From Aneurinibacillus terranovensis DSM 18919 (GTDB taxonomy: Bacteria; Bacillota; Bacilli; Aneurinibacillales; Aneurinibacillaceae), in NCBI RefSeq assembly GCF_000430625.1, contig NZ_AUMJ01000015.1, positions 62,001 through 126,000 of the forward strand: a stretch of 64,000 nt of DNA, given 5' to 3'. This document shows positions 1-64,000 of this stretch, in pieces. The notes under the pieces are model-generated. The model worked only from the letters and a program-made list of their open reading frames with translations, did not search any database and was not told where the DNA came from. Within the stretch, counting starts at the first letter, position 1, and each line of letters starts with the position of its first letter. Position numbers and translations under genes: made by a program.

Positions 1-1
1 T

Positions 2-781
2 CTTGCGGTGTTTCAGGAGCTGATTAGCCGTCCAAACGGCATCATCCTCGCTACCGGCCCCACTGGGAGCGGGAAGTCGTCCACTCTGTACGCGGTGCTG
101 CAGCACTTAAATAAAGATTCCGTTAATATCATCACGGTAGAAGACCCGGTTGAGTATCAGCTTGAAGGCGTAAATCAGGTGCAGGTGAACGCCAATATCG
201 GAATGACGTTTTCTTCTGCTTTGCGCTCGATTTTGCGGCAGGATCCCGACATAGTCATGGTGGGGGAAATCCGGGATACGGAAACGGCGGAAATCGCAAT
301 TCGGGCGGCTCTCACCGGGCACTTGGTGCTGAGTACTCTTCATACAAACGATGCGGTAAGCAGTTTGACGCGTCTCATCGATATGGGTATCCCGCCTTTT
401 TTACTTGGTTCATCGATTAACGGTATACTGGCCCAGCGCCTCGTCCGGCGAATTTGCAAGGACTGCATGGAAGAATATGTGCCTGGTGACCATGAAAAGG
501 AAATTTTTGAGCAGCGAGGCATCAAGATAGATAAATTATGGAGAGGAAAAGGGTGCGGAAGCTGCAGCCTCACCGGCTATCGCGGCAGGCTGGCTGTCCA
601 TGAAGTTTTCAAAATGGATAACCAGCTGCGGCAGATGCTCACGCGGAATTACCCGACCTCCGAATATAAAAAGTACGCGATGAAGAATGGAATGATTTTA
701 CTGTTTGATGACGGGTTAATTAAAGTGAGACAGGGACTCACGACGATGGATGAAATTTTCCGGATTGCCGTAAATGAATAG
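2..781 (+). CDS. pilB: Type IV pilus assembly ATPase PilB, C-terminal part
   Basis: Hexameric GspE/PilB-family ATPase that powers pilus extension from the cytoplasmic face of the membrane. The reading frame is open to the left edge, so the N-terminal domain lies outside the window. Visible in order: Walker [10 protein letters not shown], Asp box (TVEDPVEY), Walker B region ([10 protein letters not shown]), His box ([13 protein letters not shown]), and a split tetracysteine zinc site (CKDC then CGSC) typical of PilB/GspE and absent from PilT. It is followed at once by pilT and pilC, as in a canonical pilus operon. A ComGA-type competence ATPase is the alternative, but the zinc site and the pilT/M/N/O neighbours favour PilB. 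Confidence 0.93.
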
Positions 782-848
782 TTAGGTCTTTATGCTTATG
801 TGAAAGTTCCTTTGCGCCATTATGATGATAATAGGTGGGAGGTGTATT

Positions 849-1892
849 ATGTCGGTTGATGACATTGAAAAATTACTCAAATATGCCTATGACACACGCG
901 CTTCCGATCTGCATATTACAGTCGGAGCCGCGCCCGTATTCCGGATCGACGGGGAGTTAAGAAGGCTTGATACCGATCCGTTATCCCCGGCACAGACAGA
1001 GGCAATGGCCAAAAAATTGATCCCGGAGCATATGTATGACAGGTTTATGGAAAAGGGTGAACTCGATTTTTCATACGGGTTGCCGGGTGTTTCGCGCTTT
1101 CGCATCAACGCCTATCACCAGCGCAACTGCATAGGCATCGTGGCACGCGTCATCCCGACAAGCATTCCGACGCTTGAATCGCTGGGCATGCCGGATGAGC
1201 TTCGGAAATTTTGCCATAAACCCCAGGGGCTCTTGCTTGTCACGGGGCCTACCGGCAGCGGGAAATCTACATCGCTTGCCGCTATGATTGATTATATTAA
1301 CCGGACCATGCGCCGCCATATTATAACGCTGGAAGACCCGATTGAATATTTACATAAACATCAGCTTTCGATTATTAACCAGCGTGAAATAGGATTTGAT
1401 ACGAAAGATTTCACCAGTGGACTGCGCGCCTCGTTGCGCCAGGATCCCGATGTGATCCTCGTTGGAGAAATGCGTGATTTAGAGACGATCAGCACGGCCA
1501 TTACCGCGGCTGAAACCGGCCACCTTGTGTTTGCTACACTGCATACGTCCGACGCGCCGCAAACGATCGACCGGATCATCGACGTATTTCCAGGGCACCA
1601 GCAGCCGCAGATTCGCATTCAGCTCGCTTCGGTGCTGGTCGGGATCATCTCGCAGCGCCTCTTTCCCAAAGTTGGCGGCGGTCGGGTTGCTGCTACCGAG
1701 ATACTCGTTAATACACCAGCGGTTGGCAATCTGATTCGCATCGAGAAGGTCCACCAAATTAAAAGCATGATGCAGACAGGCAAAGATTTAGGTATGCATA
1801 CGCTGGAAATGTCCATGAAAAGCCTGATTGACCAGGGATTGCTGCTGCGTGAGATGGTTCAGCACCATTTTGCTGAAAGGGCGCTGGAGTAG
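849..1892 (+). CDS. pilT: Twitching motility retraction ATPase PilT
   Basis: 347-residue AAA-type ATPase expected to drive pilus disassembly and retraction. The start ATG at 849 follows GGGAGGTG; an upstream in-frame ATG at 822 has no ribosome site. Motifs: N-terminal SDLHIT segment, Walker [10 protein letters not shown], Asp box (TLEDPIEY), Walker B (DVILVGEMRD), His box (TGHLVFATLHTSD), and near the C-terminus VGNLIR, a variant of the AIRNLIRE box specific to PilT. Its stop codon abuts the pilC start, so the two are probably translationally coupled. A dedicated PilT separates this locus from the simpler comG competence operons, which lack a retraction motor. Confidence 0.93.
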   Translation: MSVDDIEKLLKYAYDTRASDLHITVGAAPVFRIDGELRRLDTDPLSPAQTEAMAKKLIPEHMYDRFMEKGELDFSYGLPGVSRFRINAYHQRNCIGIVARVIPTSIPTLESLGMPDELRKFCHKPQGLLLVTGPTGSGKSTSLAAMIDYINRTMRRHIITLEDPIEYLHKHQLSIINQREIGFDTKDFTSGLRASLRQDPDVILVGEMRDLETISTAITAAETGHLVFATLHTSDAPQTIDRIIDVFPGHQQPQIRIQLASVLVGIISQRLFPKVGGGRVAATEILVNTPAVGNLIRIEKVHQIKSMMQTGKDLGMHTLEMSMKSLIDQGLLLREMVQHHFAERALE

Positions 1893-3104
1893 ATGCCAAC
1901 TTTCGCATATGAAGCAAGGGAAAGCGGCGGAAAGAAGAAGAGAGGCAGCATTGAAGCCAACACGAAAGCTGCTGCCCTCTCGGAACTAAAAAAACAGGGT
2001 GTTTTTGTCTTTGCGATTAAAGAAGTAAAAAAAGGAGTGCTCCAGCAGGAGATCACGTTTGGCAGCCCCGTTAAAAATCAGGACTTCGTTGTGTTTATAC
2101 GCCAGCTTGCGACGTTGATACGTTCGGGCATCGGGATCGTCGATTCGATTCATATTCTCTCCCAGCAGAGCGAAAGCAAGGCGCTCCGCAAAACGCTCGG
2201 TGAAGTCGAAGCCGATATTCGTCAGGGGATCCAACTGTCTGAAGCATGTGCCAAGTATCCAAAAATATTCAAGCCGCTATTTTTAAACATGGTTCGCGCA
2301 GGTGAGGCATCGGGGAACATGGAAATCGTTCTCGATCGGCTGGCGGTCTTTTTTGAGAAGTCGCATTATACGAGAGAAAAAATTAAATCTGCGATGACCT
2401 ACCCCATCGTCATGCTCGTTCTGTCGGTGGCTGTCACGATATTTTTATTGACCAATATTGTTCCTACATTTGTCGGAATGTTTAAAGGTTTAAATGCTCA
2501 GTTGCCTAAAATCACCGTTTTAACGCTATCTTTAAGCAACAGCATCGTCCACACCTGGTATCTTTATTTGCTTTCTCTTATCATTCTTGTCGCAGGATTT
2601 CGAATTTTTGTCACGACTTCCCGTGGTCGCAGTATCGTCGACTATGGTAAACTAAAAATGCCCATATTTGGAAAGTTAATTCAAAAGGGAGCGTTGGCAC
2701 GTATGAACCGGACGTTAAGCACGCTGTTTGCCAGCTCGGTTCCGATATTGCAGGCGTTGACCATTGTCGAAGGTGTGGTCGATAATAAAATTATAAGTAA
2801 CGCCATTAGTGAGGCAAAGGAGAGTTTGCGCAACGGGCGCCGGCTGTCGGAACCGCTTAAAAAGTCGTGGGTATTTCCACCGCTTGTCACCCATATGATT
2901 GCGATAGGGGAAGAAACCGGTTCGCTCGATTTAATGCTGGAGAAGATTGCGGATTTCTACGAAGCCGAAGTTGAAAACATGGTGGACAAGGTCAAATCGT
3001 TAATTGAGCCGCTAATGATTGTTTTCCTGTCGGTGATCATCGGGACCATTGTGTCGTCCATTATGATTCCGATGTTTGATATGTATTCTCATATTCACCA
3101 GTAA
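1893..3104 (+). CDS. pilC: Inner-membrane platform protein PilC
   Basis: 403-residue polytopic membrane protein of the GspF/PilC family, the platform on which PilB and PilT act. It shows the family's two tandem T2SSF domains, roughly residues 65-190 and 268-390, each ending in hydrophobic segments, and a final membrane span near the C-terminus. Both domains carry the short motifs of the family: IRQLATLIRSGI in the first, LFASSVPILQAL in the second. The ATG directly follows the pilT stop without a gap. Length matches the family norm of about 400 residues. Function is well supported by family and context. Confidence 0.93.
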   Translation: MPTFAYEARESGGKKKRGSIEANTKAAALSELKKQGVFVFAIKEVKKGVLQQEITFGSPVKNQDFVVFIRQLATLIRSGIGIVDSIHILSQQSESKALRKTLGEVEADIRQGIQLSEACAKYPKIFKPLFLNMVRAGEASGNMEIVLDRLAVFFEKSHYTREKIKSAMTYPIVMLVLSVAVTIFLLTNIVPTFVGMFKGLNAQLPKITVLTLSLSNSIVHTWYLYLLSLIILVAGFRIFVTTSRGRSIVDYGKLKMPIFGKLIQKGALARMNRTLSTLFASSVPILQALTIVEGVVDNKIISNAISEAKESLRNGRRLSEPLKKSWVFPPLVTHMIAIGEETGSLDLMLEKIADFYEAEVENMVDKVKSLIEPLMIVFLSVIIGTIVSSIMIPMFDMYSHIHQ

Positions 3105-3132
3105 AAATAGGCTTAGAGGGGGAGATAGTCGG

Positions 3133-3648
3133 ATGTTTAACTGGAAAAAAATTGTGAAGGATCAGCGGGGCTTAACGCTCATCGAATTGTTGGCGACGAT
3201 TGTTATTTTGGGGATTATTGCGGCGATTGCTATTCCAGCGATCGGGGGGCTAATTACGAACTCGAAAAAGGATGCGACAGCGGCTAATGCAATTCAAATG
3301 GTAAACTCTGCGAAATTGTATATTACTTCGCATACTGATAAGTTTACTGCCGCAACAACGTATATTCCGTTAAATGTTTTATATACCGACAAACAATTAG
3401 AAACTATGAAGGATCCTTTTAACAGTAACAGCGATTATTATAAAGATAGTTCAACTGACGTGACAACTACCGCACCGACTGCATCTTCTTATGTCGAGGT
3501 TGATAATTCAAGTGGGAATTATACGTATAAAGTGTATCTTTCTAAAGATGGAACAAAAAACTACTTTGAAGCTACGGCAGGTGCAACTGGTAACACTAGC
3601 CCAGTACCTGTCGATAATCTAAAGCGTGACTTTGTTGACGCTAATTAA
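3133..3648 (+). CDS. Type IV prepilin (PilA/ComGC-like major pilin)
   Basis: 171-residue prepilin. The ATG at 3133 follows GAGGGGGAG. A 13-residue charged leader ends in QRG, followed by the class III cleavage site G/LTLIELL. Gly13 is the -1 residue and Glu18 the conserved Glu5 of the mature pilin; the hydrophobic helix ends in AIPAI. After cleavage and N-methylation by PilD the protein would polymerise into the pilus fibre. The rest (Ser/Thr/Asn-rich, no cysteine pair) is not recognisable and is clearly more AT-rich than the flanking pil genes, as expected for a variable surface protein. It is the only pilin gene in this part of the cluster. A hairpin follows its stop codon. Confidence 0.88.
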   Translation: MFNWKKIVKDQRGLTLIELLATIVILGIIAAIAIPAIGGLITNSKKDATAANAIQMVNSAKLYITSHTDKFTAATTYIPLNVLYTDKQLETMKDPFNSNSDYYKDSSTDVTTTAPTASSYVEVDNSSGNYTYKVYLSKDGTKNYFEATAGATGNTSPVPVDNLKRDFVDAN

Positions 3649-3672
3649 AATAATACTTCTTAAAAAACTTGG

Positions 3673-3703
3673 CCATCCAACGCCCTAGTGGCTTGGATGG
3701 TTT
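3673..3703 (+). terminator. Hairpin between prepilin and pilD
   Basis: CCATCCAA (3673-3680) pairs with TTGGATGG (3693-3700), with GCC/GGC able to extend the stem inside the loop. The stem is followed by TTTATCGTTT, an imperfect U-tract. It probably acts as a partial terminator or mRNA 3' stabiliser that raises pilin relative to downstream pil proteins. Confidence 0.6.
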
Positions 3704-3755
3704 ATCGTTTACATATGAGGGAGGAATTGTCATCGAACTCTATGATGTAGCCGAC

Positions 3756-4502
3756 ATGAGGCTTCTTCTCTTTTTTTTGCTCGGACTTATTTTCGGATCA
3801 TTCTTTAATGTAGTGGGGCTGCGGGTGCCGCAAAAAGAGTCTATTATTTATCCGCCCTCTCACTGTCCGAAATGTGCAGCACAGCTAAAACCACGGGATT
3901 TAATCCCGCTTCTCTCTTACTTCATCAACCGGGGCAAATGCCGGGTGTGCGCGGCTTCGATCTCTCCTATCTACCCTGTAATGGAGGCTGTGACCGGAAT
4001 TCTTTTTACCGGTGTTTATTTTCTCTACGGTTTTTCATGGGAAACGTTGATGGCGCTTTTATTTGTCTCGCTTCTTGTGATCGTTACCGTGTCCGACCTG
4101 GCGTACCGGCTTATTCCGGATAAAGTGGTGTTTCCGTTTTGGGGTCTCTTTCTTGTGCTGCGGTTTTTTATTCACCCGAATGAAACATACGTGGCTCACC
4201 TTATCGGGATGGCTCTTGGGTTTATTCTCTTTTATCTCATTGCCGTTGTCTCCAGGGGAGGAATGGGGGGCGGGGATATTAAGCTGTTTGCCGTGGTCGG
4301 ATTGTACCTTGGATATCCGCTTCTATTATTAACCATTCTTCTTTCTACGTTACTTGGGACGTTTTATGGTATTCTAGTAATGATTTTTAAAGGAGCGGGG
4401 AGAAAAACCGAAGTTCCTTTCGGGCCGTTTATCGCCCTCGGAAGCATCCTTGCGATGTTTCGTGGATATGCTATCATCGAATGGTACTGGCACTTATTCT
4501 AG
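3756..4502 (+). CDS. pilD: Prepilin peptidase / N-methyltransferase PilD
   Basis: Integral membrane aspartic protease (A24 family) that cleaves the prepilin leader and methylates the new N-terminus; the B. subtilis counterpart is ComC. From Met at 3756 the protein is 248 residues. It begins with a membrane span ending GSFFNVV, then two CxxC pairs (CPKC, CRVC) of the methyltransferase loop, then several spans. The two catalytic aspartates are visible in TVSDLAYRLIPD and in GGMGGGDIK. The start is uncertain: GGGAGGA at 3719-3725 is correctly spaced only for non-standard codons (ATC at 3732), and the in-frame TTG at 3669 would place the hairpin inside the gene. ATG 3756 matches family N-termini best. 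Confidence 0.87.
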   Translation: MRLLLFFLLGLIFGSFFNVVGLRVPQKESIIYPPSHCPKCAAQLKPRDLIPLLSYFINRGKCRVCAASISPIYPVMEAVTGILFTGVYFLYGFSWETLMALLFVSLLVIVTVSDLAYRLIPDKVVFPFWGLFLVLRFFIHPNETYVAHLIGMALGFILFYLIAVVSRGGMGGGDIKLFAVVGLYLGYPLLLLTILLSTLLGTFYGILVMIFKGAGRKTEVPFGPFIALGSILAMFRGYAIIEWYWHLF

Positions 4503-4589
4503 AACTAGCATTTGTTCTAGCACTCGTATCTTTGGGTAGATTATAAGAAATCTCAATCCCTACTAAATTTATAAGAGGTTCCAATAGCG

Positions 4590-5654
4590 ATGAAAATAAA
4601 CACATGGAAACCGAAACTATCACATCCTTTTTCAATCAGAAAAAGCCCGGGCCGGGTAGGCATGGAATTGGAGGATGAGGGCCTTCGTTATGCCGAAGTC
4701 CGGTACAGTTCCGGAGGGTTAAAGATTAAACAGGCGGGTATGATCCCGCTGGACAGCGGGCTGATTGAGAACGGAAAAATCATTGATGAAGATCAGGTGC
4801 TGGTTCAGCTTGCGCTCGGTTTGAAGGAAGCGAAACTAAAGCACAAGAAAGCGGTCATTTCGGCTCCTACTTCTTCCGTTGTCATGCGTAAAGTTTCCCT
4901 TCCGAAGCTACCGCCAAAAGAAGTTCGCTCGTTTATCGAGATTGAGCTGGAGTCGACTATTCACCTCCCTTTTTCCCGGCCGTACTTCGACTTTTATAAA
5001 ATGGGGCAGGATGAGAATACAAACAAAGACACGGAAGCATCTGAAGCGGAACTTCAGGACCAATACCTTGTGATTGCGGCGCCGGGGGACCTGATCGATC
5101 AGTACGTACGGTTGTTTTCCGAACTGGATATTCAATTGGCGGCCGTTGATATTGAACCGCTCGCGCTCTACCGATTACTCGATATGCTTCAGCTTCACAC
5201 AGGCGAGCAGTACCACATGTTTATCCACCTTGGAATGCATACGGTGGATGTATCGTTTTTTAATCGGGAAATCCCTGAATTTATGCGCAATATCCCGCTT
5301 GATTTAACCAATTATAAAATTACAATGGACGAGCGCAACCTGCAGTCCTCCGATCTGCTGCAATTTCTTGAAGATCGGGGAATGTTTGATTCGTTTGCCA
5401 ATGACCTCGTACGGGAACTGGATCGGGTCATTAATTTTTATCATTTCAGTATGAAAAACGACGGCACGCGTATGCAAAAAATATACGTAACCGGCGATTT
5501 TCCCGATATAGACAGAATGATTCCCTTCCTGAAAGAACGGTTGAGTGTGCAAGAAATTATAAGCCTCCCAGTCCACTCGTATGTGGACGGATTTTCGGCG
5601 ACGGCAAATGTACAGGCATATACCGTGCCTTTTGGATTATCATTGAAAGGTTGA
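4590..5654 (+). CDS. pilM: Pilus assembly protein PilM
   Basis: 354-residue cytoplasmic actin-fold (FtsA/MreB-like) protein of the PilM family. It binds the N-terminus of PilN and links the PilN/PilO inner-membrane complex to the ATPases. Family-like features are the early GMELEDEGLRYAEV segment, the PTSSVVMRKVSLP strand-turn, and FIEIELESTIHLPF. It starts at ATG 4590 after AGAGG. Its stop overlaps the region where pilN begins, so coupling is likely. A short CTAGAAC/GTTCTAG hairpin (4499-4520) separates it from pilD. Confidence 0.85.
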   Translation: MKINTWKPKLSHPFSIRKSPGRVGMELEDEGLRYAEVRYSSGGLKIKQAGMIPLDSGLIENGKIIDEDQVLVQLALGLKEAKLKHKKAVISAPTSSVVMRKVSLPKLPPKEVRSFIEIELESTIHLPFSRPYFDFYKMGQDENTNKDTEASEAELQDQYLVIAAPGDLIDQYVRLFSELDIQLAAVDIEPLALYRLLDMLQLHTGEQYHMFIHLGMHTVDVSFFNREIPEFMRNIPLDLTNYKITMDERNLQSSDLLQFLEDRGMFDSFANDLVRELDRVINFYHFSMKNDGTRMQKIYVTGDFPDIDRMIPFLKERLSVQEIISLPVHSYVDGFSATANVQAYTVPFGLSLKG

Positions 5655-5659
5655 GTACA

Positions 5660-6304
5660 TTGGTTAACATTAACCTGCTTCCTCAGAGGAAGAAAAGAAT
5701 TTCAGGAACCCTGTCTTTTTATATGTTGATTGGAGCACTCTGGCTTATAGGCGCTGCTTATCTTGGTATTATGTACTACAGCGGCAATCAGAAGCTGGCC
5801 GCCTTAGCGCTTCAGGAACAGCAGCAGGAAAAATTGCTTGCGACTGCCAGGCAGAAATCGCAGCAGGGGAATCAGGTGGCTAATGTACAGGATTACATCA
5901 CGCTTTCTGATAAACTGCAGCATCTATTTTATCCGACCACTCTTCTGCTTGATGAACTGTCGCGCAATTTGCCGAAGGACGGGAGGCTAATGCAAGTTCA
6001 GTACGGCCTTGATGGCAAAATTACCGTTTCCGGCGTTTTTGACCAGATGGATGACGTTGCCGCTTACCTGCATAATTTACAGATGTCCAGTTATGTTGTG
6101 AATGCAACGGTAAAAAGTGTAACAGACGCCCCGGTTAAATGGGTTGGGCCGGTGGATGACAAGGGGCAGCCGCTGTCCGCCATTTTGCAGACGCTCGGAG
6201 GAAAACTGCTCCCACGTTATGTTGCCGAGTATGAAGTGAACGTAACAACGATCGACCCGAAAGCTGTCTCTTCGAAGCAGCCGAACAACGGGCAAAAACA
6301 GTAA
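5660..6304 (+). CDS. pilN: Pilus assembly protein PilN
   Basis: Bitopic inner-membrane protein of 214 residues. The N-terminal MVNINLLPQRKKR is the classic PilN PilM-binding motif (xINLLP), followed by one membrane span at about residues 19-41 and a periplasmic-type domain with a coiled-coil region (LALQEQQQEKLLATARQK). I place the start at TTG 5660, ten bases after AAAGG. A TTG at 5651 that overlaps the pilM stop is possible but too close to the ribosome site. It forms the alignment complex with PilM and PilO. Confidence 0.85.
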   Translation: MVNINLLPQRKKRISGTLSFYMLIGALWLIGAAYLGIMYYSGNQKLAALALQEQQQEKLLATARQKSQQGNQVANVQDYITLSDKLQHLFYPTTLLLDELSRNLPKDGRLMQVQYGLDGKITVSGVFDQMDDVAAYLHNLQMSSYVVNATVKSVTDAPVKWVGPVDDKGQPLSAILQTLGGKLLPRYVAEYEVNVTTIDPKAVSSKQPNNGQKQ

Positions 6305-6326
6305 TGAAAGAAGAAGGTGCGAATAG

Positions 6327-7109
6327 ATGGGGGAAAAAGAGCGTCAATACGTTTTGCTGGGATTAACCCTGTTGTTTGCGTTGTTGGCGGCCTTCTACTA
6401 TTTCTATGTCACTCCCTTGCAAAAGAAAGTGACAGAAGCAAGCTTTCAACTTCAACAAACGAACATGCAGATAAAACCGGCTGAAAGCCAACAAAAGAAA
6501 AACGATCTGACACCTTATCAGGAACAGCTCTCTAAAATTGCCGAATTTCTTCCGGTAAAGCCTTACACGGACCAGCTCATCAAAGACCTGGGGAAACTGC
6601 AAACGATCAGCAACATTCAAATTGAGAATGCTACGTTTAATGAACAGAAAGAACAGAAGCTATCTGAGTTGGCGAAGAAATTTGTCAGCCAAGACGACCA
6701 GAACCAAGGGTTTGCCCAGTCCGGCTCATCAAGCCAAACAAAGGACAGTAAGCAGGTCACTCTTCAAGCCCTTCAGAGTTATTTGCCGGGAACGACTGTA
6801 AGCAGTATCGAAATCACCCTATCAATTAAAGGAGACTATCAATCTATTTATCATTTTGTTTCGGAGGTTCAGAACCTGTCGCGATATTTGCGGGTGGATG
6901 GGCTAACCTTTACCTCCAATCAAAAGGACAGTTTTGTCATCCCGAAAGAAAAAGACATGCCCGCGACTGTAAAGCTTACAACGTATTATGCGCCGCAGTT
7001 TGCCGGTTTGCTTGATAAATTGCCGCCGGTTCAGGCGGAACCGCCTTCGGGTAAGTGGAATCCGATGAAATATCCGGTCACTGAAAAGCCAAAACAATTG
7101 TCAGAGTAA
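6327..7109 (+). CDS. pilO: Pilus assembly protein PilO
   Basis: 260-residue bitopic membrane protein: a short cytoplasmic tail, one span at about residues 8-27, a coiled coil (TEASFQLQQTNMQIK), then a ferredoxin-like periplasmic-type fold, with a Gln/Ser-rich low-complexity insert near residues 125-145. This is the PilO architecture and the position directly after pilN. It starts at ATG 6327 after AGAAGGTG. It is the last recognisable pil gene. No PilP or PilQ follows, as expected for an organism without an outer membrane. Confidence 0.82.
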   Translation: MGEKERQYVLLGLTLLFALLAAFYYFYVTPLQKKVTEASFQLQQTNMQIKPAESQQKKNDLTPYQEQLSKIAEFLPVKPYTDQLIKDLGKLQTISNIQIENATFNEQKEQKLSELAKKFVSQDDQNQGFAQSGSSSQTKDSKQVTLQALQSYLPGTTVSSIEITLSIKGDYQSIYHFVSEVQNLSRYLRVDGLTFTSNQKDSFVIPKEKDMPATVKLTTYYAPQFAGLLDKLPPVQAEPPSGKWNPMKYPVTEKPKQLSE

Positions 7110-7212
7110 CAGATCGTAGTTTTACGGAATATAAATAGTGAACGCCTGCATATCCGTAGAGTTCGTCTCATATACTCTAGTAATTGATAGAGTTGAAGGG
7201 AGACAAGCTACG

Positions 7213-8445
7213 ATGAAGAAGACGCTCGCATATACGATACGCTCTAAACCTTCAGATACGCCGGCTGCGAAACTAAAGCATCCCACGGTGGGCCCTGCGG
7301 TTCGTCCTGCGGTGCCAAAGAAGCAGGGAAAAACGCCAAAAATTAAGTTAAACACTTCACCTGTCCCTGTCCTGCCGATCTTGACCGAAGACTTGCAGGA
7401 ACGTCCTTTTTTCCATGAAAAATCTCCATTTTATAAAGAAACATCTTCATATTACGAGGATAAACAGGACGATTCAGGAGATGCGATATCAGGAGATGGG
7501 CTATCAGAAGCCCCCTTTGAGGAAAACTTGCATATCGAACCTGTACGGACGAGCCACAGCTTTAGAAGAAAAGGGCCCGGCCCTCATACGTTTCGCCATT
7601 CGTTTGTTGTAGGCGGGGCCATTCTTATCGGCCTCCTGTTTGGGTATGTGGTCATGCATACATTTGCACAAAATCCGCAGCCGCCCGCAGTGAAATCTAT
7701 GGATGCATCCGCGGGGTCTGTCCAGCCATCCGCTGCTGAAAAGCCGCCTGATTCCGCTCGATCGGCCCCGGCTCAGCCAAATGGCCAACCATCGAGCGGA
7801 CAAACCGGGGCAACGATGACGCTGACTCTTCCGGCGATACCGGTTTATCTTATTCAGGGCGGTGTATTTGCTACGGACGAAAGCGCTGGTAAAATGGCAG
7901 AGCAGTTTAAACAGAAAGGCTGGGCGGTCTCTTCCTCCCAGGAGAACGGGAAGCGTTATTTGTTTCTCGGTGTCGGCTCCACGCACGATGAAGCCGATGC
8001 GCTGGCCGGGCAATTTCGCAGTGCGAACCAGGATGTTTATATTAAAGAAAAAGCCTTGCAAGCCCAGACTGTGACTTTACAGGTTAGCGGAGATAAAAAA
8101 ATCGGCCCGCTGCCTGCGCTGGGGCAAACGGAAGCGGATATCATCCACCAGCTCTCCACCTGTACCGTTAGCGGGTTAACGACAGGGAAAACCGACCCGA
8201 CGGCCATTCAAAAAATTGTTTCCGCCCACCATCAACTCCTGCAGCAAGGGCAGGAGATTCAGTCTGTGCTGAAGGATTCACCCAGGCAGCTGCTGCAGAA
8301 GGAGTTAAACGATATAACCTCCGCGGTAACCGGCGTAACCCAGTATGGCAAGCAGCCTGATAAAGCGTACCTCTGGCAGGCGCAGGAGAATATTATGCAT
8401 TTTCTTGCGGATCACCAGCAATTGGCGGCATCCATTGCGAATTGA
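7213..8445 (+). CDS. spoIIB: SPOR-domain membrane protein, SpoIIB-like
   Basis: 410-residue single-pass protein: a Pro-rich, acidic cytoplasmic part of about 135 residues, one membrane span (GGAILIGLLFGYVV), a Pro/Ser/Ala linker, then a SPOR-type peptidoglycan-binding domain (IPVYLIQGGVFATDESA ... FLGVGSTHDEADALAGQF). It starts at ATG 7213 after GAAGGGAG. In B. subtilis, spoIIB lies exactly between comC (pilD) and maf and encodes a bitopic SPOR protein that marks the division septum for engulfment. The same position and architecture support that identity; sequence conservation outside the SPOR domain cannot be judged here. It ends at a strong terminator. Confidence 0.72.
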   Translation: MKKTLAYTIRSKPSDTPAAKLKHPTVGPAVRPAVPKKQGKTPKIKLNTSPVPVLPILTEDLQERPFFHEKSPFYKETSSYYEDKQDDSGDAISGDGLSEAPFEENLHIEPVRTSHSFRRKGPGPHTFRHSFVVGGAILIGLLFGYVVMHTFAQNPQPPAVKSMDASAGSVQPSAAEKPPDSARSAPAQPNGQPSSGQTGATMTLTLPAIPVYLIQGGVFATDESAGKMAEQFKQKGWAVSSSQENGKRYLFLGVGSTHDEADALAGQFRSANQDVYIKEKALQAQTVTLQVSGDKKIGPLPALGQTEADIIHQLSTCTVSGLTTGKTDPTAIQKIVSAHHQLLQQGQEIQSVLKDSPRQLLQKELNDITSAVTGVTQYGKQPDKAYLWQAQENIMHFLADHQQLAASIAN

Positions 8446-8447
8446 AA

Positions 8448-8477
8448 AGCGATTGTCCTAGACGATCGCTTTTTTTT
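8448..8477 (+). terminator. Rho-independent terminator after spoIIB-like gene
   Basis: AGCGAT and ATCGCT arms with an inner GTC/GAC pairing around CTA, followed by eight T. It closes the pil/spoIIB transcription unit before maf. Confidence 0.9.
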
Positions 8478-8584
8478 GTTGTGCACTGAACCTGCCTTTG
8501 CTAAAATTATGTATGACATGTGTCTCTATGGAAGAAGAAGGACATGCTATACTTGCTTATACATTTACAAAGCAGGTGGATATG

Positions 8585-9172
8585 ATGGTAGCAACAGAAG
8601 TACCTATCGTTTTAGCCTCCTCTTCGCCAAGGCGTCAGGAACTGCTGCGGGGTCTCGGCTTACCTTTTACCATCCAGCCGAGCGCGGCGGATGAAACGGT
8701 GGAAGACAACGTTACCCCTGCAAGGTATGTGGAAATCCTTGCACAGCGTAAAGCACAGGCTGTCGGGCGAATTCAGGCACAGCGCACGCTTGTTATCGGT
8801 TCGGACACCGTTGTGGTGCTCGACGATAACATTCTGGGAAAGCCGGCCGACGAGGAAGAGGCTTTCCGGATGCTGACTTGTCTGCAGGGGAGAGAACATA
8901 CGGTTTACACAGGTGTTTGTGTTCTGGATACAGCGGGTAAAGAGAGAACTGGCCATGTAGCGACCCGGGTTTTTATTCGGCCGCTTTCAGAAGAGCGGAT
9001 ACGGAGCTACATCGCGACCGGTGAGCCGATGGACAAGGCCGGATCGTATGCCATTCAGGGGTATGGTGCCACGTTTGTATCCCGGATGGAAGGCGATTAT
9101 TTCGCTGTCGTAGGTCTTCCGCTCCATTTGCTGAGTGACTTTTTGGAAGAATTTGGTGTACAATTATTCTGA
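8585..9172 (+). CDS. maf: Maf nucleoside triphosphate pyrophosphatase
   Basis: 195-residue Maf/HAM1-like enzyme that hydrolyses non-canonical or pyrimidine nucleoside triphosphates to monophosphates and is linked to septum inhibition in Bacillus. Signature SSSPRRQELL near the N-terminus, GSDTVVVLDD and LGKP with the catalytic Asp and Lys, and the GKAGSYAIQG-like KAGSYAIQGYG loop. AGGTGGA precedes two adjacent ATGs; the second (8585) has the better spacing. The location next to spoIIB and radC is the conserved Bacillales order. A 9-bp hairpin overlaps the stop. Confidence 0.92.
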   Translation: MVATEVPIVLASSSPRRQELLRGLGLPFTIQPSAADETVEDNVTPARYVEILAQRKAQAVGRIQAQRTLVIGSDTVVVLDDNILGKPADEEEAFRMLTCLQGREHTVYTGVCVLDTAGKERTGHVATRVFIRPLSEERIRSYIATGEPMDKAGSYAIQGYGATFVSRMEGDYFAVVGLPLHLLSDFLEEFGVQLF

Positions 9173-9198
9173 AGGCCAGTGTAAGCGCCGGCCTTCAG
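9169..9198 (+). terminator. Inverted repeat overlapping the maf stop
   Basis: CTGAAGGCC (9169-9177) pairs perfectly with GGCCTTCAG (9190-9198), with a 12-nt loop. No T-tract follows, so it is a weak terminator or an mRNA-stabilising hairpin. Confidence 0.5.
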
Positions 9199-9259
9199 GG
9201 TGCAGCATGCAGCGGCAGCTAAGAACCCTTATCTGAATGGTAAATGGGGGAGTTTTAGT

Positions 9260-9973
9260 ATGCATGAACAGGACATGCTTTTGCCGCAGTATCATCCGAT
9301 GATTCGCGATATCCCTGCGGCAGACAGGCCAAGAGAACGAATGATTCAAGCGGGGGCGGATTCGCTTTCCAATGCGGAGCTGCTGGCGATTCTGCTCCGG
9401 ACAGGTTCGACAGAGGAATCGGTCATGTCGCTCGCCTGCCGTGTGCTCAACAAGGTGGGGGAACTGCGGGGGCTGAAGACGATCACGTACGAAGAGCTGA
9501 CCGCTATACGCGGCATTGGCCCGGCAAAAGCCCTTTTAATCATGGCCGGCCTTGAACTTGGCAAGCGCATTGCGGTTTCGACGGGAGCCGGTCGGGCGGC
9601 CGTGCGTTCGCCGCAGGATGTTGCGAATGTCATGATGGAGGAACTTCGGTACCTCACACAGGAACATTTTGTCTGCTTATATTTAAATACGAAAAATCAG
9701 ATTTTGGATAGGAAAACGATTTTTATCGGCAGCTTGAATTCGTCCATCGTCCATCCGCGTGAGATATTTAAGGAAGCCATTCGGAAAAGCAGCGCTTCAA
9801 TCGTTTGCATCCATAATCATCCGAGCGGTGATCCTGCGCCAAGCAGGGAAGACATTGATGTGACGCATCGGTTACAGGAAGTCGGCCGCATTCTTGGCAT
9901 CGAATTACTTGATCATGTTATTATCGGAGACGGGCGTTTTTACAGCTTGAAGGAAAAGGGACATTTTAAATAA
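9260..9973 (+). CDS. radC: RadC family JAB-domain protein
   Basis: 237 residues. It contains an N-terminal helix-hairpin-helix (RGIGPAKALLI) and a C-terminal JAB/MPN metalloprotease-like fold with the HxHPSGDP..S..D signature (HNHPSGDPAPSRED). The family name comes from a historical DNA-repair assignment; its actual biochemical role is unsettled. It starts at ATG 9260 after GGGGGAG with 7-base spacing; upstream in-frame codons lack a ribosome site. In B. subtilis the orthologue (ysxA) also lies between maf and mreB. Confidence 0.92.
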   Translation: MHEQDMLLPQYHPMIRDIPAADRPRERMIQAGADSLSNAELLAILLRTGSTEESVMSLACRVLNKVGELRGLKTITYEELTAIRGIGPAKALLIMAGLELGKRIAVSTGAGRAAVRSPQDVANVMMEELRYLTQEHFVCLYLNTKNQILDRKTIFIGSLNSSIVHPREIFKEAIRKSSASIVCIHNHPSGDPAPSREDIDVTHRLQEVGRILGIELLDHVIIGDGRFYSLKEKGHFK

Positions 9974-9991
9974 TCTCCAATAGTTTCCTTC

Positions 9992-10019
9992 TTGAAAAAG
10001 CCTGCCGTTTACGTATAAT
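9992..10019 (+). promoter_or_regulatory. Sigma-A type promoter for mreBCD-min
   Basis: TTGAAA (9992-9997), 16-base spacer, TATAAT (10014-10019), about 48 bases upstream of the mreB start. Confidence 0.65.
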
Positions 10020-10066
10020 TGTCATGTTACTACATATGGGTTTATCACGAAGGGAGATACACTGGA

Positions 10067-11107
10067 ATGTTTCGTAGTTTTAACAGAGATATGGGGATTG
10101 ACCTGGGAACAGCCAATACTCTTGTATACGCAAAATCAAAAGGGATCGTTGTACGCGAGCCGTCTGTGGTCGCTATTCGTACCGACACAGGCAGCATTGA
10201 AGCCGTAGGAAACTCGGCAAAAAGCATGATTGGCCGCACGCCGGGAAATATCATTGCGGTTCGCCCGATGAAAGACGGGGTTATTGCTGACTTTGAAACG
10301 ACCGCGACGATGCTTCGATATTTTATCGATCAGGCCCAGAAAACACGCGGTCTGTTTTCGCGCAAACCGAACGTTATGGTTTGTGTTCCTTCAGGGATTA
10401 CCGCTGTAGAGAAGCGCGCGGTGGAAGATGCGACGAAACTTGCGGGTGCGCGAGAGGCGTTTACGATTGAAGAGCCGTTCGCTGCAGCTATCGGCGCAGA
10501 TTTACCGGTATGGGAACCAACCGGAAGCATGGTAGTTGACATCGGTGGCGGGACAACGGAAGTAGCCATCATTTCACTCGGCGGGATTGTAACAAGCAAG
10601 TCGATCCGTGTAGCGGGTGATGAAATGGATGAAGCGATTATTCAGTATATCAAGAAGAACTATAACCTGATGATTGGGGAACGTACGGCCGAAACGCTTA
10701 AAATGGAAATTGGATCAGCGATTCCGCCTGCTCAAGCCGAAACGATGGATATTCGCGGCCGCGATTTGATTACCGGCCTGCCGAAAACGATTGAAATCAC
10801 ATCCCAGGAAATCGCCAAAGCACTGAGCGAAACGGTATCAAGCATTGTGGAAGCGGTGAAGATTACCCTCGAAAAAAGTCCGCCGGAACTTGCGGCCGAT
10901 ATTATGGATCGGGGAATTGTCCTCACAGGTGGTGGAGCTCTGCTGCGCAATCTGGATAAGCTGCTGGCGGAAGAAACCGGCATGCCGGTGATTGTTGCGG
11001 AGAACGCACTTGATTGCGTGGCGATAGGGACGGGGCGTGCGCTCGAAAACATTCATTTATTTAAATCAAAGTCAGGGATTACAGCGCGTTCACAGCGCGG
11101 TCGATAA
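10067..11107 (+). CDS. mreB: Rod shape-determining actin MreB
   Basis: 346-residue bacterial actin that forms membrane-bound filaments guiding lateral wall synthesis with MreC, MreD and RodA. Actin-fold phosphate loops are visible: [11 protein letters not shown] near the N-terminus, [13 protein letters not shown] in the middle, and [12 protein letters not shown] near the C-terminus. The N-terminal [14 protein letters not shown] is typical of chromosomal MreB. ATG 10067 follows AAGGGAG. First gene of mreB-mreC-mreD-minC-minD. Confidence 0.96.
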
Positions 11108-11120
11108 GCGGGTGTTGTAG

Positions 11121-12017
11121 GTGTCCAATTTCTTTGGGAATAAACGATTAATTGCGTTATTAATCGGACTGATTGTACTGGTTGTTATAATGGGTGCTAC
11201 CGTAAAGGAGCGCCCTTTTCCTACCTTGCCGGAACGTTTTGCGCGGGACACGGTATCGTTTATGCAGGGGGTTTTTTATAAACCGACCAACGCGGCCGCT
11301 CAATTCTTTGGGAATATCAAGCAAATGTATCATATCTATGAAGAAAATCGGCAGTTGAAGGCAGAACTCGACCATTATGCAGAGGTAACTACACAGCTTA
11401 AGCAAATCCAGTATCAAAATGACCAGCTGCGTAAAATGCTGGATATCCGGGATAAAAAATTAAGCGCGTATAATTCGATTGCCGCGGACGTTATTGCGAG
11501 AAGCCCGGACAGATGGAACCACCTGATCACCATCGGAAAGGGAAGCAATGACGGGATTAAGCCGGACATGGCGGTACTGTCTTCAGAGGGCTACTTAATT
11601 GGCCGCGTCCGCAGCGTTTCTACTTTTTCCTCCCAGGTAGAATTATTAATGGATATCGAGAAAGGCAATTATATATCGGCTGTCATTGCCGGGCAGCAGC
11701 CCATTTATGGAATTATTGATAGCTTTGATTTTGACCTGAACAAAAACTGGCTGGTCATGAGTAAAATTCCGCTGCAGACGCCGATCAAGAATGGGGATTA
11801 TGTGACAACGTCCGGGATGGGTGGAGTGATGCCGCAGGGGCTGGTAATCGGTCAGGTTAAAGGTGTCGCCAAAGGGGATTATGGACTGACCCAAACCGCC
11901 TATGTTGCACCCCTGGCTAATTTCTATCAGCTCGAACAAGTCTTTGTCGTTCAACGTAAGTTTGTAGTGAACGACAAGCCTGCAGGCCAGGGGAATCAAA
12001 CGAACAGTACCCCATAG
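11121..12017 (+). CDS. mreC: Rod shape-determining protein MreC
   Basis: 298-residue bitopic protein: an N-terminal span (about residues 9-27), a coiled coil (about 65-110), then the beta-rich extracytoplasmic MreC domain. Family features are VIARSPDRWNHLITIGKGSNDGI and the later VTTSGMGGVMPQGLVIGQV. It starts at GTG 11121, 14 bases after the mreB stop. It scaffolds the elongasome between MreB/MreD and the penicillin-binding proteins. Confidence 0.94.
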   Translation: MSNFFGNKRLIALLIGLIVLVVIMGATVKERPFPTLPERFARDTVSFMQGVFYKPTNAAAQFFGNIKQMYHIYEENRQLKAELDHYAEVTTQLKQIQYQNDQLRKMLDIRDKKLSAYNSIAADVIARSPDRWNHLITIGKGSNDGIKPDMAVLSSEGYLIGRVRSVSTFSSQVELLMDIEKGNYISAVIAGQQPIYGIIDSFDFDLNKNWLVMSKIPLQTPIKNGDYVTTSGMGGVMPQGLVIGQVKGVAKGDYGLTQTAYVAPLANFYQLEQVFVVQRKFVVNDKPAGQGNQTNSTP

Positions 12018-12039
12018 TGCGGGAAAGGTGGACATATAG

Positions 12040-12561
12040 ATGAGACTTGGTATTATTTCCGCTGTTATATTTCTGTTTTTTTTGATAGAAGGCACGGTCG
12101 TTCAAGTGATAGGAGCCGCAGCGTGGGGGCTTTCATGGATTATTACTCCCCGGTTTGTTTTGGTAGGGATTGTTTTTATCGGCCTCTACCTGGGTAGACG
12201 GAAGGCCCTCGTTTACGGCCTGCTTTTTGGCTTGCTGTATGACGTTGTCTATACCGACGTAATCGGGGTCTATGCTTTTACGATGGGACTAACAGGGTAC
12301 CTGGCAGGTTTGTGTGCCCGCTATTTCCACCAAAGTCTGCTGCTTGTGACCACAACCATTCTTCTGGCAACTTTCATGAACGAATGGATCGTCTACGGTC
12401 TCTATCATCTTTTTCATATGGCGGAAGTTAGCCTGAATACTCTTCTCCTGCAGGAAATGGTTCCGACGGTGCTGTTTAATACACTGTTCGCGCTGCTTAT
12501 CTTTCGTCCGATGAGCAGGATGCTTACCGCAGCGGAAAGTAAGAAGAACCAGCTTGCTTAG
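12040..12561 (+). CDS. mreD: Rod shape-determining protein MreD
   Basis: 173-residue, highly hydrophobic protein with about five membrane spans and the MreD-type G-L-x-G-x-x-Y-D-x-x-Y signature (GLLFGLLYDVVYTDVIG). ATG 12040 follows AAAGGTGG. Third member of the mreBCD elongation complex. Confidence 0.9.
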   Translation: MRLGIISAVIFLFFLIEGTVVQVIGAAAWGLSWIITPRFVLVGIVFIGLYLGRRKALVYGLLFGLLYDVVYTDVIGVYAFTMGLTGYLAGLCARYFHQSLLLVTTTILLATFMNEWIVYGLYHLFHMAEVSLNTLLLQEMVPTVLFNTLFALLIFRPMSRMLTAAESKKNQLA

Positions 12562-12618
12562 GTGGTTGGCAGGAAATAGATACTCTATGGCGAATACTAT
12601 TTCAGATGGAGTGAATCT

Positions 12619-13296
12619 TTGGCTATGATGACAGTAAAACAAAATGTGATGATTAAAGGGACCAAAGAGGGCCTCGTTTTCTATCTGGATGATACTTGCT
12701 CTCTGGAGGATCTATTTACGGAATTAAAGGAAAAGGTAGAAAATAGTCACCAGCAGATCCTGACCGGCCCGGTCATTCGCATTACCGTAAATCTCGGCAT
12801 GCGGTATCTAAACGCCGAGCAGGAGGAACGGCTGGTCGCAATCTTGCGTACGCGCGGCAATCTGGTGATCAAAGCGATAGAAACGGGAGTCATTACGAAA
12901 GAAGACGCGCTGCGGGAAAAATTATCCGCTCAAATCCGGATTTATTCGAAAACGGTCCGATCCGGCCAGATTATTAGCCAGCATGGGGATTTGCTTGTGC
13001 TTGGCGATGTCAATCCGGGAGCTCTTATCCTGTGTACCGGCAATATTTTTGTACTCGGATCGTTGATGGGAACCGCCCATGCCGGCTGTGAAGGCAACGC
13101 CGAATGTATTATTGCGGCGTATACGATGGTTCCTACCCAGCTCCGGATAGCGGGGGTGATTAGCCGTCCGCCGGATGAATGGGAGACGGCCAGTACCGAA
13201 ATGGAGTTTGCTTATTTGCTGGATGGCCGCATGGCAATCGAAAAATTGACTCAATTACATAAAATCCGTCCTCAAATTGGGGACATCACGTTGTAA
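12619..13296 (+). CDS. minC: Septum site-determining protein MinC
   Basis: 225 residues in two domains: an N-terminal FtsZ-inhibiting domain and a C-terminal beta-helix that binds MinD, with its repeated-glycine pattern (QIISQHGDLLVLGDVNPGALILCTG is the region around residues 114-138). It inhibits FtsZ assembly at the poles. TTG 12619 is spaced 8 bases from GGAG and is preferred over the ATGs at 12625 and 12628. It precedes minD, as in other Bacillales. Confidence 0.92.
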   Translation: MAMMTVKQNVMIKGTKEGLVFYLDDTCSLEDLFTELKEKVENSHQQILTGPVIRITVNLGMRYLNAEQEERLVAILRTRGNLVIKAIETGVITKEDALREKLSAQIRIYSKTVRSGQIISQHGDLLVLGDVNPGALILCTGNIFVLGSLMGTAHAGCEGNAECIIAAYTMVPTQLRIAGVISRPPDEWETASTEMEFAYLLDGRMAIEKLTQLHKIRPQIGDITL

Positions 13297-13344
13297 AATG
13301 ACTATAAAGCAAGAGCGATAGAGAAAATAAGAGGGGGCGTAAGC

Positions 13345-14142
13345 ATGGGGGAAGCCATTGTCGTTACTTCAGGAAAAGGGGGAGTAGGGAAGACAACGAC
13401 GACTGCTAATATTGGGACGGCGCTTGCACAGCTCGGCAAGAAAGTATGCATGGTCGATACGGATATTGGCCTGCGCAATCTCGATTTGGTTATGGGTCTG
13501 GAAAATCGTATTATATGTGACCTGGTTGATGTGGTTGAAGGAACATGCAAGCTAAACCAGGCCCTAATTAAAGATAAACGCTTTGACAATTTGCTTTTTT
13601 TGCTGCCCGCCGCGCAGACAAAGGATAAGACGGCTGTTACGCCCGAGCAAATGGTAAAGCTGATTGAGGAGTTAAAACAGGATTTCGATATCGTATTGAT
13701 TGATTGTCCGGCAGGAATCGAACAGGGTTTCAAAAATGCGGTCGTTGGTGCCAATAAAGCGATTGTCGTGACCACGCCTGATGTTTCATCTATCCGCGAT
13801 GCGGACCGGGTAATTGGCCTGCTGGAACAGGAGAACATGGAAGCAACGTATTTAGTTGTCAACCGCATCCGTCCGCATATGACAAAGAACGGGGATATGC
13901 TGGATGTAGACGATGTCGTTTCTATGCTCTCGGTAGATCCGATCGGATATGTTCCGGATGATGAAGAAGTGATTAAGCATTTGAATTTAAAAGAGCCTGT
14001 GGCGATGAATCATGATTCCAAAGCGGGAATTGCCTATCGGAACATTGCCCGGCGCATGCTCGGAGATTCAGTTCCTTTTCTTAATCTCGACGAATCAAAG
14101 GGGTTTATGAGTAAAGTGAAACGTCTGTTCGGCATGCGGTGA
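13345..14142 (+). CDS. minD: Septum site-determining ATPase MinD
   Basis: 265-residue deviant Walker A ATPase (GKGGVGKTTTTANIG), with switch region TPDVSSIRDADRVIG and a C-terminal amphipathic membrane-targeting tail (KVKRLFGMR). It recruits MinC to the membrane. Strong ribosome site GAGGGGGCG before ATG 13345. Standard length. Confidence 0.96.
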   Translation: MGEAIVVTSGKGGVGKTTTTANIGTALAQLGKKVCMVDTDIGLRNLDLVMGLENRIICDLVDVVEGTCKLNQALIKDKRFDNLLFLLPAAQTKDKTAVTPEQMVKLIEELKQDFDIVLIDCPAGIEQGFKNAVVGANKAIVVTTPDVSSIRDADRVIGLLEQENMEATYLVVNRIRPHMTKNGDMLDVDDVVSMLSVDPIGYVPDDEEVIKHLNLKEPVAMNHDSKAGIAYRNIARRMLGDSVPFLNLDESKGFMSKVKRLFGMR

Positions 14143-14179
14143 AGGCTGGAGGCAGCGGGGAGGATGCGGAGGACAAAGA

Positions 14180-15307
14180 ATGGATTTGGATAAAAGGTAT
14201 TTACGCAATCTGGATTGGCTGCTGATCATCGTTTTGATTATGCTTGGCATCTTTAGTTTTATCGGTATTTCGGGTGCCAAACCTGACGCCAATTACCATT
14301 GGAAGCAAATTATCTGGTATGGAGTCGGGTTTGCGTTTTTGACCATTGTCCTGCTGTTTGATTATCATTCCATTGGCAACCTCTCGTACGGGCTCTACGC
14401 GTTTGGCATGCTGCTCATTATCGGCGTGCTGTTTATGCCTGCCAAAAACAATGCCCACAGCTGGTATCAGCTTGGGTTTATGGACTTTCAGCCCTCCGAA
14501 TTGATGAAGATTTTTGTTATTGTAACGGTTGCCAGATTTCTTTCCAAAAAAGACGAAAAAGAGGACGAGGCGCTTGGCCTAAGGGAGATTGTGCCGGCTG
14601 TTTTGCTGATCGGCGTACCGCTGCTGCTTATTTTAATCCAGCCGGACCTCGGAACGGCTCTTGTGTTTACAGGCATTCTTTTCAGTATGCTGACCGTGGC
14701 CCGAACCCCTATCAAATACTTTGTTATTCTTGGTTTTTGCATTTCCCTCGTGTTCGTGGGACTGGCGTATTTATACAACTTTAATAAAGATGCGTTCTTT
14801 AAAATAATGAAGCCGTATCAGTGGATGCGGATTGAGTCGTGGTTCAACCCGGACGCTTACCCAAAGGAAGGGTACCAGCTGCGCCAATCGCTGACTGCCA
14901 TCGGTTCCGGGCAACTGCTTGGCAAGGGAATTGACGGGGGGACGCAGGCGCGAAACGGATGGGTTCCCGTAGGGGAAAGTGACTTTGTGTTTACCGTTAT
15001 TGGCGAGGAACTTGGCTTTGTCGGTTCCAGTATCCTGGTTTTTCTTTTCTTTTTTATGGTGTACCGAATGGTTCGCATTGCGATGGACTCCAAGGACACA
15101 TTTGGCTCCTATATTGCCGCCGGCGTCATTGGAATGATTGTATTCCAGACATTTGAGAATATCGGGATGACCATTCAACTCATGCCGATAACAGGAATTC
15201 CTTTGCCTTTTATTAGCTATGGAGGGAGTTCTCTCATTTCGAACTTTCTTGTGATGGGCATGGTCATGAATGTAGGAATGCGAAGGAAAAAGTTAATGTT
15301 TGAATAG
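14180..15307 (+). CDS. rodA: SEDS glycosyltransferase RodA
   Basis: 375-residue polytopic SEDS-family peptidoglycan polymerase of the elongation complex. Signatures: QPSELMKIF, QPDLGTALVFTG, the long extracytoplasmic loop with RQSLTAIGSG and WVPVGESDFVFTVIGEELGF, and the C-terminal GIPLPFISYGGSSL. Context after mreBCD/minCD supports RodA rather than FtsW or SpoVE. ATG 14180 has GGAGGAC upstream. Confidence 0.93.
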   Translation: MDLDKRYLRNLDWLLIIVLIMLGIFSFIGISGAKPDANYHWKQIIWYGVGFAFLTIVLLFDYHSIGNLSYGLYAFGMLLIIGVLFMPAKNNAHSWYQLGFMDFQPSELMKIFVIVTVARFLSKKDEKEDEALGLREIVPAVLLIGVPLLLILIQPDLGTALVFTGILFSMLTVARTPIKYFVILGFCISLVFVGLAYLYNFNKDAFFKIMKPYQWMRIESWFNPDAYPKEGYQLRQSLTAIGSGQLLGKGIDGGTQARNGWVPVGESDFVFTVIGEELGFVGSSILVFLFFFMVYRMVRIAMDSKDTFGSYIAAGVIGMIVFQTFENIGMTIQLMPITGIPLPFISYGGSSLISNFLVMGMVMNVGMRRKKLMFE

Positions 15308-15376
15308 ATGGAAACATACCCCTGTCCCTGTTCTCATACACTTGTACTATGAGGCTAACGATAAGGGGGTTTTTAT

Positions 15377-16279
15377 ATGAGTTATTTTGATACGGACGGA
15401 ATTAAACGTCGCAGGGAAGAACGGGTACGCCGGCTGAGAGAGCAGATGGAAGACACCTATTCTTCCTATTTTTTTGAAGATGACAGCCAAATCCCTCTGC
15501 CGTACCAAGGGGAAGAAGCCAGACCGTGGCAGGATGAACCTGAGTGGCTTTCATCCGCGCAGCCGAATTACCCGTCGAGAATGCATCATCCGTCGGAGGA
15601 GCCATACTCGTCTCACATGCATCATCGACATGCGGCGCATTTTTCGTCGTACAGGAAAAAGCCGGTTCGGCGGACAGGCAGAGACAAATGGTTTATCCGG
15701 ATTGTGGTTTCGTTCTGCCTGCTGAGCGCGGCGTATGGCATTCGCTACGGTCAATTTAACGGTGCGGATAAGTATCGGGCGATGCTAAACGACGTCATGA
15801 AACGCTCGTATGACTTTCAGGCGATGTCGGCCTGGTATGAGAAAAAATTCGGGGCGGTTCCGATGATGCTGCCTTCGATAGGCCCGCTTGGCAATCAGGC
15901 TAAGCCGGTGCTGGAGCCGAAGACGACGCTGCTAAAGGCACCAGCCCCCGGAAAAGTCGTAAAAACGTACGCAGAGCAGGGAAACGGGCTGTATTTTACA
16001 CCGCAGAATCCCGTCATTAACTCGATCGATAAGGGATGGATCACGTTTGCCGGGGTAAAGGATGGTCTTGGCAAAACCGTCATCATTGAACACGCCCGTG
16101 GAATGGAAACGTGGTACGGCGGGTTAGGCGAAATTAGCGTATCAGTTAATGACTGGGTAGACGCACAGCATCCGATAGGCAAAGCCTTGCAGGACGGGAA
16201 AACCAGTAAGCCGGTTTATTTTGCCGTGAAGAAAGAAGGTGGATTTGTCAATCCGCAGGAAGTGGTGCGTTTTGAGTAA
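15377..16279 (+). CDS. spoIVFA: Degenerate M23 membrane protein, SpoIVFA-like
   Basis: 300 residues. An N-terminal basic and acidic, His-rich cytoplasmic part of about 110 residues, one span (IRIVVSFCLLSAAYGI), then an M23-like domain (KAPAPGKVVKTYAEQGNG ... VIIEHARGMETWYGGL ... VYFAVKKEGGFVNP). The LytM catalytic pattern is incomplete: the family's LHFE motif reads VYFA, so the metal-binding histidine is lost. That is expected of SpoIVFA, which holds SpoIVFB inactive in the outer forespore membrane until the sigma-K checkpoint is released. Immediate overlap with spoIVFB confirms the assignment. Confidence 0.87.
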   Translation: MSYFDTDGIKRRREERVRRLREQMEDTYSSYFFEDDSQIPLPYQGEEARPWQDEPEWLSSAQPNYPSRMHHPSEEPYSSHMHHRHAAHFSSYRKKPVRRTGRDKWFIRIVVSFCLLSAAYGIRYGQFNGADKYRAMLNDVMKRSYDFQAMSAWYEKKFGAVPMMLPSIGPLGNQAKPVLEPKTTLLKAPAPGKVVKTYAEQGNGLYFTPQNPVINSIDKGWITFAGVKDGLGKTVIIEHARGMETWYGGLGEISVSVNDWVDAQHPIGKALQDGKTSKPVYFAVKKEGGFVNPQEVVRFE

Positions 16280-17120
16280 CATGACCTTTCATGTCCACCC
16301 ATTATTCTGGATGATTATGCTGTTTGCGCTGCTCACCGGGCAGTTCGTGCAGGTGATTACACTGTTTATGATTGTCCTTATCCATGAGGCCGGACATGTG
16401 GCAGCAGGCCTTGCTTATGGTTGGCGTGTAAGAAAAATAGAACTTCTGCCGTTTGGCGGGGTTGCGGAAGTCGATGAATGGGGGAATACGCGCCCGGTAG
16501 AAGAAATCGTGGTCGCATTGGCAGGACCACTCATGAATGGAGTGCTAATAACAGTCGGCTATTTTCTGCAGCGATCCGGTTTATGGGCGCCTGAGTGGGC
16601 GGCTTTTTTTATGTACGGCAACGTTGCGATAGGGGGATTTAATTTACTCCCGATCTGGCCGCTCGATGGCGGGCGTATTCTGCATACCGTGTGCAGCTTA
16701 ACCTTTACGTATCGGACATCTATCTATGTCTCCATCGCTTCCGGACTCATCGGTTCCCTTTTCATATTTATCTGGAGCATCAGGCAGTCTTCCCCCCAGT
16801 TAAACGGAGTAGCGGTGGCCTGCTATCTTTTTTTTAGCAATATTATGTCATACAGGCAGATGCGTTTTCAGTTTCTCCGTTTTCTCCTTGCAAGGTATCA
16901 AAGAATAGACAAGTTGAAAAACCTCCCTGTTCGGAAGGTACGGGTAAACCGGCAGCATACGCTGTTCGAGATTACAAAAAAGCTAAAACGCGGGCGCTAT
17001 CATAGTTTCCTGGTAAACGACAGGGCTTATTCGGCTTATCAAGCGATCTCTGAGCAAGAAATACTGACGTATTATTTCACAAAGACCCCACATTGTGCAG
17101 TGGAGCTGCTTTTACGGTAA
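16272..17120 (+). CDS. spoIVFB: Pro-sigma-K intramembrane protease SpoIVFB
   Basis: Site-2-protease family membrane metalloprotease, 282 residues from TTG 16272, which overlaps the spoIVFA stop (TTGA). ATG 16281 is an alternative start. Zinc motif HEAGH is in the second hydrophobic segment (VLIHEAGHVAAG), with the third ligand in NLLPIWPLDGGRI; the C-terminal cytosolic part is CBS-like. It cleaves pro-sigma-K in the mother cell. Length is close to the B. subtilis protein. Confidence 0.92.
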   Translation: MSNMTFHVHPLFWMIMLFALLTGQFVQVITLFMIVLIHEAGHVAAGLAYGWRVRKIELLPFGGVAEVDEWGNTRPVEEIVVALAGPLMNGVLITVGYFLQRSGLWAPEWAAFFMYGNVAIGGFNLLPIWPLDGGRILHTVCSLTFTYRTSIYVSIASGLIGSLFIFIWSIRQSSPQLNGVAVACYLFFSNIMSYRQMRFQFLRFLLARYQRIDKLKNLPVRKVRVNRQHTLFEITKKLKRGRYHSFLVNDRAYSAYQAISEQEILTYYFTKTPHCAVELLLR

Positions 17121-17167
17121 AATAAGAAAAACAGGGAACCACATGCACTGACAAGGGGGCGCACCAT

Positions 17168-18667
17168 TTGCGTAAAATCATCGTCAACTGTGCCGGCCGC
17201 GAGACCCGGATTGCGATTTTGGAGGACGGCCGATTGGCCGAATTGTATATTGAGCGGCCCGTCGATCGCCGGGTTGTCGGCAACATCTATAAAGGAAAAG
17301 TAGAAAATGTCCTGCCGGGGATGCAGGCTGCTTTTGTGGATATTGGGACGGATAAAAATGCATTTTTATATGTGGACGACTGTCTTCCACCGGGAGATAT
17401 CAGCACAGAAAAGAAACGGGACATACGGGAAGTTCTGACCAAAGGACAGGAAATTTTCGTTCAGGTAAGCAAAGAACCGGTCGGCACGAAAGGGGCCCGC
17501 GTTACAACCCAACTGTCTCTTCCCGGGCGGTTTGTTGTGTTTATGCCTAATGTCCGCTATGTGGGAGTGTCGCGCCGGATTAAGAATGAAAAGGAAAGAG
17601 AGCGGCTCCGTACGATTGCGTTTACTACCCTTGGAACGGAAGAAGGCGTCATCATTCGAACGCTCGCTGAAGGGGTAGGGAAAAAGGAAATTGAAGACGA
17701 CATCCTTTTCTTGCGGGCGCAGTGGCAGCGGGCATGGGAAACTGGAAAACACAAGAAGCCGCCCGCTGTTATCTATCAGGAAATTGACCTCGTATCCCGC
17801 GTGGTTCGCGATATGTTGAGTGAGGAAGTCGATGAGTTTATCATTGACAGCCGTTCTCACTATGCCGAGGTTCGTGATTTGCTGAGTCACGACAGCCGCG
17901 AATTGAAGGAAAAAGTCAGGCTGTATACAGGAAAAGAAGATATTTTTTCCTATTATGCAGTCGAAGGTGAGATGGAGCGGGCGCTTAAACGCAAAGTTTG
18001 GCTGAAACACGGCGGCTACCTTGTGATTGACCAGACGGAAGCGATGACCGTGATAGATGTCAATACGGGCAAGTATGTCGGACAATCGGAACTGGGAGAC
18101 ACCGTTGTGAAAACGAACCTGGAAGCCTGTGCCGAAATAGCGAGACAACTGCGACTACGTGATGTAGGCGGAATTATTATCGTTGATTTTATCGACATGG
18201 CTAAAGAAGAACACCGCAAAAGTGTACAGGCCTGCATGGAGGCCGAACTTCGGAAAGACCGGACAAAAACGCATCTGCTTGGGTTCACCCAGCTCGGTCT
18301 CCTGGAGATGACGCGAAAAAAAGTGCGGCAAAACCTTGGAGAGGTGCTGACCCGCCCGTGTCCAACATGCGGCGGGACCGGCCGTATTCTTTCGGAAGCT
18401 TCCGTGATCGGCAGAATGGAGCGTGAACTTAGGGAATACAGCCGCGGTTCTCACGCAGAGGCGGTGCTGCTCGAAGCGCACCCGCATATTCTCGACCATT
18501 ATAAGCAAAACAAAAAGGAACCGCTAAGGCAGCTTGAAAAAGAGCTTGGGCTGGCGATTTATCTTAAAGACAACGAATGTATGAGCGAACAGCACTACCG
18601 TATTGCTTTTACAGGAACGGAAGAAGAGGTATTGCGCAGGGCTCAAGAGGTTCACGCCCAAAACTAA
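17168..18667 (+). CDS. rng: Ribonuclease E/G family protein (Rng)
   Basis: 499-residue RNase E/G-type endoribonuclease for RNA processing and decay. N-terminal S1 domain around residues 35-120 (VGNIYKGKVENVLPGMQAAFVDIG is at about 36-59), then an RNase H-like and catalytic region with DQTEAMTVIDVNTGK, where the conserved Asp residues bind magnesium, and a zinc-link CPTCGG near residue 397. TTG 17168 follows AAGGGGGCG. B. subtilis has no RNase E/G, but many other Bacillales carry it between spoIVFB and rplU. Confidence 0.93.
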   Translation: MRKIIVNCAGRETRIAILEDGRLAELYIERPVDRRVVGNIYKGKVENVLPGMQAAFVDIGTDKNAFLYVDDCLPPGDISTEKKRDIREVLTKGQEIFVQVSKEPVGTKGARVTTQLSLPGRFVVFMPNVRYVGVSRRIKNEKERERLRTIAFTTLGTEEGVIIRTLAEGVGKKEIEDDILFLRAQWQRAWETGKHKKPPAVIYQEIDLVSRVVRDMLSEEVDEFIIDSRSHYAEVRDLLSHDSRELKEKVRLYTGKEDIFSYYAVEGEMERALKRKVWLKHGGYLVIDQTEAMTVIDVNTGKYVGQSELGDTVVKTNLEACAEIARQLRLRDVGGIIIVDFIDMAKEEHRKSVQACMEAELRKDRTKTHLLGFTQLGLLEMTRKKVRQNLGEVLTRPCPTCGGTGRILSEASVIGRMERELREYSRGSHAEAVLLEAHPHILDHYKQNKKEPLRQLEKELGLAIYLKDNECMSEQHYRIAFTGTEEEVLRRAQEVHAQN

Positions 18668-18689
18668 TCGTTGCAATACGACTGGTAAT

Positions 18690-18822
18690 ATGATAATCTA
18701 TTATTTGTTGATCAGTGTGTCTGACACCTCAGGCATACTACAACCGCTCGAAACAGGTTATAAGCCAGCGGCCTTGCTGCGCCTGTGCCGGCGAGTCTTA
18801 GTATATAAAGGAGGTGCAGTTT
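18690..18822 (+). ncRNA. Probable L21 ribosomal leader upstream of rplU
   Basis: The stretch between rng and rplU is non-coding and ends in a strong AAAGGAGGTG ribosome site. It contains several short complementary runs (for example CTGACACC and GGCCTTGCTGCGCC areas). Bacillales rplU mRNAs usually carry an autoregulatory L21 leader. I assign it by position and length, not by a verified covariance match. A weak promoter (TTGCAA at 18671, TAATCT 17 bases on) precedes it. Confidence 0.45.
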
Positions 18823-19134
18823 ATGTACGCAATTATTGAAACAGGCGGGAAACAATACAAAGTAGAACAAGGCACGGAGCTTTACATTGAGAAGCTTCCG
18901 CAAGCTGACGGCGAGAACGTTACGTTCGATCGTGTATTGCTTGTTTCCGGAGAGAACGGTGTGAAAATGGGAGCTCCTTTAGTGGAAGGGGCAACCGTTA
19001 CAGCGAAAGTAGAACGTCACGGTAAAGGCAAGAAAGTTATCGTGTACAAATACAAAGCGAAGAAAAATTATCGCCGTAAGCAAGGTCACCGTCAACCGTA
19101 CACTAAAGTTGTTATCGAAGCGATTAACGCGTAA
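18823..19134 (+). CDS. rplU: 50S ribosomal protein L21
   Basis: 103 residues, standard length. [17 protein letters not shown] at the N-terminus and the basic C-terminal [17 protein letters not shown] are diagnostic. ATG 18823 follows a near-perfect AAAGGAGGTG. First gene of the Firmicute rplU-prp-rpmA operon. Confidence 0.98.
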
Positions 19135-19140
19135 ATTCCG

Positions 19141-19479
19141 ATGATTACGGTGAACGTGAAACGTCACGCTGACCATACAGTGGCGGAAGTGACGATTGAC
19201 GGACATGCCGGCTTCGCCAACCCCGGAGAAGATATCGTCTGTGCGGCGGTGTCGGGCATTTCTTTCGGTATGTTAAATGCGATTGAAATGCTTCTGAAAA
19301 CGCCTCTGGCCGTAACGCAGGGGGAGGACGGCTACCTTCGCTGTGCGGTTCCGCAAGAATACCCGGAAGAACTGCGGGAGAAGGTGCAACTGCTGTTGGA
19401 AGGAATGATTGCTTCCCTGAAGTCGGTAGCCTTGGAATACGGTTCGTTTGTCAAAGTGAACGATAAGAAGAAACGATAA
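19141..19479 (+). CDS. prp: Ribosomal-processing cysteine protease Prp
   Basis: 112 residues (YsxB family). The catalytic pair His22 and Cys34 is visible in [16 protein letters not shown]. Prp removes the N-terminal extension of L27 before ribosome assembly in Firmicutes. Its substrate rpmA follows directly and carries the extension, so the pair is internally consistent. It starts 6 bases after the rplU stop. Confidence 0.95.
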
Positions 19480-19492
19480 GGAGGTGGCTTTC

Positions 19493-19783
19493 ATGTTAAA
19501 AATGAACCTTCAATTTTTCGCCTCTAAAAAAGGGGTAGGTAGCACGAAGAACGGCCGTGACTCTATCGCGAAGCGCCTGGGTGCGAAGCGTGCGGATGGC
19601 CAATTCGTAAAAGCAGGTAACATTTTGTACCGTCAACGCGGCACAAAAATTTATCCTGGTGCAAACGTAGGCCGCGGCGGCGACGATACACTGTTTGCTT
19701 TAACAGACGGTATCGTTCGTTTCAAACGTCTTGGCCGTGACCGCAAGCAAGTTGTGGTTGAAGCTGTAGCAAGCGAAGCGTAA
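19493..19783 (+). CDS. rpmA: 50S ribosomal protein L27 with Prp-cleaved leader
   Basis: 96 residues. The N-terminus [14 protein letters not shown] carries the Firmicute pre-sequence, with the Prp site after the second Phe (residue 9). The mature protein begins [18 protein letters not shown] 19493 is correctly spaced from AAGGAGGTGG; an in-frame GTG at 19484 overlaps the ribosome site. It ends the operon at a strong terminator. Confidence 0.97.
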
Positions 19784-19805
19784 TAGCTAACTTCATAGCT
19801 GATGA

Positions 19806-19850
19806 ATAGAAAAAGGCTGCTGACTGATGTCGGCAGCCTTTTTCTATGGA
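19806..19850 (+). terminator. Terminator after rpmA
   Basis: A perfect 15-bp stem: ATAGAAAAAGGCTGC pairs with its complement at 19833-19847 around a 12-base loop. The A-rich and T-rich arms make it usable in both directions. Confidence 0.88.
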
Positions 19851-19953
19851 GTAATTTAATGCGAATTTTTGTTAAAATATGCATGAAAGAGCTCAAAGAA
19901 GGGACCCTTATAACCGACTGTTTTGCGGCCCAGAAACAGGAAGGGAATCGTCA

Positions 19954-20406
19954 ATGAAAATACTTCATTTTAGAAAAGGTAATCAACTTGTATTAGGTGT
20001 ACAAACGGACGAGGGGATTATTGATGTGGACCAGGCAAGCGCCGAATATAATCAAGGGCTTCCTGGTACAATCGATGCTCTTATAGCGAGCGGAGAAGAG
20101 GGATTTGAAAATCTTCAACGCCTCGTGGATCAAGTGATTTCTAGAAAAGATGGTCATTTAATTATTTCTCAGGATACCATCGAATTTGGCCCCATTTTGA
20201 AGGCGGCGTTTGACTATGAGACGGAGCTGGTTATCGTCATCGGAAAAACGGCGAAGAATGTTGCGGAAGAAGAAGCCCTGGATTATGTGTATGGGTACAG
20301 TGCAGGAAACGATTTATCCGCACGTGATCTTCAATTTAGAACCGGGCAGTGGCTTCTGGGGAAAACCTGTGATGGATTTGCTCCTGTAGTTACCGTATTG
20401 GAATAA
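19954..20406 (+). pseudogene. Decayed fumarylacetoacetate hydrolase-family gene
   Basis: The open frame of 150 residues resembles FAH-family hydrolases of about 300 residues, but in pieces. The N-terminal domain is present (MKILHFRKGNQ ...), and so are YETELVIVIGKTAKNV and NDLSARDLQFRTGQWLLGKT. Between them, at FGPILKAAFDYETEL, the usual block with the CVGLNY..HAxE metal-ligand segment (some 40-55 residues) is missing. After CDGFAPV the frame ends in VTVLE and stop, so the last third is absent too. Two deletions remove metal ligands and the catalytic core; I infer an inactive remnant. ATG 19954 has AGGAAGGGA upstream. Confidence 0.75.
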
Positions 20407-20525
20407 GACGTGAATCGAATCCCGGATAAACTCCGGAGAAAGAATAATGTGTAGACAAACAGCATCGTACAAAAAGGCTAGATGTGGTAAAATGGAGGGA
20501 GTTTCGATAAAGGGGAAATTATGGC

Positions 20526-21074
20526 GTGGATAAACTAACTGAGGTATTAAAATACCAGAGGCATGATTTGCTAAATCATATGCAAGTGCTGCTCGGTTAT
20601 TTAAAGCTTAAAAAGTATCCGATGTGCGAAGAATACATTTATCGTTTGATTGACCAAATGACCCGGGAATCCATTATTTCAGGCTTAGACTGCCCTGCAC
20701 TGGTTGAACATTTGCTGTCTTTTAACGCAATCCACCCTGATGTTGAGCTTGAAGTAGAAATACCGGAGCCGTTTAGTTTGCATCAAGTGACAAGCCGCAC
20801 TGACTTTCTGGGTGAGTTTATCCTGTCGTTTATCAAGCCGTATGAACAATATTCGTTCTGTAATAATGGAGAACCTAACACGCTTTTACTCACCCTTCAC
20901 TACATAAGGGGAAGTTTGCGCATCGTGGTCGACTTTAACGGGCGGCTGGATGCCGGAAGAGCTCAAATCGAGCTGGACGAGCTGCGCCAAAGAGCGGAAA
21001 AGGAAGGCGCGATGTTTACAGTGGAAATCCATACGGAAGAAGAATCGGTTATCGAATGTATTTTTCCTTTCTAG
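20526..21074 (+). CDS. spo0B: Sporulation phosphotransferase Spo0B
   Basis: 182 residues. The N-terminal helical hairpin carries the phospho-accepting His in YQRHDLLNHMQVLLGYLKL (His13), followed by a degenerate kinase-like alpha/beta domain that lacks ATP-binding boxes. Spo0B passes phosphate from Spo0F to Spo0A in the phosphorelay that starts sporulation. The neighbour obg is the same as in B. subtilis. GTG 20526 is the likely start, with AAAGGGG about 12 bases upstream. The protein is poorly conserved between genera, so context carries much of the call. Confidence 0.85.
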   Translation: MDKLTEVLKYQRHDLLNHMQVLLGYLKLKKYPMCEEYIYRLIDQMTRESIISGLDCPALVEHLLSFNAIHPDVELEVEIPEPFSLHQVTSRTDFLGEFILSFIKPYEQYSFCNNGEPNTLLLTLHYIRGSLRIVVDFNGRLDAGRAQIELDELRQRAEKEGAMFTVEIHTEEESVIECIFPF

Positions 21075-21108
21075 GATACAAGCGCAGAAATAAAGGTGGA
21101 ATTCATGA

Positions 21109-22389
21109 ATGTTCGTAGATAGTGTTCGAATTTATGTAAAAGGCGGCGATGGCGGCAATGGAATGGTTGCTTTTCGCCGGGAAAAATATGTGCCGATGGG
21201 TGGTCCGGCCGGCGGTGATGGCGGGCGCGGAGGAGACGTCGTGTTTGTCGTTGACGAAGGGCTGCGTACGCTGGTTGATTTTCGTTATCAGCGCCATTTT
21301 AAGGCTAAACGTGGGGAAAACGGCCGCACCAAAAGCCAGCATGGGGCGGCGGAAGAAGATTTAATAGTCCGCGTACCGCCGGGCACGACCGTCATTGATG
21401 ATGACACCGGACAGGTAATCGCCGATTTAACTGTGCACGGGCAGCAGGCGGTTATTGCAAAAGGCGGCCGAGGGGGCCGGGGGAATACACGCTTTGCTAC
21501 GCCTTCCAACCCTGCACCGGAAATTGCGGAGAACGGGGAACCAGGTCAGGAGCGCTATGTGCGTCTCGAGTTAAAAGTTCTTGCGGATGTCGGGCTCGTA
21601 GGGTTTCCGAGCGTGGGAAAATCAACTCTCCTTTCTGTTGTATCGGCGGCGCGCCCAAAAATTGCGGAGTATCATTTTACAACGATTACGCCGAATCTTG
21701 GCGTAGTTGATCTGGATGAAGAACGAAGCTTCGTTATGGCTGACCTGCCGGGGCTTATTGAAGGGGCTCATGAGGGGGTGGGATTAGGACATCAATTCCT
21801 GCGCCACGTGGAACGGACGCGTGTCATTGTGCATGTGGTAGATATGTCAGGCTCTGAAGGGCGTGACCCATACGAAGATTTCGTGCAAATTAACGAAGAA
21901 CTAAAGCTTTACAATAAGGACCTCGAAGATAAACCACAGATTATCGCGGCGAATAAAATGGACATTCCCGAAGCGGCAGAAAATCTGGAAGCATTCCGCA
22001 AAAAAGTCGGCGACCTTCCGCTCTATCCGATTTCTTCTGCCACACGCCAGGGGATCCGTGAATTAATGTACGCCATTGCCGATAAACTCGATGAAATCCC
22101 GCTGATACCGACCGTGGAAGAGGCCGTTAATCCTGAAACCTCTGTGCTTTACAAAGCGGAGAAAGAAGCGGATGAATTTACCGTTTACAAAGAAAATGAA
22201 ATATACGTGGTGGAAGGAGAAAAACTTGAGAAGCTCGTCAAGATGACGAACCTCAACAGCCGCGACTCTATTCAGCGATTCTCACGCCTGATGCGCAACA
22301 TGGGAGTGGATGAAGCCCTGCGCAAAAAAGGCGCCGAGAACGGAGATGTTGTTCGGATCGGAAAATTGGAGTTTGAGTTTGTAGATTGA
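21109..22389 (+). CDS. obg: GTPase Obg (CgtA)
   Basis: 426-residue ribosome-associated GTPase. Glycine-rich Obg fold ([20 protein letters not shown]), then a G domain with G1 [10 protein letters not shown]3 DLPGLIEG and G4 NKMD, and a C-terminal OCT domain. Involved in 50S maturation, the stress response and sporulation initiation. ATG 21109 follows AAAGGTGGA. Directly downstream of spo0B, as in Bacillus. Confidence 0.97.
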
Positions 22390-22407
22390 CCCGTATTGTT
22401 TGCAGGC

Positions 22408-22440
22408 AAGCCCGTTCCAATTAATGGAACGGGCTTTTTC
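22408..22440 (+). terminator. Terminator after obg
   Basis: AAGCCCGTTCCA (22408-22419) pairs with TGGAACGGGCTT (22425-22436), loop ATTAA, then a T-run. Confidence 0.93.
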
Positions 22441-22453
22441 GTGTAAATGCCCC

Positions 22454-22482
22454 TTGTGTAATTCTCTTCTTACCCGTATAAT
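22454..22482 (+). promoter_or_regulatory. Promoter of the pheB-hom-thrC-thrB-pheA operon
   Basis: TTGTGT (22454-22459), 17-base spacer, TATAAT (22477-22482), 42 bases before the pheB start. Confidence 0.65.
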
Positions 22483-22524
22483 GTCCATTATACATAAACA
22501 GTTGTTTTTTTAGGGAGGACGAAC

Positions 22525-22971
22525 ATGAGCCATCCGGATGAAATGTTTTATCTAATACGCGCCGATATTTTGCCAGAATCGATTACGAAAACGATCGAAG
22601 CTAAAAAACTGCTTGAATCCGGGGAAGCGGAGACGGTTCATGAAGCTGTTGAAAAAGTCGGGCTAAGCAGAAGTGCGTATTACAAATATAAAGATAGTAT
22701 ATTTCCATTCAACTCGATGATGCGTGAGATGATTATAACAGTCTCGCTAAATCTTGAACATCGTTCAGGTATCCTTTCGAAAGTTCTGTCGTTCGTAGCG
22801 GACAGAGGGGGGAATGTGCTGACCATCAACCAGACCATCCCTTTGCAGGGGATGGCCAATGTGGCGTTGTCGATTGATACGGCTGGTCTGCTGCTGCCTA
22901 CCACCGAATTTTTGGATGAACTGCAAGGGCTGGAGGGCGTCAAGCGGGCAGTAATCGTAGGCAGAGGTTAA
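22525..22971 (+). CDS. pheB: ACT domain protein PheB
   Basis: 148 residues (UPF0735/PheB family): an N-terminal helical region with a helix-turn-helix look (VHEAVEKVGLSRSAYYKYKDS) and a C-terminal ACT domain (ITVSLNLEHRSGILSKVLSFVADRGGNVLTINQ is the start, about residues 72-103). ACT domains sense amino acids; the precise role of PheB is not established. It lies after obg, as in B. subtilis, and leads the aspartate-family and phenylalanine operon here. ATG 22525 follows GGGAGGA. Confidence 0.9.
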   Translation: MSHPDEMFYLIRADILPESITKTIEAKKLLESGEAETVHEAVEKVGLSRSAYYKYKDSIFPFNSMMREMIITVSLNLEHRSGILSKVLSFVADRGGNVLTINQTIPLQGMANVALSIDTAGLLLPTTEFLDELQGLEGVKRAVIVGRG

Positions 22972-22998
22972 AACAATCGTGAATAGGGAGAGATTAGG

Positions 22999-24300
22999 AT
23001 GAATCAAACAGTGAGGGTAGGTTTAATGGGACTGGGAACAGTCGGAACCGGGGTTGTCCGGATTATTCAGGGACACCAGCAGGATTTGCAAAACCAGACC
23101 GGGTTATCGATTGAAGTTAGAAGAATTCTTGTGCAGGATACCGACAAAGAGCGCAGCATCTCGATTGAGAAAGAGTTGATCACGACGGATGCCATGGAAC
23201 TGGTTGCTTCCCCGGATATTGATGTAGTGGTCGAAGTCATCGGAGGCATTCACCCGGCTAAAGAATTTATTCTGCAGGCGCTGGAGAATGGCAAACATAT
23301 CGTTACGGCCAATAAAGATTTAATGGCGTTGCACGGGGCTGAAATTTTGAAGAAAGCGCAGGAGAAAAGTTGCGATGTTTTCTATGAGGCGAGCGTAGCC
23401 GGGGGTATCCCGATTCTTCGTGCCCTGGTGGAAGGATTCTCGTCTGACCGGATTACGAAAATGATGGGGATCGTAAACGGAACCACCAACTTTATCATGA
23501 CCAAAATGAGCCAAGAGGGCGCCGACTATGCAGAGGTGTTAAAAGAGGCGCAGGAGTTAGGCTATGCGGAAGCCGATCCGACAGCCGATGTGGAAGGCCA
23601 TGATGCAGCCCGCAAAATGGCGATTCTCAGCACGCTTGGATTCCATGTGGACATGAGGCTTGAGGATGTGGATAGCAGGGGGATCTCCCGCGTGAGTGCC
23701 GAAGATATTTCCTATGCGAAGAAATTGGGTTATGAAATCAAACTGCTTGGAATAGCCAAACGCGATGATAATCTGATCGAGGTCAGCGTTCAGCCAACAC
23801 TCATTCACAAGTCGCATCCACTGGCCTCCGTGAACGGCGTATTTAATGCAGTATACGTATATGGCGAGGCGGTTGGTGAAACGATGTTTTACGGGCCCGG
23901 AGCCGGGGAACTTCCGACAGCTACAGCGGTTGTATCCGACCTGGTAACCGTAGTGAAAAATATGAAGCTTGGCGTAAACGGCCGGGGCAGTGTCGCACCA
24001 TATCAGGAAAAATATTTAAAGACAGATGAGCAGATTGTTTCCAAATATTTTCTGCGGTTAATCGTTGACGATAAGAGGGGCGTACTTGCGCAAATTACTC
24101 GCATTCTCGCCGAACATGATGTAAGCTTGGAACAAGTGATTCAGCAGCCGTATAGAGGGGGAAGAGAGGCCGAAATTATTATGGTCACCCACCAGGCAAC
24201 GCGCAGAAATATCGTTAACGTCGAGAAAGAATTAGATAAACTTGATAGTGTGCTTCAAGTTAAAAGTTTATACCGGGTAGAAGGTGGGGAGGAAGAATAA
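22999..24300 (+). CDS. hom: Homoserine dehydrogenase
   Basis: 433 residues. N-terminal NAD(P)-binding [13 protein letters not shown], catalytic region [11 protein letters not shown] and GGIPILRAL, signature [15 protein letters not shown], and a C-terminal ACT domain (about 350-430) for threonine feedback. It reduces aspartate semialdehyde to homoserine. The stop overlaps the thrC start by one base (TAATG), showing tight coupling. Confidence 0.97.
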
Positions 24301-25358
24301 TGGCAGGTTTACTTGAACGATATGCAGGGTACTTACCGATTACGGAAAAAACACCGCGGCTCACTCTTCACGAAGGAAATACACCGCTTATATTTGCTCC
24401 GAAATTATCTGAAGAATTGAAGTTGGAGATTTATTTCAAATACGAGGGCTTAAACCCAACCGGTTCATTTAAGGATCGTGGAATGGTTATGGCGGTGGCC
24501 AAAGCCGTAGAAGAAGGAAGCCACACGATTATGTGTGCGTCGACAGGCAATACGTCGGCTGCGGCTGCAGCGTATGCTGCCCGCGCGAACCTCCGCTGTA
24601 TCGTCCTGATTCCAAATAATAATATTGCACTCGGCAAGCTTGCCCAGGCGGCCATTTACGGAGCTGAAATCATAGCTATCGAAGGAAACTTCGACCAGGC
24701 GCTGAAAATCGTGCGGGACATTACCGACAAACACCCGATTACACTTGTAAATTCCGTGAATCCATATCGCCTGGAAGGACAGAAGACCGCTGCGTTTGAG
24801 GTGTGCGATGAGCTCGGTAAAGCGCCGGACATTCTCGCAATTCCGGTAGGCAATGCAGGCAATATTTCGGCCTATTGGAAAGGGTTTAAAGAGTACAGAG
24901 AGGCGGGAAAAGTAAACAATTTGCCCCGCATGTTTGGCTTTGAAGCGGAAGGGGCCGCTGCCCTTGTTAAGGGGAAAGTAATTGAAAACCCTGAAACACT
25001 TGCCACCGCTATCCGCATTGGAAACCCTGCGAGCTGGGATTTGGCTGTGAATGCAAAGGATGAATCAAACGGCCGCATTGACATGGTAACGGACGATGAA
25101 ATTCTTGAGGCTTACCGCAAGTTGGCTTCCAGTGAGGGCATATTTGCTGAACCGGCTTCGGCCGCTTCCCTTGCCGGCGTCATCAAAATGCGCAAATTAG
25201 GGCTCATTGAACAGGGACAGCAGGTCGTCTGTGTCCTTACAGGAAATGGGTTGAAAGACCCGAACATTGCATTAAAGGCGGTTGGTGTTGAACCGGTTGT
25301 GGTGGAAAGTACGGAGGAAGCAGTTTTAAGCATCATTGCCGAGAAAGCGGGTGTCTAA
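24300..25358 (+). CDS. thrC: Threonine synthase
   Basis: 352 residues, a fold-type II PLP enzyme. The PLP lysine is in GSFKDRGM, the phosphate-binding loop near [12 protein letters not shown], and the substrate segment in [18 protein letters not shown]. It converts O-phosphohomoserine to threonine. ATG overlaps the hom stop. Length matches the short Bacillus-type enzyme. Confidence 0.97.
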
Positions 25359-25359
25359 C

Positions 25360-26298
25360 TTGAAGGGCTGGAGAGTAGAAGTAAAGGTTCCGGCCAGCAC
25401 AGCCAATCTTGGCCCCGGTTTTGACGCGGTCGGTATGGCCTTTCAGCTTTATACGACCGTGTCGATGGAGTTAGCGGATAAGACCGTGATCCGCCTGCAT
25501 GGCGATAAGCTAGAGGGACTGCCGCTGGATAAAACGAATCTTATCTATAAGGTGGCAAGCCTGGTATTTGAGCGTGCAGGGTACGGGACGCCGGAACTCA
25601 TCATTGATATTGATTCCGAGGTTCCACTTACACGGGGGCTTGGGAGCAGCGCAGCCGCGATTGTTGGGGCGCTCGTTGCCGCCAATCAACTGTCTGGCAA
25701 ACCGTTCACCAACGATGAATTATATCGGATGTCCGCTGAACTGGAGGGGCACCCCGACAATGTAGGCGCCTCTTTTTTTGGCGGAATTATCGTGGCGTTT
25801 ATCGGCGAAAAGGACGTACCCTATGTACGCCTTCCTGTTCCTGAACATCTGGAAGCCCTTGCCGTTATCCCGGATTTTGAGTTATCTACGGAAAAAGCAA
25901 GGGACGTGCTGCCAACCATGTATAGCCGCAAGGATGTTGTTTTCACAACCGGTCATGCCGGCGTGTTGATTGCGGCCCTTGCCACGGGGAATTTATCGCT
26001 GCTTGGCGCGGCCATGGAGGATGTGATCCACCAGCCCTTCCGCCTGCAGTTGGTGCCCGGACTGGAAGAAATTCTGAAAGAGGCTCATCGATATGGAGCG
26101 CTGGGGGTGGCGCTGTCAGGAGCCGGGCCTACCATTCTTACCCTGATCGACAAGCGCAAACCGTATGATGAATTAAAAGACTTCATGATTCATACACTGG
26201 AAGCATATAATATTCATTCAACCGTGCTGCACCTTGTTCCGGACGAAACAGGCGTAGTCGTAAATACTTTTCGGGCGGTAACGGAACAGAGGAGGTAG
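25360..26298 (+). CDS. thrB: Homoserine kinase
   Basis: 312-residue GHMP kinase. Motif 1 VPASTANLGPGFDAVG, motif 2 (ATP loop) PLTRGLGSSAAAI, motif 3 GVALSGAGPTI. It phosphorylates homoserine for ThrC. TTG 25360 lies two bases after the thrC stop and is well spaced from GGGTG; the upstream in-frame TTG at 25336 lies inside thrC. Confidence 0.95.
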   Translation: MKGWRVEVKVPASTANLGPGFDAVGMAFQLYTTVSMELADKTVIRLHGDKLEGLPLDKTNLIYKVASLVFERAGYGTPELIIDIDSEVPLTRGLGSSAAAIVGALVAANQLSGKPFTNDELYRMSAELEGHPDNVGASFFGGIIVAFIGEKDVPYVRLPVPEHLEALAVIPDFELSTEKARDVLPTMYSRKDVVFTTGHAGVLIAALATGNLSLLGAAMEDVIHQPFRLQLVPGLEEILKEAHRYGALGVALSGAGPTILTLIDKRKPYDELKDFMIHTLEAYNIHSTVLHLVPDETGVVVNTFRAVTEQRR

Positions 26299-26302
26299 TA
26301 TT

Positions 26303-27178
26303 ATGGAGAGAAAAATTGCATTTTTTGGACCCTCCGGGACGAATACAGAAGAGGCAGCTCGTTTTTTGTTTAAAAATGAAGGGGAAGAATTTTGTCCGTA
26401 TCGTACGATTCCGGATTGCCTGGAAGCAGTAGTCGAAAAGAAGGCAGACTTTGCGGTAGTCCCTTTGGAGAACTCAATCGAAGGATCCGTGAATATCACG
26501 TTGGATTGGATGATTCATAAAGTAGATTTACCGATTCTAGCGGATCTCACTATTCCTATTGCTCAAAATTTGGTGTCCGGAAAACGGGAAAGCCCTCTGC
26601 CTTATGACAAAGTGGAAAAAGTCCTTTCTCACCCCCAGGCTATTGCGCAAAGCCATGATTACTTGCGCGAGCACATGCCCAATGCGCAGATTGAATATAC
26701 GAGCAGTACGGCGGAAGCGGCCCGCATTGTCAGCGAGCAGCCGGAGCAGCCATGGCTAGCGGTGGTCCCAATGGCCGCAGTGAACGTATACCCCCTGATG
26801 ATCGTTGCTGAGCACATCGAAGACAACAAAAACAATTTGACACGGTTTATTCTGGTGGGTAAAGAAAAAGTTGCCCTGCCGGAATCGGATAAAAACAAAA
26901 CAACCATTCTTGTGGCACAGCCGTCCGATTTTCCCGGGGCGCTTTATCAGGTGCTGGCCGCCTTTGCCTGGCGTAAAATCAATCTATCCCGCATTGAGTC
27001 GCGTCCGATGAAAACCGGGCTTGGCAATTATTATTTTATTATCGATATCGATCAGGAAATGGACGAGGCGCTGCTTCCCGGTGCCTTCGCGGAAATTGAA
27101 GCGCTGGGATTCGAAATTCGTTTCCTTGGTTCGTACCCTTCTTACTTAAAACAAGCATCGGTTCATCTTTCCTGTTAA
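26303..27178 (+). CDS. pheA: Prephenate dehydratase
   Basis: 291 residues: a periplasmic-binding-like catalytic domain (IAFFGPSGTNTEEAARF; VPLENSIEGSVN; SSTAEAARIV) and a C-terminal ACT domain with the ESRP phenylalanine-binding motif (NLSRIESRPMKTGLGNYYF). It converts prephenate to phenylpyruvate. No fused chorismate mutase. ATG 26303 follows GAGGAGG, 4 bases after the thrB stop. Confidence 0.97.
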   Translation: MERKIAFFGPSGTNTEEAARFLFKNEGEEFCPYRTIPDCLEAVVEKKADFAVVPLENSIEGSVNITLDWMIHKVDLPILADLTIPIAQNLVSGKRESPLPYDKVEKVLSHPQAIAQSHDYLREHMPNAQIEYTSSTAEAARIVSEQPEQPWLAVVPMAAVNVYPLMIVAEHIEDNKNNLTRFILVGKEKVALPESDKNKTTILVAQPSDFPGALYQVLAAFAWRKINLSRIESRPMKTGLGNYYFIIDIDQEMDEALLPGAFAEIEALGFEIRFLGSYPSYLKQASVHLSC

Positions 27179-27185
27179 AAATTAG

Positions 27186-27214
27186 TTGACACATCAAGTA
27201 ATAAATCGTATTGT
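27186..27214 (+). promoter_or_regulatory. Promoter for ilvE
   Basis: Consensus -35 TTGACA (27186-27191), 17-base spacer, -10 TATTGT (27209-27214). The 90-base gap shows no T-box features. Confidence 0.7.
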
Positions 27215-27268
27215 TTTTATTAAAGCTGAATCATCGAAATAGGCGGAATAATCTGGAGGTGCTAGAGA

Positions 27269-28159
27269 GTGGAACAAATCATTTACTTAAATGGGGAGTA
27301 TGTTAAAAAAGAAGACGCAAAAATTTCAGTCTATGATCACGGGTTTTTATACGGGGACGGAATTTTTGAAGGAATCCGTGTATATAACGGAAATGTTTTT
27401 AAATTACAGGATCATATGGAGCGGCTGTACGAGTCCGCAACCTCGATTCTGCTTGATATCGGGATGCCACTTGAAGAATTGACGGAATGCCTGTTAGAGA
27501 CAGTGCGCCGCAACAATTTGAGGGATGCGTATATCCGCCTTGTCGTATCCCGCGGCACAGGAGACCTGGGTCTTGACCCGCGCAACTGTACGAAGCCAAA
27601 TATCGTTATTATTGCGGAACAGCTTGCCCTTTTTCCAAAAGAATTGTACGAAACGGGGATCAAGATTATTACGGTACCTACCCGTCGCAATACTCCGGAT
27701 GCGCTCAATCCGAAAATCAAATCGCTTAACTATCTAAACAATATACTGGTTAAAATTGAGGCCAACAATGCTGGAGTAAGTGAAGCTCTCATGTTAAACC
27801 AGCAGGGCTACGTTTGTGAAGGTTCCGGAGACAATATCTTCATCGTGAAACGCGGCGTCGTTTATACACCGCCGAGCTATTTAGGGGCGCTCGAAGGAGT
27901 TACCCGCAATGCTATTATCGATATTGCGCGTAAGCTTGGATATGAGGTGAAAGAACAGCCGTTTACACGCCACGACGTATTTGTTGCCGATGAAGTATTT
28001 CTGACAGGAACAGCGGCCGAGGTCATTCCGGTTATTGAAGTCGACGCACGCGCCATCGGAGGCGGAAAACCGGGTAAAGTCACCCATGAACTGCTCGTCG
28101 AATTCCGCAAAGTTGTAGTTGAGCAGGGCACCAAAGTATACGACGATGTAAAAGCATAG
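27269..28159 (+). CDS. ilvE: Branched-chain amino acid aminotransferase
   Basis: 296-residue class IV PLP aminotransferase. Early YDHGFLYGDGIFEGIRVY, PLP lysine in NPKIKSLNYLNNILVK, and the signature EGSGDNIFIVK ... GVTRNAIIDIA. It transfers amino groups to the branched-chain 2-oxo acids. A D-amino-acid or aminodeoxychorismate family member is possible, but the GDGIFEGIR and EGSGDNIF motifs favour IlvE. GTG 27269 follows GGAGGTG. It has its own promoter. Confidence 0.9.
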   Translation: MEQIIYLNGEYVKKEDAKISVYDHGFLYGDGIFEGIRVYNGNVFKLQDHMERLYESATSILLDIGMPLEELTECLLETVRRNNLRDAYIRLVVSRGTGDLGLDPRNCTKPNIVIIAEQLALFPKELYETGIKIITVPTRRNTPDALNPKIKSLNYLNNILVKIEANNAGVSEALMLNQQGYVCEGSGDNIFIVKRGVVYTPPSYLGALEGVTRNAIIDIARKLGYEVKEQPFTRHDVFVADEVFLTGTAAEVIPVIEVDARAIGGGKPGKVTHELLVEFRKVVVEQGTKVYDDVKA

Positions 28160-28284
28160 GCGTTTTGTAGCAAAAGCGGGACACACCGAATCCGTATTTT
28201 TGCGGGTTTTCCCTTGCAAGGAAGCCGTGACTGTCCGCGCTTTTCCTTCGTTTCGGGACCGGACCGAAACATCCGGAGCAATGG
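28160..28284 (+). other. Structured gene-free leader region
   Basis: No credible gene. The stretch holds a palindrome CCTTGCAAGG (28212-28221), a hairpin AAGGAAGC/GC-TTTTCCTT (28218-28248) with CTGTCCG in its loop, and a perfect GTTTCGG/CCGAAAC hairpin (28250-28270). Together with the following long hairpin it looks like one structured transcript read from ilvE or from a promoter of its own. Confidence 0.5.
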
Positions 28285-28493
28285 GAATGGAACGGTTCGT
28301 TTTTATTTTTTGTGGAGTCTTTCCTTACAGGGAAGCGTCAATTACCCGTGTGATTCCAAAAAAGGGCGACCCTGTCCGGAACATCTGGGTAGCTCAGTGA
28401 TGGAGACAAGCGGACAGGAAAGACGTTTCCCTTTTTGGAATCACACTGGGTAACGGAAAGAAAACAAAAAATCAAAAACGGAGCATTCCATTC
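28285..28493. ncRNA. Long compound hairpin, candidate structured RNA or MITE
   Basis: The two halves are complementary over seven helices: 28285-28292/28486-28493 (8 bp), 28298-28313/28464-28480 (16 bp, one bulge), 28319-28324/28455-28460 (6), 28342-28347/28448-28453 (6), 28348-28357/28437-28446 (10), 28358-28366/28429-28436 (8, one bulged A), 28371-28378/28411-28418 (8), with a 32-base apical loop. That is about 62 base pairs in 209 bases. A 17-base one-sided bulge lies at 28325-28341. No significant open frame. It does not match SRP RNA or the symmetric central bubble of 6S RNA as I know them. Orientation is unknown. Confidence 0.7.
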
Positions 28494-28570
28494 GCGCCAC
28501 CTCGCATTTCATTCCCTTGCCCGCTATCGCTTAGTTTACGTTCAGTCGGATCTAAATAAAAAATGGTAAG

Positions 28571-29560
28571 TTACCCAATCAAGTGATGATAGCTTGCAAA
28601 AAAATGCTCTCGTTTTCTTGTCTGCCGGATCAGCATGGAAAGAAAAAACTCGATGCGGTCAGCCTGAAATCCCCTTTTATGGTCGTATAACCCGATGACT
28701 TCACGGAGGAAATTATCAGGAAAACGAAGTAGCAAAAAAATCAGACTGAGATCCTGCCGGGTGAGTGGACGAATGTTCTCATAGGTGGCCATAATCATGT
28801 GGAATACAGCCGGGTTCCATTCCTGCTGAACGAGAACCCGGCTGATGAATTGAGCAATATCTACGATTGGTGTGTCATATGCAGCCGTATCGAAATCGAT
28901 TAAAGCCGCTGTGTGTGACCTGGTGATGATAAAATTGTGGCTGGCGAGGTCCCGGTGAGATACAAAAAAAGATTCGAGAGACTTCGTATATTCTTTACTA
29001 AGCTCCGACCTTTGAAGGGCGGTCATTGCGCGGTGAGCTTCTTCAAGAATAGAAGGAGCGGCCCAACGAATGAGTGCGTCCAGTCTCGGATTGGGAGAAA
29101 TGGGGGCTGCATTGGTAACCATTTCGTAAAACCGCTTCATCCGTGTGCTCCATTTAAAAAGAAGAGGGGGCACGGGGGATGTTGCCAAAGGGCCAGGGAC
29201 TATGTTTTGGGAGAAGGTATGAAAAAGAGCCAGTGATCGAGCCGCGCGTTTTATATCGTCCCGGTTAAAATAGCTGCTGCAGCGCCCCTCAATTTTTTTC
29301 ATCACGGTAAAATAGCTGCCGTTCCAAGCGAAAAAAGGAGAACCATCATACGCGCGAATGTACTGGACAACTTCGCGATATCCCCTTGAAAAAAGTGAAT
29401 CTGCCAAATGAGTAACCCAGAGAGCTTTCTCCATCGAGGCATAAGCTTTTATAACGACACTTCCTTTGTTTGTCTCACAAATCCACACTTTTTGCTTGTT
29501 GATTATCCGGATAACTTGGGCGTTGTAGGCTTGTTCAATCTTCAGAGCCAGTTCCCGCAT
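28571..29560 (-). CDS. ysxE: YsxE/CotS-like phosphotransferase-fold spore protein
   Basis: 329 residues with an aminoglycoside phosphotransferase/CotS-type kinase fold: Brenner motif HRDLASHNFI and the metal motif LIDFDTAAYD are intact. The CotS family includes spore coat proteins such as CotS, YtaA and YsxE; in B. subtilis ysxE lies next to spoVID and near safA. Here it is downstream of the safA-like gene on the same strand. Start at 29560: GGAGG lies 8 bases upstream of this ATG, better than the ATGs further upstream. Small-molecule kinase activity is possible but unproven. Confidence 0.78.
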   Translation of the reverse strand: MRELALKIEQAYNAQVIRIINKQKVWICETNKGSVVIKAYASMEKALWVTHLADSLFSRGYREVVQYIRAYDGSPFFAWNGSYFTVMKKIEGRCSSYFNRDDIKRAARSLALFHTFSQNIVPGPLATSPVPPLLFKWSTRMKRFYEMVTNAAPISPNPRLDALIRWAAPSILEEAHRAMTALQRSELSKEYTKSLESFFVSHRDLASHNFIITRSHTAALIDFDTAAYDTPIVDIAQFISRVLVQQEWNPAVFHMIMATYENIRPLTRQDLSLIFLLLRFPDNFLREVIGLYDHKRGFQADRIEFFLSMLIRQTRKREHFFASYHHLIG

Positions 29561-29599
29561 ACTATAATCCTCCATGTGTTGTTCCATTTAATATAGAAG

Positions 29600-29633
29600 A
29601 GAAAAACGAGCCGTCTTTCATGCTCGTTTTTCT
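29600..29633 (-). terminator. Terminator between safA and ysxE
   Basis: AGAAAAACGAGC (29600-29611) pairs with GCTCGTTTTTCT (29622-29633) in a 12-bp stem. On the minus strand the T-rich arm follows the stem and would terminate safA. Confidence 0.75.
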
Positions 29634-29650
29634 TTACAGTGCCGCTTGGA

Positions 29651-31144
29651 TCAGTTTTCTTCGGTATGTGCCTCTACTATTTCACCGGTTTCTGTGAATT
29701 CATCTGTAATTTCTTTTTGTAAAGAGGGTGCTTCATATGAAATTTTCCGCAGTGAAGTCTGATAAGGAAATGGGTTCATGATTTGTGATGGTGAATAAGG
29801 ATTATACGACATCATTGTTTGTCCTGCGCCAGGTGTGCTGCTATATGGCATTCCCGGTGGCATGCCATATGGAGTGCCGTAAGACATCCCGGGTGTGGTA
29901 CCGTATGGAGTGCCGTAAGACATCCCTGGTGTCATACCGTAAGGAGCGCCATAAGACGTTCCCGGTGCCATACCGTATGACGTATCGGGCGACGAACTGG
30001 AAGACTCACCGGAGGATGAATCTGCCGTATCAAAAGACGTACCTGGTGAAAAATCTGATGGTGTACCGTACGGGGCACTCGGTGCTGTACCGTCCGACAT
30101 GTCCGGTGACATACCGGAATACATGTCTTGTGTCATCCCATATGGATAACCATACGGCATACCAGGTGCCATGCCCGGTGACATCCACGTGCCGGCAGGT
30201 TGATGGTAGTATGGCATAGCCGGATATGCCTGACCGGCTTCCCATGGCAATGCTGGCCCTGTTGTTATCGGGGAGTAAGAGGAGGACTCTGTCTCTTCAT
30301 CTCCCATGACCGCTCCCATTTGTGGAAACTGATGTACTGGCATAGGCATATGCATAGGCAAAGGAGGACACAGTGGTCTGTGTATCACCGGTGCCAGAGG
30401 CATAGGGCACGGCGGTCTGTGTATCATTGGTGCAAGAGCAAACGGAGGCCTTTTGCACGGGAGCGGAACTTGCGGCATTGGCATAAACGGAGCTGGGAAT
30501 GGGTGCATCATTGGCATAAGCGGCGGCATCATGTGCTGCATCATCTCATACGATGAGCTGCTTTCTTCGATATACACCTGCATTTGTTTTACAGGCGGCG
30601 GACACGGCTGTACGGTCTGCGGCGGACATGGTGGGCACGGTACAGCAGGCGGTGAGGGAAGTGGCGCTTTCTGCACAGGCGCTTCCACAACTGGTGCCGG
30701 AGCTGGTGCCGGAATAGGCATTTCCTTCTTTGGAGCCAATGGCGGTGGTGTAGGCGCTGGTATTGGGATTGGCGCCGGTGCTTCTTCTACCGGCATTTCT
30801 ACGATTGGCATTTCTTTTGCCACCGGTGCTTCCTTCATTGGTTTTTCCTTCACTACAGGGAATTCCTTCATCGGTTTTTCTTTCTTAAATGGAACGCTCG
30901 GTATTTCAATATTCATCTCCAAATTGATGTCAATGTCACCCAGTGGTTGATTCGAATGGGGCGATGTCGGCAGTTCCGGTTTGATATTCACACCTTCCGT
31001 TGGAACCTTCACCTTCATTCCAGGCATGATTTTGTCAGGATTTTTAATATGTGTATTAGCCTCTAGAAGGGTTTTAAAATCCACGCCATACCGCTTCGCA
31101 ATTTTCCACAGGGTATCTCCTCTTTTAACAATATGGATCTTCAT
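29651..31144 (-). CDS. safA: LysM spore coat assembly protein, SafA-like
   Basis: 497 residues. The N-terminal LysM domain (MKIHIVKRGDTLWKIAKRYG, residues 1-48) targets spore cortex/coat peptidoglycan in SafA. Residues about 75-170 are a Pro/Lys/Glu-rich linker, then a long Pro/Met/Cys-rich segment (PCPPCPPQ; MPLAPVIHRP), then a Tyr/Gly/Pro repeat region with a roughly 12-residue unit PYGxxPGMSYGT, and a short charged C-terminus. SafA of B. subtilis has the same LysM plus low-complexity plan and interacts with SpoVID. Start 31144 is preferred over upstream Met codons because of GGGTG spacing. Low-complexity parts differ between species. Confidence 0.82.
   Translation of the reverse strand: MKIHIVKRGDTLWKIAKRYGVDFKTLLEANTHIKNPDKIMPGMKVKVPTEGVNIKPELPTSPHSNQPLGDIDINLEMNIEIPSVPFKKEKPMKEFPVVKEKPMKEAPVAKEMPIVEMPVEEAPAPIPIPAPTPPPLAPKKEMPIPAPAPAPVVEAPVQKAPLPSPPAVPCPPCPPQTVQPCPPPVKQMQVYIEESSSSYEMMQHMMPPLMPMMHPFPAPFMPMPQVPLPCKRPPFALAPMIHRPPCPMPLAPVIHRPLCPPLPMHMPMPVHQFPQMGAVMGDEETESSSYSPITTGPALPWEAGQAYPAMPYYHQPAGTWMSPGMAPGMPYGYPYGMTQDMYSGMSPDMSDGTAPSAPYGTPSDFSPGTSFDTADSSSGESSSSSPDTSYGMAPGTSYGAPYGMTPGMSYGTPYGTTPGMSYGTPYGMPPGMPYSSTPGAGQTMMSYNPYSPSQIMNPFPYQTSLRKISYEAPSLQKEITDEFTETGEIVEAHTEEN
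29840..30060 (-). repeat. Tandem Tyr-Gly-Pro coding repeat in safA
   Basis: About 36-bp units coding for variants of PYGxxPGMSYGT, imperfectly repeated several times. Likely to vary in number between strains by slippage. Confidence 0.75.
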
Positions 31145-31292
31145 AAGAGCACCCATCCTCTCTTCCAAAATTACCTTAACATCGTATGCAGGGCTGGGCG
31201 TTTTGCTACGAAGATCGAAAAAGTTAAAAAAATTTGCATAAATCATTTATTTTCTGGAAAAGATAAGAAAAAAATGCAAAGCGGGGATTTTT

Positions 31293-31883
31293 ATGACTGT
31301 AAGTAAACATAGGCGATATAGAGTAAAGCATGTCGTATTTCTTCTGGTGATGGTAAGCTTTCTTATTGGAGGAGTTGCGGGAGGGACTTCGTATTTTTAC
31401 CGCTCGGTTGAGTGGTTAAAAGGCGCGGCGGATCGCCAGGTTAGCGCCCAAACTATTCATGTCATTCTAAAGCGAAATTATTTATCCGGTGATACTACCA
31501 GGGAGAACCGTCAGGAGATCGTGAATTCGTCCAGTGAAATTTTACGGAAATACCATAGCTGGAATTTTATCTCCCAGCAGGGGAATCAATTCGTCTTCGA
31601 AATGAAGGTGAATGATATCTCTCCGGCATGTAAAAAGAACGGATATTTTGGAATCAATGACAATGGAATGCTTGCTTTGTATAACGGGGAGCCGGAAAAA
31701 AGGAAGGTTATGCAGACTTTCTTCCCGTTGGATGCTCAGAAGCTGGAATCCAGTCTGCCGCAGGACGAGCTTCTGCGATTAAAAAACGGAATTCGAATTT
31801 CTAACGTTGCCGAATATAATTCGATTCTTTCTACATACAGTGAGTTTGCTAATGACGAAAAGAACGAATCCAATCCCAAATAA
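31293..31883 (+). CDS. bofC: Forespore regulator BofC
   Basis: 196 residues. One N-terminal membrane segment or signal (VVFLLVMVSFLIGGVAGG), then a secreted two-part domain. The C-terminal half carries the BofC pattern DISPACKKNGYFGINDNGMLALYNG and TFFPLDAQKLESSLP. BofC is exported from the forespore and restrains SpoIVB, thereby delaying pro-sigma-K processing by SpoIVFB, which this window also encodes. In B. subtilis bofC is next to ruvA; here fabH intervenes. ATG 31293 follows GCGGGG. Confidence 0.87.
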   Translation: MTVSKHRRYRVKHVVFLLVMVSFLIGGVAGGTSYFYRSVEWLKGAADRQVSAQTIHVILKRNYLSGDTTRENRQEIVNSSSEILRKYHSWNFISQQGNQFVFEMKVNDISPACKKNGYFGINDNGMLALYNGEPEKRKVMQTFFPLDAQKLESSLPQDELLRLKNGIRISNVAEYNSILSTYSEFANDEKNESNPK

Positions 31884-31896
31884 AACAGAGAAAAAA

Positions 31897-31913
31897 CTAG
31901 TACCAGGTAATAA
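31897..31913 (+). promoter_or_regulatory. FapR-like operator upstream of fabH
   Basis: CTAGTACCAGGTAATAA matches the FapR palindrome TTAGTACCtgGTACTAA at 14 of 17 positions. A -10 TATAAT lies at 31924-31929, so the site covers the expected -35 region. FapR represses lipid synthesis genes, including fabH, in Bacillales and is relieved by malonyl-CoA. Confidence 0.65.
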
Positions 31914-32045
31914 CACCAGATGATATAATACGTATTATAAAGCTAGCGCAACGCCAAAGGTGCAGGCGATAGACTTAGTTGTATTTACGGTGTATAAAAA
32001 AGTTCTTCTTAATTTATACGCTTTACAAAGGGGAGGGCGTTTATA

Positions 32046-33038
32046 ATGAGTTCTATATCTTCTAAAGCAAAAATTACGGCCATCGGTACCTATGTTCCGC
32101 AACGCACCTTAACGAACGCAGACCTGGAGAAAATGGTGGATACGAATGATGAGTGGATTGTACGCCGCACTGGGATTCGAGAGCGGCGAATATCTCAACC
32201 TGAGGAATTTACCACTGATTTGTGTGTGGCAGCCATCGAAAATTTAATAGAAAGATACAATAAATCCGTGAAAGATGTGGATCTTATTATTGTATCGACA
32301 ACTACACCGGATTATGTTTTTCCAAGTGTGGCAAGCCAAATTCAGGCGAGACTGGGAATAGAAAATGCAGGCGCGCTCGATTTGAACGCGACGTGTGCCG
32401 GTTTTGTATATGGATTACACCTTGCCAACGGTGTAGTTACGGCAGGTTTGAATAAAAAGGTTTTAGTGCTCGGGGGAGAAACGCTATCCAAAGTAACGGA
32501 TTACAGCGACCGAACGACCTGTATCTTGTTTGGTGACGGGGCTGGCGCCGTCCTGGTCGAGTATGATGAAGAAAATCCGAGCTTTTTGTCCTCCTACCTT
32601 ACGTCTGCAGGTGAAGGCGGCGTTCATTTATACCGGACAGGATTGTCAAAAAAGATGGATCTCAATGAGTTAAACGATAGCGGCTATATCGTACAAAATG
32701 GACGGGAAGTATACAGGTGGGCCGTTACGACGGTTCCCCTTGGAATGAAGGCCCTCATGGAAAAAAGCAGGCTTGACCTAAAAGATATAGACTGGTTTGT
32801 GCCTCACAGCGCCAATCTGAGAATGATTGAATCGATATGTGAAAAAAGCGGATTTCCGATAGAAAAAACGCTAACCAGTATAGAGTACTTTGGGAATACC
32901 TCTTCAGCAACGATTCCGCTCGCACTGGAAAAGGGCATTATGGAAGGAAAGCTGCAGCCGGGGGACAGAGTACTTCTTTACGGATTTGGCGGTGGACTCG
33001 TCCAGGCCGGACTGATTGTCGAATGGACAGCTTCTTAA
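32046..33038 (+). CDS. fabH: Beta-ketoacyl-ACP synthase III
   Basis: 330 residues, thiolase fold. Catalytic Cys in NATCAGFVYGL, His in FVPHSANLRMI and Asn in EYFGNTSSATIP; C-terminal GFGGGLVQAGLIVEW. It condenses acyl-CoA with malonyl-ACP to start fatty acid synthesis. ATG 32046 follows AAAGGGGAGG. It stands alone between bofC and ruvA rather than in a fab cluster, with its own FapR-like site and terminator. Confidence 0.95.
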   Translation: MSSISSKAKITAIGTYVPQRTLTNADLEKMVDTNDEWIVRRTGIRERRISQPEEFTTDLCVAAIENLIERYNKSVKDVDLIIVSTTTPDYVFPSVASQIQARLGIENAGALDLNATCAGFVYGLHLANGVVTAGLNKKVLVLGGETLSKVTDYSDRTTCILFGDGAGAVLVEYDEENPSFLSSYLTSAGEGGVHLYRTGLSKKMDLNELNDSGYIVQNGREVYRWAVTTVPLGMKALMEKSRLDLKDIDWFVPHSANLRMIESICEKSGFPIEKTLTSIEYFGNTSSATIPLALEKGIMEGKLQPGDRVLLYGFGGGLVQAGLIVEWTAS

Positions 33039-33052
33039 AAGAAAAAAACAAC

Positions 33053-33094
33053 AAAACCCTGTTTCGGAAAAAAGCGGCCGTTTCAGGGTTTTTT
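33053..33094 (+). terminator. Terminator after fabH
   Basis: AAAACCCTG pairs with CAGGGTTTT, with an inner CGG/CCG helix, followed by T-residues. Confidence 0.85.
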
Positions 33095-33109
33095 ATCCTG
33101 CTCATTAAC

Positions 33110-33123
33110 AAAATGTATGTTCG
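33110..33123 (+). promoter_or_regulatory. Weak LexA (SOS) box candidate before ruvA
   Basis: AAAATGTATGTTCG fits the Bacillus LexA consensus CGAACRNRYGTTCG at 11 of 14 positions; the right half is exact. ruvAB is SOS-regulated in B. subtilis, which supports an otherwise marginal match. Confidence 0.4.
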
Positions 33124-33186
33124 TATATTTTCAGTTAGTGTACAATGAAGATAAAGATTCTCTGGGATTGTGGAGGGCAAGGTTGT

Positions 33187-33822
33187 ATGATTGATTTTAT
33201 TGAGGGCAGGATTGAATATATAGAAACGGACAGTGTTATTATTAGTACAAATGGAATCGGCTACCGCGTTTTTTCGGGGAATCCGTTTGTCTATCGGGAA
33301 AATGGCAGTGAGGTTGTTAGAATATATACCCATCACTATGTTCGCGAGGATGCAATTTTTTTATACGGATTTCGCAGCCGGGATGAAAGGAATTTATTTC
33401 GCAAGTTACTTGATGTATCAGGGATAGGGCCCAAAGGAGCGCTCGCCATTACATCCGCCGGTATGCCGCAACAGATTATCTCTGCCATTCAACTGGAGAA
33501 TATCGACTTTCTCACGCGTTTTCCCGGAATTGGCAAGAAAACCGCCCAGCGGATTGTGCTTGACTTGAAGGATAAGCTGAAAGGCGCTATACATAAGGAA
33601 ACATTGATGGAACAGGTGGAAGAGAATCCTAAGGAAGAAGAACTTTCGCTTTTTGGGGCTTTTCAAGAGCCGAGACAGGAAGCGATAGAGGCTTTGACCG
33701 CTCTTGGATATAGCGATAACGAGATACAGAAAGTCATGAAAAAGCTTGAGAAGGATGGGGCTGACCTGGCATCAACCGACAAGATTGTGAAGCGGGCACT
33801 CCAGCTATTTTTAACCACCTGA
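33187..33822 (+). CDS. ruvA: Holliday junction helicase subunit RuvA
   Basis: 211 residues. N-terminal OB fold (MIDFIEGRIEYIETDSVII), tandem helix-hairpin-helix motifs (LLDVSGIGPKGALAI; FPGIGKKTAQRIVLDLKDK) and a C-terminal UBA-like domain (EAIEALTALGYSDNEIQKV). It binds four-way junctions and recruits RuvB. ATG 33187 follows GGAGGG. Confidence 0.96.
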   Translation: MIDFIEGRIEYIETDSVIISTNGIGYRVFSGNPFVYRENGSEVVRIYTHHYVREDAIFLYGFRSRDERNLFRKLLDVSGIGPKGALAITSAGMPQQIISAIQLENIDFLTRFPGIGKKTAQRIVLDLKDKLKGAIHKETLMEQVEENPKEEELSLFGAFQEPRQEAIEALTALGYSDNEIQKVMKKLEKDGADLASTDKIVKRALQLFLTT

Positions 33823-33832
33823 GGAGGGATAA

Positions 33833-34831
33833 ATGGTGGAAGAGAGACTCATAACGGCGGAAATTCAGGGGGAAGATTACTTGGAATCCAGCCTTCGTCC
33901 CCGTTATTTGCATGAATATATCGGACAGACACAGATTAAAGACAATTTAAAAGTATTTATCGAGGCTGCGAAAATGAGGGAAGAAGCCCTTGACCATGTC
34001 CTGCTGTACGGACCGCCCGGCCTCGGCAAGACGACCTTGTCAACCATTATCGCAAACGAGCTCGGCGTTCATATTCGCACAACCTCAGGCCCGGCCATTG
34101 AGCGGGCGGGTGATCTGGCGGCCATACTCACAAGTCTTGAGGAAGGGGACGTCCTGTTTATTGATGAAATCCACCGCCTGCACCGCAGTGTGGAAGAAGT
34201 GTTATATCCGGCCATGGAAGACTATTCATTAGATATTGTCATTGGCAAAGGTCCGGAAGCTCGTTCCATCCGGCTCGATTTGCCGCCTTTTACGCTGGTG
34301 GGCGCGACCACGCGGGCGGGGATGCTGTCCGCACCGCTCCGGGATCGGTTTGGTGTGGTGAATCGGCTTGAATATTATACGGTAGATGAATTAACCAACA
34401 TCGTAACACGGGCAGCCGATATTTACGATATTAGAATTATCGGTGAAGGGGCGGCGGAGATTGCCCGCCGTTCGCGCGGAACCCCGCGAATCGCCAATCG
34501 CCTGTTGAAGCGGGTTCGCGATTTTGCCCAGGTACAGGGGAATGGCGTGATTACAGCTGAACAGGCATCCGAGGCACTGGAACGAATCCGCGTTGATAAA
34601 ATGGGACTTGACCATATCGATCATAATCTGATGATGGCGATTATCGATATCTTTCGCGGCGGCCCGGTTGGGCTGGATACGCTCGCAGCGACGATCAGCG
34701 AGGAGAAGGGGACGATTGAAGATGTATGCGAGCCGTATTTAATGCAGATTGGTTTTCTCCAGCGAACTCCGCGCGGCCGCATGGCCACAGTACAGGCGTA
34801 TCAATATTTTGGAAGGAAGATGCCTGAATGA
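33833..34831 (+). CDS. ruvB: Holliday junction helicase ATPase RuvB
   Basis: 332-residue AAA+ motor: Walker [13 protein letters not shown], Walker [12 protein letters not shown], sensor GATTRAG, arginine finger region LRDRFG, and a C-terminal winged helix ([17 protein letters not shown]). It drives branch migration with RuvA. Starts after GAGGAGGG. Its stop overlaps the next start as ATGA. Confidence 0.97.
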
Positions 34832-35046
34832 ATCCTATCGCCAAAATGATGGTGGTTGGTGGAATTATTCTGATCGTACTCGGGCTGCTGTGGCAGGTTG
34901 GCGGCCGGTTTCTCCATTTGGGCAAATTGCCCGGTGACATTTCGATAGAAAAAGAAAACTTCCGGTTTTATTTTCCGCTCGCTTCCAGCATTATTGTAAG
35001 CATCATTTTATCGTTTATTTTTTACGTACTGCGTTTTTTTCGGTAG
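34828..35046 (+). CDS. DUF2905 small membrane protein
   Basis: 72 residues with two hydrophobic segments ([32 protein letters not shown]) joined by [19 protein letters not shown], the hallmark of the DUF2905 family. It commonly follows ruvB in Firmicutes; function unknown. ATGA overlap with ruvB indicates coupling. Confidence 0.9.
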
Positions 35047-35135
35047 ATAAAACAAAGTATAGCTTTGTTATCTACATAAGTGCAACTAAGGCTATCGCCA
35101 GTGCCTTCGGCCTGGCGATAGTCGAGTTTTCTTTT
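35043..35135 (+). repeat. Structured repeat element, copy A
   Basis: Two hairpins: GTAGATAA..CAAAG/CTTTGTTATCTAC (35043-35075), then GTGCAACTAAGG (35080-35091) and CTATCGCCAG/CTGGCGATAG (35092-35121) with CGGCCTGG at 35108-35115, followed by a T-rich tail. The block GATAA..AAAG-TA-CTTT.TTATC / GTGCARCTAAGG-NN-ATCGCCA / CGGCCTGG recurs at 38.86 kb. It overlaps the DUF2905 stop and could also serve as a terminator. Confidence 0.7.
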
Positions 35136-35165
35136 AAATAAGAAAGGAAAAAAGGGGACACATTT

Positions 35166-35993
35166 ATGGTTGACGTTAGATGGTTGTTTGGCCGGAAGGA
35201 GTGGCGCCTGATCGACCAGTCGAAGACGCACCCGTCGTTTACGGCGCTTTATTCTTTCGCTATTGACGATACGTTATGTTCGTCCGTCAGTTCGGGCAGG
35301 AGCCCTGCGGCCCTGCGGACATGGGTACACCAGCATAATGTAGTGCTCGGAAACAGAGATTATAAACTTACGAATATCGGTGACGGAATCCGCTACCTGG
35401 CAGAGGAAGGATATCAGGCTATTGTGCGGAATTCCGGAGGTGCTGCCGTTGTACTGGACGAAGGAGTTCTTAACATTTCCCTCGTTCTCCCGGCAGAAGG
35501 TATTTTTTCTGAGATTAATGCCGGTTATAAGGCAATGGTGGAGTTGATTCGTTTGCTGCTTGAACCGTATCACGTGACGGTGGATACAGGAGAGGTTCAT
35601 GGATCCTACTGTCCGGGTGAGTATGATGTAAGCATAGGCGGGCGGAAGTTTGGCGGACTGGCCCAGCGCAGGCGGAGAGGAGCCGTTGCCGTTCAGGCTT
35701 TTTTGCTAATTGCAGGAAGCGGGGGAAAGCGGGCTGAGTTGCTGCGTTCGTTCTATTCCCGAGCGGCCGGAAGCGAAGACACCGGATACCCGGAAATCAT
35801 TCCCGAGCGGTTGGCCTCCCTGGCTGAACTTGTCGATAAGGAAATCAATGTTCCGCTGGTAATGGAGGAGCTCACGAGCCTTTTGCAACGCCGCTCTGAG
35901 CAAGTTTTGTTCTCGCAGCTTTTGCCGGAAGAGATAGAGGAATTTAACAAAAGTGTGGAATCGATGAAAACGCGCAACCCGCATATAGAATAG
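35166..35993 (+). CDS. lipL: Octanoyl-[GcvH]:protein N-octanoyltransferase LipL
   Basis: 275-residue biotin/lipoate ligase-fold amidotransferase that moves octanoyl or lipoyl from GcvH to E2 subunits in the Bacillus lipoate pathway. Matches to the B. subtilis LipL (YwfL) pattern as I remember it: DDTLC, RTWVH, VRNSGGAAVVLDEGVLNISL, GSYCPGEYDVSIGG with the catalytic Cys149, and FGGLAQRR. Length is close to the family's 280. ATG 35166 follows AAAGGGG. No lipoate gene is near, so it acts in trans. LipM is the alternative; the overall pattern favours LipL. Confidence 0.85.
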   Translation: MVDVRWLFGRKEWRLIDQSKTHPSFTALYSFAIDDTLCSSVSSGRSPAALRTWVHQHNVVLGNRDYKLTNIGDGIRYLAEEGYQAIVRNSGGAAVVLDEGVLNISLVLPAEGIFSEINAGYKAMVELIRLLLEPYHVTVDTGEVHGSYCPGEYDVSIGGRKFGGLAQRRRRGAVAVQAFLLIAGSGGKRAELLRSFYSRAAGSEDTGYPEIIPERLASLAELVDKEINVPLVMEELTSLLQRRSEQVLFSQLLPEEIEEFNKSVESMKTRNPHIE

Positions 35994-36054
35994 AGAAACC
36001 GTTTGAGAACATTGCATATTTGTAGAGGAAGGCTGTGGCTAGTAGGTTTGACCT

Positions 36055-36348
36055 GGTGACAGCTATTTTCCATGGAGATAAGAAAATTACTTTGCAAGAA
36101 AAATATGGATTTCATTCCTTTATCGTGCTAATGTTATGATGTTAAGTTCCAGTCTTTCATCAGCGATGAAGGAAGAATCGCACAGGGAAAGTGTTCTTAT
36201 CACACTTCTTGTTACGATATCCTGCGTTTCTATCGCTGGAATTGGATCCGCATTCTGTGGATTAATTGCGGGTATGGTAGCAAACTATATTCTTGTCGGA
36301 GACGTGAAAAATTTTTTCAGAAAAGAAGGTGCTGTACAAGAAAAATAA
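36055..36348 (+). pseudogene. Probable C-terminal remnant of a BenE-type symporter
   Basis: A frame of about 70 residues from ATG 36136 (open further upstream) contains HRESVLITLLVTISCVSI and AGIGSAFCGLIAGMVANYIL. This resembles the last two membrane segments of benzoate/H+ symporters, which end in VTASG..LFGIGSAFWGLVAG-like sequence in a protein of about 390 residues. No ribosome site precedes it, and the rest of the gene is absent. I read it as a fragment; a genuine small membrane protein is the alternative. Confidence 0.4.
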
Positions 36349-36352
36349 AAGA

Positions 36353-36382
36353 TTGACACGGTTTATTCTATCTTTTATATTA
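36353..36382 (+). promoter_or_regulatory. Promoter of the rbs operon
   Basis: TTGACA (36353-36358), 18-base spacer, TATATT (36377-36382). The predicted transcription start falls on the first operator. Confidence 0.7.
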
Positions 36383-36388
36383 AATGGT

Positions 36389-36402
36389 GTAATCGGTTAC
36401 CT
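36389..36402 (+). promoter_or_regulatory. LacI-family operator 1 (rbs)
   Basis: TGTAATCGGTTACC, a near-palindrome with a central CG, at the predicted +1 of the rbs promoter. Likely RbsR site, with possible CcpA recognition. Confidence 0.75.
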
Positions 36403-36432
36403 ATTAGTTTCAAGGTATTTTTTTAAATAGCG

Positions 36433-36446
36433 TGTAACCGATTACC
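36433..36446 (+). promoter_or_regulatory. LacI-family operator 2 (rbs)
   Basis: TGTAACCGATTACC, 44 bases centre-to-centre from operator 1, in the untranslated leader. Confidence 0.75.
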
Positions 36447-36463
36447 TATTTTTTTGCGCTTAC

Positions 36464-36477
36464 TGTAACCGGTTACA
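36464..36477 (+). promoter_or_regulatory. LacI-family operator 3 (rbs)
   Basis: TGTAACCGGTTACA, a perfect palindrome, 31 bases from operator 2. It also fits the CcpA cre consensus TGWAANCGNTNWCA. Confidence 0.78.
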
Positions 36478-36544
36478 CACCGGAGGGATGTGAGAATTCA
36501 CAAGGTTAGTTGAACGGCAAATTTAATGCGAGAGGTAGAATACT

Positions 36545-37534
36545 ATGGCTAATATTAGAGATGTTTCAAAATTAGCCGGTGTTTCTGTTGCCACTGTATC
36601 CCGTGTTCTCAATCAGAATGGGTATGTTCATCCTGATACGGAACAAAAGGTTTTAAAGGCGATAAATGAGTTAAACTACATCCCTAATTTTGTGGCCAGG
36701 AGTTTATCCAATAAAAAAACAAAAACAATCGGGCTTATTGTTCCGGATATTACGAACCCGTTCTTCCCGGAACTGGCAAGAGCCGTGGAAGATGTTATGA
36801 AGATATACGGCTATACGGTTATTCTTTGTAATTCAGACGAAGATGAAGAGAAGGAAAAGCACTATTTTCAAATATTAAAACAGAAATATATTGATGGACT
36901 TATCTTAGCTACTGCGTCGATGCCTATTTCAGATATGCAGGCATTTGACGTTCCGATTGTAGTCATTGACCGTATTGTCAGTCAGGGCATTCCGACGGTC
37001 GTTGCTAAAAATAAAGAGGGGGCCCGGCTCGCCACGAGACTTTTGCTCAAGCAGGGATGCAAGAAAGTCGCACATTTACGAGGACCCGAATCTGTTATCA
37101 ACGCCAGAGAGCGATGTGAAGGGTATGTAGACGTTGTCCGGGAAAAGGAATGGTTTCATCCGAATTTAATTATTCAGGGGAATTATGAAATCAAAAAGGC
37201 CTTTCATGAGACAATGAAGCTATTAACAGAACAGCCGGACGTGGACGGAATTTTTGCTGGGAATGACTTGATGGCTATCGGTGCGATGAAAGCGGCTCAG
37301 CAGCTAAAAATTCGAATCCCTGACGAACTTGCCATAATCGGATTCGACGGGATAACCCTGGGTGAAATGATTTTTCCGGAGCTGTCAACCGTTGCGCAGC
37401 CGATTTATGATATGGGCGCAATCGGAGCCAGAATGCTCATTAAATTAATAGAAAATAGTCCGGTCGATAAACTGTATCAACAATTGGATGTTCAATTCAT
37501 CGAACGCGGCACAACAAGAAAGGTGTGTGATTAG
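36545..37534 (+). CDS. rbsR: Ribose operon repressor RbsR (LacI family)
   Basis: 329 residues. N-terminal LacI helix-turn-helix (IRDVSKLAGVSVATVSRVLN) with hinge helix (NFVARSLSNKK), then a periplasmic-binding-like sugar domain (IGLIVPDITNPFFPELARAVE; DGIFAGNDLMAIGAMKAA). As the first gene of the operon it should autoregulate through the three upstream operators, with ribose or ribose phosphate as inducer. ATG 36545 follows GAGAGGTAG. Confidence 0.92.
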   Translation: MANIRDVSKLAGVSVATVSRVLNQNGYVHPDTEQKVLKAINELNYIPNFVARSLSNKKTKTIGLIVPDITNPFFPELARAVEDVMKIYGYTVILCNSDEDEEKEKHYFQILKQKYIDGLILATASMPISDMQAFDVPIVVIDRIVSQGIPTVVAKNKEGARLATRLLLKQGCKKVAHLRGPESVINARERCEGYVDVVREKEWFHPNLIIQGNYEIKKAFHETMKLLTEQPDVDGIFAGNDLMAIGAMKAAQQLKIRIPDELAIIGFDGITLGEMIFPELSTVAQPIYDMGAIGARMLIKLIENSPVDKLYQQLDVQFIERGTTRKVCD

Positions 37535-37535
37535 G

Positions 37536-38462
37536 ATGGGCCGTCCTAAAATAACGGTGATTGGAAGCATAAATATGGATCTGGTCGTTAAAACGGACCG
37601 GGTGCCAAAGATGGGAGAAACGGTGCTCGGAAGCCAATTTTTAACGACCCCTGGCGGCAAGGGAGCCAATCAGGCGGTCGCCTGTGCCAGGTTAGGAGCG
37701 GATGTCACCATGGTTGGCTGCGTCGGCGACGATGTTTTCGGCAGGCAGCTGGTAGAGAATTTGCGCAAAGAGAATATTTCTACGGAAAATGTGGAACCGG
37801 TTACATTTCTTTCTACAGGGATTGCCTGTATTACCGTACAGGATGGGGACAACTCGATCATCGTTGTACCAGGAGCTAATTATGCGATTGATGAAGAGAA
37901 AATACAACAAGTGGAGCACTTGATCAAGGAATCGAATTTATTACTGCTGCAATTGGAAATTCCGCTGAAGAGTGTGGAACTGGCGGTTGACATCGCCCAT
38001 AAATATCAGGTTCCGGTTATCGTAAATCCGGCTCCCGCGGCTGAACTTCCTAGCAGCATGCTGGAAAAAATAACGGTGGTAACCCCAAATGAATATGAAT
38101 TGGAAACGATTGCGGGGCAGAAATTTGAGCAGCCCGACGATTTCAAAAAGGCGATTCAATCGTATGCCGGACAATTAGTGATGACGAAAGGAAAAGAAGG
38201 GGCGTATTATACCGCGGCGGATGGCGGGATCGGCTATTGCCCGGGCTATCGTGTCGAGGCGGTCGATACGACAGGGGCGGGAGATTCATTCAATGCCGGG
38301 CTAGCTGTCATGCTGGCCGAGGGAAAATCACTTTCTGAAGCCACAAAATATGCGGCAGCAGTAGGAGCGCTTTCCGTTACCAGGCTCGGAGCCCAGAGCG
38401 GAATGCCGACAAGACATGAAGTAGAGCAGTTTCTTCAGGAAAGGGAGGGCAGAGAATTATGA
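37536..38462 (+). CDS. rbsK: Ribokinase
   Basis: 308-residue PfkB-family kinase that makes ribose 5-phosphate. N-terminal GSINMDLVVKTDRVPKMGET, GGKGANQAVACARLGA, and the C-terminal catalytic signature VDTTGAGDSFNAG with the general-base Asp. ATG 37536 comes one base after the rbsR stop. Its end overlaps rbsD as ATGA. Confidence 0.96.
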   Translation: MGRPKITVIGSINMDLVVKTDRVPKMGETVLGSQFLTTPGGKGANQAVACARLGADVTMVGCVGDDVFGRQLVENLRKENISTENVEPVTFLSTGIACITVQDGDNSIIVVPGANYAIDEEKIQQVEHLIKESNLLLLQLEIPLKSVELAVDIAHKYQVPVIVNPAPAAELPSSMLEKITVVTPNEYELETIAGQKFEQPDDFKKAIQSYAGQLVMTKGKEGAYYTAADGGIGYCPGYRVEAVDTTGAGDSFNAGLAVMLAEGKSLSEATKYAAAVGALSVTRLGAQSGMPTRHEVEQFLQEREGREL

Positions 38463-38854
38463 AAAAAATTGGAACGTTAAACAGTGACATTTCAGCGGTA
38501 CTTTCAAAACTCGGGCACACGGACACCATCGTGATCGCTGATTGCGGCCTCCCGGTTCCGGACGGTGTGCAAAGAATTGACCTCGCGTTAAAACGAGGCA
38601 CTCCCGGTTTAATTGAAACGCTTGAAACGGTTTTATCGGAAATGGAAGTGGAGAAATACGTACTTGCGAACGAAATCCGGGAGAAAAATCCTGAGATGAA
38701 AAAAAAGATAGTGGAATTGATGCCCGGAGTGGAATGTGCGTATCTCTCGCACGAGGATTTTAAGAAAGCAACCGCACAGGCAAAAGCTATCATCCGAACA
38801 GGGGAAGACACGCCCTACGCCAATGTGATTTTGCAGTCGGGGGTTATTTTCTAG
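38459..38854 (+). CDS. rbsD: D-ribose pyranase
   Basis: 131 residues. MKKIGTLNSDISAVLSKLGHTD with the catalytic His (His20 region), IADCGLPVP, and C-terminal GEDTPYANVILQSGV are diagnostic. It interconverts beta-pyranose and beta-furanose ribose so RbsK can act. Overlaps rbsK by 4 bases. Confidence 0.95.
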   Translation: MKKIGTLNSDISAVLSKLGHTDTIVIADCGLPVPDGVQRIDLALKRGTPGLIETLETVLSEMEVEKYVLANEIREKNPEMKKKIVELMPGVECAYLSHEDFKKATAQAKAIIRTGEDTPYANVILQSGVIF

Positions 38855-38941
38855 GCAGATAAGAAAGTACACCTTTCTTATCCCCCGGGTGCAGCTAAGG
38901 TAATCGCCAATTACCTATACCTGCGGCCTGGTGCTGGTCTG
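38855..38941 (+). repeat. Structured repeat element, copy B, inside the rbs operon
   Basis: Begins at the rbsD stop: GATAAGAAAG/CTTTCTTATC hairpin (38858-38882), GTGCAGCTAAGG (38889-38900), AGGTAAT/ATTACCT hairpin around CGCCA (38898-38915), and CGGCCTGG (38924-38931). Same order and near-identical spacing as copy A at 35.04 kb. It fills the 114-base gap between rbsD and rbsA, the widest in the operon. Confidence 0.7.
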
Positions 38942-38968
38942 CGTCTACTATATGGAAGGTGGTGTTTC

Positions 38969-40474
38969 GTGGTGAATGATCTGATCGAGATGAAGAACAT
39001 AAGCAAATCGTTTTCCAATGTAAAAGTGCTTGAAAACGTTTCTTTTTCTCTAAAGGAAGGGGAAGTCCATGCCCTGATGGGTGAAAACGGGGCAGGAAAA
39101 TCAACCTTAATAAAAATCCTCACGGGAATTTACACAGCGGATACGGGATCGATTTACGTCAATGGCCAGGAAGTCAAATTTTCAGGGCCTAAAGATGCGG
39201 AAAAGATGGGAATATCGGTTATCCACCAGGAGTTAAACATTATTCCCCAGTTATCGGTTGCCGAAAATATGTTTTTAGGACGTGACCTTTGTTATGGTAA
39301 GTCCGGCATATTACGAACGTCAGAAATGAAGAAGAAAACGAGAGAGTATCTCGAAAAGCTCGGCATAAGCATTAACCCGGATGAAATCGCGGAGAATCTG
39401 TCAGTAGGACAGCAGCAAATGGTGGAAATTGCCCGGGCGATTTCACTGGATACGAGAGTTCTCATCATGGACGAACCGACCGCCGCGCTGACAGACAGAG
39501 AGATTGAAACCCTTTTTAATGTGATGAATGACTTACGAAGGCAGGGAGTCGGCATTATCTATATTTCACACCGTATGGAAGAAATCTTTGCGATCTGCGA
39601 TAGAATTTCCGTACTGCGGGATGGCCATTTTATCGGAACCGAAAATATTGATGAAACCAATCTGGAGGCGATTGTTCAAATGATGGTTGGTCGCCAAATC
39701 GGCGGCCGCTTTCCGGAGCGCTCTCATGGTATCGGGGAAGAGAGCCTGCGTGTCGAGAACCTGAGCAATGGAAAGTTCCTTAAAAATATTTCTTTTTCAG
39801 CACGACGCGGTGAAATTTTAGGAATTGCGGGTCTGATGGGTTCGGGAAGGACGGAGCTCGTCCGAACATTATTCGGCGCTGACAAGAAAGCGAGCGGAAA
39901 AGTGTTCTTGTTTGGCAAAGAGATACACATTAGAAAACCTGAACAGGCCATTGCAGCGGGAATTGCATTTGTAACGGAAGACAGGAAACAGGAAGGGTTG
40001 GTGCTTGACCTGTCTGTCCGGGAGAATATTTCCATTCCTAACCTTGCTGCCATTTCAAAAAGCGGCGTTGTTTCTGAGCGATTAGAGCGGGAATTAACCG
40101 GAGACATGATTAAGAAATTAAATATTAAAACGAAAGACGCTGAACAGATCGTTAAGTCGTTAAGCGGGGGAAACCAGCAAAAAGTTGTCATTGGCAAATG
40201 GCTGGGCATTAAACCTAAAATTCTCATCCTCGATGAACCAACGCGCGGCGTCGATATCGGCGCAAAAAAAGAGATTTACAACATAATGAACCAGCTTACC
40301 GCCGAAGGAGTCACAATCCTGATGATTTCATCGGAGCTGCCGGAAATACTGGGTATGAGTGACCGGATCATCGTCATGCATGAAGGGAAAATTACTGCCA
40401 TTATGAACAAAGAAGAAGCGACTCAGGAATCTATTATGTATGCCGCTACTGGGGGAGAAAAAAATGATAGATAG
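38969..40474 (+). CDS. rbsA: Ribose ABC transporter ATP-binding protein RbsA
   Basis: 501 residues with two fused nucleotide-binding domains. The first has Walker [10 protein letters not shown], signature [10 protein letters not shown] and Walker [12 protein letters not shown]. The second has the degenerate Walker [11 protein letters not shown] normal for this family, signature LSGGNQQKV and Walker [12 protein letters not shown]. It energises ribose uptake through RbsC. GTG 38969 follows GGAAGGTGG with 6-base spacing. Confidence 0.96.
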
Positions 40475-41405
40475 AAGAGCACTTACTATCAATCTGCAAA
40501 AACTGGGATCACTGATTGGGCTTATTTTATTGGTTATCGTCCTGGCAATTATGAGTCCCGATTTTTTTACATGGAATAATATCTTTAATGTATTGCGCCA
40601 GATATCCATCAATGCTCTTATTGCCTTCGGTATGACATTCGTTATTTTGACAGGTGGGATCGATTTATCGGTTGGAGCCATCCTGGCGCTGTCAGGGGCT
40701 ATCACAGCAAACTACCTGGTAGCCGGCCTAAACCCTGTCGCAGCGATTCTGCTGGGACTTTTAGCCGGAACCATCATGGGGGCTATTAACGGATTGTTGA
40801 TCACGAAAGGAAAAATTGCTCCGTTCATTGCCACGCTTGCAACGATGACTCTTTTTCGGGGCATCACGTTAGTTTATACGGGCGGCCGTCCGATTACTGA
40901 TTTTACCAGTGATTTGTTTACGATGATTGGCGGCGGTTACGTATCCTATATACCTGTTCCTGTAATTTGGATGCTCGCCATTTTTGCGGTTCTCTATTTT
41001 GTTTTAAGAAAAATGTCTTTTGGACGACGTGTCTATGCAATAGGTGGGAATGAAGAAGCTTCTATTCTCTCCGGAATCAAAGTGGACAGGGTAAAAATTG
41101 CTATTTATTCCTTAACCGGCCTTCTCTCCGCTTTTGCGGGAATCATTCTTACCTCTCGCTTAAATTCAGCGGAAGCCAATGCCGGTACAGGATTCGAGCT
41201 TGATGCGATCGCTTCGGTCGTACTCGGAGGGACCAGCCTGTCAGGAGGAAAAGGGTGGATTTTCGGAACGCTTATCGGTGCCATGATCATCGGTGTGCTA
41301 AACAATGGACTGAATTTGCTTGAAGTTTCTTCTTTTTACCAGCAAGTTGTGAAAGGCATTGTTATTTTATTAGCTGTCTTACTCGACCGTAAGAAAGCTA
41401 ATTAA
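40464..41405 (+). CDS. rbsC: Ribose ABC transporter permease RbsC
   Basis: 313-residue polytopic permease of the carbohydrate uptake 2 family. Hallmarks: [23 protein letters not shown] in the early spans, [14 protein letters not shown] (EAA-like loop), and [24 protein letters not shown] 40464 lies inside the rbsA end (11-base overlap) with GGGGGAG upstream. Confidence 0.95.
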
Positions 41406-41436
41406 AATATAAAAATGTAAAAGGGGTGCTATTCAA

Positions 41437-42369
41437 ATGAATAAATTTATTAAAGGGGTTTCCGCAAGTTTAGTCGGCCTGTCGCTTTTAGCCGGTTGTT
41501 CAACCCAGGCTCCAGGAACGAACAGCTCGTCACCGGCGCCGGCAAAAGACCACCAGATTACAGTGGGCCTTGCGCTATCGACAGAAAACAACCCGTTTTT
41601 CGTCTCGCTAAAAGACGGGGCTGAAAAGGCAGCAAATGAAAATCATATGAAACTAATCACCGTTGATGCTCAGGATGACCCGGCGAAGCAAACGTCCGGA
41701 ATTGAAGATTTAATTCAGAAAAAGGTGGATGTGCTCCTCGTCAATCCTACCGACTCTTCAGCGATTAAAACGGCGATTCAATCGGCGAATCAGGCCAATA
41801 TTCCGGTCATTACGGTTGACCGAACAGCGGATGGCGGCAAAGTGGTGTCCCACGTGGCTTCCAATAATATAGAGGGCGGTCAGATGGCCGCGAAATACAT
41901 TCTGAATAAATTGGGGAACAAAGGCAACATTGTGGAACTGCAGGGAATCCCTGGTTCTTCCGCTGCGCGTGAACGCGGCAAAGGGTTCCATGAAATGGTT
42001 GACAAAGCAGCGGGTGTGAAAGTGGTTGCCTCGCAGCCGGCTGATTTTGACCGCGCGAAGGGTCTTACCGTAATGGAAAATATTCTGCAAAGCAACAAGA
42101 ATGTGAACGCAGTGTTTGCCCAGAATGACGAAATGGCTCTCGGGGCGATCAAGGCCATTCAAGCCGCAGGTTTAAAAAATGTGGTTATCGTCGGCTTCGA
42201 TGGAACCGCGGACGGGGTTAAAGCAGTGAAAGAGGGAAAAATGAGCGCCACGATTGCCCAGCAGCCTGAACTCATTGGAAAATACGCGATTGATGCAGCC
42301 AGTAAAGTCGTAAAAGGTGAATCAGTTGACAAAACCATCCCGGTTCAACTGCAGTTAATTGAGAAGTAA
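41437..42369 (+). CDS. rbsB: Ribose-binding lipoprotein RbsB
   Basis: 310 residues. Lipoprotein signal peptide with lipobox LLAGC (Cys21), then a type 1 periplasmic-binding fold: VGLALSTENNPFFVSLKDGA, DDPAKQTSGIEDLI, FDRAKGLTVMENIL, FAQNDEMALGAIKAI, VGFDGTADG. Anchored outside the membrane, it delivers ribose to RbsC/RbsA. Last gene of the operon. Confidence 0.95.
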   Translation: MNKFIKGVSASLVGLSLLAGCSTQAPGTNSSSPAPAKDHQITVGLALSTENNPFFVSLKDGAEKAANENHMKLITVDAQDDPAKQTSGIEDLIQKKVDVLLVNPTDSSAIKTAIQSANQANIPVITVDRTADGGKVVSHVASNNIEGGQMAAKYILNKLGNKGNIVELQGIPGSSAARERGKGFHEMVDKAAGVKVVASQPADFDRAKGLTVMENILQSNKNVNAVFAQNDEMALGAIKAIQAAGLKNVVIVGFDGTADGVKAVKEGKMSATIAQQPELIGKYAIDAASKVVKGESVDKTIPVQLQLIEK

Positions 42370-42400
42370 TTTGTAGTAATCAGAAGTAAGGCAAATAAAT

Positions 42401-42450
42401 TCTATAGAACAACAGCAGGCTGGATTGACAGCCTGCTGTTGTTCTATAGA
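42401..42450. repeat. Perfect 22-bp inverted repeat after rbsB
   Basis: Bases 42401-42422 are exactly complementary to 42429-42450, with a 6-base loop GATTGA. No T-tract follows. It may terminate or stabilise the rbs mRNA 3' end, or be an element end. Confidence 0.8.
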
Positions 42451-42722
42451 TGACCGGGTCTACGATCAGTTTATGATCATCGGATTTGAGTCATTCGATA
42501 GTTATTCTTCATTAAGTTATTACAATAATGCAGCGGGATTCTTAAATGAGTATGTTCCCGTTTCAGTGATAATTTAAGACTAACCTTCTTGAGGTATATA
42601 TAAAGTATTAAAAGTTCACAATTTATTAAGATATTTCAAAAAAAATAATAGAAAATTGGTATATTTTGTTTTATTGTATTTACATGTATTAACAAAATGT
42701 TATTTTTAAGGAGGGACTCGAA
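42451..42722 (+). other. Gene-poor AT-rich stretch
   Basis: From here the base composition becomes clearly more AT-rich. A frame of about 34 codons from ATG 42473 (MIIGFESFDSYSSLSYYNN...) lacks a ribosome site and is not recognised. The last 60 bases are T/A-rich with a strong GGAGGGA ribosome site before the next gene. Confidence 0.5.
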
Positions 42723-44038
42723 TTGAAAACTGTCAAAAAAGTAATTGTGATTCCATTTACTCTTGCGTCTTTGTTGTCACCAACCATATCCTTAGCCTCT
42801 GAAAATATACAGGTACCGCAGGTAGGTGCAACAGCGGAGCCCACAGGTGTGAGTACAACAAAAGATTCTATTCTAATTGAAAAAAATTCAGTTAATCCAG
42901 AAACGATTGAAGCAGCTTCGCAGACATTACCGAGCACTCAAGACTCTATTATTATTGATTCAAATGCTGTTATAAAAGTAGCAAACGACTACATTAAAAA
43001 CGTGGTTTCTAAGTATTTGTATACCAATTGGGTAGGAGCTACAGTAGAAAACCCTGTCCCTTTTTACTCTATATTGATGGCAATCAAATCGTCTATCAAT
43101 TAAAGGTTTATCAAGGATCAAAAGAAATAGGTTATATTATTGCTGGTGCAACTCAAGATGTTAGCCCTATTATTACAGTGGGTGCGGGTAAAGCACCAAC
43201 AGATAATATAGATATGATAAAAGAAATGGCAAAGAAAAAAGTCGGCAGCGATAAGCACATTGACGGTATTAAGTATTTGTATGGGGGTCCCATGAATTTA
43301 GGAGTTCAAATTGACATTCTGGACAAAGGGAAAGTGATTGGGAAGTCCATTTATCATCTTCAAGGCCAATTTGAAATGGACCAATTTTCCGACTTGAAAA
43401 TAAGTGTAGAAAACAAAAAGAAAGCAAAAGAAAAATGGGCTGGATTTCTTGAATCAAAAATTACCAAACCTCAAAGTGTTATCAGCCCCATGGATGTTTA
43501 TACTAATAAAGATTTGAGCGTAAGATCATATAATCAGGCATATTCTCAAAATAATAATACCGGATGCGGACCGGCCGCAGCAGCAAATATATTAAACTAT
43601 TGGGATGAAAGAGGGTATACTAATCTTCAAAGTGACAATGATCGTACAAATGGAATCAATCTAATGAATCACATGTTTGGTGATTTACAAACTTCTATTA
43701 TTGGTACTGATCCAAGCGCGTGGGCACAGGGTATGAAAACCCATGCTAACTCACATAGCGGTTATCGCTTTACAACGCAAAATTATACCTATGACGCTTC
43801 CTTAGGTAGTACGTTTTGGGGGTATATGGTAAATCAAATTAATGCTGGTCACCCATTTGGTATGTTTTTTCCTCTTAATTCTAAACCATATAGCTGGCAT
43901 ATCGTAACGTGTAGAGGTTACTATCAAAGTTCTACAGGTTCCAAATCTTATCACGTAAACACGTGGGGTAGTGATGCTTGGCAGGATTATGATAGCATTG
44001 GTAATCATACGTTGATGTTTGTTATTCCTGGAAGTTAA
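42723..44038 (+). pseudogene. Secreted C39-like peptidase gene with a frameshift
   Basis: One gene appears split by a single-base change. The first frame (42723-43103) starts TTG after GGAGGGA and gives a signal peptide (KKVIVIPFTLASLLSPTISLAS), then an unrecognised domain as far as ENPVPFYS near 43070. The sequence continues naturally one frame back as LYIDGNQIVYQLKVYQ to the stop at 44038. The C-terminal domain is C39-like papain fold: Cys in NNNTGCGPAAAANILNYW, His in YSWHIVTCRGYY, and VNTWGSDAW. No standard slippery heptamer is visible, so inactivation or a sequence error is likely. AT-rich, unlike the backbone. Confidence 0.75.
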
Positions 44039-44054
44039 ATGAAAGGTAACTAGA

Positions 44055-44093
44055 AGTAAAACCACTCGAAAGAAAAAGAGTGGTTTTACTTTA
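44055..44093 (+). terminator. Terminator after the C39-like gene
   Basis: AGTAAAACCACTC (44055-44067) pairs perfectly with GAGTGGTTTTACT (44078-44090), followed by T-rich sequence. Works in both directions. Confidence 0.85.
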
Positions 44094-44159
44094 TAATTAA
44101 ATGGTAAATCCTTCAGCTTAATCATATCCTAGTATTATCAAATCTTTTCAGGGGGAAAT

Positions 44160-44720
44160 ATGAGCGATATTATTTTATTGGTTTCATTTCTTCTCTTTTT
44201 GCTTGCGATAATGGCTACTGTTTGGTTATACAAGCTGCATTTCGCGAACGGTAATGTATATGAACTTGAAAATTATCTATTGCTGTTTCTATTTGCGTTC
44301 CACGGCTATGGATTCTATATGGTTTATAAATTTTTGACATTCCCCCCGGATATGAATCCGGGAAACGGCAATCCGGGTCTGATTGTGATGATTCCATTAG
44401 CGATATTGTTTCTTCTTTATCATGTCCTTTTTGTCTTAAAAGGAATAAGATATTTTCGTTTCCACAGTTATCGGTTTACACTATACGTATTTTTCCTCTC
44501 TTTGCTATCAACTTTATCGTTCCTTTACTTAGAAACAAGTTTTTCAAAAAGAGTTATAAAATTAGTACCGGATACAGAAGGTACTAATCAATGGTTCAAC
44601 TGGTGGATGGACGTTCATAAGAATAGCCTTTATTTTAATGGATATGCTTTTATGTTGAGCATAAGTGTCTCAATATTTTTAGCCTCATTTATCTCAATCA
44701 TAGTTAAGGGAAAATCTTAG
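44160..44720 (+). CDS. Unknown four-span membrane protein
   Basis: 186 residues, not recognised. About four or five hydrophobic segments: residues 4-24, 40-60, 75-96 and 105-125, and one at the C-terminus (LSISVSIFLASFISIIV). A Pro/Gly/Asn-rich loop (FPPDMNPGNGNPG) lies after the second. ATG 44160 follows GGGGGA. AT-rich like the preceding gene. A 31-base fragment nearly identical to codons around GYGFYMVYKFLT recurs at 45142-45172. Confidence 0.7.
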   Translation: MSDIILLVSFLLFLLAIMATVWLYKLHFANGNVYELENYLLLFLFAFHGYGFYMVYKFLTFPPDMNPGNGNPGLIVMIPLAILFLLYHVLFVLKGIRYFRFHSYRFTLYVFFLSLLSTLSFLYLETSFSKRVIKLVPDTEGTNQWFNWWMDVHKNSLYFNGYAFMLSISVSIFLASFISIIVKGKS

Positions 44721-44827
44721 TGACTCAACTCTTGCAGTTAGCTTATTATTATCCATTGTAGAAAAGCGGATTCTCAAACGGTCTGCTGGGAGCTAACGAC
44801 AAAAATAAAGAAATCTACCGTGGTTTT

Positions 44828-44836
44828 TGCTACAAT
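44828..44836 (+). promoter_or_regulatory. Extended -10 element before the coiled-coil gene
   Basis: TGCTACAAT, an extended -10 (TGn-TACAAT), 33 bases before the start at 44870. No clear -35. Confidence 0.4.
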
Positions 44837-44869
44837 GATAGCAATAGGATGATACGGGGGGATTCGCGG

Positions 44870-45100
44870 ATGGATACGAATAAGTTAATGCAGCTTTTAC
44901 TCGAAAAAGTGGTTAGCATGGAGAGTAGTTTTACCGAGATAAAAGCTGAAATACGAGACCTCAGAGATGACGTAAAAACTTGTATGAAGGATATTTATGA
45001 AACGAAAAAGGACGTTCAGGATTTGACAAAGGCGCTGCGCTTCTATGATGCCAAAATAGGCGAACATGACCGCGAAATCTTTCAAATTAAGAACAACTAA
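44870..45100 (+). CDS. Small coiled-coil protein
   Basis: 76 residues, almost wholly helical and charged, with heptad patterns (EIKAEIRDLRDDVKTCMKDI; TKKDVQDLTKALRFYDAK). No membrane segment. Such short coiled-coil proteins are common and uncharacterised in Bacillales. ATG 44870 is correctly spaced from GGGGGGA; the upstream ATG at 44849 is not. Function unknown. Confidence 0.65.
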   Translation: MDTNKLMQLLLEKVVSMESSFTEIKAEIRDLRDDVKTCMKDIYETKKDVQDLTKALRFYDAKIGEHDREIFQIKNN

Positions 45101-45141
45101 GTTTCTCGAGTTTGTTTCATCGTCAATCGGTAGCAATTATA

Positions 45142-45172
45142 TATGGATTCTATATGGTTTATAAATTTTGAC
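45142..45172 (+). repeat. Partial duplicate of the 44.3-kb membrane gene
   Basis: 31 bases match 44307-44338 with a single one-base length difference in a T-run. There is no open frame around this copy, so it is a fragment, perhaps left by loss of a tandem paralogue. Confidence 0.7.
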
Positions 45173-45203
45173 GTTTTCTAGGGCCGATAGCAGCCTAAAA
45201 AAG

Positions 45204-45245
45204 GAGTAACCCCTTATGGCTTGTAGAATAGCAAAGGGGTTACTC
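45204..45245 (-). terminator. Terminator of the XRE repressor gene
   Basis: GAGTAACCCCTT (45204-45215) pairs with AAGGGGTTACTC (45234-45245), overlapping the stop of the minus-strand gene. On the minus strand the stem is followed by CTTTTTT. Confidence 0.85.
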
Positions 45246-45599
45246 TTCTTTTTGTTCCTGTTTTAGTTTTTTTAGCATTTCGATTGTATTGCGGACCTGT
45301 TCTTTGACTAACTCCTGTTCTCTTGGGGAAAGGTCCTGATAGCCCTCGTAGAAGGCGATGTTTATCGACGGATCCTTTAAAATTTCAGGCACGGAGGAAG
45401 CTTCACTTGTCCGGCCCAGCAGATAATCCGTAGAAACATTGAAAAAATCAGCAAACTTTTGAAGTGTTGTAAAATCCGGCTGCCTTTTATTTATTTCATA
45501 ATGTGCGTACGTTCCACGTGAAATATTGAGGATTTTAGCTACTTCTTCTTGTGTTAATTTCATTTTCTGACGAAGTTCTTTTAACTTGTCGCCTAACAC
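45240..45599 (-). CDS. XRE-family repressor
   Basis: 119 residues. N-terminal helix-turn-helix of the Cro/C1/SinR type (LKELRQKMKLTQEEVAKILNISRGTYAHYE; residues about 6-60) and a C-terminal acidic/helical tail (LSPREQELVKEQVRNTIEMLKKLKQ) likely for oligomerisation. GTG start at 45599 after GGGG. Its probable promoter (-10 TATAAT at 45635-45630 on the minus strand) has a 17-bp palindromic operator in the spacer, pointing to autorepression. It is divergent from the HTH-kinase gene and probably controls it. Confidence 0.88.
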   Translation of the reverse strand: MLGDKLKELRQKMKLTQEEVAKILNISRGTYAHYEINKRQPDFTTLQKFADFFNVSTDYLLGRTSEASSVPEILKDPSINIAFYEGYQDLSPREQELVKEQVRNTIEMLKKLKQEQKEE

Positions 45600-45636
45600 A
45601 GCAACCCCATCCTTATCTCGTATGGGTTAATTATAC

Positions 45637-45653
45637 TGTAGCAGTGAGCTACA
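45637..45653. promoter_or_regulatory. 17-bp operator 1 (XRE promoter)
   Basis: TGTAGCAGTGAGCTACA, perfect arms TGTAGC/GCTACA around 5 bases, directly upstream of the -10 of the XRE gene, in its -35/-10 spacer. Confidence 0.75.
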
Positions 45654-45663
45654 TAAGAATAAT

Positions 45664-45680
45664 TGTAGCGATAAGATACA
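45664..45680. promoter_or_regulatory. 17-bp operator 2 (upstream of kinase -35)
   Basis: TGTAGCGATAAGATACA, arms TGTAgC/GaTACA with one mismatch, six bases upstream of the -35 of the kinase promoter. Confidence 0.6.
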
Positions 45681-45686
45681 TGATGA

Positions 45687-45715
45687 TTGACATATTATTC
45701 TATTTAAGATAATAT
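45687..45715 (+). promoter_or_regulatory. Promoter of the HTH-kinase gene
   Basis: Consensus TTGACA (45687-45692), 17-base spacer, TAATAT (45710-45715). Flanked by operators 2 and 3. Confidence 0.78.
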
Positions 45716-45725
45716 TAGGCTTAAA

Positions 45726-45742
45726 AGTAGCGCAACGCTACA
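45726..45742. promoter_or_regulatory. 17-bp operator 3 (downstream of kinase +1)
   Basis: AGTAGCGCAACGCTACA, arms GTAGCG/CGCTAC, just downstream of the expected start of kinase transcription. Confidence 0.72.
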
Positions 45743-45759
45743 TCAAAGGGGGCGATGGG

Positions 45760-46686
45760 ATGGCTCCAAGGAGATGGCTGGTTAAAATGAGAGAAGGTAA
45801 AAGATATACACAGGAACAGGTTGCTGCATTTTCAAACATAAAAAGAGCGTATTATACCCAGATCGAAAATGGAAAAAGAACGCCAAGCGTAGACGTAGCC
45901 CGGCGGATCGCAAAAACGCTGGACTTTAACTGGAATTTTTTATTCGAAGAGACGGAGAAATATGGGGAGATAAGTGGAGAAGAGAGGGGAGCAGAAGCGG
46001 AAGCATTATTCCTGGTCGGGAGGGTGGCAGCCCGCTTTGCCCATGAAGTCCGGAATCCGCTCATGACGGTTCGCGGCTACCTCCAGTATCTTTCAGGGCA
46101 GGTCGGACCGGATATCGCTCATATTTTCGAAACCATCCTCATTCCTGAACTGGACAGCGTCAATCGCGTAATCAGTGACTTTTTGCTTGTTTCAACGCCT
46201 ATTTTACTCAAAAAAGAGCGTGTGTTTATGAACGCTTTACTCAGAGAATTTTACAAGACTATTTCCCATCAATTATCTGCTCATCAAATACAAACCATCT
46301 TAGACTTGTCCCCGGAGTTAGATACGGTTGCCATAGAGGTAGACCCGGAACGGTTTCTCAGAGTTCTCCTGGCCCTTTTTACGAATTCCGTGGAAGCAAA
46401 AGAGCGCGCGGATATGAACATCACAATAAAATCAGCCCTCAAGGGGGAACAGATTCAAATTATTTTTAAAGATAATGGAAAGGGAATGCCGCCTTCCTTG
46501 CTTGCGCACACATCAGACCTCTTTTTTACAACCAAACCTTTGGATATAGGGCTCGGGCTTTCTATCGCGCAAAAAATCGTTAAGATGCATGGCGGATTTA
46601 TCCAAATTGAAAGCAACTGTTACCTCGGAACGATCGTGACGATTACGCTTCCTCTCCTTTGTCCTTCGCATGAATCTATCATTTAA
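45760..46686 (+). CDS. Soluble XRE-HTH / sporulation-type histidine kinase fusion
   Basis: 308 residues, no membrane segment. Residues about 8-63 are an XRE helix-turn-helix (MREGKRYTQEQVAAFSNIKR ... YYTQIENGKRTPSV). Residues about 83-148 are a HisKA domain with phospho-His95 in FAHEVRNPLMTVRGYLQYL; this and ELDSVNRVISDFLLVSTP resemble the dimerisation helices of KinA-type sporulation kinases. The ATPase domain keeps the N box (Asn209, FTNSVEA), DNGKGM (238-243), and GLGLSIA (264-270). No response regulator gene is adjacent, as for orphan phosphorelay kinases. Inference: a DNA-binding or ligand-sensing HTH tunes a kinase feeding Spo0F/Spo0B/Spo0A. ATG 45760 follows AAGGGGGCG. Confidence 0.85.
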   Translation: MAPRRWLVKMREGKRYTQEQVAAFSNIKRAYYTQIENGKRTPSVDVARRIAKTLDFNWNFLFEETEKYGEISGEERGAEAEALFLVGRVAARFAHEVRNPLMTVRGYLQYLSGQVGPDIAHIFETILIPELDSVNRVISDFLLVSTPILLKKERVFMNALLREFYKTISHQLSAHQIQTILDLSPELDTVAIEVDPERFLRVLLALFTNSVEAKERADMNITIKSALKGEQIQIIFKDNGKGMPPSLLAHTSDLFFTTKPLDIGLGLSIAQKIVKMHGGFIQIESNCYLGTIVTITLPLLCPSHESII

Positions 46687-46709
46687 TTTGAGAATTTTCA
46701 CATTACAAA

Positions 46710-46723
46710 CGAATGAACGTTCG
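46710..46723. promoter_or_regulatory. LexA-box-like palindrome upstream of the SpoIID-like gene
   Basis: CGAATGAACGTTCG matches the Bacillus LexA consensus CGAACRNRYGTTCG at 13 of 14 positions. It lies 163 bases before the SpoIID-like start and 24 bases after the kinase gene stop. Confidence 0.5.
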
Positions 46724-46885
46724 AAAACATCTGGATATATCTTTAGTAGCAGAGAAAAATAAATATATATAGCAACCTTCCTCCTGTTTTTCCGTATATA
46801 TTATTATTGTTGGAAAATAGTAGATAGATTTCTGGTAGAATGTACATAACGTAATGTTGATTACAAAGGAGAAGGGGATGCACGG

Positions 46886-48280
46886 ATGAAAGCCGCACGA
46901 ATTTTTGGGGGCCTCCTAAGTGTTTGTTTGATTTTTCCGTTTGCTAGTTTTGCACACGCCGAAGAGCAGCAGGTAAAGGTTGAGATTACGTCACCTTTTA
47001 GCACCGATGCAGGAACTCTGTCCAGTATTAATTTTTCGGTAACAGAGGATTATTTGGCCGAAGGTACGCCAATTGCTGCCGGTCAGAAATATGTCGTCTC
47101 TCTTGAGAGCGGAGTGCTAAACTTATACCAGATTAATGGCGATAGCCTGAATCCTATCATACAGGGTAAGACTTCTATTGTGCTGACACCAGCAAACAGC
47201 GCTGTTGATGACAATATGGTAGAATTGGATGGCGATAAATCTTCCAATAAATACAGGGAGAGTATGGAATTCAGGCTGGGTGTGAAAAACGGCCAATCCT
47301 GTATCATTCCGATTAACGAGCTTAGCGTGGATAACTATTTAAAAGGTGTTGTTCCTATGGAAATGAGCGATTCATGGGAAATGGAAGCGTTAAAAGCACA
47401 GGCGGTAGCCGCGCGTACGTATGTAATGAAATCCATGCAATCATTGAATGCGAACGGCTACATTAACGATACGGTTAAATACCAGGCTTATCGAGGCGTA
47501 AATATAGAGGGCGACAATGCGACTCAGGCCGTGGAAGGCACCAAGGGTGAAGTGCTTACGTATAATGGCCAGTTAATTTCAGCCCTTTACAGTTCGAGCG
47601 ACGGCGGTTATACGGAGTCTTCGGAAAACGTGTGGAGTGGAGGGGCTTATCCCTATCTGACAGAGAAGCCGGATCCCTATGATGCTAAAATATCACCGCA
47701 TATTGGATGGCAGGAAACGTACACGATTGGTGATATTGAAAAAAAACTGGCGGCTGCCGGCATGGGGGTAGGAACTGTTAAGAGCATTCAGCTTGCAGCG
47801 GTATATCCTTCTCACCGGATTGCGGATTTAGTTATTCAGGGGGATAAAGGCACCCAGCATCTATCAAAAGAAAGAGCCCGCACGGTTCTCGGCCTGAAAA
47901 GCGCGATGTATACCATAAAACTTAATACCACAGGAAATGCAGCTTCAAACCCGGATCCGAACAGCACGGTTACTGTACTCGGTCAGACTGCCGAGAAGAA
48001 AAACCTGCTTGGTTTGTCTGTTCAAACGGCAACAGGTGTGAAACCGGTAGCTCCGGGAAAAACTGTTATTCAAGGGGCAACCGGACAAGCTTCCTTGTCC
48101 GGCCAGCAGGCGTCAGCAGGCACGATTGCCTCTGTCACCTTCACAGGGAACGGATGGGGGCACGGTGTTGGGATGAGCCAATGGGGTGCGAGGGAAATGG
48201 CCAAGGAAGGAAAAACCTTTGCGGAAATTCTGGATTTTTATTACCAAGGGGCAGTGTTGACGCAGAATGACGGAAATTAG
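46886..48280 (+). CDS. SpoIID/LytB-domain lytic protein
   Basis: 464 residues. Sec signal peptide ending FAHA/EE, an N-terminal beta-rich region, then the SpoIID/LytB domain: LSVDNYLKGVVPMEMSDSW, ALKAQAVAARTYVMK, SDGGYTESSENVW, and the C-terminal NGWGHGVGMSQWGAREMAKEG. SpoIID is a lytic transglycosylase acting on septal peptidoglycan during engulfment. This paralogue sits before queA-tgt in several Bacillales rather than at the classical spoIID locus, so I give no symbol. A Ser/Thr/Gln-rich insert (about 350-415) splits the domain. ATG 46886 follows AAAGGAGAAGGGG. Confidence 0.88.
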   Translation: MKAARIFGGLLSVCLIFPFASFAHAEEQQVKVEITSPFSTDAGTLSSINFSVTEDYLAEGTPIAAGQKYVVSLESGVLNLYQINGDSLNPIIQGKTSIVLTPANSAVDDNMVELDGDKSSNKYRESMEFRLGVKNGQSCIIPINELSVDNYLKGVVPMEMSDSWEMEALKAQAVAARTYVMKSMQSLNANGYINDTVKYQAYRGVNIEGDNATQAVEGTKGEVLTYNGQLISALYSSSDGGYTESSENVWSGGAYPYLTEKPDPYDAKISPHIGWQETYTIGDIEKKLAAAGMGVGTVKSIQLAAVYPSHRIADLVIQGDKGTQHLSKERARTVLGLKSAMYTIKLNTTGNAASNPDPNSTVTVLGQTAEKKNLLGLSVQTATGVKPVAPGKTVIQGATGQASLSGQQASAGTIASVTFTGNGWGHGVGMSQWGAREMAKEGKTFAEILDFYYQGAVLTQNDGN

Positions 48281-48373
48281 CAGAACGGCTATATTCGCAC
48301 TTCCTTGCAAGTTCATAGAAAAATCGTTATCATAGATAACGTTTCAAAAGAATAATAAGCAGAGGGATTAGCC

Positions 48374-50603
<2,230 letters not shown>

Positions 50604-50644
50604 ATATAGTGATAGTAAATACAATATAGCAGGGGGCTAACGCA

Positions 50645-50950
50645 ATGAATGCATCAATAGGACAACTTCTTCCATTACTTTTAATGTTCGTGATTTTCTA
50701 CTTCCTTCTGATTCGGCCGCAGCAAAAGCGATCGAAACAAAGAAACGCCATGCTGAGCGCTTTAAAAAAAGGGGACAAGATTGTAACAATCGGCGGGCTT
50801 CATGGTACGATTGATCTAATTAATGAGGAGAACAACACGATTGTTGTTAACGCCGGAGGTCAAAAATTGACGTTCGATAAAGCCGCCGTCAACGCGGTTG
50901 CAGGAGAAAAGCCTGTTGTAAGCGAAAAGGAAAGTGAAAAGGCAAAGTAA
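50645..50950 (+). CDS. yajC: Preprotein translocase subunit YajC
   Basis: 101 residues: one N-terminal span (LLPLLLMFVIFYFLLIRPQQKR) and a small cytoplasmic domain (GDKIVTIGGLHGTI). It accompanies SecDF. Follows tgt as in most bacteria. ATG 50645 follows AGCAGGGGG. Confidence 0.95.
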   Translation: MNASIGQLLPLLLMFVIFYFLLIRPQQKRSKQRNAMLSALKKGDKIVTIGGLHGTIDLINEENNTIVVNAGGQKLTFDKAAVNAVAGEKPVVSEKESEKAK

Positions 50951-50954
50951 TGAA

Positions 50955-50997
50955 AAAAGCCTGCTTGACGGTTATCGGCAAGCGGGCTTTTACTTTT
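50955..50997. terminator. Bidirectional terminator after yajC
   Basis: AAAAGCCTGCTTG (50955-50967) pairs with CAAGCGGGCTTTT (50979-50991) apart from one mismatch, followed by ACTTTTTTA. It separates convergent genes. Confidence 0.88.
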
Positions 50998-51375
50998 TTA
51001 CTTTCTCGCTACATTAACCCCTATGATGCCACCGAATGATGAGATAATAAAGGCAAGGATAGCGTGGTACAGACGGCTGATGCCAATCTCTGTATTAAAA
51101 CCGAGAAAGCTGAATAGAAGGATGAGTGTGTAAAAAGCGATTCCTGTCATCCCTCCGTAATACCAGCCCTTTTCCCCTCCTTTTTTTCCGGAGACGAAGC
51201 CTCCTACAAATAAAGCCAGCGAATTGATGCTATAAACAAAGGAAGGAAGGGAAGCTTCTTTTAGAGAAGAAAAGGCCAGGATGAGGGAAGTGACTAAGGC
51301 GCCTATGACTACAATCACCGTGGAATATAAAACTCCGGAAAGAATGGGGAGGGTGATCCGTTCCATTTTAACCAT
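50998..51375 (-). CDS. TIGR04086 / YrzE-like membrane protein
   Basis: 125 residues with four hydrophobic spans (LPILSGVLYSTVIVVIGALV; INSLALFVGGFVSG; GMTGIAFYTLILLFSFLG; AILAFIISSFGGIIGVN). The short charged KKGGEKGW between spans two and three is typical of the family. In B. subtilis yrzE also lies next to yajC. Function unknown. Confidence 0.8.
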   Translation of the reverse strand: MVKMERITLPILSGVLYSTVIVVIGALVTSLILAFSSLKEASLPSFVYSINSLALFVGGFVSGKKGGEKGWYYGGMTGIAFYTLILLFSFLGFNTEIGISRLYHAILAFIISSFGGIIGVNVARK

Positions 51376-51533
51376 TTCTAATGCTCACCTCACTTTTTGT
51401 ACAATCTATGAGCGAAAAGGGTTGTTTATTCCTCTAATGGTGGACGGAAGCGGTGGGCGCTTTGTAAATGTTTTGGAAGGGATTTTGTAGCCGGTAAAAA
51501 ATCTTCGTGCAGCTCAGGGAAGGGTGCTAGATT

Positions 51534-52760
51534 ATGGAACAGATTACATTATCAATTCATTATATTCTGTATATTCTGATTCTGATTTTTGCCACAGGGA
51601 TGGTGTCCGGTAAAATTGCGAATTCGCTTAAGCTGCCCGATGTGGCCCTGTTTCTCGTATTTGGTATTATACTTGGTCCCGGGTTGAATTTGCTTTCAGA
51701 AACGAGCCGTTCCTTTACTAACCAGTTTATTCTCGTGCTCGGGGCAACTTTAATTTTATTTGACGGAGGAAGAAATATCGGTTTACGCACGCTGCGCCGG
51801 GTATGGCCAACGGTGGCATTATTGAGTGTGGTTGGCGTGTTAATCTCCGCTGTCGTGGTCGGATACACCGCTGCGTTCATTCTGCATATTCCGCTCGCCT
51901 ATGCCTTTCTGCTGGCAGCGATTATTGCCTCCACGGACCCTGCTACTCTTATTCCTGTATTTAAACAGGTGAAAATCAGGCCGAAAGTACGGGAAACGGT
52001 AGAAAGTGAATCCGCTTTTAATGATGCCGTCGGGTCCATTCTTACTTTTTCGGTTTTAGCTATCGTGACAGGGGCACAACGCGTCTCGATAGCCGGGGGC
52101 ATCTTGGACTTTTTGAAAGTATCCATCGGTGGAATCATTGTCGGTGCCGTGATTGGCTATGTCGTCGCCTATGTGGTTTCTCACGTGTCGCTCGGATTTT
52201 TGAAAGATTACACAACGATCGCAATGATCGTGACCGCCTTATTGTCTTATCTGATAGGGGATGAACTCCACTTAAGCGGATTTATGGCCGCGTTTGTTGC
52301 AGGCCTTATTTGGGGGAATTCGCATATATTCGGTCTCCACATGGACGATAAAAAAATGGAGATGAACCATTTCACGGATAACATCACGGTGCTTATGCGC
52401 ATGTTGATTTTTGTTCTGTTAGGCAGTCAGGTGAATTTTGCTTCGATACTAAAGTATTTGGGCGGCGGGCTTCTTGTCATTGTTGTGTTCATGCTGGTGG
52501 CCCGCCCGCTGTCGGTATTTCTCTGTGCTCTGCCTGATCGCAAGGCCCGCTGGACCTTTCGTGAAATGCTCTTTATGTGCTGGGTTAGGGAAACGGGTGT
52601 GATTCCCGCTGCCCTTTCAGGTATGGTCGTGGGGATGGGCGTGCCACATGCGGATATGATCGCTTCTGTGACATTCCTTGCGATTTTGCTAACGATTCTG
52701 CTGCAGGCAAGCACGACCGCGTATGTGGCAAAAAAACTTGGCATCGATCACGTTGACTGA
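51534..52760 (+). CDS. CPA1-family Na+(K+)/H+ antiporter
   Basis: 408 residues with about 12 membrane spans. Family motifs: LFDGGRNI, IIASTDPATLIPVFKQ and ESAFNDAVGSIL, carrying the ND ion-binding pair of electroneutral CPA1/NhaP exchangers. No long C-terminal regulatory domain. Likely exchanges Na+ or K+ for protons; the ion cannot be fixed from sequence. ATG 51534 follows GGAAGGGTG. It is inserted between yajC/yrzE and spoVB relative to B. subtilis. Confidence 0.87.
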   Translation: MEQITLSIHYILYILILIFATGMVSGKIANSLKLPDVALFLVFGIILGPGLNLLSETSRSFTNQFILVLGATLILFDGGRNIGLRTLRRVWPTVALLSVVGVLISAVVVGYTAAFILHIPLAYAFLLAAIIASTDPATLIPVFKQVKIRPKVRETVESESAFNDAVGSILTFSVLAIVTGAQRVSIAGGILDFLKVSIGGIIVGAVIGYVVAYVVSHVSLGFLKDYTTIAMIVTALLSYLIGDELHLSGFMAAFVAGLIWGNSHIFGLHMDDKKMEMNHFTDNITVLMRMLIFVLLGSQVNFASILKYLGGGLLVIVVFMLVARPLSVFLCALPDRKARWTFREMLFMCWVRETGVIPAALSGMVVGMGVPHADMIASVTFLAILLTILLQASTTAYVAKKLGIDHVD

Positions 52761-52811
52761 TTTTTAACCAGAATTTTATTTGAAAGCCGCATAAATTTCC
52801 CGTATGATGAA

Positions 52812-52840
52812 AGGGCAGGTGAAAACTCCTGCTCTTTTTT
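52812..52840 (+). terminator. Terminator before corA
   Basis: AGGGCAGG pairs with CCTGCTCT (one G-T pair), loop TGAAAACT, then six T. Confidence 0.75.
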
Positions 52841-52885
52841 CGGCTATAATCAAGGGTAACGGGGATATTCGGGAGGTGTGGAACG

Positions 52886-53857
52886 ATGATTAAATCATAT
52901 TTTTATAACCATTCAGAACAAACTATGCACCATGACGTGGATCTGGATCAGGTGAATGAATTTTTACGTTCTCCCGAAGATTTGCTATGGATTGATTTAT
53001 ACGATGTGGGAAATGAAGAATTGCAATACGTGGCAAAAATTTTCAATTTCCACCCGCTGGCGATTGAAGATTGCCTTCACGTCAGCCCGCGCGCCAAGGT
53101 TGATGATTATGAGGATTATTTTTTCTTCGTGTTTCACGCCCTTCGTTATAACGAGGAAAGCGATACGGAGATTACAACGCTTGAACTGAATGTATTTCTT
53201 GGACCGAATTATATCGTCACCATCCATCGCAAACAAATGCCGACGCTGGGGAGAATTGCGGCCACCAGTTTGCGCAGTAAATTATACATGAATAAAGGGC
53301 CGGACTTTCTGCTTTACTCGATTGTCGACGGAATCACCGATGAATACTTTCCGATTATGGATCGCATTAGCGTCCGGATTGACGAACTGGAAGACGAAAT
53401 TTATGAGCACCAGGTTGAGGAGATTACGGAGGAGTTCCTGGCCTTAAAGAGAACGATTATTCTGGTCAGGCGCGTAATCATGCCGCAGAAGCGGATTTTT
53501 GCCAATATCAACGGGCGCATGTCTTTCGATATCCGGGAAGAAAATGTTCCGTTTTTTATTGACCTCGTTGACCATTTAGAGCGAATCGCGGATTCAACCG
53601 AAACGTTCCGCGACCTTGTAAACGGGGCGCTTGAAACGTATTATTCGATCGTGAGCGCGAAGACAACGGAAACGATGCGCGTGCTTACCATTATATCAAC
53701 GATTATGATGCCATTGACGTTCATTACCGGTTTATTGGGGATGAATGTGCCCATTCCCGGCCAGAGGTGGATTCACAGTTTTTGGCTCATTGTGGCGTTT
53801 TTAGCAGGTCTGACTTTCTTCATGCTGCTGTATTTTAAGAAGAAACGCTGGTTGTGA
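52886..53857 (+). CDS. corA: Magnesium/cobalt transporter CorA
   Basis: 323 residues: a large cytoplasmic funnel, then two C-terminal spans with the GMN pore signature (FITGLLGMNVPIPG) and a basic end (YFKKKRWL). Pentameric divalent cation channel. ATG 52886 follows GGGAGGTG. Normal length. Confidence 0.95.
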   Translation: MIKSYFYNHSEQTMHHDVDLDQVNEFLRSPEDLLWIDLYDVGNEELQYVAKIFNFHPLAIEDCLHVSPRAKVDDYEDYFFFVFHALRYNEESDTEITTLELNVFLGPNYIVTIHRKQMPTLGRIAATSLRSKLYMNKGPDFLLYSIVDGITDEYFPIMDRISVRIDELEDEIYEHQVEEITEEFLALKRTIILVRRVIMPQKRIFANINGRMSFDIREENVPFFIDLVDHLERIADSTETFRDLVNGALETYYSIVSAKTTETMRVLTIISTIMMPLTFITGLLGMNVPIPGQRWIHSFWLIVAFLAGLTFFMLLYFKKKRWL

Positions 53858-53926
53858 CCGCGCGCATGACCGCTGCCCATTGTGTGGAGCGCAGCGTGCA
53901 GCGCGGTTGATTTGCACGTACCCGGC

Positions 53927-55501
53927 TTACCGTTTCGGGAAATAAGGGGCGAGCGATTTGCCGATCCAGGGGATTCGCTGGACATCCTGGCGACCGAGAA
54001 CTTTTAACCACACGAGTAGCGCGGAGTAAATCAGAAAGGAAAGGCATGAACCGAATATGATTGCGGTTCCCAACGCCATGCTGTTCGACCAGTACCTGGA
54101 AAGGTACAGCGCCATATAGCTGGACGGGAGTACGCTTACAAGGACTTTAATAAAATCCTGGAATTGTATAGTAAACCCGATGATTTTACTGATGCTGAAG
54201 AAATGCAGCAGCGTCACGGACAGAATGCTGATATTGACAGAGAGAACAACCCCATCTACCCCGAATTCCGGGCGCGAGGCGAGAAGGAGGATGGCGGTTG
54301 TTTTTAAGATCGCACCAATAATGGTGTTGCGCATCGCTGCATTTGCATAATTCAGCCCTTGCAGTGCGGCTTGCAGAGGTCCCTGGAAGTAGAGAAACAG
54401 GGAATACGGTGCCATCATTTTAAGAAACCGGCCTACATTGTTATCGTGATATAAAATGTTGGAAAGCGGCTCGGCGAAAACATACAACAGCGCCGCGAAC
54501 GGAGCTCCTATTACGAGCGCGATGCGGATAGACTGGTAAATCCGGCGAAACACGAGCGCATGGTTTTTCTGTGCCGCTGCTTCGGCTACGGCAGGAACGA
54601 GGGAAACGGAAAGCGAATACGTAATAAACGTTGGAAAAATCAGCAGTGGAATTGCCATTCCGGCGAGTTCCCCGTAAAAGCTGGTGGCCGAACCTGCCGT
54701 AATGCCTGCAAACGCGAGGCTCTGGGCCACAACAATCGGCTCGATAAAAAATGTAATCGAACCGACGATGCGGCTCCCTGTAACCGGCAGTGAAATATCG
54801 AGCAGCCCACGCAGCGTGTCACGGTTGCCGGAAATAATTGTTGTAATATTTCTTTTCTTGAATAGGGCGGGGATGCGCTGCCTGCGAAATTGAAGAAACA
54901 GGCTCAGCATACCCATCGCTTCGCCGATTACGACGCCTGCCATCGCTCCGGCTGCCGCATATTCCACTCCTCTGGGCATCAGCCACCTCGCAAATAAGAT
55001 CACGGTAAACATACGGACAATTTGCTCGACCACCTGTGAACTTGCCGGTGGTATCATATTCTGTTTGCCCTGAAAATATCCGCGCAGTACGGAGGAAACA
55101 GCGACGATCGGTACGATAGGGGCGATGGCAATCAGGGAATAGTAGGCTCTCTCGTCCGTTAAGAATATTTTGGAAATGACGGAGGCTCCTCCGATCATAA
55201 GTGTGGTAAACACCAGGCTAAGCGCGGATACAATGAGCAGAGAAATTTGTAAAATCGCACGAATTTTCTCCTTATCATTGCGGGCTTCCGCTTCCGCGAC
55301 CATTTTTGAAATCGAAACATTCAAGCCGAACGTGGACAGCGAGATAATAAGAATAAGGGTTGGAACAGCCATTTGGTAGAGGCCAAGTCCTTCGGCGCCA
55401 ATGATACGGGCGAGCATGATTCTATTTATAAACCCAAGTATTTTTACGATAAGGCCGGCTGAGACGAGTACAAGCGTACCTTGAATAAATGATTTACTCA
55501 T
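53927..55501 (-). CDS. spoVB: Stage V sporulation protein B (MOP-family flippase)
   Basis: 524 residues, about 14 membrane spans, polysaccharide/lipid II flippase superfamily. N-terminal SFIQGTLVLVSAGLIVKILGF and RIIGAEGLGLYQMA match SpoVB/YtgP proteins. It is needed for spore cortex formation. Start 55501 follows GAGGGGAC; an upstream extension lacks a ribosome site. In B. subtilis spoVB is also near yajC/yrzE and before comN-secDF, which favours SpoVB over its paralogues. Confidence 0.9.
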   Translation of the reverse strand: MSKSFIQGTLVLVSAGLIVKILGFINRIMLARIIGAEGLGLYQMAVPTLILIISLSTFGLNVSISKMVAEAEARNDKEKIRAILQISLLIVSALSLVFTTLMIGGASVISKIFLTDERAYYSLIAIAPIVPIVAVSSVLRGYFQGKQNMIPPASSQVVEQIVRMFTVILFARWLMPRGVEYAAAGAMAGVVIGEAMGMLSLFLQFRRQRIPALFKKRNITTIISGNRDTLRGLLDISLPVTGSRIVGSITFFIEPIVVAQSLAFAGITAGSATSFYGELAGMAIPLLIFPTFITYSLSVSLVPAVAEAAAQKNHALVFRRIYQSIRIALVIGAPFAALLYVFAEPLSNILYHDNNVGRFLKMMAPYSLFLYFQGPLQAALQGLNYANAAMRNTIIGAILKTTAILLLASRPEFGVDGVVLSVNISILSVTLLHFFSISKIIGFTIQFQDFIKVLVSVLPSSYMALYLSRYWSNSMALGTAIIFGSCLSFLIYSALLVWLKVLGRQDVQRIPWIGKSLAPYFPKR

Positions 55502-55601
55502 CAGCTTTTGTGTCCCCTCTTTTACTCTTTTTATGTAGCATATGCATGTACTACTTCCAAACATGCCAGAAGAATACTTGAAAAAAAGGATGGTGTAAGG
55601 G

Positions 55602-55850
55602 ATGGAAAAAGGGGCTCTACAGCAAGAGATTGATTATTTGTGCCGGATTAAAGCGAGTGAGTTTTCCATGCTCGGATATGAGGGGGCGGATGCAGAAGAC
55701 ATCTGGGACTGTGTATCACGGAAATATAAGGAACTGCCGCCATTACACCGTTTAACGAATGACATCCTTTCCCTGAAGCCGGACAGATGGATGAACTGGT
55801 TGACCATTCAGGCATACAAAGGGGATTTATTTGGTGAAAAAGATAAATAG
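55602..55850 (+). CDS. comN: Post-transcriptional regulator ComN
   Basis: 82 residues; MLGYEGADAEDIWDCVSRKYK and LTNDILSLKPDRWMNWLTIQAYKG (central and C-terminal) match the ComN/YrzD family. In B. subtilis it controls comE mRNA and localises to the division site and poles. Between spoVB and secDF, as there. ATG 55602 follows GGATGGTG. Confidence 0.88.
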   Translation: MEKGALQQEIDYLCRIKASEFSMLGYEGADAEDIWDCVSRKYKELPPLHRLTNDILSLKPDRWMNWLTIQAYKGDLFGEKDK

Positions 55851-55865
55851 AGGTAAAAGATAGTT

Positions 55866-55895
55866 TTGGAGCAAGGGTGAATTTTGTTGTATAAT
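55866..55895 (+). promoter_or_regulatory. Promoter for secD-secF
   Basis: TTGGAG (55866-55871), 18-base spacer, TATAAT (55890-55895); leader of about 110 bases to the secD start. Confidence 0.65.
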
Positions 55896-56013
55896 AGGGA
55901 AGTCCATTTATGAAAAAGTAGATAGTCAAACGATGTAGAGAGTAGAAGCCATGCAGCTGCGCGGTTCGGCGGTCAACTGGCTTTTAGTTATGTTAAAGGA
56001 GGAAGTACGGTAC

Positions 56014-57255
56014 ATGATTAAATGGAGTAAAATCGTTACCTTTCTTCTCGTCACAGTCATTGTCTTTGGAATAGTGGGGGCGACGGGACTAAAAGTAGCG
56101 AAAAGTACCACGCTTGGTCTTGACCTGCGGGGTGGATTTGAAATTCTATATGAAGCGTCACCGCTGGACAAGGGAGACAAGCTGACAAGCCAGACGCTGA
56201 ACGCGACGGTAAGCGCCCTTGAAAAACGGATTAACGCATTTGGTGTGTCCGAGCCTGAAATCCAGGTAGAAGGCACGAACCGGATTCGTGTGCGGATTGC
56301 CGGCGCGTATAATCAGGAAAAAGCACGGAACCTGATCGGTAAACCGGCGAGGTTAACGTTCCGTAGTCCTGACGGGAAGACCGTTTTAATGGATGGTCGG
56401 GATCTTGCGCCAGACGGAGCGGGGGTGTCCTTCGACCAAAATACCCAGCAGCCGGTTGTTACATTGAAATTTAAAGACCCGGCCAAGTTTGCGGATATTA
56501 CCCGGAAGTATCTAAACCAGCGGGTTGGGATTTTTCTTGACGATAAGTTGTTAGAAGCACCGACAATAAATCAGGTTATCCCGGCAGGAAATGCGCAAAT
56601 TGATGGGCAGCCTTCTGTTGAGGATGCAAAAAACCTTGCCGCGATGCTGAACGCGGGTGCCCTGCCGGTACAGTTGAAAGAAATTTTCTCGACGAGCGTA
56701 GGCGCGAAGTTGGGACAGGAAGCGCTTGATGCAGGTGTAAAAGCCGGTATCATTGGAACGGTGATCGTCTTCCTGTTTATGATTTTCTTCTATCGTATGC
56801 CGGGTGTTGTCGCATGCGTTACACTTGTTGCTTACATCTATCTTCTTATGCTGCTGCAGAATCTTATGCACGCCACCCTTACCCTGCCGGGGATCGCGGC
56901 GTTTATTCTCGGGGTCGGGATGGCTGTTGACGCCAATATTATTATGTATGAGCGGATTAAGGAAGAGATGCGGAGCGGGAAGACGATTTTGTCGGCGATG
57001 CGAGCCGGATCACAGCGTTCGTTAAGCACGATTCTGGATGCGAACGTAACAAGTATCATTGGGGCTATGGTTCTTTACTACTTTGGTTCCAGTTCGATTC
57101 GCGGGTTTGCCACGACGCTGATTCTCGGTATTGTGGTCAGCTTAATTACAGCCGTTGTTGGCTCAAGGTTCATGCTGAATCTTGCCGTGCGCTCCAACGC
57201 GTTTAATAAACCGTGGTTCTTCGGTGTAAAGGAGCGTGATATCCGTGACCTCTAA
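56014..57255 (+). CDS. secD: Protein translocase subunit SecD
   Basis: 413 residues. First span, the P1 domain with LGLDLRGGFEILYEA, then five C-terminal spans with GMAVDANIIMYERIKEE and the RND-type FATTLILGIVVSLI. It uses the proton-motive force to finish secretion. Start ATG 56014 has AAAGGAGG upstream. Separate secD and secF differ from the fused secDF of B. subtilis. Confidence 0.95.
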   Translation: MIKWSKIVTFLLVTVIVFGIVGATGLKVAKSTTLGLDLRGGFEILYEASPLDKGDKLTSQTLNATVSALEKRINAFGVSEPEIQVEGTNRIRVRIAGAYNQEKARNLIGKPARLTFRSPDGKTVLMDGRDLAPDGAGVSFDQNTQQPVVTLKFKDPAKFADITRKYLNQRVGIFLDDKLLEAPTINQVIPAGNAQIDGQPSVEDAKNLAAMLNAGALPVQLKEIFSTSVGAKLGQEALDAGVKAGIIGTVIVFLFMIFFYRMPGVVACVTLVAYIYLLMLLQNLMHATLTLPGIAAFILGVGMAVDANIIMYERIKEEMRSGKTILSAMRAGSQRSLSTILDANVTSIIGAMVLYYFGSSSIRGFATTLILGIVVSLITAVVGSRFMLNLAVRSNAFNKPWFFGVKERDIRDL

Positions 57256-58153
57256 ATTTGATTATGTGAAACACCGGAAATACTATTTTCTTTTTTCCGG
57301 TATTCTGATCATCGCGGGAATTATCTCTCTGCTAAGTATGGGATTGAACCTTGGCGTTGATTTCAAGAGCGGTTCGCGGGTACAGGTTGCGATCGGAAAG
57401 ACGTTTTCGGAAAACGAGGTCGCCCAGACCGTGACGAAAATCGGTCTTAATCCCGGTAGTGTAACAACCGCGGGCGATAAGAAAGACCTGGCTGTCATCC
57501 AGTTTCCCGAAACGATTACGAAAGATCAATACGCGAAGCTGACGAATGAAATGAAAAGTAAATACGGCAATAATGTAGACTTAACGGAAAGTACCGTGAA
57601 CCCAATGGTGTCCCAGGAGTTGGCAAAGTCCGCCCTGTATTCTGTGCTGATTGCTTCCGTTGGGATTGTTATCTACATTACGATTCGTTTTGAATTTAAA
57701 TTTGCTATCTCCGGGATACTGGCTCTGTTCCATGACGTGTTTCTTGTGCTGACGATGTTCAGTTTATTCCGGATTGAAGTGGATCTGCCATTTATTGCGG
57801 CCATTCTAACGATTGTCGGGTATTCGATCCATGATAATATTATCATTTTTGACCGCATCCGTGACAACTTGAAGCATACGAAACTTAAAACGACCCAGGA
57901 TGTCGAGGATCTCGTAAACAAGAGTATCCGTTCAACAATCGTGCGCTCGATCAACACGGTTATCACCGTACTGATTACCGCGCTTGCCCTCTATATTTTC
58001 GGCGGCGAAAGCATTCGAAACTTTATGCTGGCCCTTCTCATCGGCCTCACATTCGGTGCCTATTCTTCTATCTTTATCGCCAGCCAAATCTGGGTGCAGT
58101 TGAAAGAAAACGAGATCAAAAAGAAGAAACTGGCCCCGTCCAAACAGGCGTAA
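57245..58153 (+). CDS. secF: Protein translocase subunit SecF
   Basis: 302 residues, six spans: LGVDFKSGSRVQVAIG (D1 motif), VGYSIHDNIIIFDRIRDN, and FGAYSSIFIASQIWV. Partner of SecD. GTG 57245 is 11 bases after AAAGGAG and lies inside the end of secD; GTG 57236 is too close to the ribosome site. Confidence 0.95.
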   Translation: MTSKFDYVKHRKYYFLFSGILIIAGIISLLSMGLNLGVDFKSGSRVQVAIGKTFSENEVAQTVTKIGLNPGSVTTAGDKKDLAVIQFPETITKDQYAKLTNEMKSKYGNNVDLTESTVNPMVSQELAKSALYSVLIASVGIVIYITIRFEFKFAISGILALFHDVFLVLTMFSLFRIEVDLPFIAAILTIVGYSIHDNIIIFDRIRDNLKHTKLKTTQDVEDLVNKSIRSTIVRSINTVITVLITALALYIFGGESIRNFMLALLIGLTFGAYSSIFIASQIWVQLKENEIKKKKLAPSKQA

Positions 58154-58201
58154 AGAGAGTAGTAATATTAGGGTAGTGGTTTTATAGTAAATAGTAACAC
58201 C

Positions 58202-58240
58202 AAAGGCTGTTGGCATAGTGAATGTCAACAGCCTTTTTTA
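58202..58240 (+). terminator. Terminator after secF
   Basis: AAAGGCTGTTG (58202-58212) pairs with CAACAGCCTTT (58226-58236), then T-run. Confidence 0.9.
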
Positions 58241-58245
58241 CCGTT

Positions 58246-58295
58246 AAGGAAAGTATATGTTGCTTTACAGTGTTAAAGCAACATATACTTTCCTT
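58246..58295. repeat. Perfect 22-bp inverted repeat between secF and recJ
   Basis: Bases 58246-58267 are exactly complementary to 58274-58295, with a 6-base loop CAGTGT. It has the same geometry as the inverted repeat at 42401-42450 but an unrelated sequence. The rest of the gap, 58296-58443, holds a CCCGAG/CTCG-GGG hairpin but no credible gene. Confidence 0.8.
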
Positions 58296-58443
58296 CCATT
58301 GGTCACCCGAGAAAAACTCGCGGGAGTGTGCCGAACGTTGCTTTTTCAATGTGGAGCGTGTGGCCGGAAGGTCGATCAGACCGACAATTGTCTCCATCTT
58401 CGAGTTACCCGGATGTTTCAGGCCAATCCCCTTCCTTTCCTGC

Positions 58444-58473
58444 TTGCCCCACTTTTCTACTCTCTAGTATAAT
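58444..58473 (+). promoter_or_regulatory. Promoter for recJ
   Basis: TTGCCC (58444-58449), 18-base spacer, TATAAT (58468-58473), 30 bases before the recJ start. Confidence 0.65.
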
Positions 58474-58502
58474 AAACGAGTGTTAGAGAGAGGTGAAACC
58501 GG

Positions 58503-60860
58503 GTGTTACAATCAAAAACACGCTGGCAGATTGAAGACATAGATGATAGATCTGTAGAAGAACTGCAGCATCAGTTACATATTTCTCCCCTGGTTGCCCG
58601 TCTTTTGGTAGGCAGGGGACTCGATACCGCTGCGAAAGCAGAAAAATTCCTGCGCGGCGGGATTAGTGATTTCTATGACCCATTTTTACTTGATGGAATG
58701 GAGAAAGCCATTACCCGGACAAAGGAAGCGATTGAAACAGGGGAGCCGATTTTAATTTATGGGGATTATGACGCGGACGGCGTGACAAGCACCAGCATCA
58801 TGGTTCACACGATGCGCCAGGCGGGGGCATCGTTTCAATACTATATTCCAAACCGTTTTACAGAGGGCTACGGGTTAAATAAAGAAGCCCTCGCACGGGC
58901 AGCGGACAAGGGGTTTTCACTCGTGATTACCGTTGATACCGGAATCAGCGCGATTCATGAAGTGGAGAAGGGGAAAGAATGGGGGCTTGATATTATTATC
59001 ACCGACCACCATGAGCCCCCAAGCCAAATTCCTGATGCTTACGCCGTGATTAATCCTAAAAAACCCGGCTGTACCTATCCATTTGACATGCTGGCGGGCG
59101 CAGGTGTCGCGTTCAAATTTGCGCATGCGCTGCTCGGGGAATTTCCGCATCATCTGCTCGATATCGCCGCAATTGGAACCATTGCCGATCTGGTTCCTCT
59201 CGTTGATGAGAACCGCTTGCTTGCCAAACACGGCCTGCAGGCGATTGACCGTACGGCAAATCCCGGCATTAAAGCCTTAAAAAAAGTATGCGGCATCGAC
59301 GGCAGAGCCACGGCTTATCATATCGGGTTTGGTATGGGACCGCGCATTAACGCGACAGGCAGGCTTGAGACCGCGGACCGGGCGGTGAAACTGCTTGTTA
59401 CGAACAAGGAGGAAGAAGCGGAAGAGTATGCGCGGGAGCTTGATGAATTAAATACGGAGAGGCAGGCGCTTGTTCAGAAGATAGCGGCCGAAGCCGAGGA
59501 ACTGGTCTTGGCCATGCCTGAGGATGAAACGAATGTACTTGTCGTTGCCAAAGAAGGCTGGAACGAAGGGGTCATCGGAATTGTCGCCTCCCGTCTTGTC
59601 GAAAAGTTCTATCGTCCCGCGATCGTGTTGAGTATTTCCGAAGACGGGACCAAGGCGAAAGGTTCAGCACGCAGTATTGCCGGTTTTAATATTTATGAAG
59701 CGTTGACCACCTGCCGTGATATTCTGCCTCACTTTGGAGGCCATACAATGGCCGCCGGGATGAGCCTTGCGCTGGAGCATGTGAATGATTTACGCTGGCG
59801 TCTAAACAATATCGCGCGGGAATGGCTGACGCCAGAAGATTATATTCCGGTCACCCGCGTGGATGCGGTCTGCACGCTGGAAGATGCGACGCTGCAAACG
59901 GTTGATGAATTGGAGCAGTTGGCCCCTTTCGGGATGGGAAATCCAAGTCCGCGCATTTTAATAGAGAAGGTGGAGCTAGGCGATATTCGAACGATCGGTC
60001 AGGAACAAACCCATTTGAAATGCCAGCTGCGGCAGGGTGAACATATTCTTGACGGCATTGGGTTTAAACTTGCAGAAGTCGTGCCAAACCTATCAAGTAG
60101 TGCAGAAGCAAATATCGTCGGTGAACTGCATGTAAATGAGTGGAATAATAATCGGCGGGCGCAGTTTACTATTAAAGATATTGCCATTCCCGGCCTGCAG
60201 GTATTTGACTGGCGGGGCGCCCGTAATAAAGAAGAACGCCTGGCTCAGCTTGATGCGGACGAAACGGTACATATCCTTGTATTTCGCAGGAAAAATCACC
60301 AGTCCTTGTTAATGTCGCGACAAAACCGGGGTGGTTTTGAAGTAATGGCAGCCCCCATTGAAGCCGATGTTTCCCATGTTCGCCGCCTCGTCCTGTACGA
60401 TTTGCCGCATTCTTTACAAAACCTGCACGATTACCTCTCGCCTTATACGGGCGTGGAGCGAATTTATTGTTTGTTTGGGGAAGAACCGGGCTCGCTGTCA
60501 TCTCTCCCGACGAGGGATCACTTTAAAGAAGTCTATAAAGGGATCATACGAAGCAAGAAAGTACGTACGCAGGATATCCCCTTGCTTGCCAAAGCAACCT
60601 TACTTACCCCGTCGTCCGTTTCTTTCATACTGGACGTTTTTCATGATCTTGGATTTTTGCATAAACTAGACGGTGTGTATACTCTTGTAGAAAATCCAAT
60701 GAAGAAGGATTTAACCGAGTCCATTATTTACCAGGAGAAGAGGAAAGCATTGGAACTGGAAACGGAATTGCTGTATTCGCCCCCCTCTTCATTAAGTCAC
60801 TTTATTAAACAGTGCTGTCACCATCCGACAGCCGAGGAGGAAATTGTCCATGGATTTTAA
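58503..60860 (+). CDS. recJ: Single-strand DNA exonuclease RecJ
   Basis: 785 residues. DHH-family nuclease: [15 protein letters not shown], the DHH motif in [24 protein letters not shown]1 part [10 protein letters not shown], and an OB-fold followed by the extra C-terminal domain of Bacillus-type RecJ. It degrades 5' single strands in recombination and mismatch repair. GTG 58503 follows AGAGAGGTG. Overlaps apt by 11 bases. Confidence 0.95.
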
Positions 60861-61365
60861 AGAAAAAATACGCGTTATCGAGGATTATCCGCAAGAAGGA
60901 ATCCGTTTTAAAGATATTACTACTCTGCTGAAAGACGGGGCAGCTTATAAAGCGGCAATCCAGCAATTAGCGGATTTCGCCAGAGATAAACATGTGGATA
61001 TGGTTGTTGGCCCGGAAGCCCGCGGCTTCGTAGTAGGGTGCCCACTTGCTCTTGAATTGAATGCCGGCTTCGTTCCGGTCCGTAAGAAAGGAAAGCTTCC
61101 ATGTGAAACCATTCAGGCTTCATACAGTCTCGAATACGGAAATGATGCGCTTGCGATGCATAAAGACGCCATTCAGCCGGGACAGCGTGTATTAGTTGCT
61201 GACGACTTACTCGCAACTGGCGGCACGATCGAAACGACGATTAATCTTGTCAAACAACTGGGCGGAGAAATTGTTGGTCTCGCTTTCCTTATCGAGCTTA
61301 CCTACCTTGACGGCCGGAAGCGAGTGGGAAACGAATACGATATTTTTTCCCTTGTAAAATATTAA
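60850..61365 (+). CDS. apt: Adenine phosphoribosyltransferase
   Basis: 171 residues. [27 protein letters not shown], and the PRPP-binding [14 protein letters not shown]. It salvages adenine to AMP. ATG 60850 is 9 bases from GAGGAGG and lies inside the recJ end. Confidence 0.97.
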
Positions 61366-61393
61366 CACACATCCGGTTGGATAAGCGCAATCG

Positions 61394-61429
61394 AAACCAG
61401 CAGGTTCCTTAAAAAAGCTGCTGGTTTTT
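61394..61429 (+). terminator. Terminator after apt
   Basis: AAACCAGCAG (61394-61403) pairs with CTGCTGGTTT (61418-61427), then T-residues. Confidence 0.9.
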
Positions 61430-61522
61430 CTATATCTCGGGAGGCATCCTCTTTACTTTCCCAGGTAATTCAATGATAATAAAGAATAATATCCAAGGGT
61501 GTGGTAAAGGAGATTGCTTATA

Positions 61523-63712
61523 ATGAGTACCGAAACGGCGATAGAAACCGCTGTCGATAATGTCATAGATCAAGCTGAGAAATATTTACCCGATAAAGAT
61601 ATCGAGTTTCTCGTCCGTGCCTACGAGTTTGCCAAGGATGCCCATGGCGGGCAGGTCCGCAAATCCGGAGAACCGTACATTATTCATCCCATTGCAGTCG
61701 CCGGGATTTTGATTAATCTCCAAATGGATGCCGTAACTGTCGCTGCCGCATTTTTGCATGACGTGGTAGAAGATACGGAAGTAACGAGCGAACAGATAGA
61801 AAAAGAATTTGGCCACGAGGTGGCTCTGCTTGTTGAAGGGGTAACGAAGCTCGGGCGTATTAAGTTTAAATCGAAGGAACAGCAGCAGGCCGAGAATCAC
61901 CGTAAAATGTTTCTCGCCATGGCCAGGGATTTGCGCGTAATGATGATCAAGCTGGCTGACCGCCTCCACAACATGCGGACGCTTAAGCATTTATCGGAGG
62001 AGAAGCAGCGGCAGATTTCAGACGAGACGCTAGAAATTTTCGCGCCGCTTGCACACCGACTGGGAATCGCGTCTATTAAATGGGAAATGGAAGACACGGC
62101 TCTGCGATACATTAATCCCCAGCAATATTATCGAATCGTCAATTTAATGAAAAAGAAGCGGGAAGAGCGGGAGAAATATATCGAACAGGTGATTCAAACG
62201 CTTCTTGAAAAAATACATGAGATAAAAATTGACGGGGACATTTCAGGCAGGCCTAAGCACATTTATAGTATTTACCGGAAAATGGTCAAGCAAAATAAAG
62301 AATTCAATGAAATATACGATTTGCTGGCGGTTCGGGTCATCGTGGAGAATATCCGCGATTGTTACGCGGTACTAGGCGTCGTTCATACCCTCTGGAAACC
62401 AATGCCGGGCCGTTTTAAGGACTATATTGCCATGCCAAAGGCAAATATGTACCAGTCCCTCCATACAACGGTCATCGGCCCGAACGGTGAACCGCTAGAA
62501 GTTCAAATTCGCACGGCAGAGATGCACCGGATTGCTGAATACGGGATCGCGGCACACTGGGCGTATAAAGAAGGGAAGCCGGTTCCGGGAGAACAGAATT
62601 TTGAAACGAAGCTTTCCTGGTTCCGGGAAATTCTTGAGTGGCAGAATGAAACACGGGACGCGCATGAGTTTATGGAATCGCTTAAAATGGATTTATTTGC
62701 GGACCTTGTGTTTGTCTTTACACCGAAGGGGGACGTTATCGAACTGCCGAAGGGTTCTGTCCCCCTGGATTATGCCTACCGGATTCACTCCGAGATAGGT
62801 AATCGTACGATCGGCGCGAAAGTTAACGGAAAAATCGTTCCGCTTGACCATAAGCTCAAGACTGGAGACATTGTGGAAATTCTTACCTCTAAGCATAGCT
62901 TTGGGCCGAGCCGAGACTGGTTGAAAATTACGAAATCCTCACATGCGCGCAATAAAATCAAGCAATGGTTTAAAAAAGAAAAACGTGAAGAAAACGTTGC
63001 CAAAGGCCGCGAGTTGGTCGAAAGTGAGCTGCGCAGGAATAATTTTGAGCCTAAAGAAATGATGACGGCCGAAAACTTGCTGGAAGTCGCAGGCAAATTC
63101 AATTTCCAGGGCGAGGAGGATATGTTTGCGGCGGTCGGGTATGGCGGAATTACCGGGGCCCAGATTGCGACACGTTTATCAGATAAGCTGCGCAAAGAGC
63201 GTGAAGAGAGCCGCCCGAATGTCACGGAAATAAAAAGCGAGGTACGGCGGAAGCGGCCCGATCAGGGAGTGGTTGTGAAAGGGGTCGATAATCTGCTCGT
63301 ACGGTTCTCCCGCTGCTGTAATCCGGTACCGGGTGATGATATTGTCGGCTTTATTACACGCGGGCGCGGAGTGTCTGTCCACCGGGAAAACTGTCCGAAT
63401 GTTACCCGGTCGTCACCGGAAGAGAAAGAACGCCTTATTCATGTGGAATGGGAAAGTGATTTACGGCACGAGTATAACGTGGATATTGAAATCACAGGAA
63501 ACGACCGCAGCGGTCTCCTGAACGAAGTGCTGGCGACGGTTGCGGATACGAAGACCAACATATCGGCGGTCTCCGGTAAAACGGATAAAAACCGTGTGGC
63601 TAAAATCAATATGACCATTACAATTCACAATGTCGACCACCTGCATAAAGTGGTGGAGCGAATTAAAAAGATTCGTGATGTGTACTCAGTACGCCGCGTG
63701 TTGAACACGTAG
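61523..63712 (+). CDS. relA: Bifunctional (p)ppGpp synthetase/hydrolase Rel
   Basis: 729 residues. HD hydrolase domain (HPIAVAGILINLQMD, FLHDVVEDT, LADRLHNMRTL), synthetase domain (RPKHIYSIYRKM, EIYDLLAVRVIV, YQSLHTTVIGP, EVQIRTAEMH), TGS domain (VFTPKGDVIELPKGSVPLDYAY), zinc-finger/helical part (RCCNPVPGDDIVGF) and C-terminal ACT. Both catalytic sites look intact, so it makes and degrades the stringent alarmone. ATG 61523 follows AAAGGAGA. Confidence 0.97.
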   Translation: MSTETAIETAVDNVIDQAEKYLPDKDIEFLVRAYEFAKDAHGGQVRKSGEPYIIHPIAVAGILINLQMDAVTVAAAFLHDVVEDTEVTSEQIEKEFGHEVALLVEGVTKLGRIKFKSKEQQQAENHRKMFLAMARDLRVMMIKLADRLHNMRTLKHLSEEKQRQISDETLEIFAPLAHRLGIASIKWEMEDTALRYINPQQYYRIVNLMKKKREEREKYIEQVIQTLLEKIHEIKIDGDISGRPKHIYSIYRKMVKQNKEFNEIYDLLAVRVIVENIRDCYAVLGVVHTLWKPMPGRFKDYIAMPKANMYQSLHTTVIGPNGEPLEVQIRTAEMHRIAEYGIAAHWAYKEGKPVPGEQNFETKLSWFREILEWQNETRDAHEFMESLKMDLFADLVFVFTPKGDVIELPKGSVPLDYAYRIHSEIGNRTIGAKVNGKIVPLDHKLKTGDIVEILTSKHSFGPSRDWLKITKSSHARNKIKQWFKKEKREENVAKGRELVESELRRNNFEPKEMMTAENLLEVAGKFNFQGEEDMFAAVGYGGITGAQIATRLSDKLRKEREESRPNVTEIKSEVRRKRPDQGVVVKGVDNLLVRFSRCCNPVPGDDIVGFITRGRGVSVHRENCPNVTRSSPEEKERLIHVEWESDLRHEYNVDIEITGNDRSGLLNEVLATVADTKTNISAVSGKTDKNRVAKINMTITIHNVDHLHKVVERIKKIRDVYSVRRVLNT

Positions 63713-63811
63713 CCATTATTAGTGTACGTCAAATCATGCAGGTTGATGTCGGTTGGTTACTACACAGGTTTACTATTATGCAGGTTCACTTACAGATAGA
63801 GGAGTTATATC

Positions 63812-64000
63812 ATGCGGGTAGTTGTTCAACGATCCAAACAGGCGAAGGTTATAGTAGAACGTGAAGTCGTTGGGCAAATTGATGCCGGACTCGTTCTTCT
63901 TGTCGGTATCACCCATACCGATACGGAAGAAGAAGTAGCGTATATGGCGGATAAAATTGCAAACCTTCGTATTTTTGAAGACGAAACGGGCAAAATGAAC
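63812..64000 (+). CDS. dtd: D-aminoacyl-tRNA deacylase, N-terminal part
   Basis: 63 codons visible before the window ends: [20 protein letters not shown], then [16 protein letters not shown] and [15 protein letters not shown]. It hydrolyses D-amino acids from tRNA. Normal length is about 150 residues, so the gene is cut by the edge. ATG 63812 follows AGAGGAG. Three CAGGTT repeats (63739, 63765, 63781) lie in the 99-base gap after relA. Confidence 0.93.

Follow-up and report, generated by a model that had tools for sequence, protein, structure and literature searches.

Short gene-free repeats of bacteria are mostly catalogued and seldom understood. Elements of the IS200/IS605 group move by single-stranded transposition, carry subterminal hairpins and, on one side, use a short fixed target. 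The bcr repeats are gene-free. As described in PMC6542083, they are dispersed, 100–400 bp long, present in tens of copies, restricted to certain hosts and possibly mobile; their mobility is tied to a TTTAT motif, and they are confined to the B. cereus group. Repeats of the bcr1 type are named among foldable elements in PMC2267715, which also records ERIC-type palindromes, consisting of one long stem-loop in many copies, for E. coli, Yersinia and Vibrio. REP sequences of 20–40 bp (PMC3733652) and REPINs are palindromic repeats linked to tyrosine transposases called RAYT (PMC2817692, PMC3116915). Group IIC introns are reported to insert at intrinsic transcription terminators (PMC4424553).

The window, i.e., the whole stretch of DNA that was analysed, comprises 64,000 nucleotides from Aneurinibacillus terranovensis DSM 18919, whose genome is assembled in 98 contigs. 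Downstream of ilvE, in the gap before a convergent gene, there is a long compound hairpin (Table 1). This hairpin probably belongs to a family of non-autonomous mobile elements without genes, whose fold and core would be recognized in trans and which would land just past the T-tracts of terminators.

The hairpin itself is real, as the original prediction had claimed. The plus strand folds with a minimum free energy (MFE) of -88.3 kcal/mol, whereas shuffled sequences average -51.8 kcal/mol (z -9.1; 0 of 200 shuffles equally stable), and the minus strand reaches -83.8 kcal/mol (z -8.9). The predicted details changed. The MFE structure contains 79 pairs instead of some 62, because the 32-base loop is partly folded and the left one-sided bulge holds a small local hairpin. 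The absence of a coding frame stands in the sense that only short mechanical ORFs, of 66 and 79 amino acids, cross the hairpin. A covariance search against Rfam, which had been proposed as a check, found no family covering the hairpin at the gathering score, in agreement with the view that it is neither SRP RNA nor 6S RNA. The best sub-threshold matches were long-hairpin plant microRNA models; these and the other weak matches at E <= 10 did not reach the gathering threshold and were discarded. Similarly, 19 element loci, including those of relatives, gave no Rfam match at the gathering score, with SRP RNA, 6S RNA and introns among the models searched. The sole Rfam match in the window is a ribosomal protein L21 leader (RF00559) at 18732-18808 (+).

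The element extends past the hairpin: half of a copy from a sister subfamily lies directly upstream, and a repeat-specific extension downstream. On the minus strand, the extension motif separates the A/T-tract from the palindrome, and in several other copies of the same subfamily it directly follows the T-tract of a terminator. The window copy lies behind the half copy in the 3' gap of ilvE, and its extension adjoins the convergent gene's T-rich end. By analogy with the type C copies described below, the minus-strand T-tract at that end is probably the target side.

Table 1. Features of the element copies in the window (window positions).
Feature	Position	Strand	Basis
Gene-free gap, 411 bp	28160..28570	.	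ilvE stop (28159) to stop of convergent minus-strand gene (28571-29587); ORF list
Subfamily B half copy: 5' half, ends within apical core	28177..28276 (about)	+	82% and 76-81% matches to genomic B-type copies
Complete subfamily A palindrome (the predicted hairpin)	28285..28493	+	Fold z -9; 70-85% identical 209-bp units elsewhere in the genome
Outer T-rich arm, partner 28464-28477	28300..28313	+	Independent inverted repeat I2
Middle stem 5' arm; sequence varies among copies and re-pairs	28345..28365	+	Independent inverted repeat I1; A-copy alignment
Apical helix 5' arm (alignment A1 columns 3-10)	28372..28379	+	8/8 pairs with two-sided changes, 60 copies
Conserved 29-nt apical core AACATC..GGGTA..TC....GATGGAGACA	28380..28408	+	Pattern searches; covariance model R1
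Apical helix 3' arm (alignment A1 columns 41-48)	28410..28417	+	Covariation, 60 copies
Middle stem 3' arm	28429..28449	+	Inverted repeat I1; alignment
Outer A-rich arm, partner 28300-28313	28464..28477	+	Independent inverted repeat I2
Subfamily A external extension motif	28530..28549	-	Also present beyond the palindrome in further A copies
T-tract past end of convergent gene; probable target side	28554..28563	-	Sequence; position by analogy with type C
Second window copy: type C right part, intact right end beside terminator	58241..58418	-	R1 match 58378-58424; BLAST

BLAST with the gap as a query found 76 pieces in the A. terranovensis genome, with 40 scored places. The case of a lone conserved copy beside ilvE or safA, which the original prediction had considered, is refuted by these dispersed copies. 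Alignment of the copies defines a common unit of approximately 205–210 bp, in which the middle stem differs from copy to copy and re-pairs. Three subfamilies are seen: A, represented by the window copy; B, represented by the upstream half copy; and C, whose members are near-identical and recent. The subfamilies have unrelated stems, one architecture and a near-invariant 29-nt apical core. In type C, the big hairpin is followed on the right by a further conserved part. The genome contains 68 left and 81 right ends of type C; 55 of the right ends have a left partner, and some copies are interrupted by contig ends or N runs. The second copy in the window is a mosaic formed at the conserved core, where a type C right part joins an A/B-like half. 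Several A copies are preceded by a half element, and therefore the half copy and the A palindrome may form a single composite unit.

Some copies have individual peculiarities. Directly to the left of the A palindromes at loci L001, L003, L005, L016 and L182 there is a half element that ends within the apical core, as in the window. Three type C copies (L278, L305 and L309) have a common internal deletion between short CGGCC repeats and have lost the apical hairpin. An inverted loop (AACACTGT/ACAGTGTT) is seen in the small right hairpin of L074 and of the right ends at C3:85672, C49:27462 and C67:4482 of A. terranovensis. At L202 (C58:1900-3500 of A. terranovensis), two oppositely oriented A-type ends are separated by about 740 bp of intervening sequence.

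The apical core (29–30 nt, at most two mismatches) occurs 74 times in A. terranovensis, 70 times in Aneurinibacillus sp. Ricciae_BoGa-3, 36 times in A. tyrosinisolvens LL-002, six times in genome G005 and 72 times in genome G036, which belongs to another family (f24) than the host. The same search gave no match in genomes G012 and G014, and the reversed core pattern, used as a control, gave none. An exact scan with a shorter core of a collection of 84,980 species, without the genome of the window, found only the species of Ricciae_BoGa-3, A. tyrosinisolvens and A. danicus. Among 398 genomes drawn from the phylum, the core at no more than one mismatch was present in one, that of A. terranovensis itself. 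R1, a covariance model built from the apical helix and the core, reached E <= 0.01 in 19 of 398 genomes of the class. These comprise all 11 of the host's family (f1), G036, four of family f23 and three single weak matches. Convincing matches in f23, the third family, are those of G489 (2.3e-10), G444 (7.8e-7) and G480 (4.2e-6); the copies in G489 show the same layout with different stem sequences. The R1 counts are lower bounds, as 15 candidates per genome were scored. The weak matches in G479, G491, G495 and G764 (E 0.004–0.007) are at chance level among 398 genomes and were not taken as members. Viral contigs contained no core, and blastn of the window element against plasmids and phages gave no match. 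A different small palindrome (GATATGAAAATACC...GGTCAT) occupies the same spot near the right end at six loci of G036 (L082, L085, L087, L089, L092 and L098). No description of this repeat family was found in the open-licence PMC literature. The family is so far unnamed, is spread in Aneurinibacillus-type genomes, and keeps its fold while its sequence changes.

For covariation analysis, 117 distinct segments were reduced to at most 12 per genome (59), which with the window copy gave 60 rows. All eight pairs of the apical helix changed on both sides in this alignment, and 88% of the helix cells pair. Double changes were seen in 143 cells, compared with 58.2 in shuffled alignments and at most 43 with slid partners. 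The small apical stem CATC/GATG showed no two-sided change in the 60 rows, and its pairing is therefore not claimed. The fold of the element is under real constraint. Within single genomes, divergence outside the core, measured with a strict core anchor, is 0.097 at paired and 0.082 at unpaired sites in Ricciae_BoGa-3, and 0.256 and 0.253 in A. tyrosinisolvens. Paired sites are less divergent than unpaired ones in G036 (0.175 and 0.231) and in type C of A. terranovensis (0.019 and 0.044). Since paired sites are somewhat more conserved in these two sets, there may be some selection on individual copies. The core is less divergent than the rest in every genome set, with the copies themselves having been found through the core. 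Together, these values suggest that the moving lineages keep the fold and that settled copies drift.

The right end of type C has a specific type of target. Among 67 distinct right flanks of type C and its relatives in A. tyrosinisolvens, 63 carry an A-run of four or more nucleotides within 14 nt of the element, and for 61 of them the 60-nt flank gives a fold of -10 kcal/mol or better. The corresponding numbers for left flanks are 12 of 53 for the A-run and 19 of 53 for a strong fold. On the other strand, the A-tract and hairpin of the right flank read as a hairpin and a T-tract, and therefore the element starts just past the expected end of the neighbouring transcript. The right end of type C abuts an intrinsic terminator, immediately past the T-tract of the neighbour gene on the opposite strand. 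These counts cover type C and its A. tyrosinisolvens relatives; in subfamily A the rule was seen in several copies, uncounted. In Ricciae_BoGa-3, the right-hand gene is opposed in 29 of the 31 classified copies (44 in total, with seven within mechanical ORFs and six without a neighbour). Furthermore, 59 of its 70 cores lie on a single strand up to the midpoint of the chromosome and on the opposite strand beyond it (hand count; p 2e-9).

Insertions into other copies are also found. At L019 and L182, type C copies are nested in older type A copies, at an A-tract ahead of a stem, and L205 contains two type C copies in tandem; all three loci keep the terminator rule. Two to three bases are repeated at the insertion in L019 and L182 and none in most copies; no constant target duplication is present across 34 aligned type C-like copies. 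The BLASTN comparison suggested as a check for a MITE hence yielded the expected multiple copies, but not the constant target duplications. Another dispersed repeat, starting AAAGAAAACTTGGCTAGCGCCAAG, is a landing site of type C-like copies in two genomes (right flanks of L058, L071, L220 and L144).

In A. tyrosinisolvens, ilvE is likewise located between pheA and the convergent gene (85% identity for ilvE, 69% for pheA and 45% for the convergent gene). The gap of about 110 bp downstream of ilvE contains only a bidirectional terminator and is without the element. A close ilvE (E <= 1e-80) is present in two of ten relatives, and neither has the element directly downstream (read by eye), although a cis-acting RNA at this site would be expected to be conserved there. 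This comparison is one of presence and absence, coarser than a base-exact empty site.

A mobilizing enzyme was searched for among the neighbours of the copies. An all-against-all comparison of 1990 ORFs from element loci gave no transposase-like cluster among those listed and no recurrent ORF family beside the copies; some of the clusters arise from translation of the repeat. Y1_Tnp and RVT_1 domains occur, but their numbers in the 10 genomes counted do not track the element, and their loci have no ends in common with it. The loci examined contained no autonomous relative with the same ends, though assembly gaps (e.g., 1165 N in L293) may hide one. Right ends lacking a core were considered as autonomous insertion sequences or 5' truncations and set aside, many being assembly gaps or contig ends. 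True truncations number 10 on the left, or 11 with the second window copy, and six on the right (11 of 17 against one half, p = 0.17). One-sided G.T/A.C mismatches in four sets (47/114, 152/129, 96/109 and 162/175) indicate no consistent RNA strand. The group II introns of these genomes are ordinary ones. On contig C1 of Ricciae_BoGa-3, RT domain pieces 1-82 and about 76-204 lie approximately 3 kb apart at some eight places (e.g., 3336778-3340470 and 399740-403415), as if an insert had split the gene of an intron reverse transcriptase in every copy.

As pairing within the element is conserved, a single-stranded form, DNA or RNA, is the likeliest substrate. A trans-supplied enzyme would recognize the folded single strand via the apical core and helix, and would join the right end of the element at terminator hairpins. 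Source copies would need the fold in order to move, and dispersed copies would then decay. Of the two possibilities originally named, a structured RNA and a folded miniature transposable element, the latter fits the copies, their nesting and the absence at ilvE. The plain double-stranded form of a MITE fits less well, since it does not require a constraint on the fold. With regard to MITEs in the broad sense, dispersed gene-free copies and evidence of movement (nesting and the ilvE absence) are present, and a constant target duplication is not.

The same palindromes could be read as a classical double-stranded MITE, with terminal inverted repeats at its ends on which a DNA transposase, now lost or so far unseen, would act. 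The copies are palindromic at their ends, numerous and in part nested, which agrees with this, but the missing constant target duplication, the failure to find a transposase gene beside the copies, and the covarying pairs deep in the interior, which an enzyme of this kind would not need, make it unlikely. The fixed right end and the specific target on the right side only would also suit a bacterial SINE. In such a case, a folded RNA of the core strand would be copied by a trans-acting reverse transcriptase that primes or lands at terminator 3' ends, with the core as a putative enzyme-binding site and the RNA 3' end landing beside the T-tract. The 10 clear left truncations, together with the second window copy (type C similarity from position 87), point the same way, and group IIC introns provide a precedent for terminator targeting (PMC4424553). 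However, the right-truncated copies leave no significant bias, G005 carries copies without any RVT_1 domain, the introns are ordinary and the wobble signal is inconsistent. No gene-free SINE-like family of bacteria was found in the open-licence PMC literature, and we regard this explanation as quite improbable.

A function for the host would give a different meaning to the same covariation and near-invariant core over three taxonomic families. As a structured RNA or 3'-UTR element, each copy would act on the neighbouring mRNA through termination, stability or a core-bound protein, and the copy number would reflect a regulon. The position of copies at gene ends, their orientation with the neighbouring gene in Ricciae_BoGa-3, and the slightly better conservation of paired sites in G036 and type C are consistent with such a role. 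Nevertheless, the syntenic ilvE gap of A. tyrosinisolvens is empty despite at least 36 cores in that genome, and near-identical recent, nested and truncated copies exist. Moreover, paired sites have no advantage in conservation over unpaired ones in Ricciae_BoGa-3 and A. tyrosinisolvens, and the mismatches favour no RNA strand in any consistent way, so that a host RNA is quite improbable. The case that the original prediction had named against itself, a recent inverted duplication at this site with no conservation or broader significance, has nothing in its favour beyond the palindrome and a negligible probability, because homologous copies are dispersed over the genome and occur in other taxonomic families. 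A mobile element recognized in trans through its fold and core is the explanation that we prefer.

This family offers unusual handles: a near-invariant apical motif, pairing kept across families, recent near-identical copies and a precise rule for landing at terminators. These make the movement of non-autonomous bacterial elements, and the single-stranded form that is recognized, directly testable. The element family also accounts for contig breaks in such assemblies, and its insertion alters the 3' ends of many genes.

Compared with REP and REPIN sequences, no recurrent transposase was found beside the element copies, and Y1 counts do not track them. Hairpins and a one-sided target are present, so that the element may derive from the IS200/IS605 group; no matching IS ends were found. 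The choice of terminators as a target, measured here on type C, is like that reported for group IIC introns. Unlike these introns, the element is about 210–280 nt long, has no Rfam group II intron match and no RT ORF, and shows unrelated motifs. Judged by the published description of the bcr repeats, it differs from bcr1 in having a terminator hairpin as its target and in occurring in three taxonomic families. Like the ERIC sequences, it is a long stem-loop in many copies, whereas its subfamilies have unrelated stems around a fixed apical core and are located beside terminators. In form, the bcr and ERIC-type repeats are the closest to the element.

Follow-up and report, generated by a model that had tools for sequence, protein, structure and literature searches.

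A domesticated phage-type CI/Cro switch as the likely control of an orphan sensor-less histidine kinase in Aneurinibacillaceae, with cro fused to the kinase gene in Aneurinibacillus terranovensis

A 64,000-nucleotide stretch of the A. terranovensis DSM 18919 genome (hereafter, the window) encodes a divergent gene pair that we interpret, with fairly good confidence, as a domesticated switch of the temperate-phage CI/Cro type controlling an orphan, sensor-less cytoplasmic histidine kinase, the cro gene being joined, in this genome, in one reading frame with the kinase gene downstream of it. The anatomy of the pair, its operators, the fused and separate gene arrangements, the phage Cro position of the DNA-binding part, its covariation with the operators and the orphan status of the kinase are all read directly from sequence comparisons; the order of operator occupancy, the lock-in of the on state, the activity of the kinase and the destination of its phosphate are what we infer. 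If true, this would be a phage decision circuit operating outside a phage and driving a sporulation-type kinase, and it would show plainly how a bistable switch can be reused as an input to host cell fate.

An ORF check placed the two genes exactly at 45240-45599 (minus strand) and 45760-46686 (plus strand), head-to-head with a 160-bp promoter region between them. The former has a GTG start and encodes an XRE repressor of 119 aa (Pfam HTH_3, 2e-18), the CI-like partner in the switch, which is related by sequence to an ICEBs1 Xre-family regulator of solved structure (7t8i). The latter encodes a 308-aa fusion composed of an HTH_3 domain (about residues 1-66), a linker, HisKA and HATPase_c, with Pfam matches at residues 9-56 (HTH_3, 4e-13), 87-145 (HisKA, 4e-7) and 195-299 (HATPase_c, 1e-17). 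Its Cro-like part (45760-45957, plus strand) carries the recognition helix KRAYYTQIENG (with Q34), and the sensor-less HisKA+HATPase_c part (45994-46686, plus strand) is assigned by homology to the kinase-only genes of relatives. The catalytic motifs (H, N, G1, F and G2) are intact: H95 in HEVRNP, N209, DNGKGM at 238, FFTTK at 255 and GLGLS at 264. The protein has no membrane segment, as judged from a peak 19-residue hydropathy of 1.3, and a Pfam search found no PAS domain in it. An earlier note on this DNA had described a soluble XRE HTH joined to a complete HisKA plus ATPase core without a PAS sensor, and these matches, motifs and hydropathy values bear that description out. A separate kinase product translated from an internal start was considered and rejected: by eye, the linker holds a purine-rich stretch, but no well-spaced in-frame start follows it. 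No report of an XRE/Cro-histidine kinase fusion was found in the open-access literature searched.

Three GTAGC-N5-GCTAC operators lie in the intergenic region, two perfect and one with a single mismatch, in agreement with the earlier claim of a head-to-head XRE repressor with shared operators. These are O1 (GTAGCAGTGAGCTAC, 45638-45652, perfect), O2 (GTAGCGATAAGATAC, 45665-45679, one mismatch) and O3 (GTAGCGCAACGCTAC, 45727-45741, perfect), the last lying immediately 3' of the kinase -10 box. According to a whole-genome motif scan, both perfect copies are located here and zero elsewhere in the 4.25-Mb genome, and sites with at most two mismatches number three in the region compared with about 0.06 expected from shuffling. 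A putative -10 box of the repressor promoter, TATAAT (45630-45635, minus strand), read from the sequence and accompanied by a weak -35, adjoins O1; the sequence ATTATACTGTAGC at this box is conserved in most relatives. A sigma-A-type promoter, TTGACA-17-TAATAT (45687-45715, plus strand; 10 of 12 matches), is predicted to lead into the HTH-kinase gene, the count of sigma-A-type matches in the region being no higher than in shuffles. Multiple shared palindromic operators overlapping both predicted promoters are what a phage-type CI/Cro switch displays, and the HTH-bearing relatives share this operator layout, as does a Cro/repressor pair of Halobacillus (L014).

The identity of the HTH as a Cro-like protein is indicated by its stand-alone homologues, which are the Cro-position genes facing the repressor in Caldibacillus phage CBP1, Latilactobacillus phage TMW 1.2272 P1 and Enterococcus phage EG-TP1; the HTH homologue in the Halobacillus pair faces its repressor likewise. 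Such homologues take the Cro position of phage and prophage switches, an XRE repressor standing head-to-head with the homologue at 66 of the 78 loci examined. The module itself is not in a phage or prophage: there are no phage genes around it, and host genes flank both sides. No relatives were found among viral contigs, and no M78 (ImmA) protease gene lies beside the module, those of this genome being on contigs C47 and C50 only. A second Cro/repressor pair, with GTTTC half-sites, is present in the window genome (L163, contig C50, 3860-5136), and an M78 protease gene is found near it (C50:3365-3703). PADLOC matches (capH, HTH_VI and RmrA) span the generic XRE domain only, and a defence function was therefore not adopted.

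The recognition helix of this HTH type and the operators change together. Half-sites were derived from a w-N5-rc(w) motif search in each intergenic region (the loci include L094-L118, L123-L125 and L158-L201), and HTH residue 34 (window numbering) was compared with half-site base 4, giving a z of about 12 over 46 non-redundant loci, a statistic that ignores kinship. Q is paired with G in 7/7 cases and M with A in 14/14, while N is found mostly with GTTCC, H with GTTAC and E with GACGC or GACTC half-sites; the overall helix/operator association was reached in 0 of 1000 permutations. Every locus with GTAGC half-sites combines Q34 in the HTH with [ST]RGTYAHYE in the repressor. In fact, the recognition helix of the repressor covaries with the operators too, as expected if both proteins share operators, and for this reason the operators alone are no proof of binding by the kinase HTH. 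One more joint change is provided by an HTH-less relative (G009), where the repressor reads SRGAYTHYE and the third operator GTATC-N5-GATAC. The covariation lends support to the earlier suggestion of a DNA target common to the repressor and the kinase HTH, and the HTH in the fusion has probably kept the ability to bind its own operators, acting there as a tethered Cro. The relation observed over the 46 loci also amounts to a testable rule for predicting the operators of this Cro family.

The module was compared over 11 Aneurinibacillaceae genomes, the window genome included. The kinase is present in six others (G001, whose contig matches A. aneurinilyticus L006; G002, whose contig matches A. 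danicus L007; G003; G005; G006; and G009), and in 6/6 it is faced by a divergent repressor with 65-77% identity to the one in the window. In G001, G002, G003 and G005, the HTH is encoded by an ORF of its own, which lies between repressor and kinase and ends in a stop codon. No HTH was found in G006 and G009, where repressor and kinase remain and the kinase is the first such gene past the promoter. By eye, the cro place between promoter and kinase in G006 (L034) is taken by a short ORF, about 28 codons long and without relation to the HTH. The HTH-less G006 still has part of the operators, so that some of these can be maintained by a repressor on its own. The Cro-kinase fusion was seen in one genome only; no other fusion of this HTH/kinase type was found in 399 Bacilli genomes among the best 5 candidates per genome, and among the genomes searched the module did not occur outside one family. 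We regard the fusion as derived because phage Cro proteins and PAS-type kinases, serving as outgroups, are separate proteins; the kinase and repressor trees do not resolve the order of the window genome, G006 and G009.

This distribution bears on what the earlier note had proposed. Its reading of the fusion as a signalling design could not be upheld in the sense of a conserved one, and homologues that lack the HTH and are otherwise alike, which it had named beforehand as speaking against that reading, exist in G006 and G009. Along the lines of the search that it suggested, a divergent repressor and the operator layout co-occur in the HTH-bearing relatives, and a second fusion did not emerge from the best 5 candidates per genome in the 399 Bacilli genomes. 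The series of HTH absent, separate and fused is a natural one, offering a direct test of the contribution of a DNA-binding part to kinase signalling.

The switch that we propose would operate as follows. In the off state, the repressor would sit on O1-O3 and so keep its own promoter in check, while at O3 it would shut off the promoter of the kinase. Upon loss or inactivation of the repressor, the kinase promoter would fire, and the Cro-like domain carried by the kinase would bind the same operators, thus holding down the repressor gene and limiting its own synthesis. The kinase core would autophosphorylate at H95 and hand the phosphate on; the most plausible recipient, among receivers encoded at other places in the genome, is Spo0F.

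A more direct coupling, put forward in the earlier note, in which the activity of the kinase responds to its HTH binding the operators or the repressor and the state of the switch itself becomes the input to the phosphorelay, appears unlikely to us. It would be in keeping with the location of the HTH, which stands N-terminal to the DHp helix, where a sensor domain would be, with its good conservation and the intact operators, and with a predicted structure in which a long helix (76-112) runs into the DHp. The same model, however, interposes a low-confidence stretch (residues 56-77, pLDDT <50) between the HTH and this signalling helix; overall, the kinase core is modelled well and the HTH poorly from an alignment without HTH rows, and little weight is therefore given to the prediction. 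What counts further against such coupling is that the fusion was seen in one genome only and that the HTH of the relatives is separate or absent, so that DNA occupancy as a kinase input is not required. We give little credence to the fuller version of the idea, a DNA-binding histidine kinase that its Cro domain would seat on its own operators. Autophosphorylation would then depend on whether these operators are occupied or the CI-type repressor is contacted, and a bistable phage-type switch would be read directly as phosphate flow into the sporulation phosphorelay.

At the other extreme, the fusion may be neutral or decaying, two genes having been joined and the HTH left as a mere N-terminal tail. 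The lack of an HTH in G006 and G009 and the restriction of the fusion to one genome could be reconciled with this. It is nevertheless quite improbable in view of the conservation of the fused part: the HTH retains 69-70% identity to the stand-alone HTHs of the relatives, as compared with 42-45% between the fused kinase part and their kinase-only genes, which argues against a decaying tail. Moreover, the recognition helix (KRAYYTQIENG in the fusion) is unchanged over RAYYTQIENG between fused and separate versions, and two of the operators are perfect palindromes. We retain the domesticated CI/Cro-type switch as the preferred reading.

As for the output of this switch, the core of the kinase has its nearest matches in PAS-HisKA kinases of about 400-420 aa and in the AtoS/ZraS/KinD models, and not specifically in KinA, the type named in the earlier note. 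The closest cores outside the family belong to PAS-HisKA-HATPase_c kinases of Bacilli (L053-L064), with 36-42% identity over the core. Among other candidates for relatives, long matches on plasmids were discarded (of four opened, three were larger proteins, two of these beside response regulators, and one was unannotated), as were PHROGs phage kinases, where the match is restricted to the catalytic core. The genome contains 35 receiver-domain matches, none of them inside the window, which agrees with the earlier remark that a partner response regulator is missing; such orphan status is a common mark of verified sporulation kinases (PMC6136694). Spo0F is encoded in the genome (73% identity to B. 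subtilis Spo0F). A Spo0B-type protein (SPOB_a, PF14689) is encoded in the same window as the kinase, at 20526-21074 on the plus strand. Since Spo0F and Spo0B are present and no response regulator is nearby, Spo0F is a plausible target of the phosphate, and the most plausible one.

It is possible, albeit doubtful, that the kinase feeds a response regulator other than Spo0F and has no role in sporulation, an alternative that concerns the output only and is compatible with the switch as proposed. Besides the 35 receiver-domain matches to choose from, the specificity hexad points in this direction. In the six-residue scheme, KinA has TAGFQL and most Desulfotomaculum candidates have TTGFQL/M/F (PMC6136694); the window kinase reads MTGYQY, differing from KinA at 4 of 6 positions and from TxGFQ[LI] by F to Y, L to Y and first T to M, with G and Q kept. 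On the other hand, no receiver is adjacent, Spo0F and Spo0B are both at hand, and the nearest kinases outside the family, the PAS kinases, read TTGYQ[FL] or TTGFQV, close to the phosphorelay-kinase hexads of the same study (PMC6136694).

The genomic site of the module differs between the window genome and its relatives. In all six relatives it sits between glcF and dagK, genes that are adjacent and module-free in the window genome, G004 and G007. Conversely, an LplA-like gene lies directly 5' of a SpoIID-like gene in the relatives, and about 10.9 kb separate the two in the window. Relative to all relatives, the insert covers 36000-46886, between the LplA-like (35166) and SpoIID-like (46886) genes, and contains a LacI-type regulator and a ribose operon, followed by genes for a C39-like peptidase and a membrane protein, a small coiled ORF and the module. 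A single gene for a secreted C39-like peptidase, split by a frameshift, may underlie two ORFs that overlap, 42723-43103 and 43028-44038. The location in an accessory insert, as originally described, is therefore correct, and the suggestion of a mobile device is not sustained: the module is found, among the genomes searched, in one family and at one conserved site in six relatives, no integrase was seen among its neighbours, and comparison of the two junction regions for flanking repeats gave matches of 9-11 bases only. Within the family, the module is an accessory feature; it is differently placed here and shows no sign of present mobility.

Among known systems, the orphan sporulation kinases KinA-KinE share with the window kinase the HisKA+HATPase_c core, the absence of an adjacent receiver and the presence of Spo0F/Spo0B in the genome. 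The window kinase differs from them by an HTH in place of a PAS or membrane sensor and by MTGYQY in place of TxGFQ[LI]. The PAS-HisKA-HATPase_c kinases L053-L064, unlike the window kinase, have a long N-terminal sensor-type region and neither an HTH nor a switch. A regulatory parallel is offered by the mobile element ICEBs1, where ImmR represses a promoter (Pxis-devI) from which a gene affecting the Spo0A pathway is expressed (PMC8032392). Common to both would be an XRE repressor in control of a promoter whose cargo acts on the host sporulation pathway, the Spo0F link of our module being a proposed one. ICEBs1, however, is mobile and carries ImmA and RapI/PhrI, and DevI is a small development inhibitor rather than a kinase; our module is not an ICE and has no adjoining ImmA. 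The CI/Cro lysogeny switch of Gram-positive temperate phages (CBP1, EG-TP1) has the same divergent XRE repressor and small HTH in the Cro position, with palindromic operators between them, and its HTH is homologous to that of the fusion (50-53% identity). In contrast to these phages, the module described here has no phage genes around it, and the gene under its predicted Cro-side promoter encodes a histidine kinase, to which Cro itself is fused in A. terranovensis.
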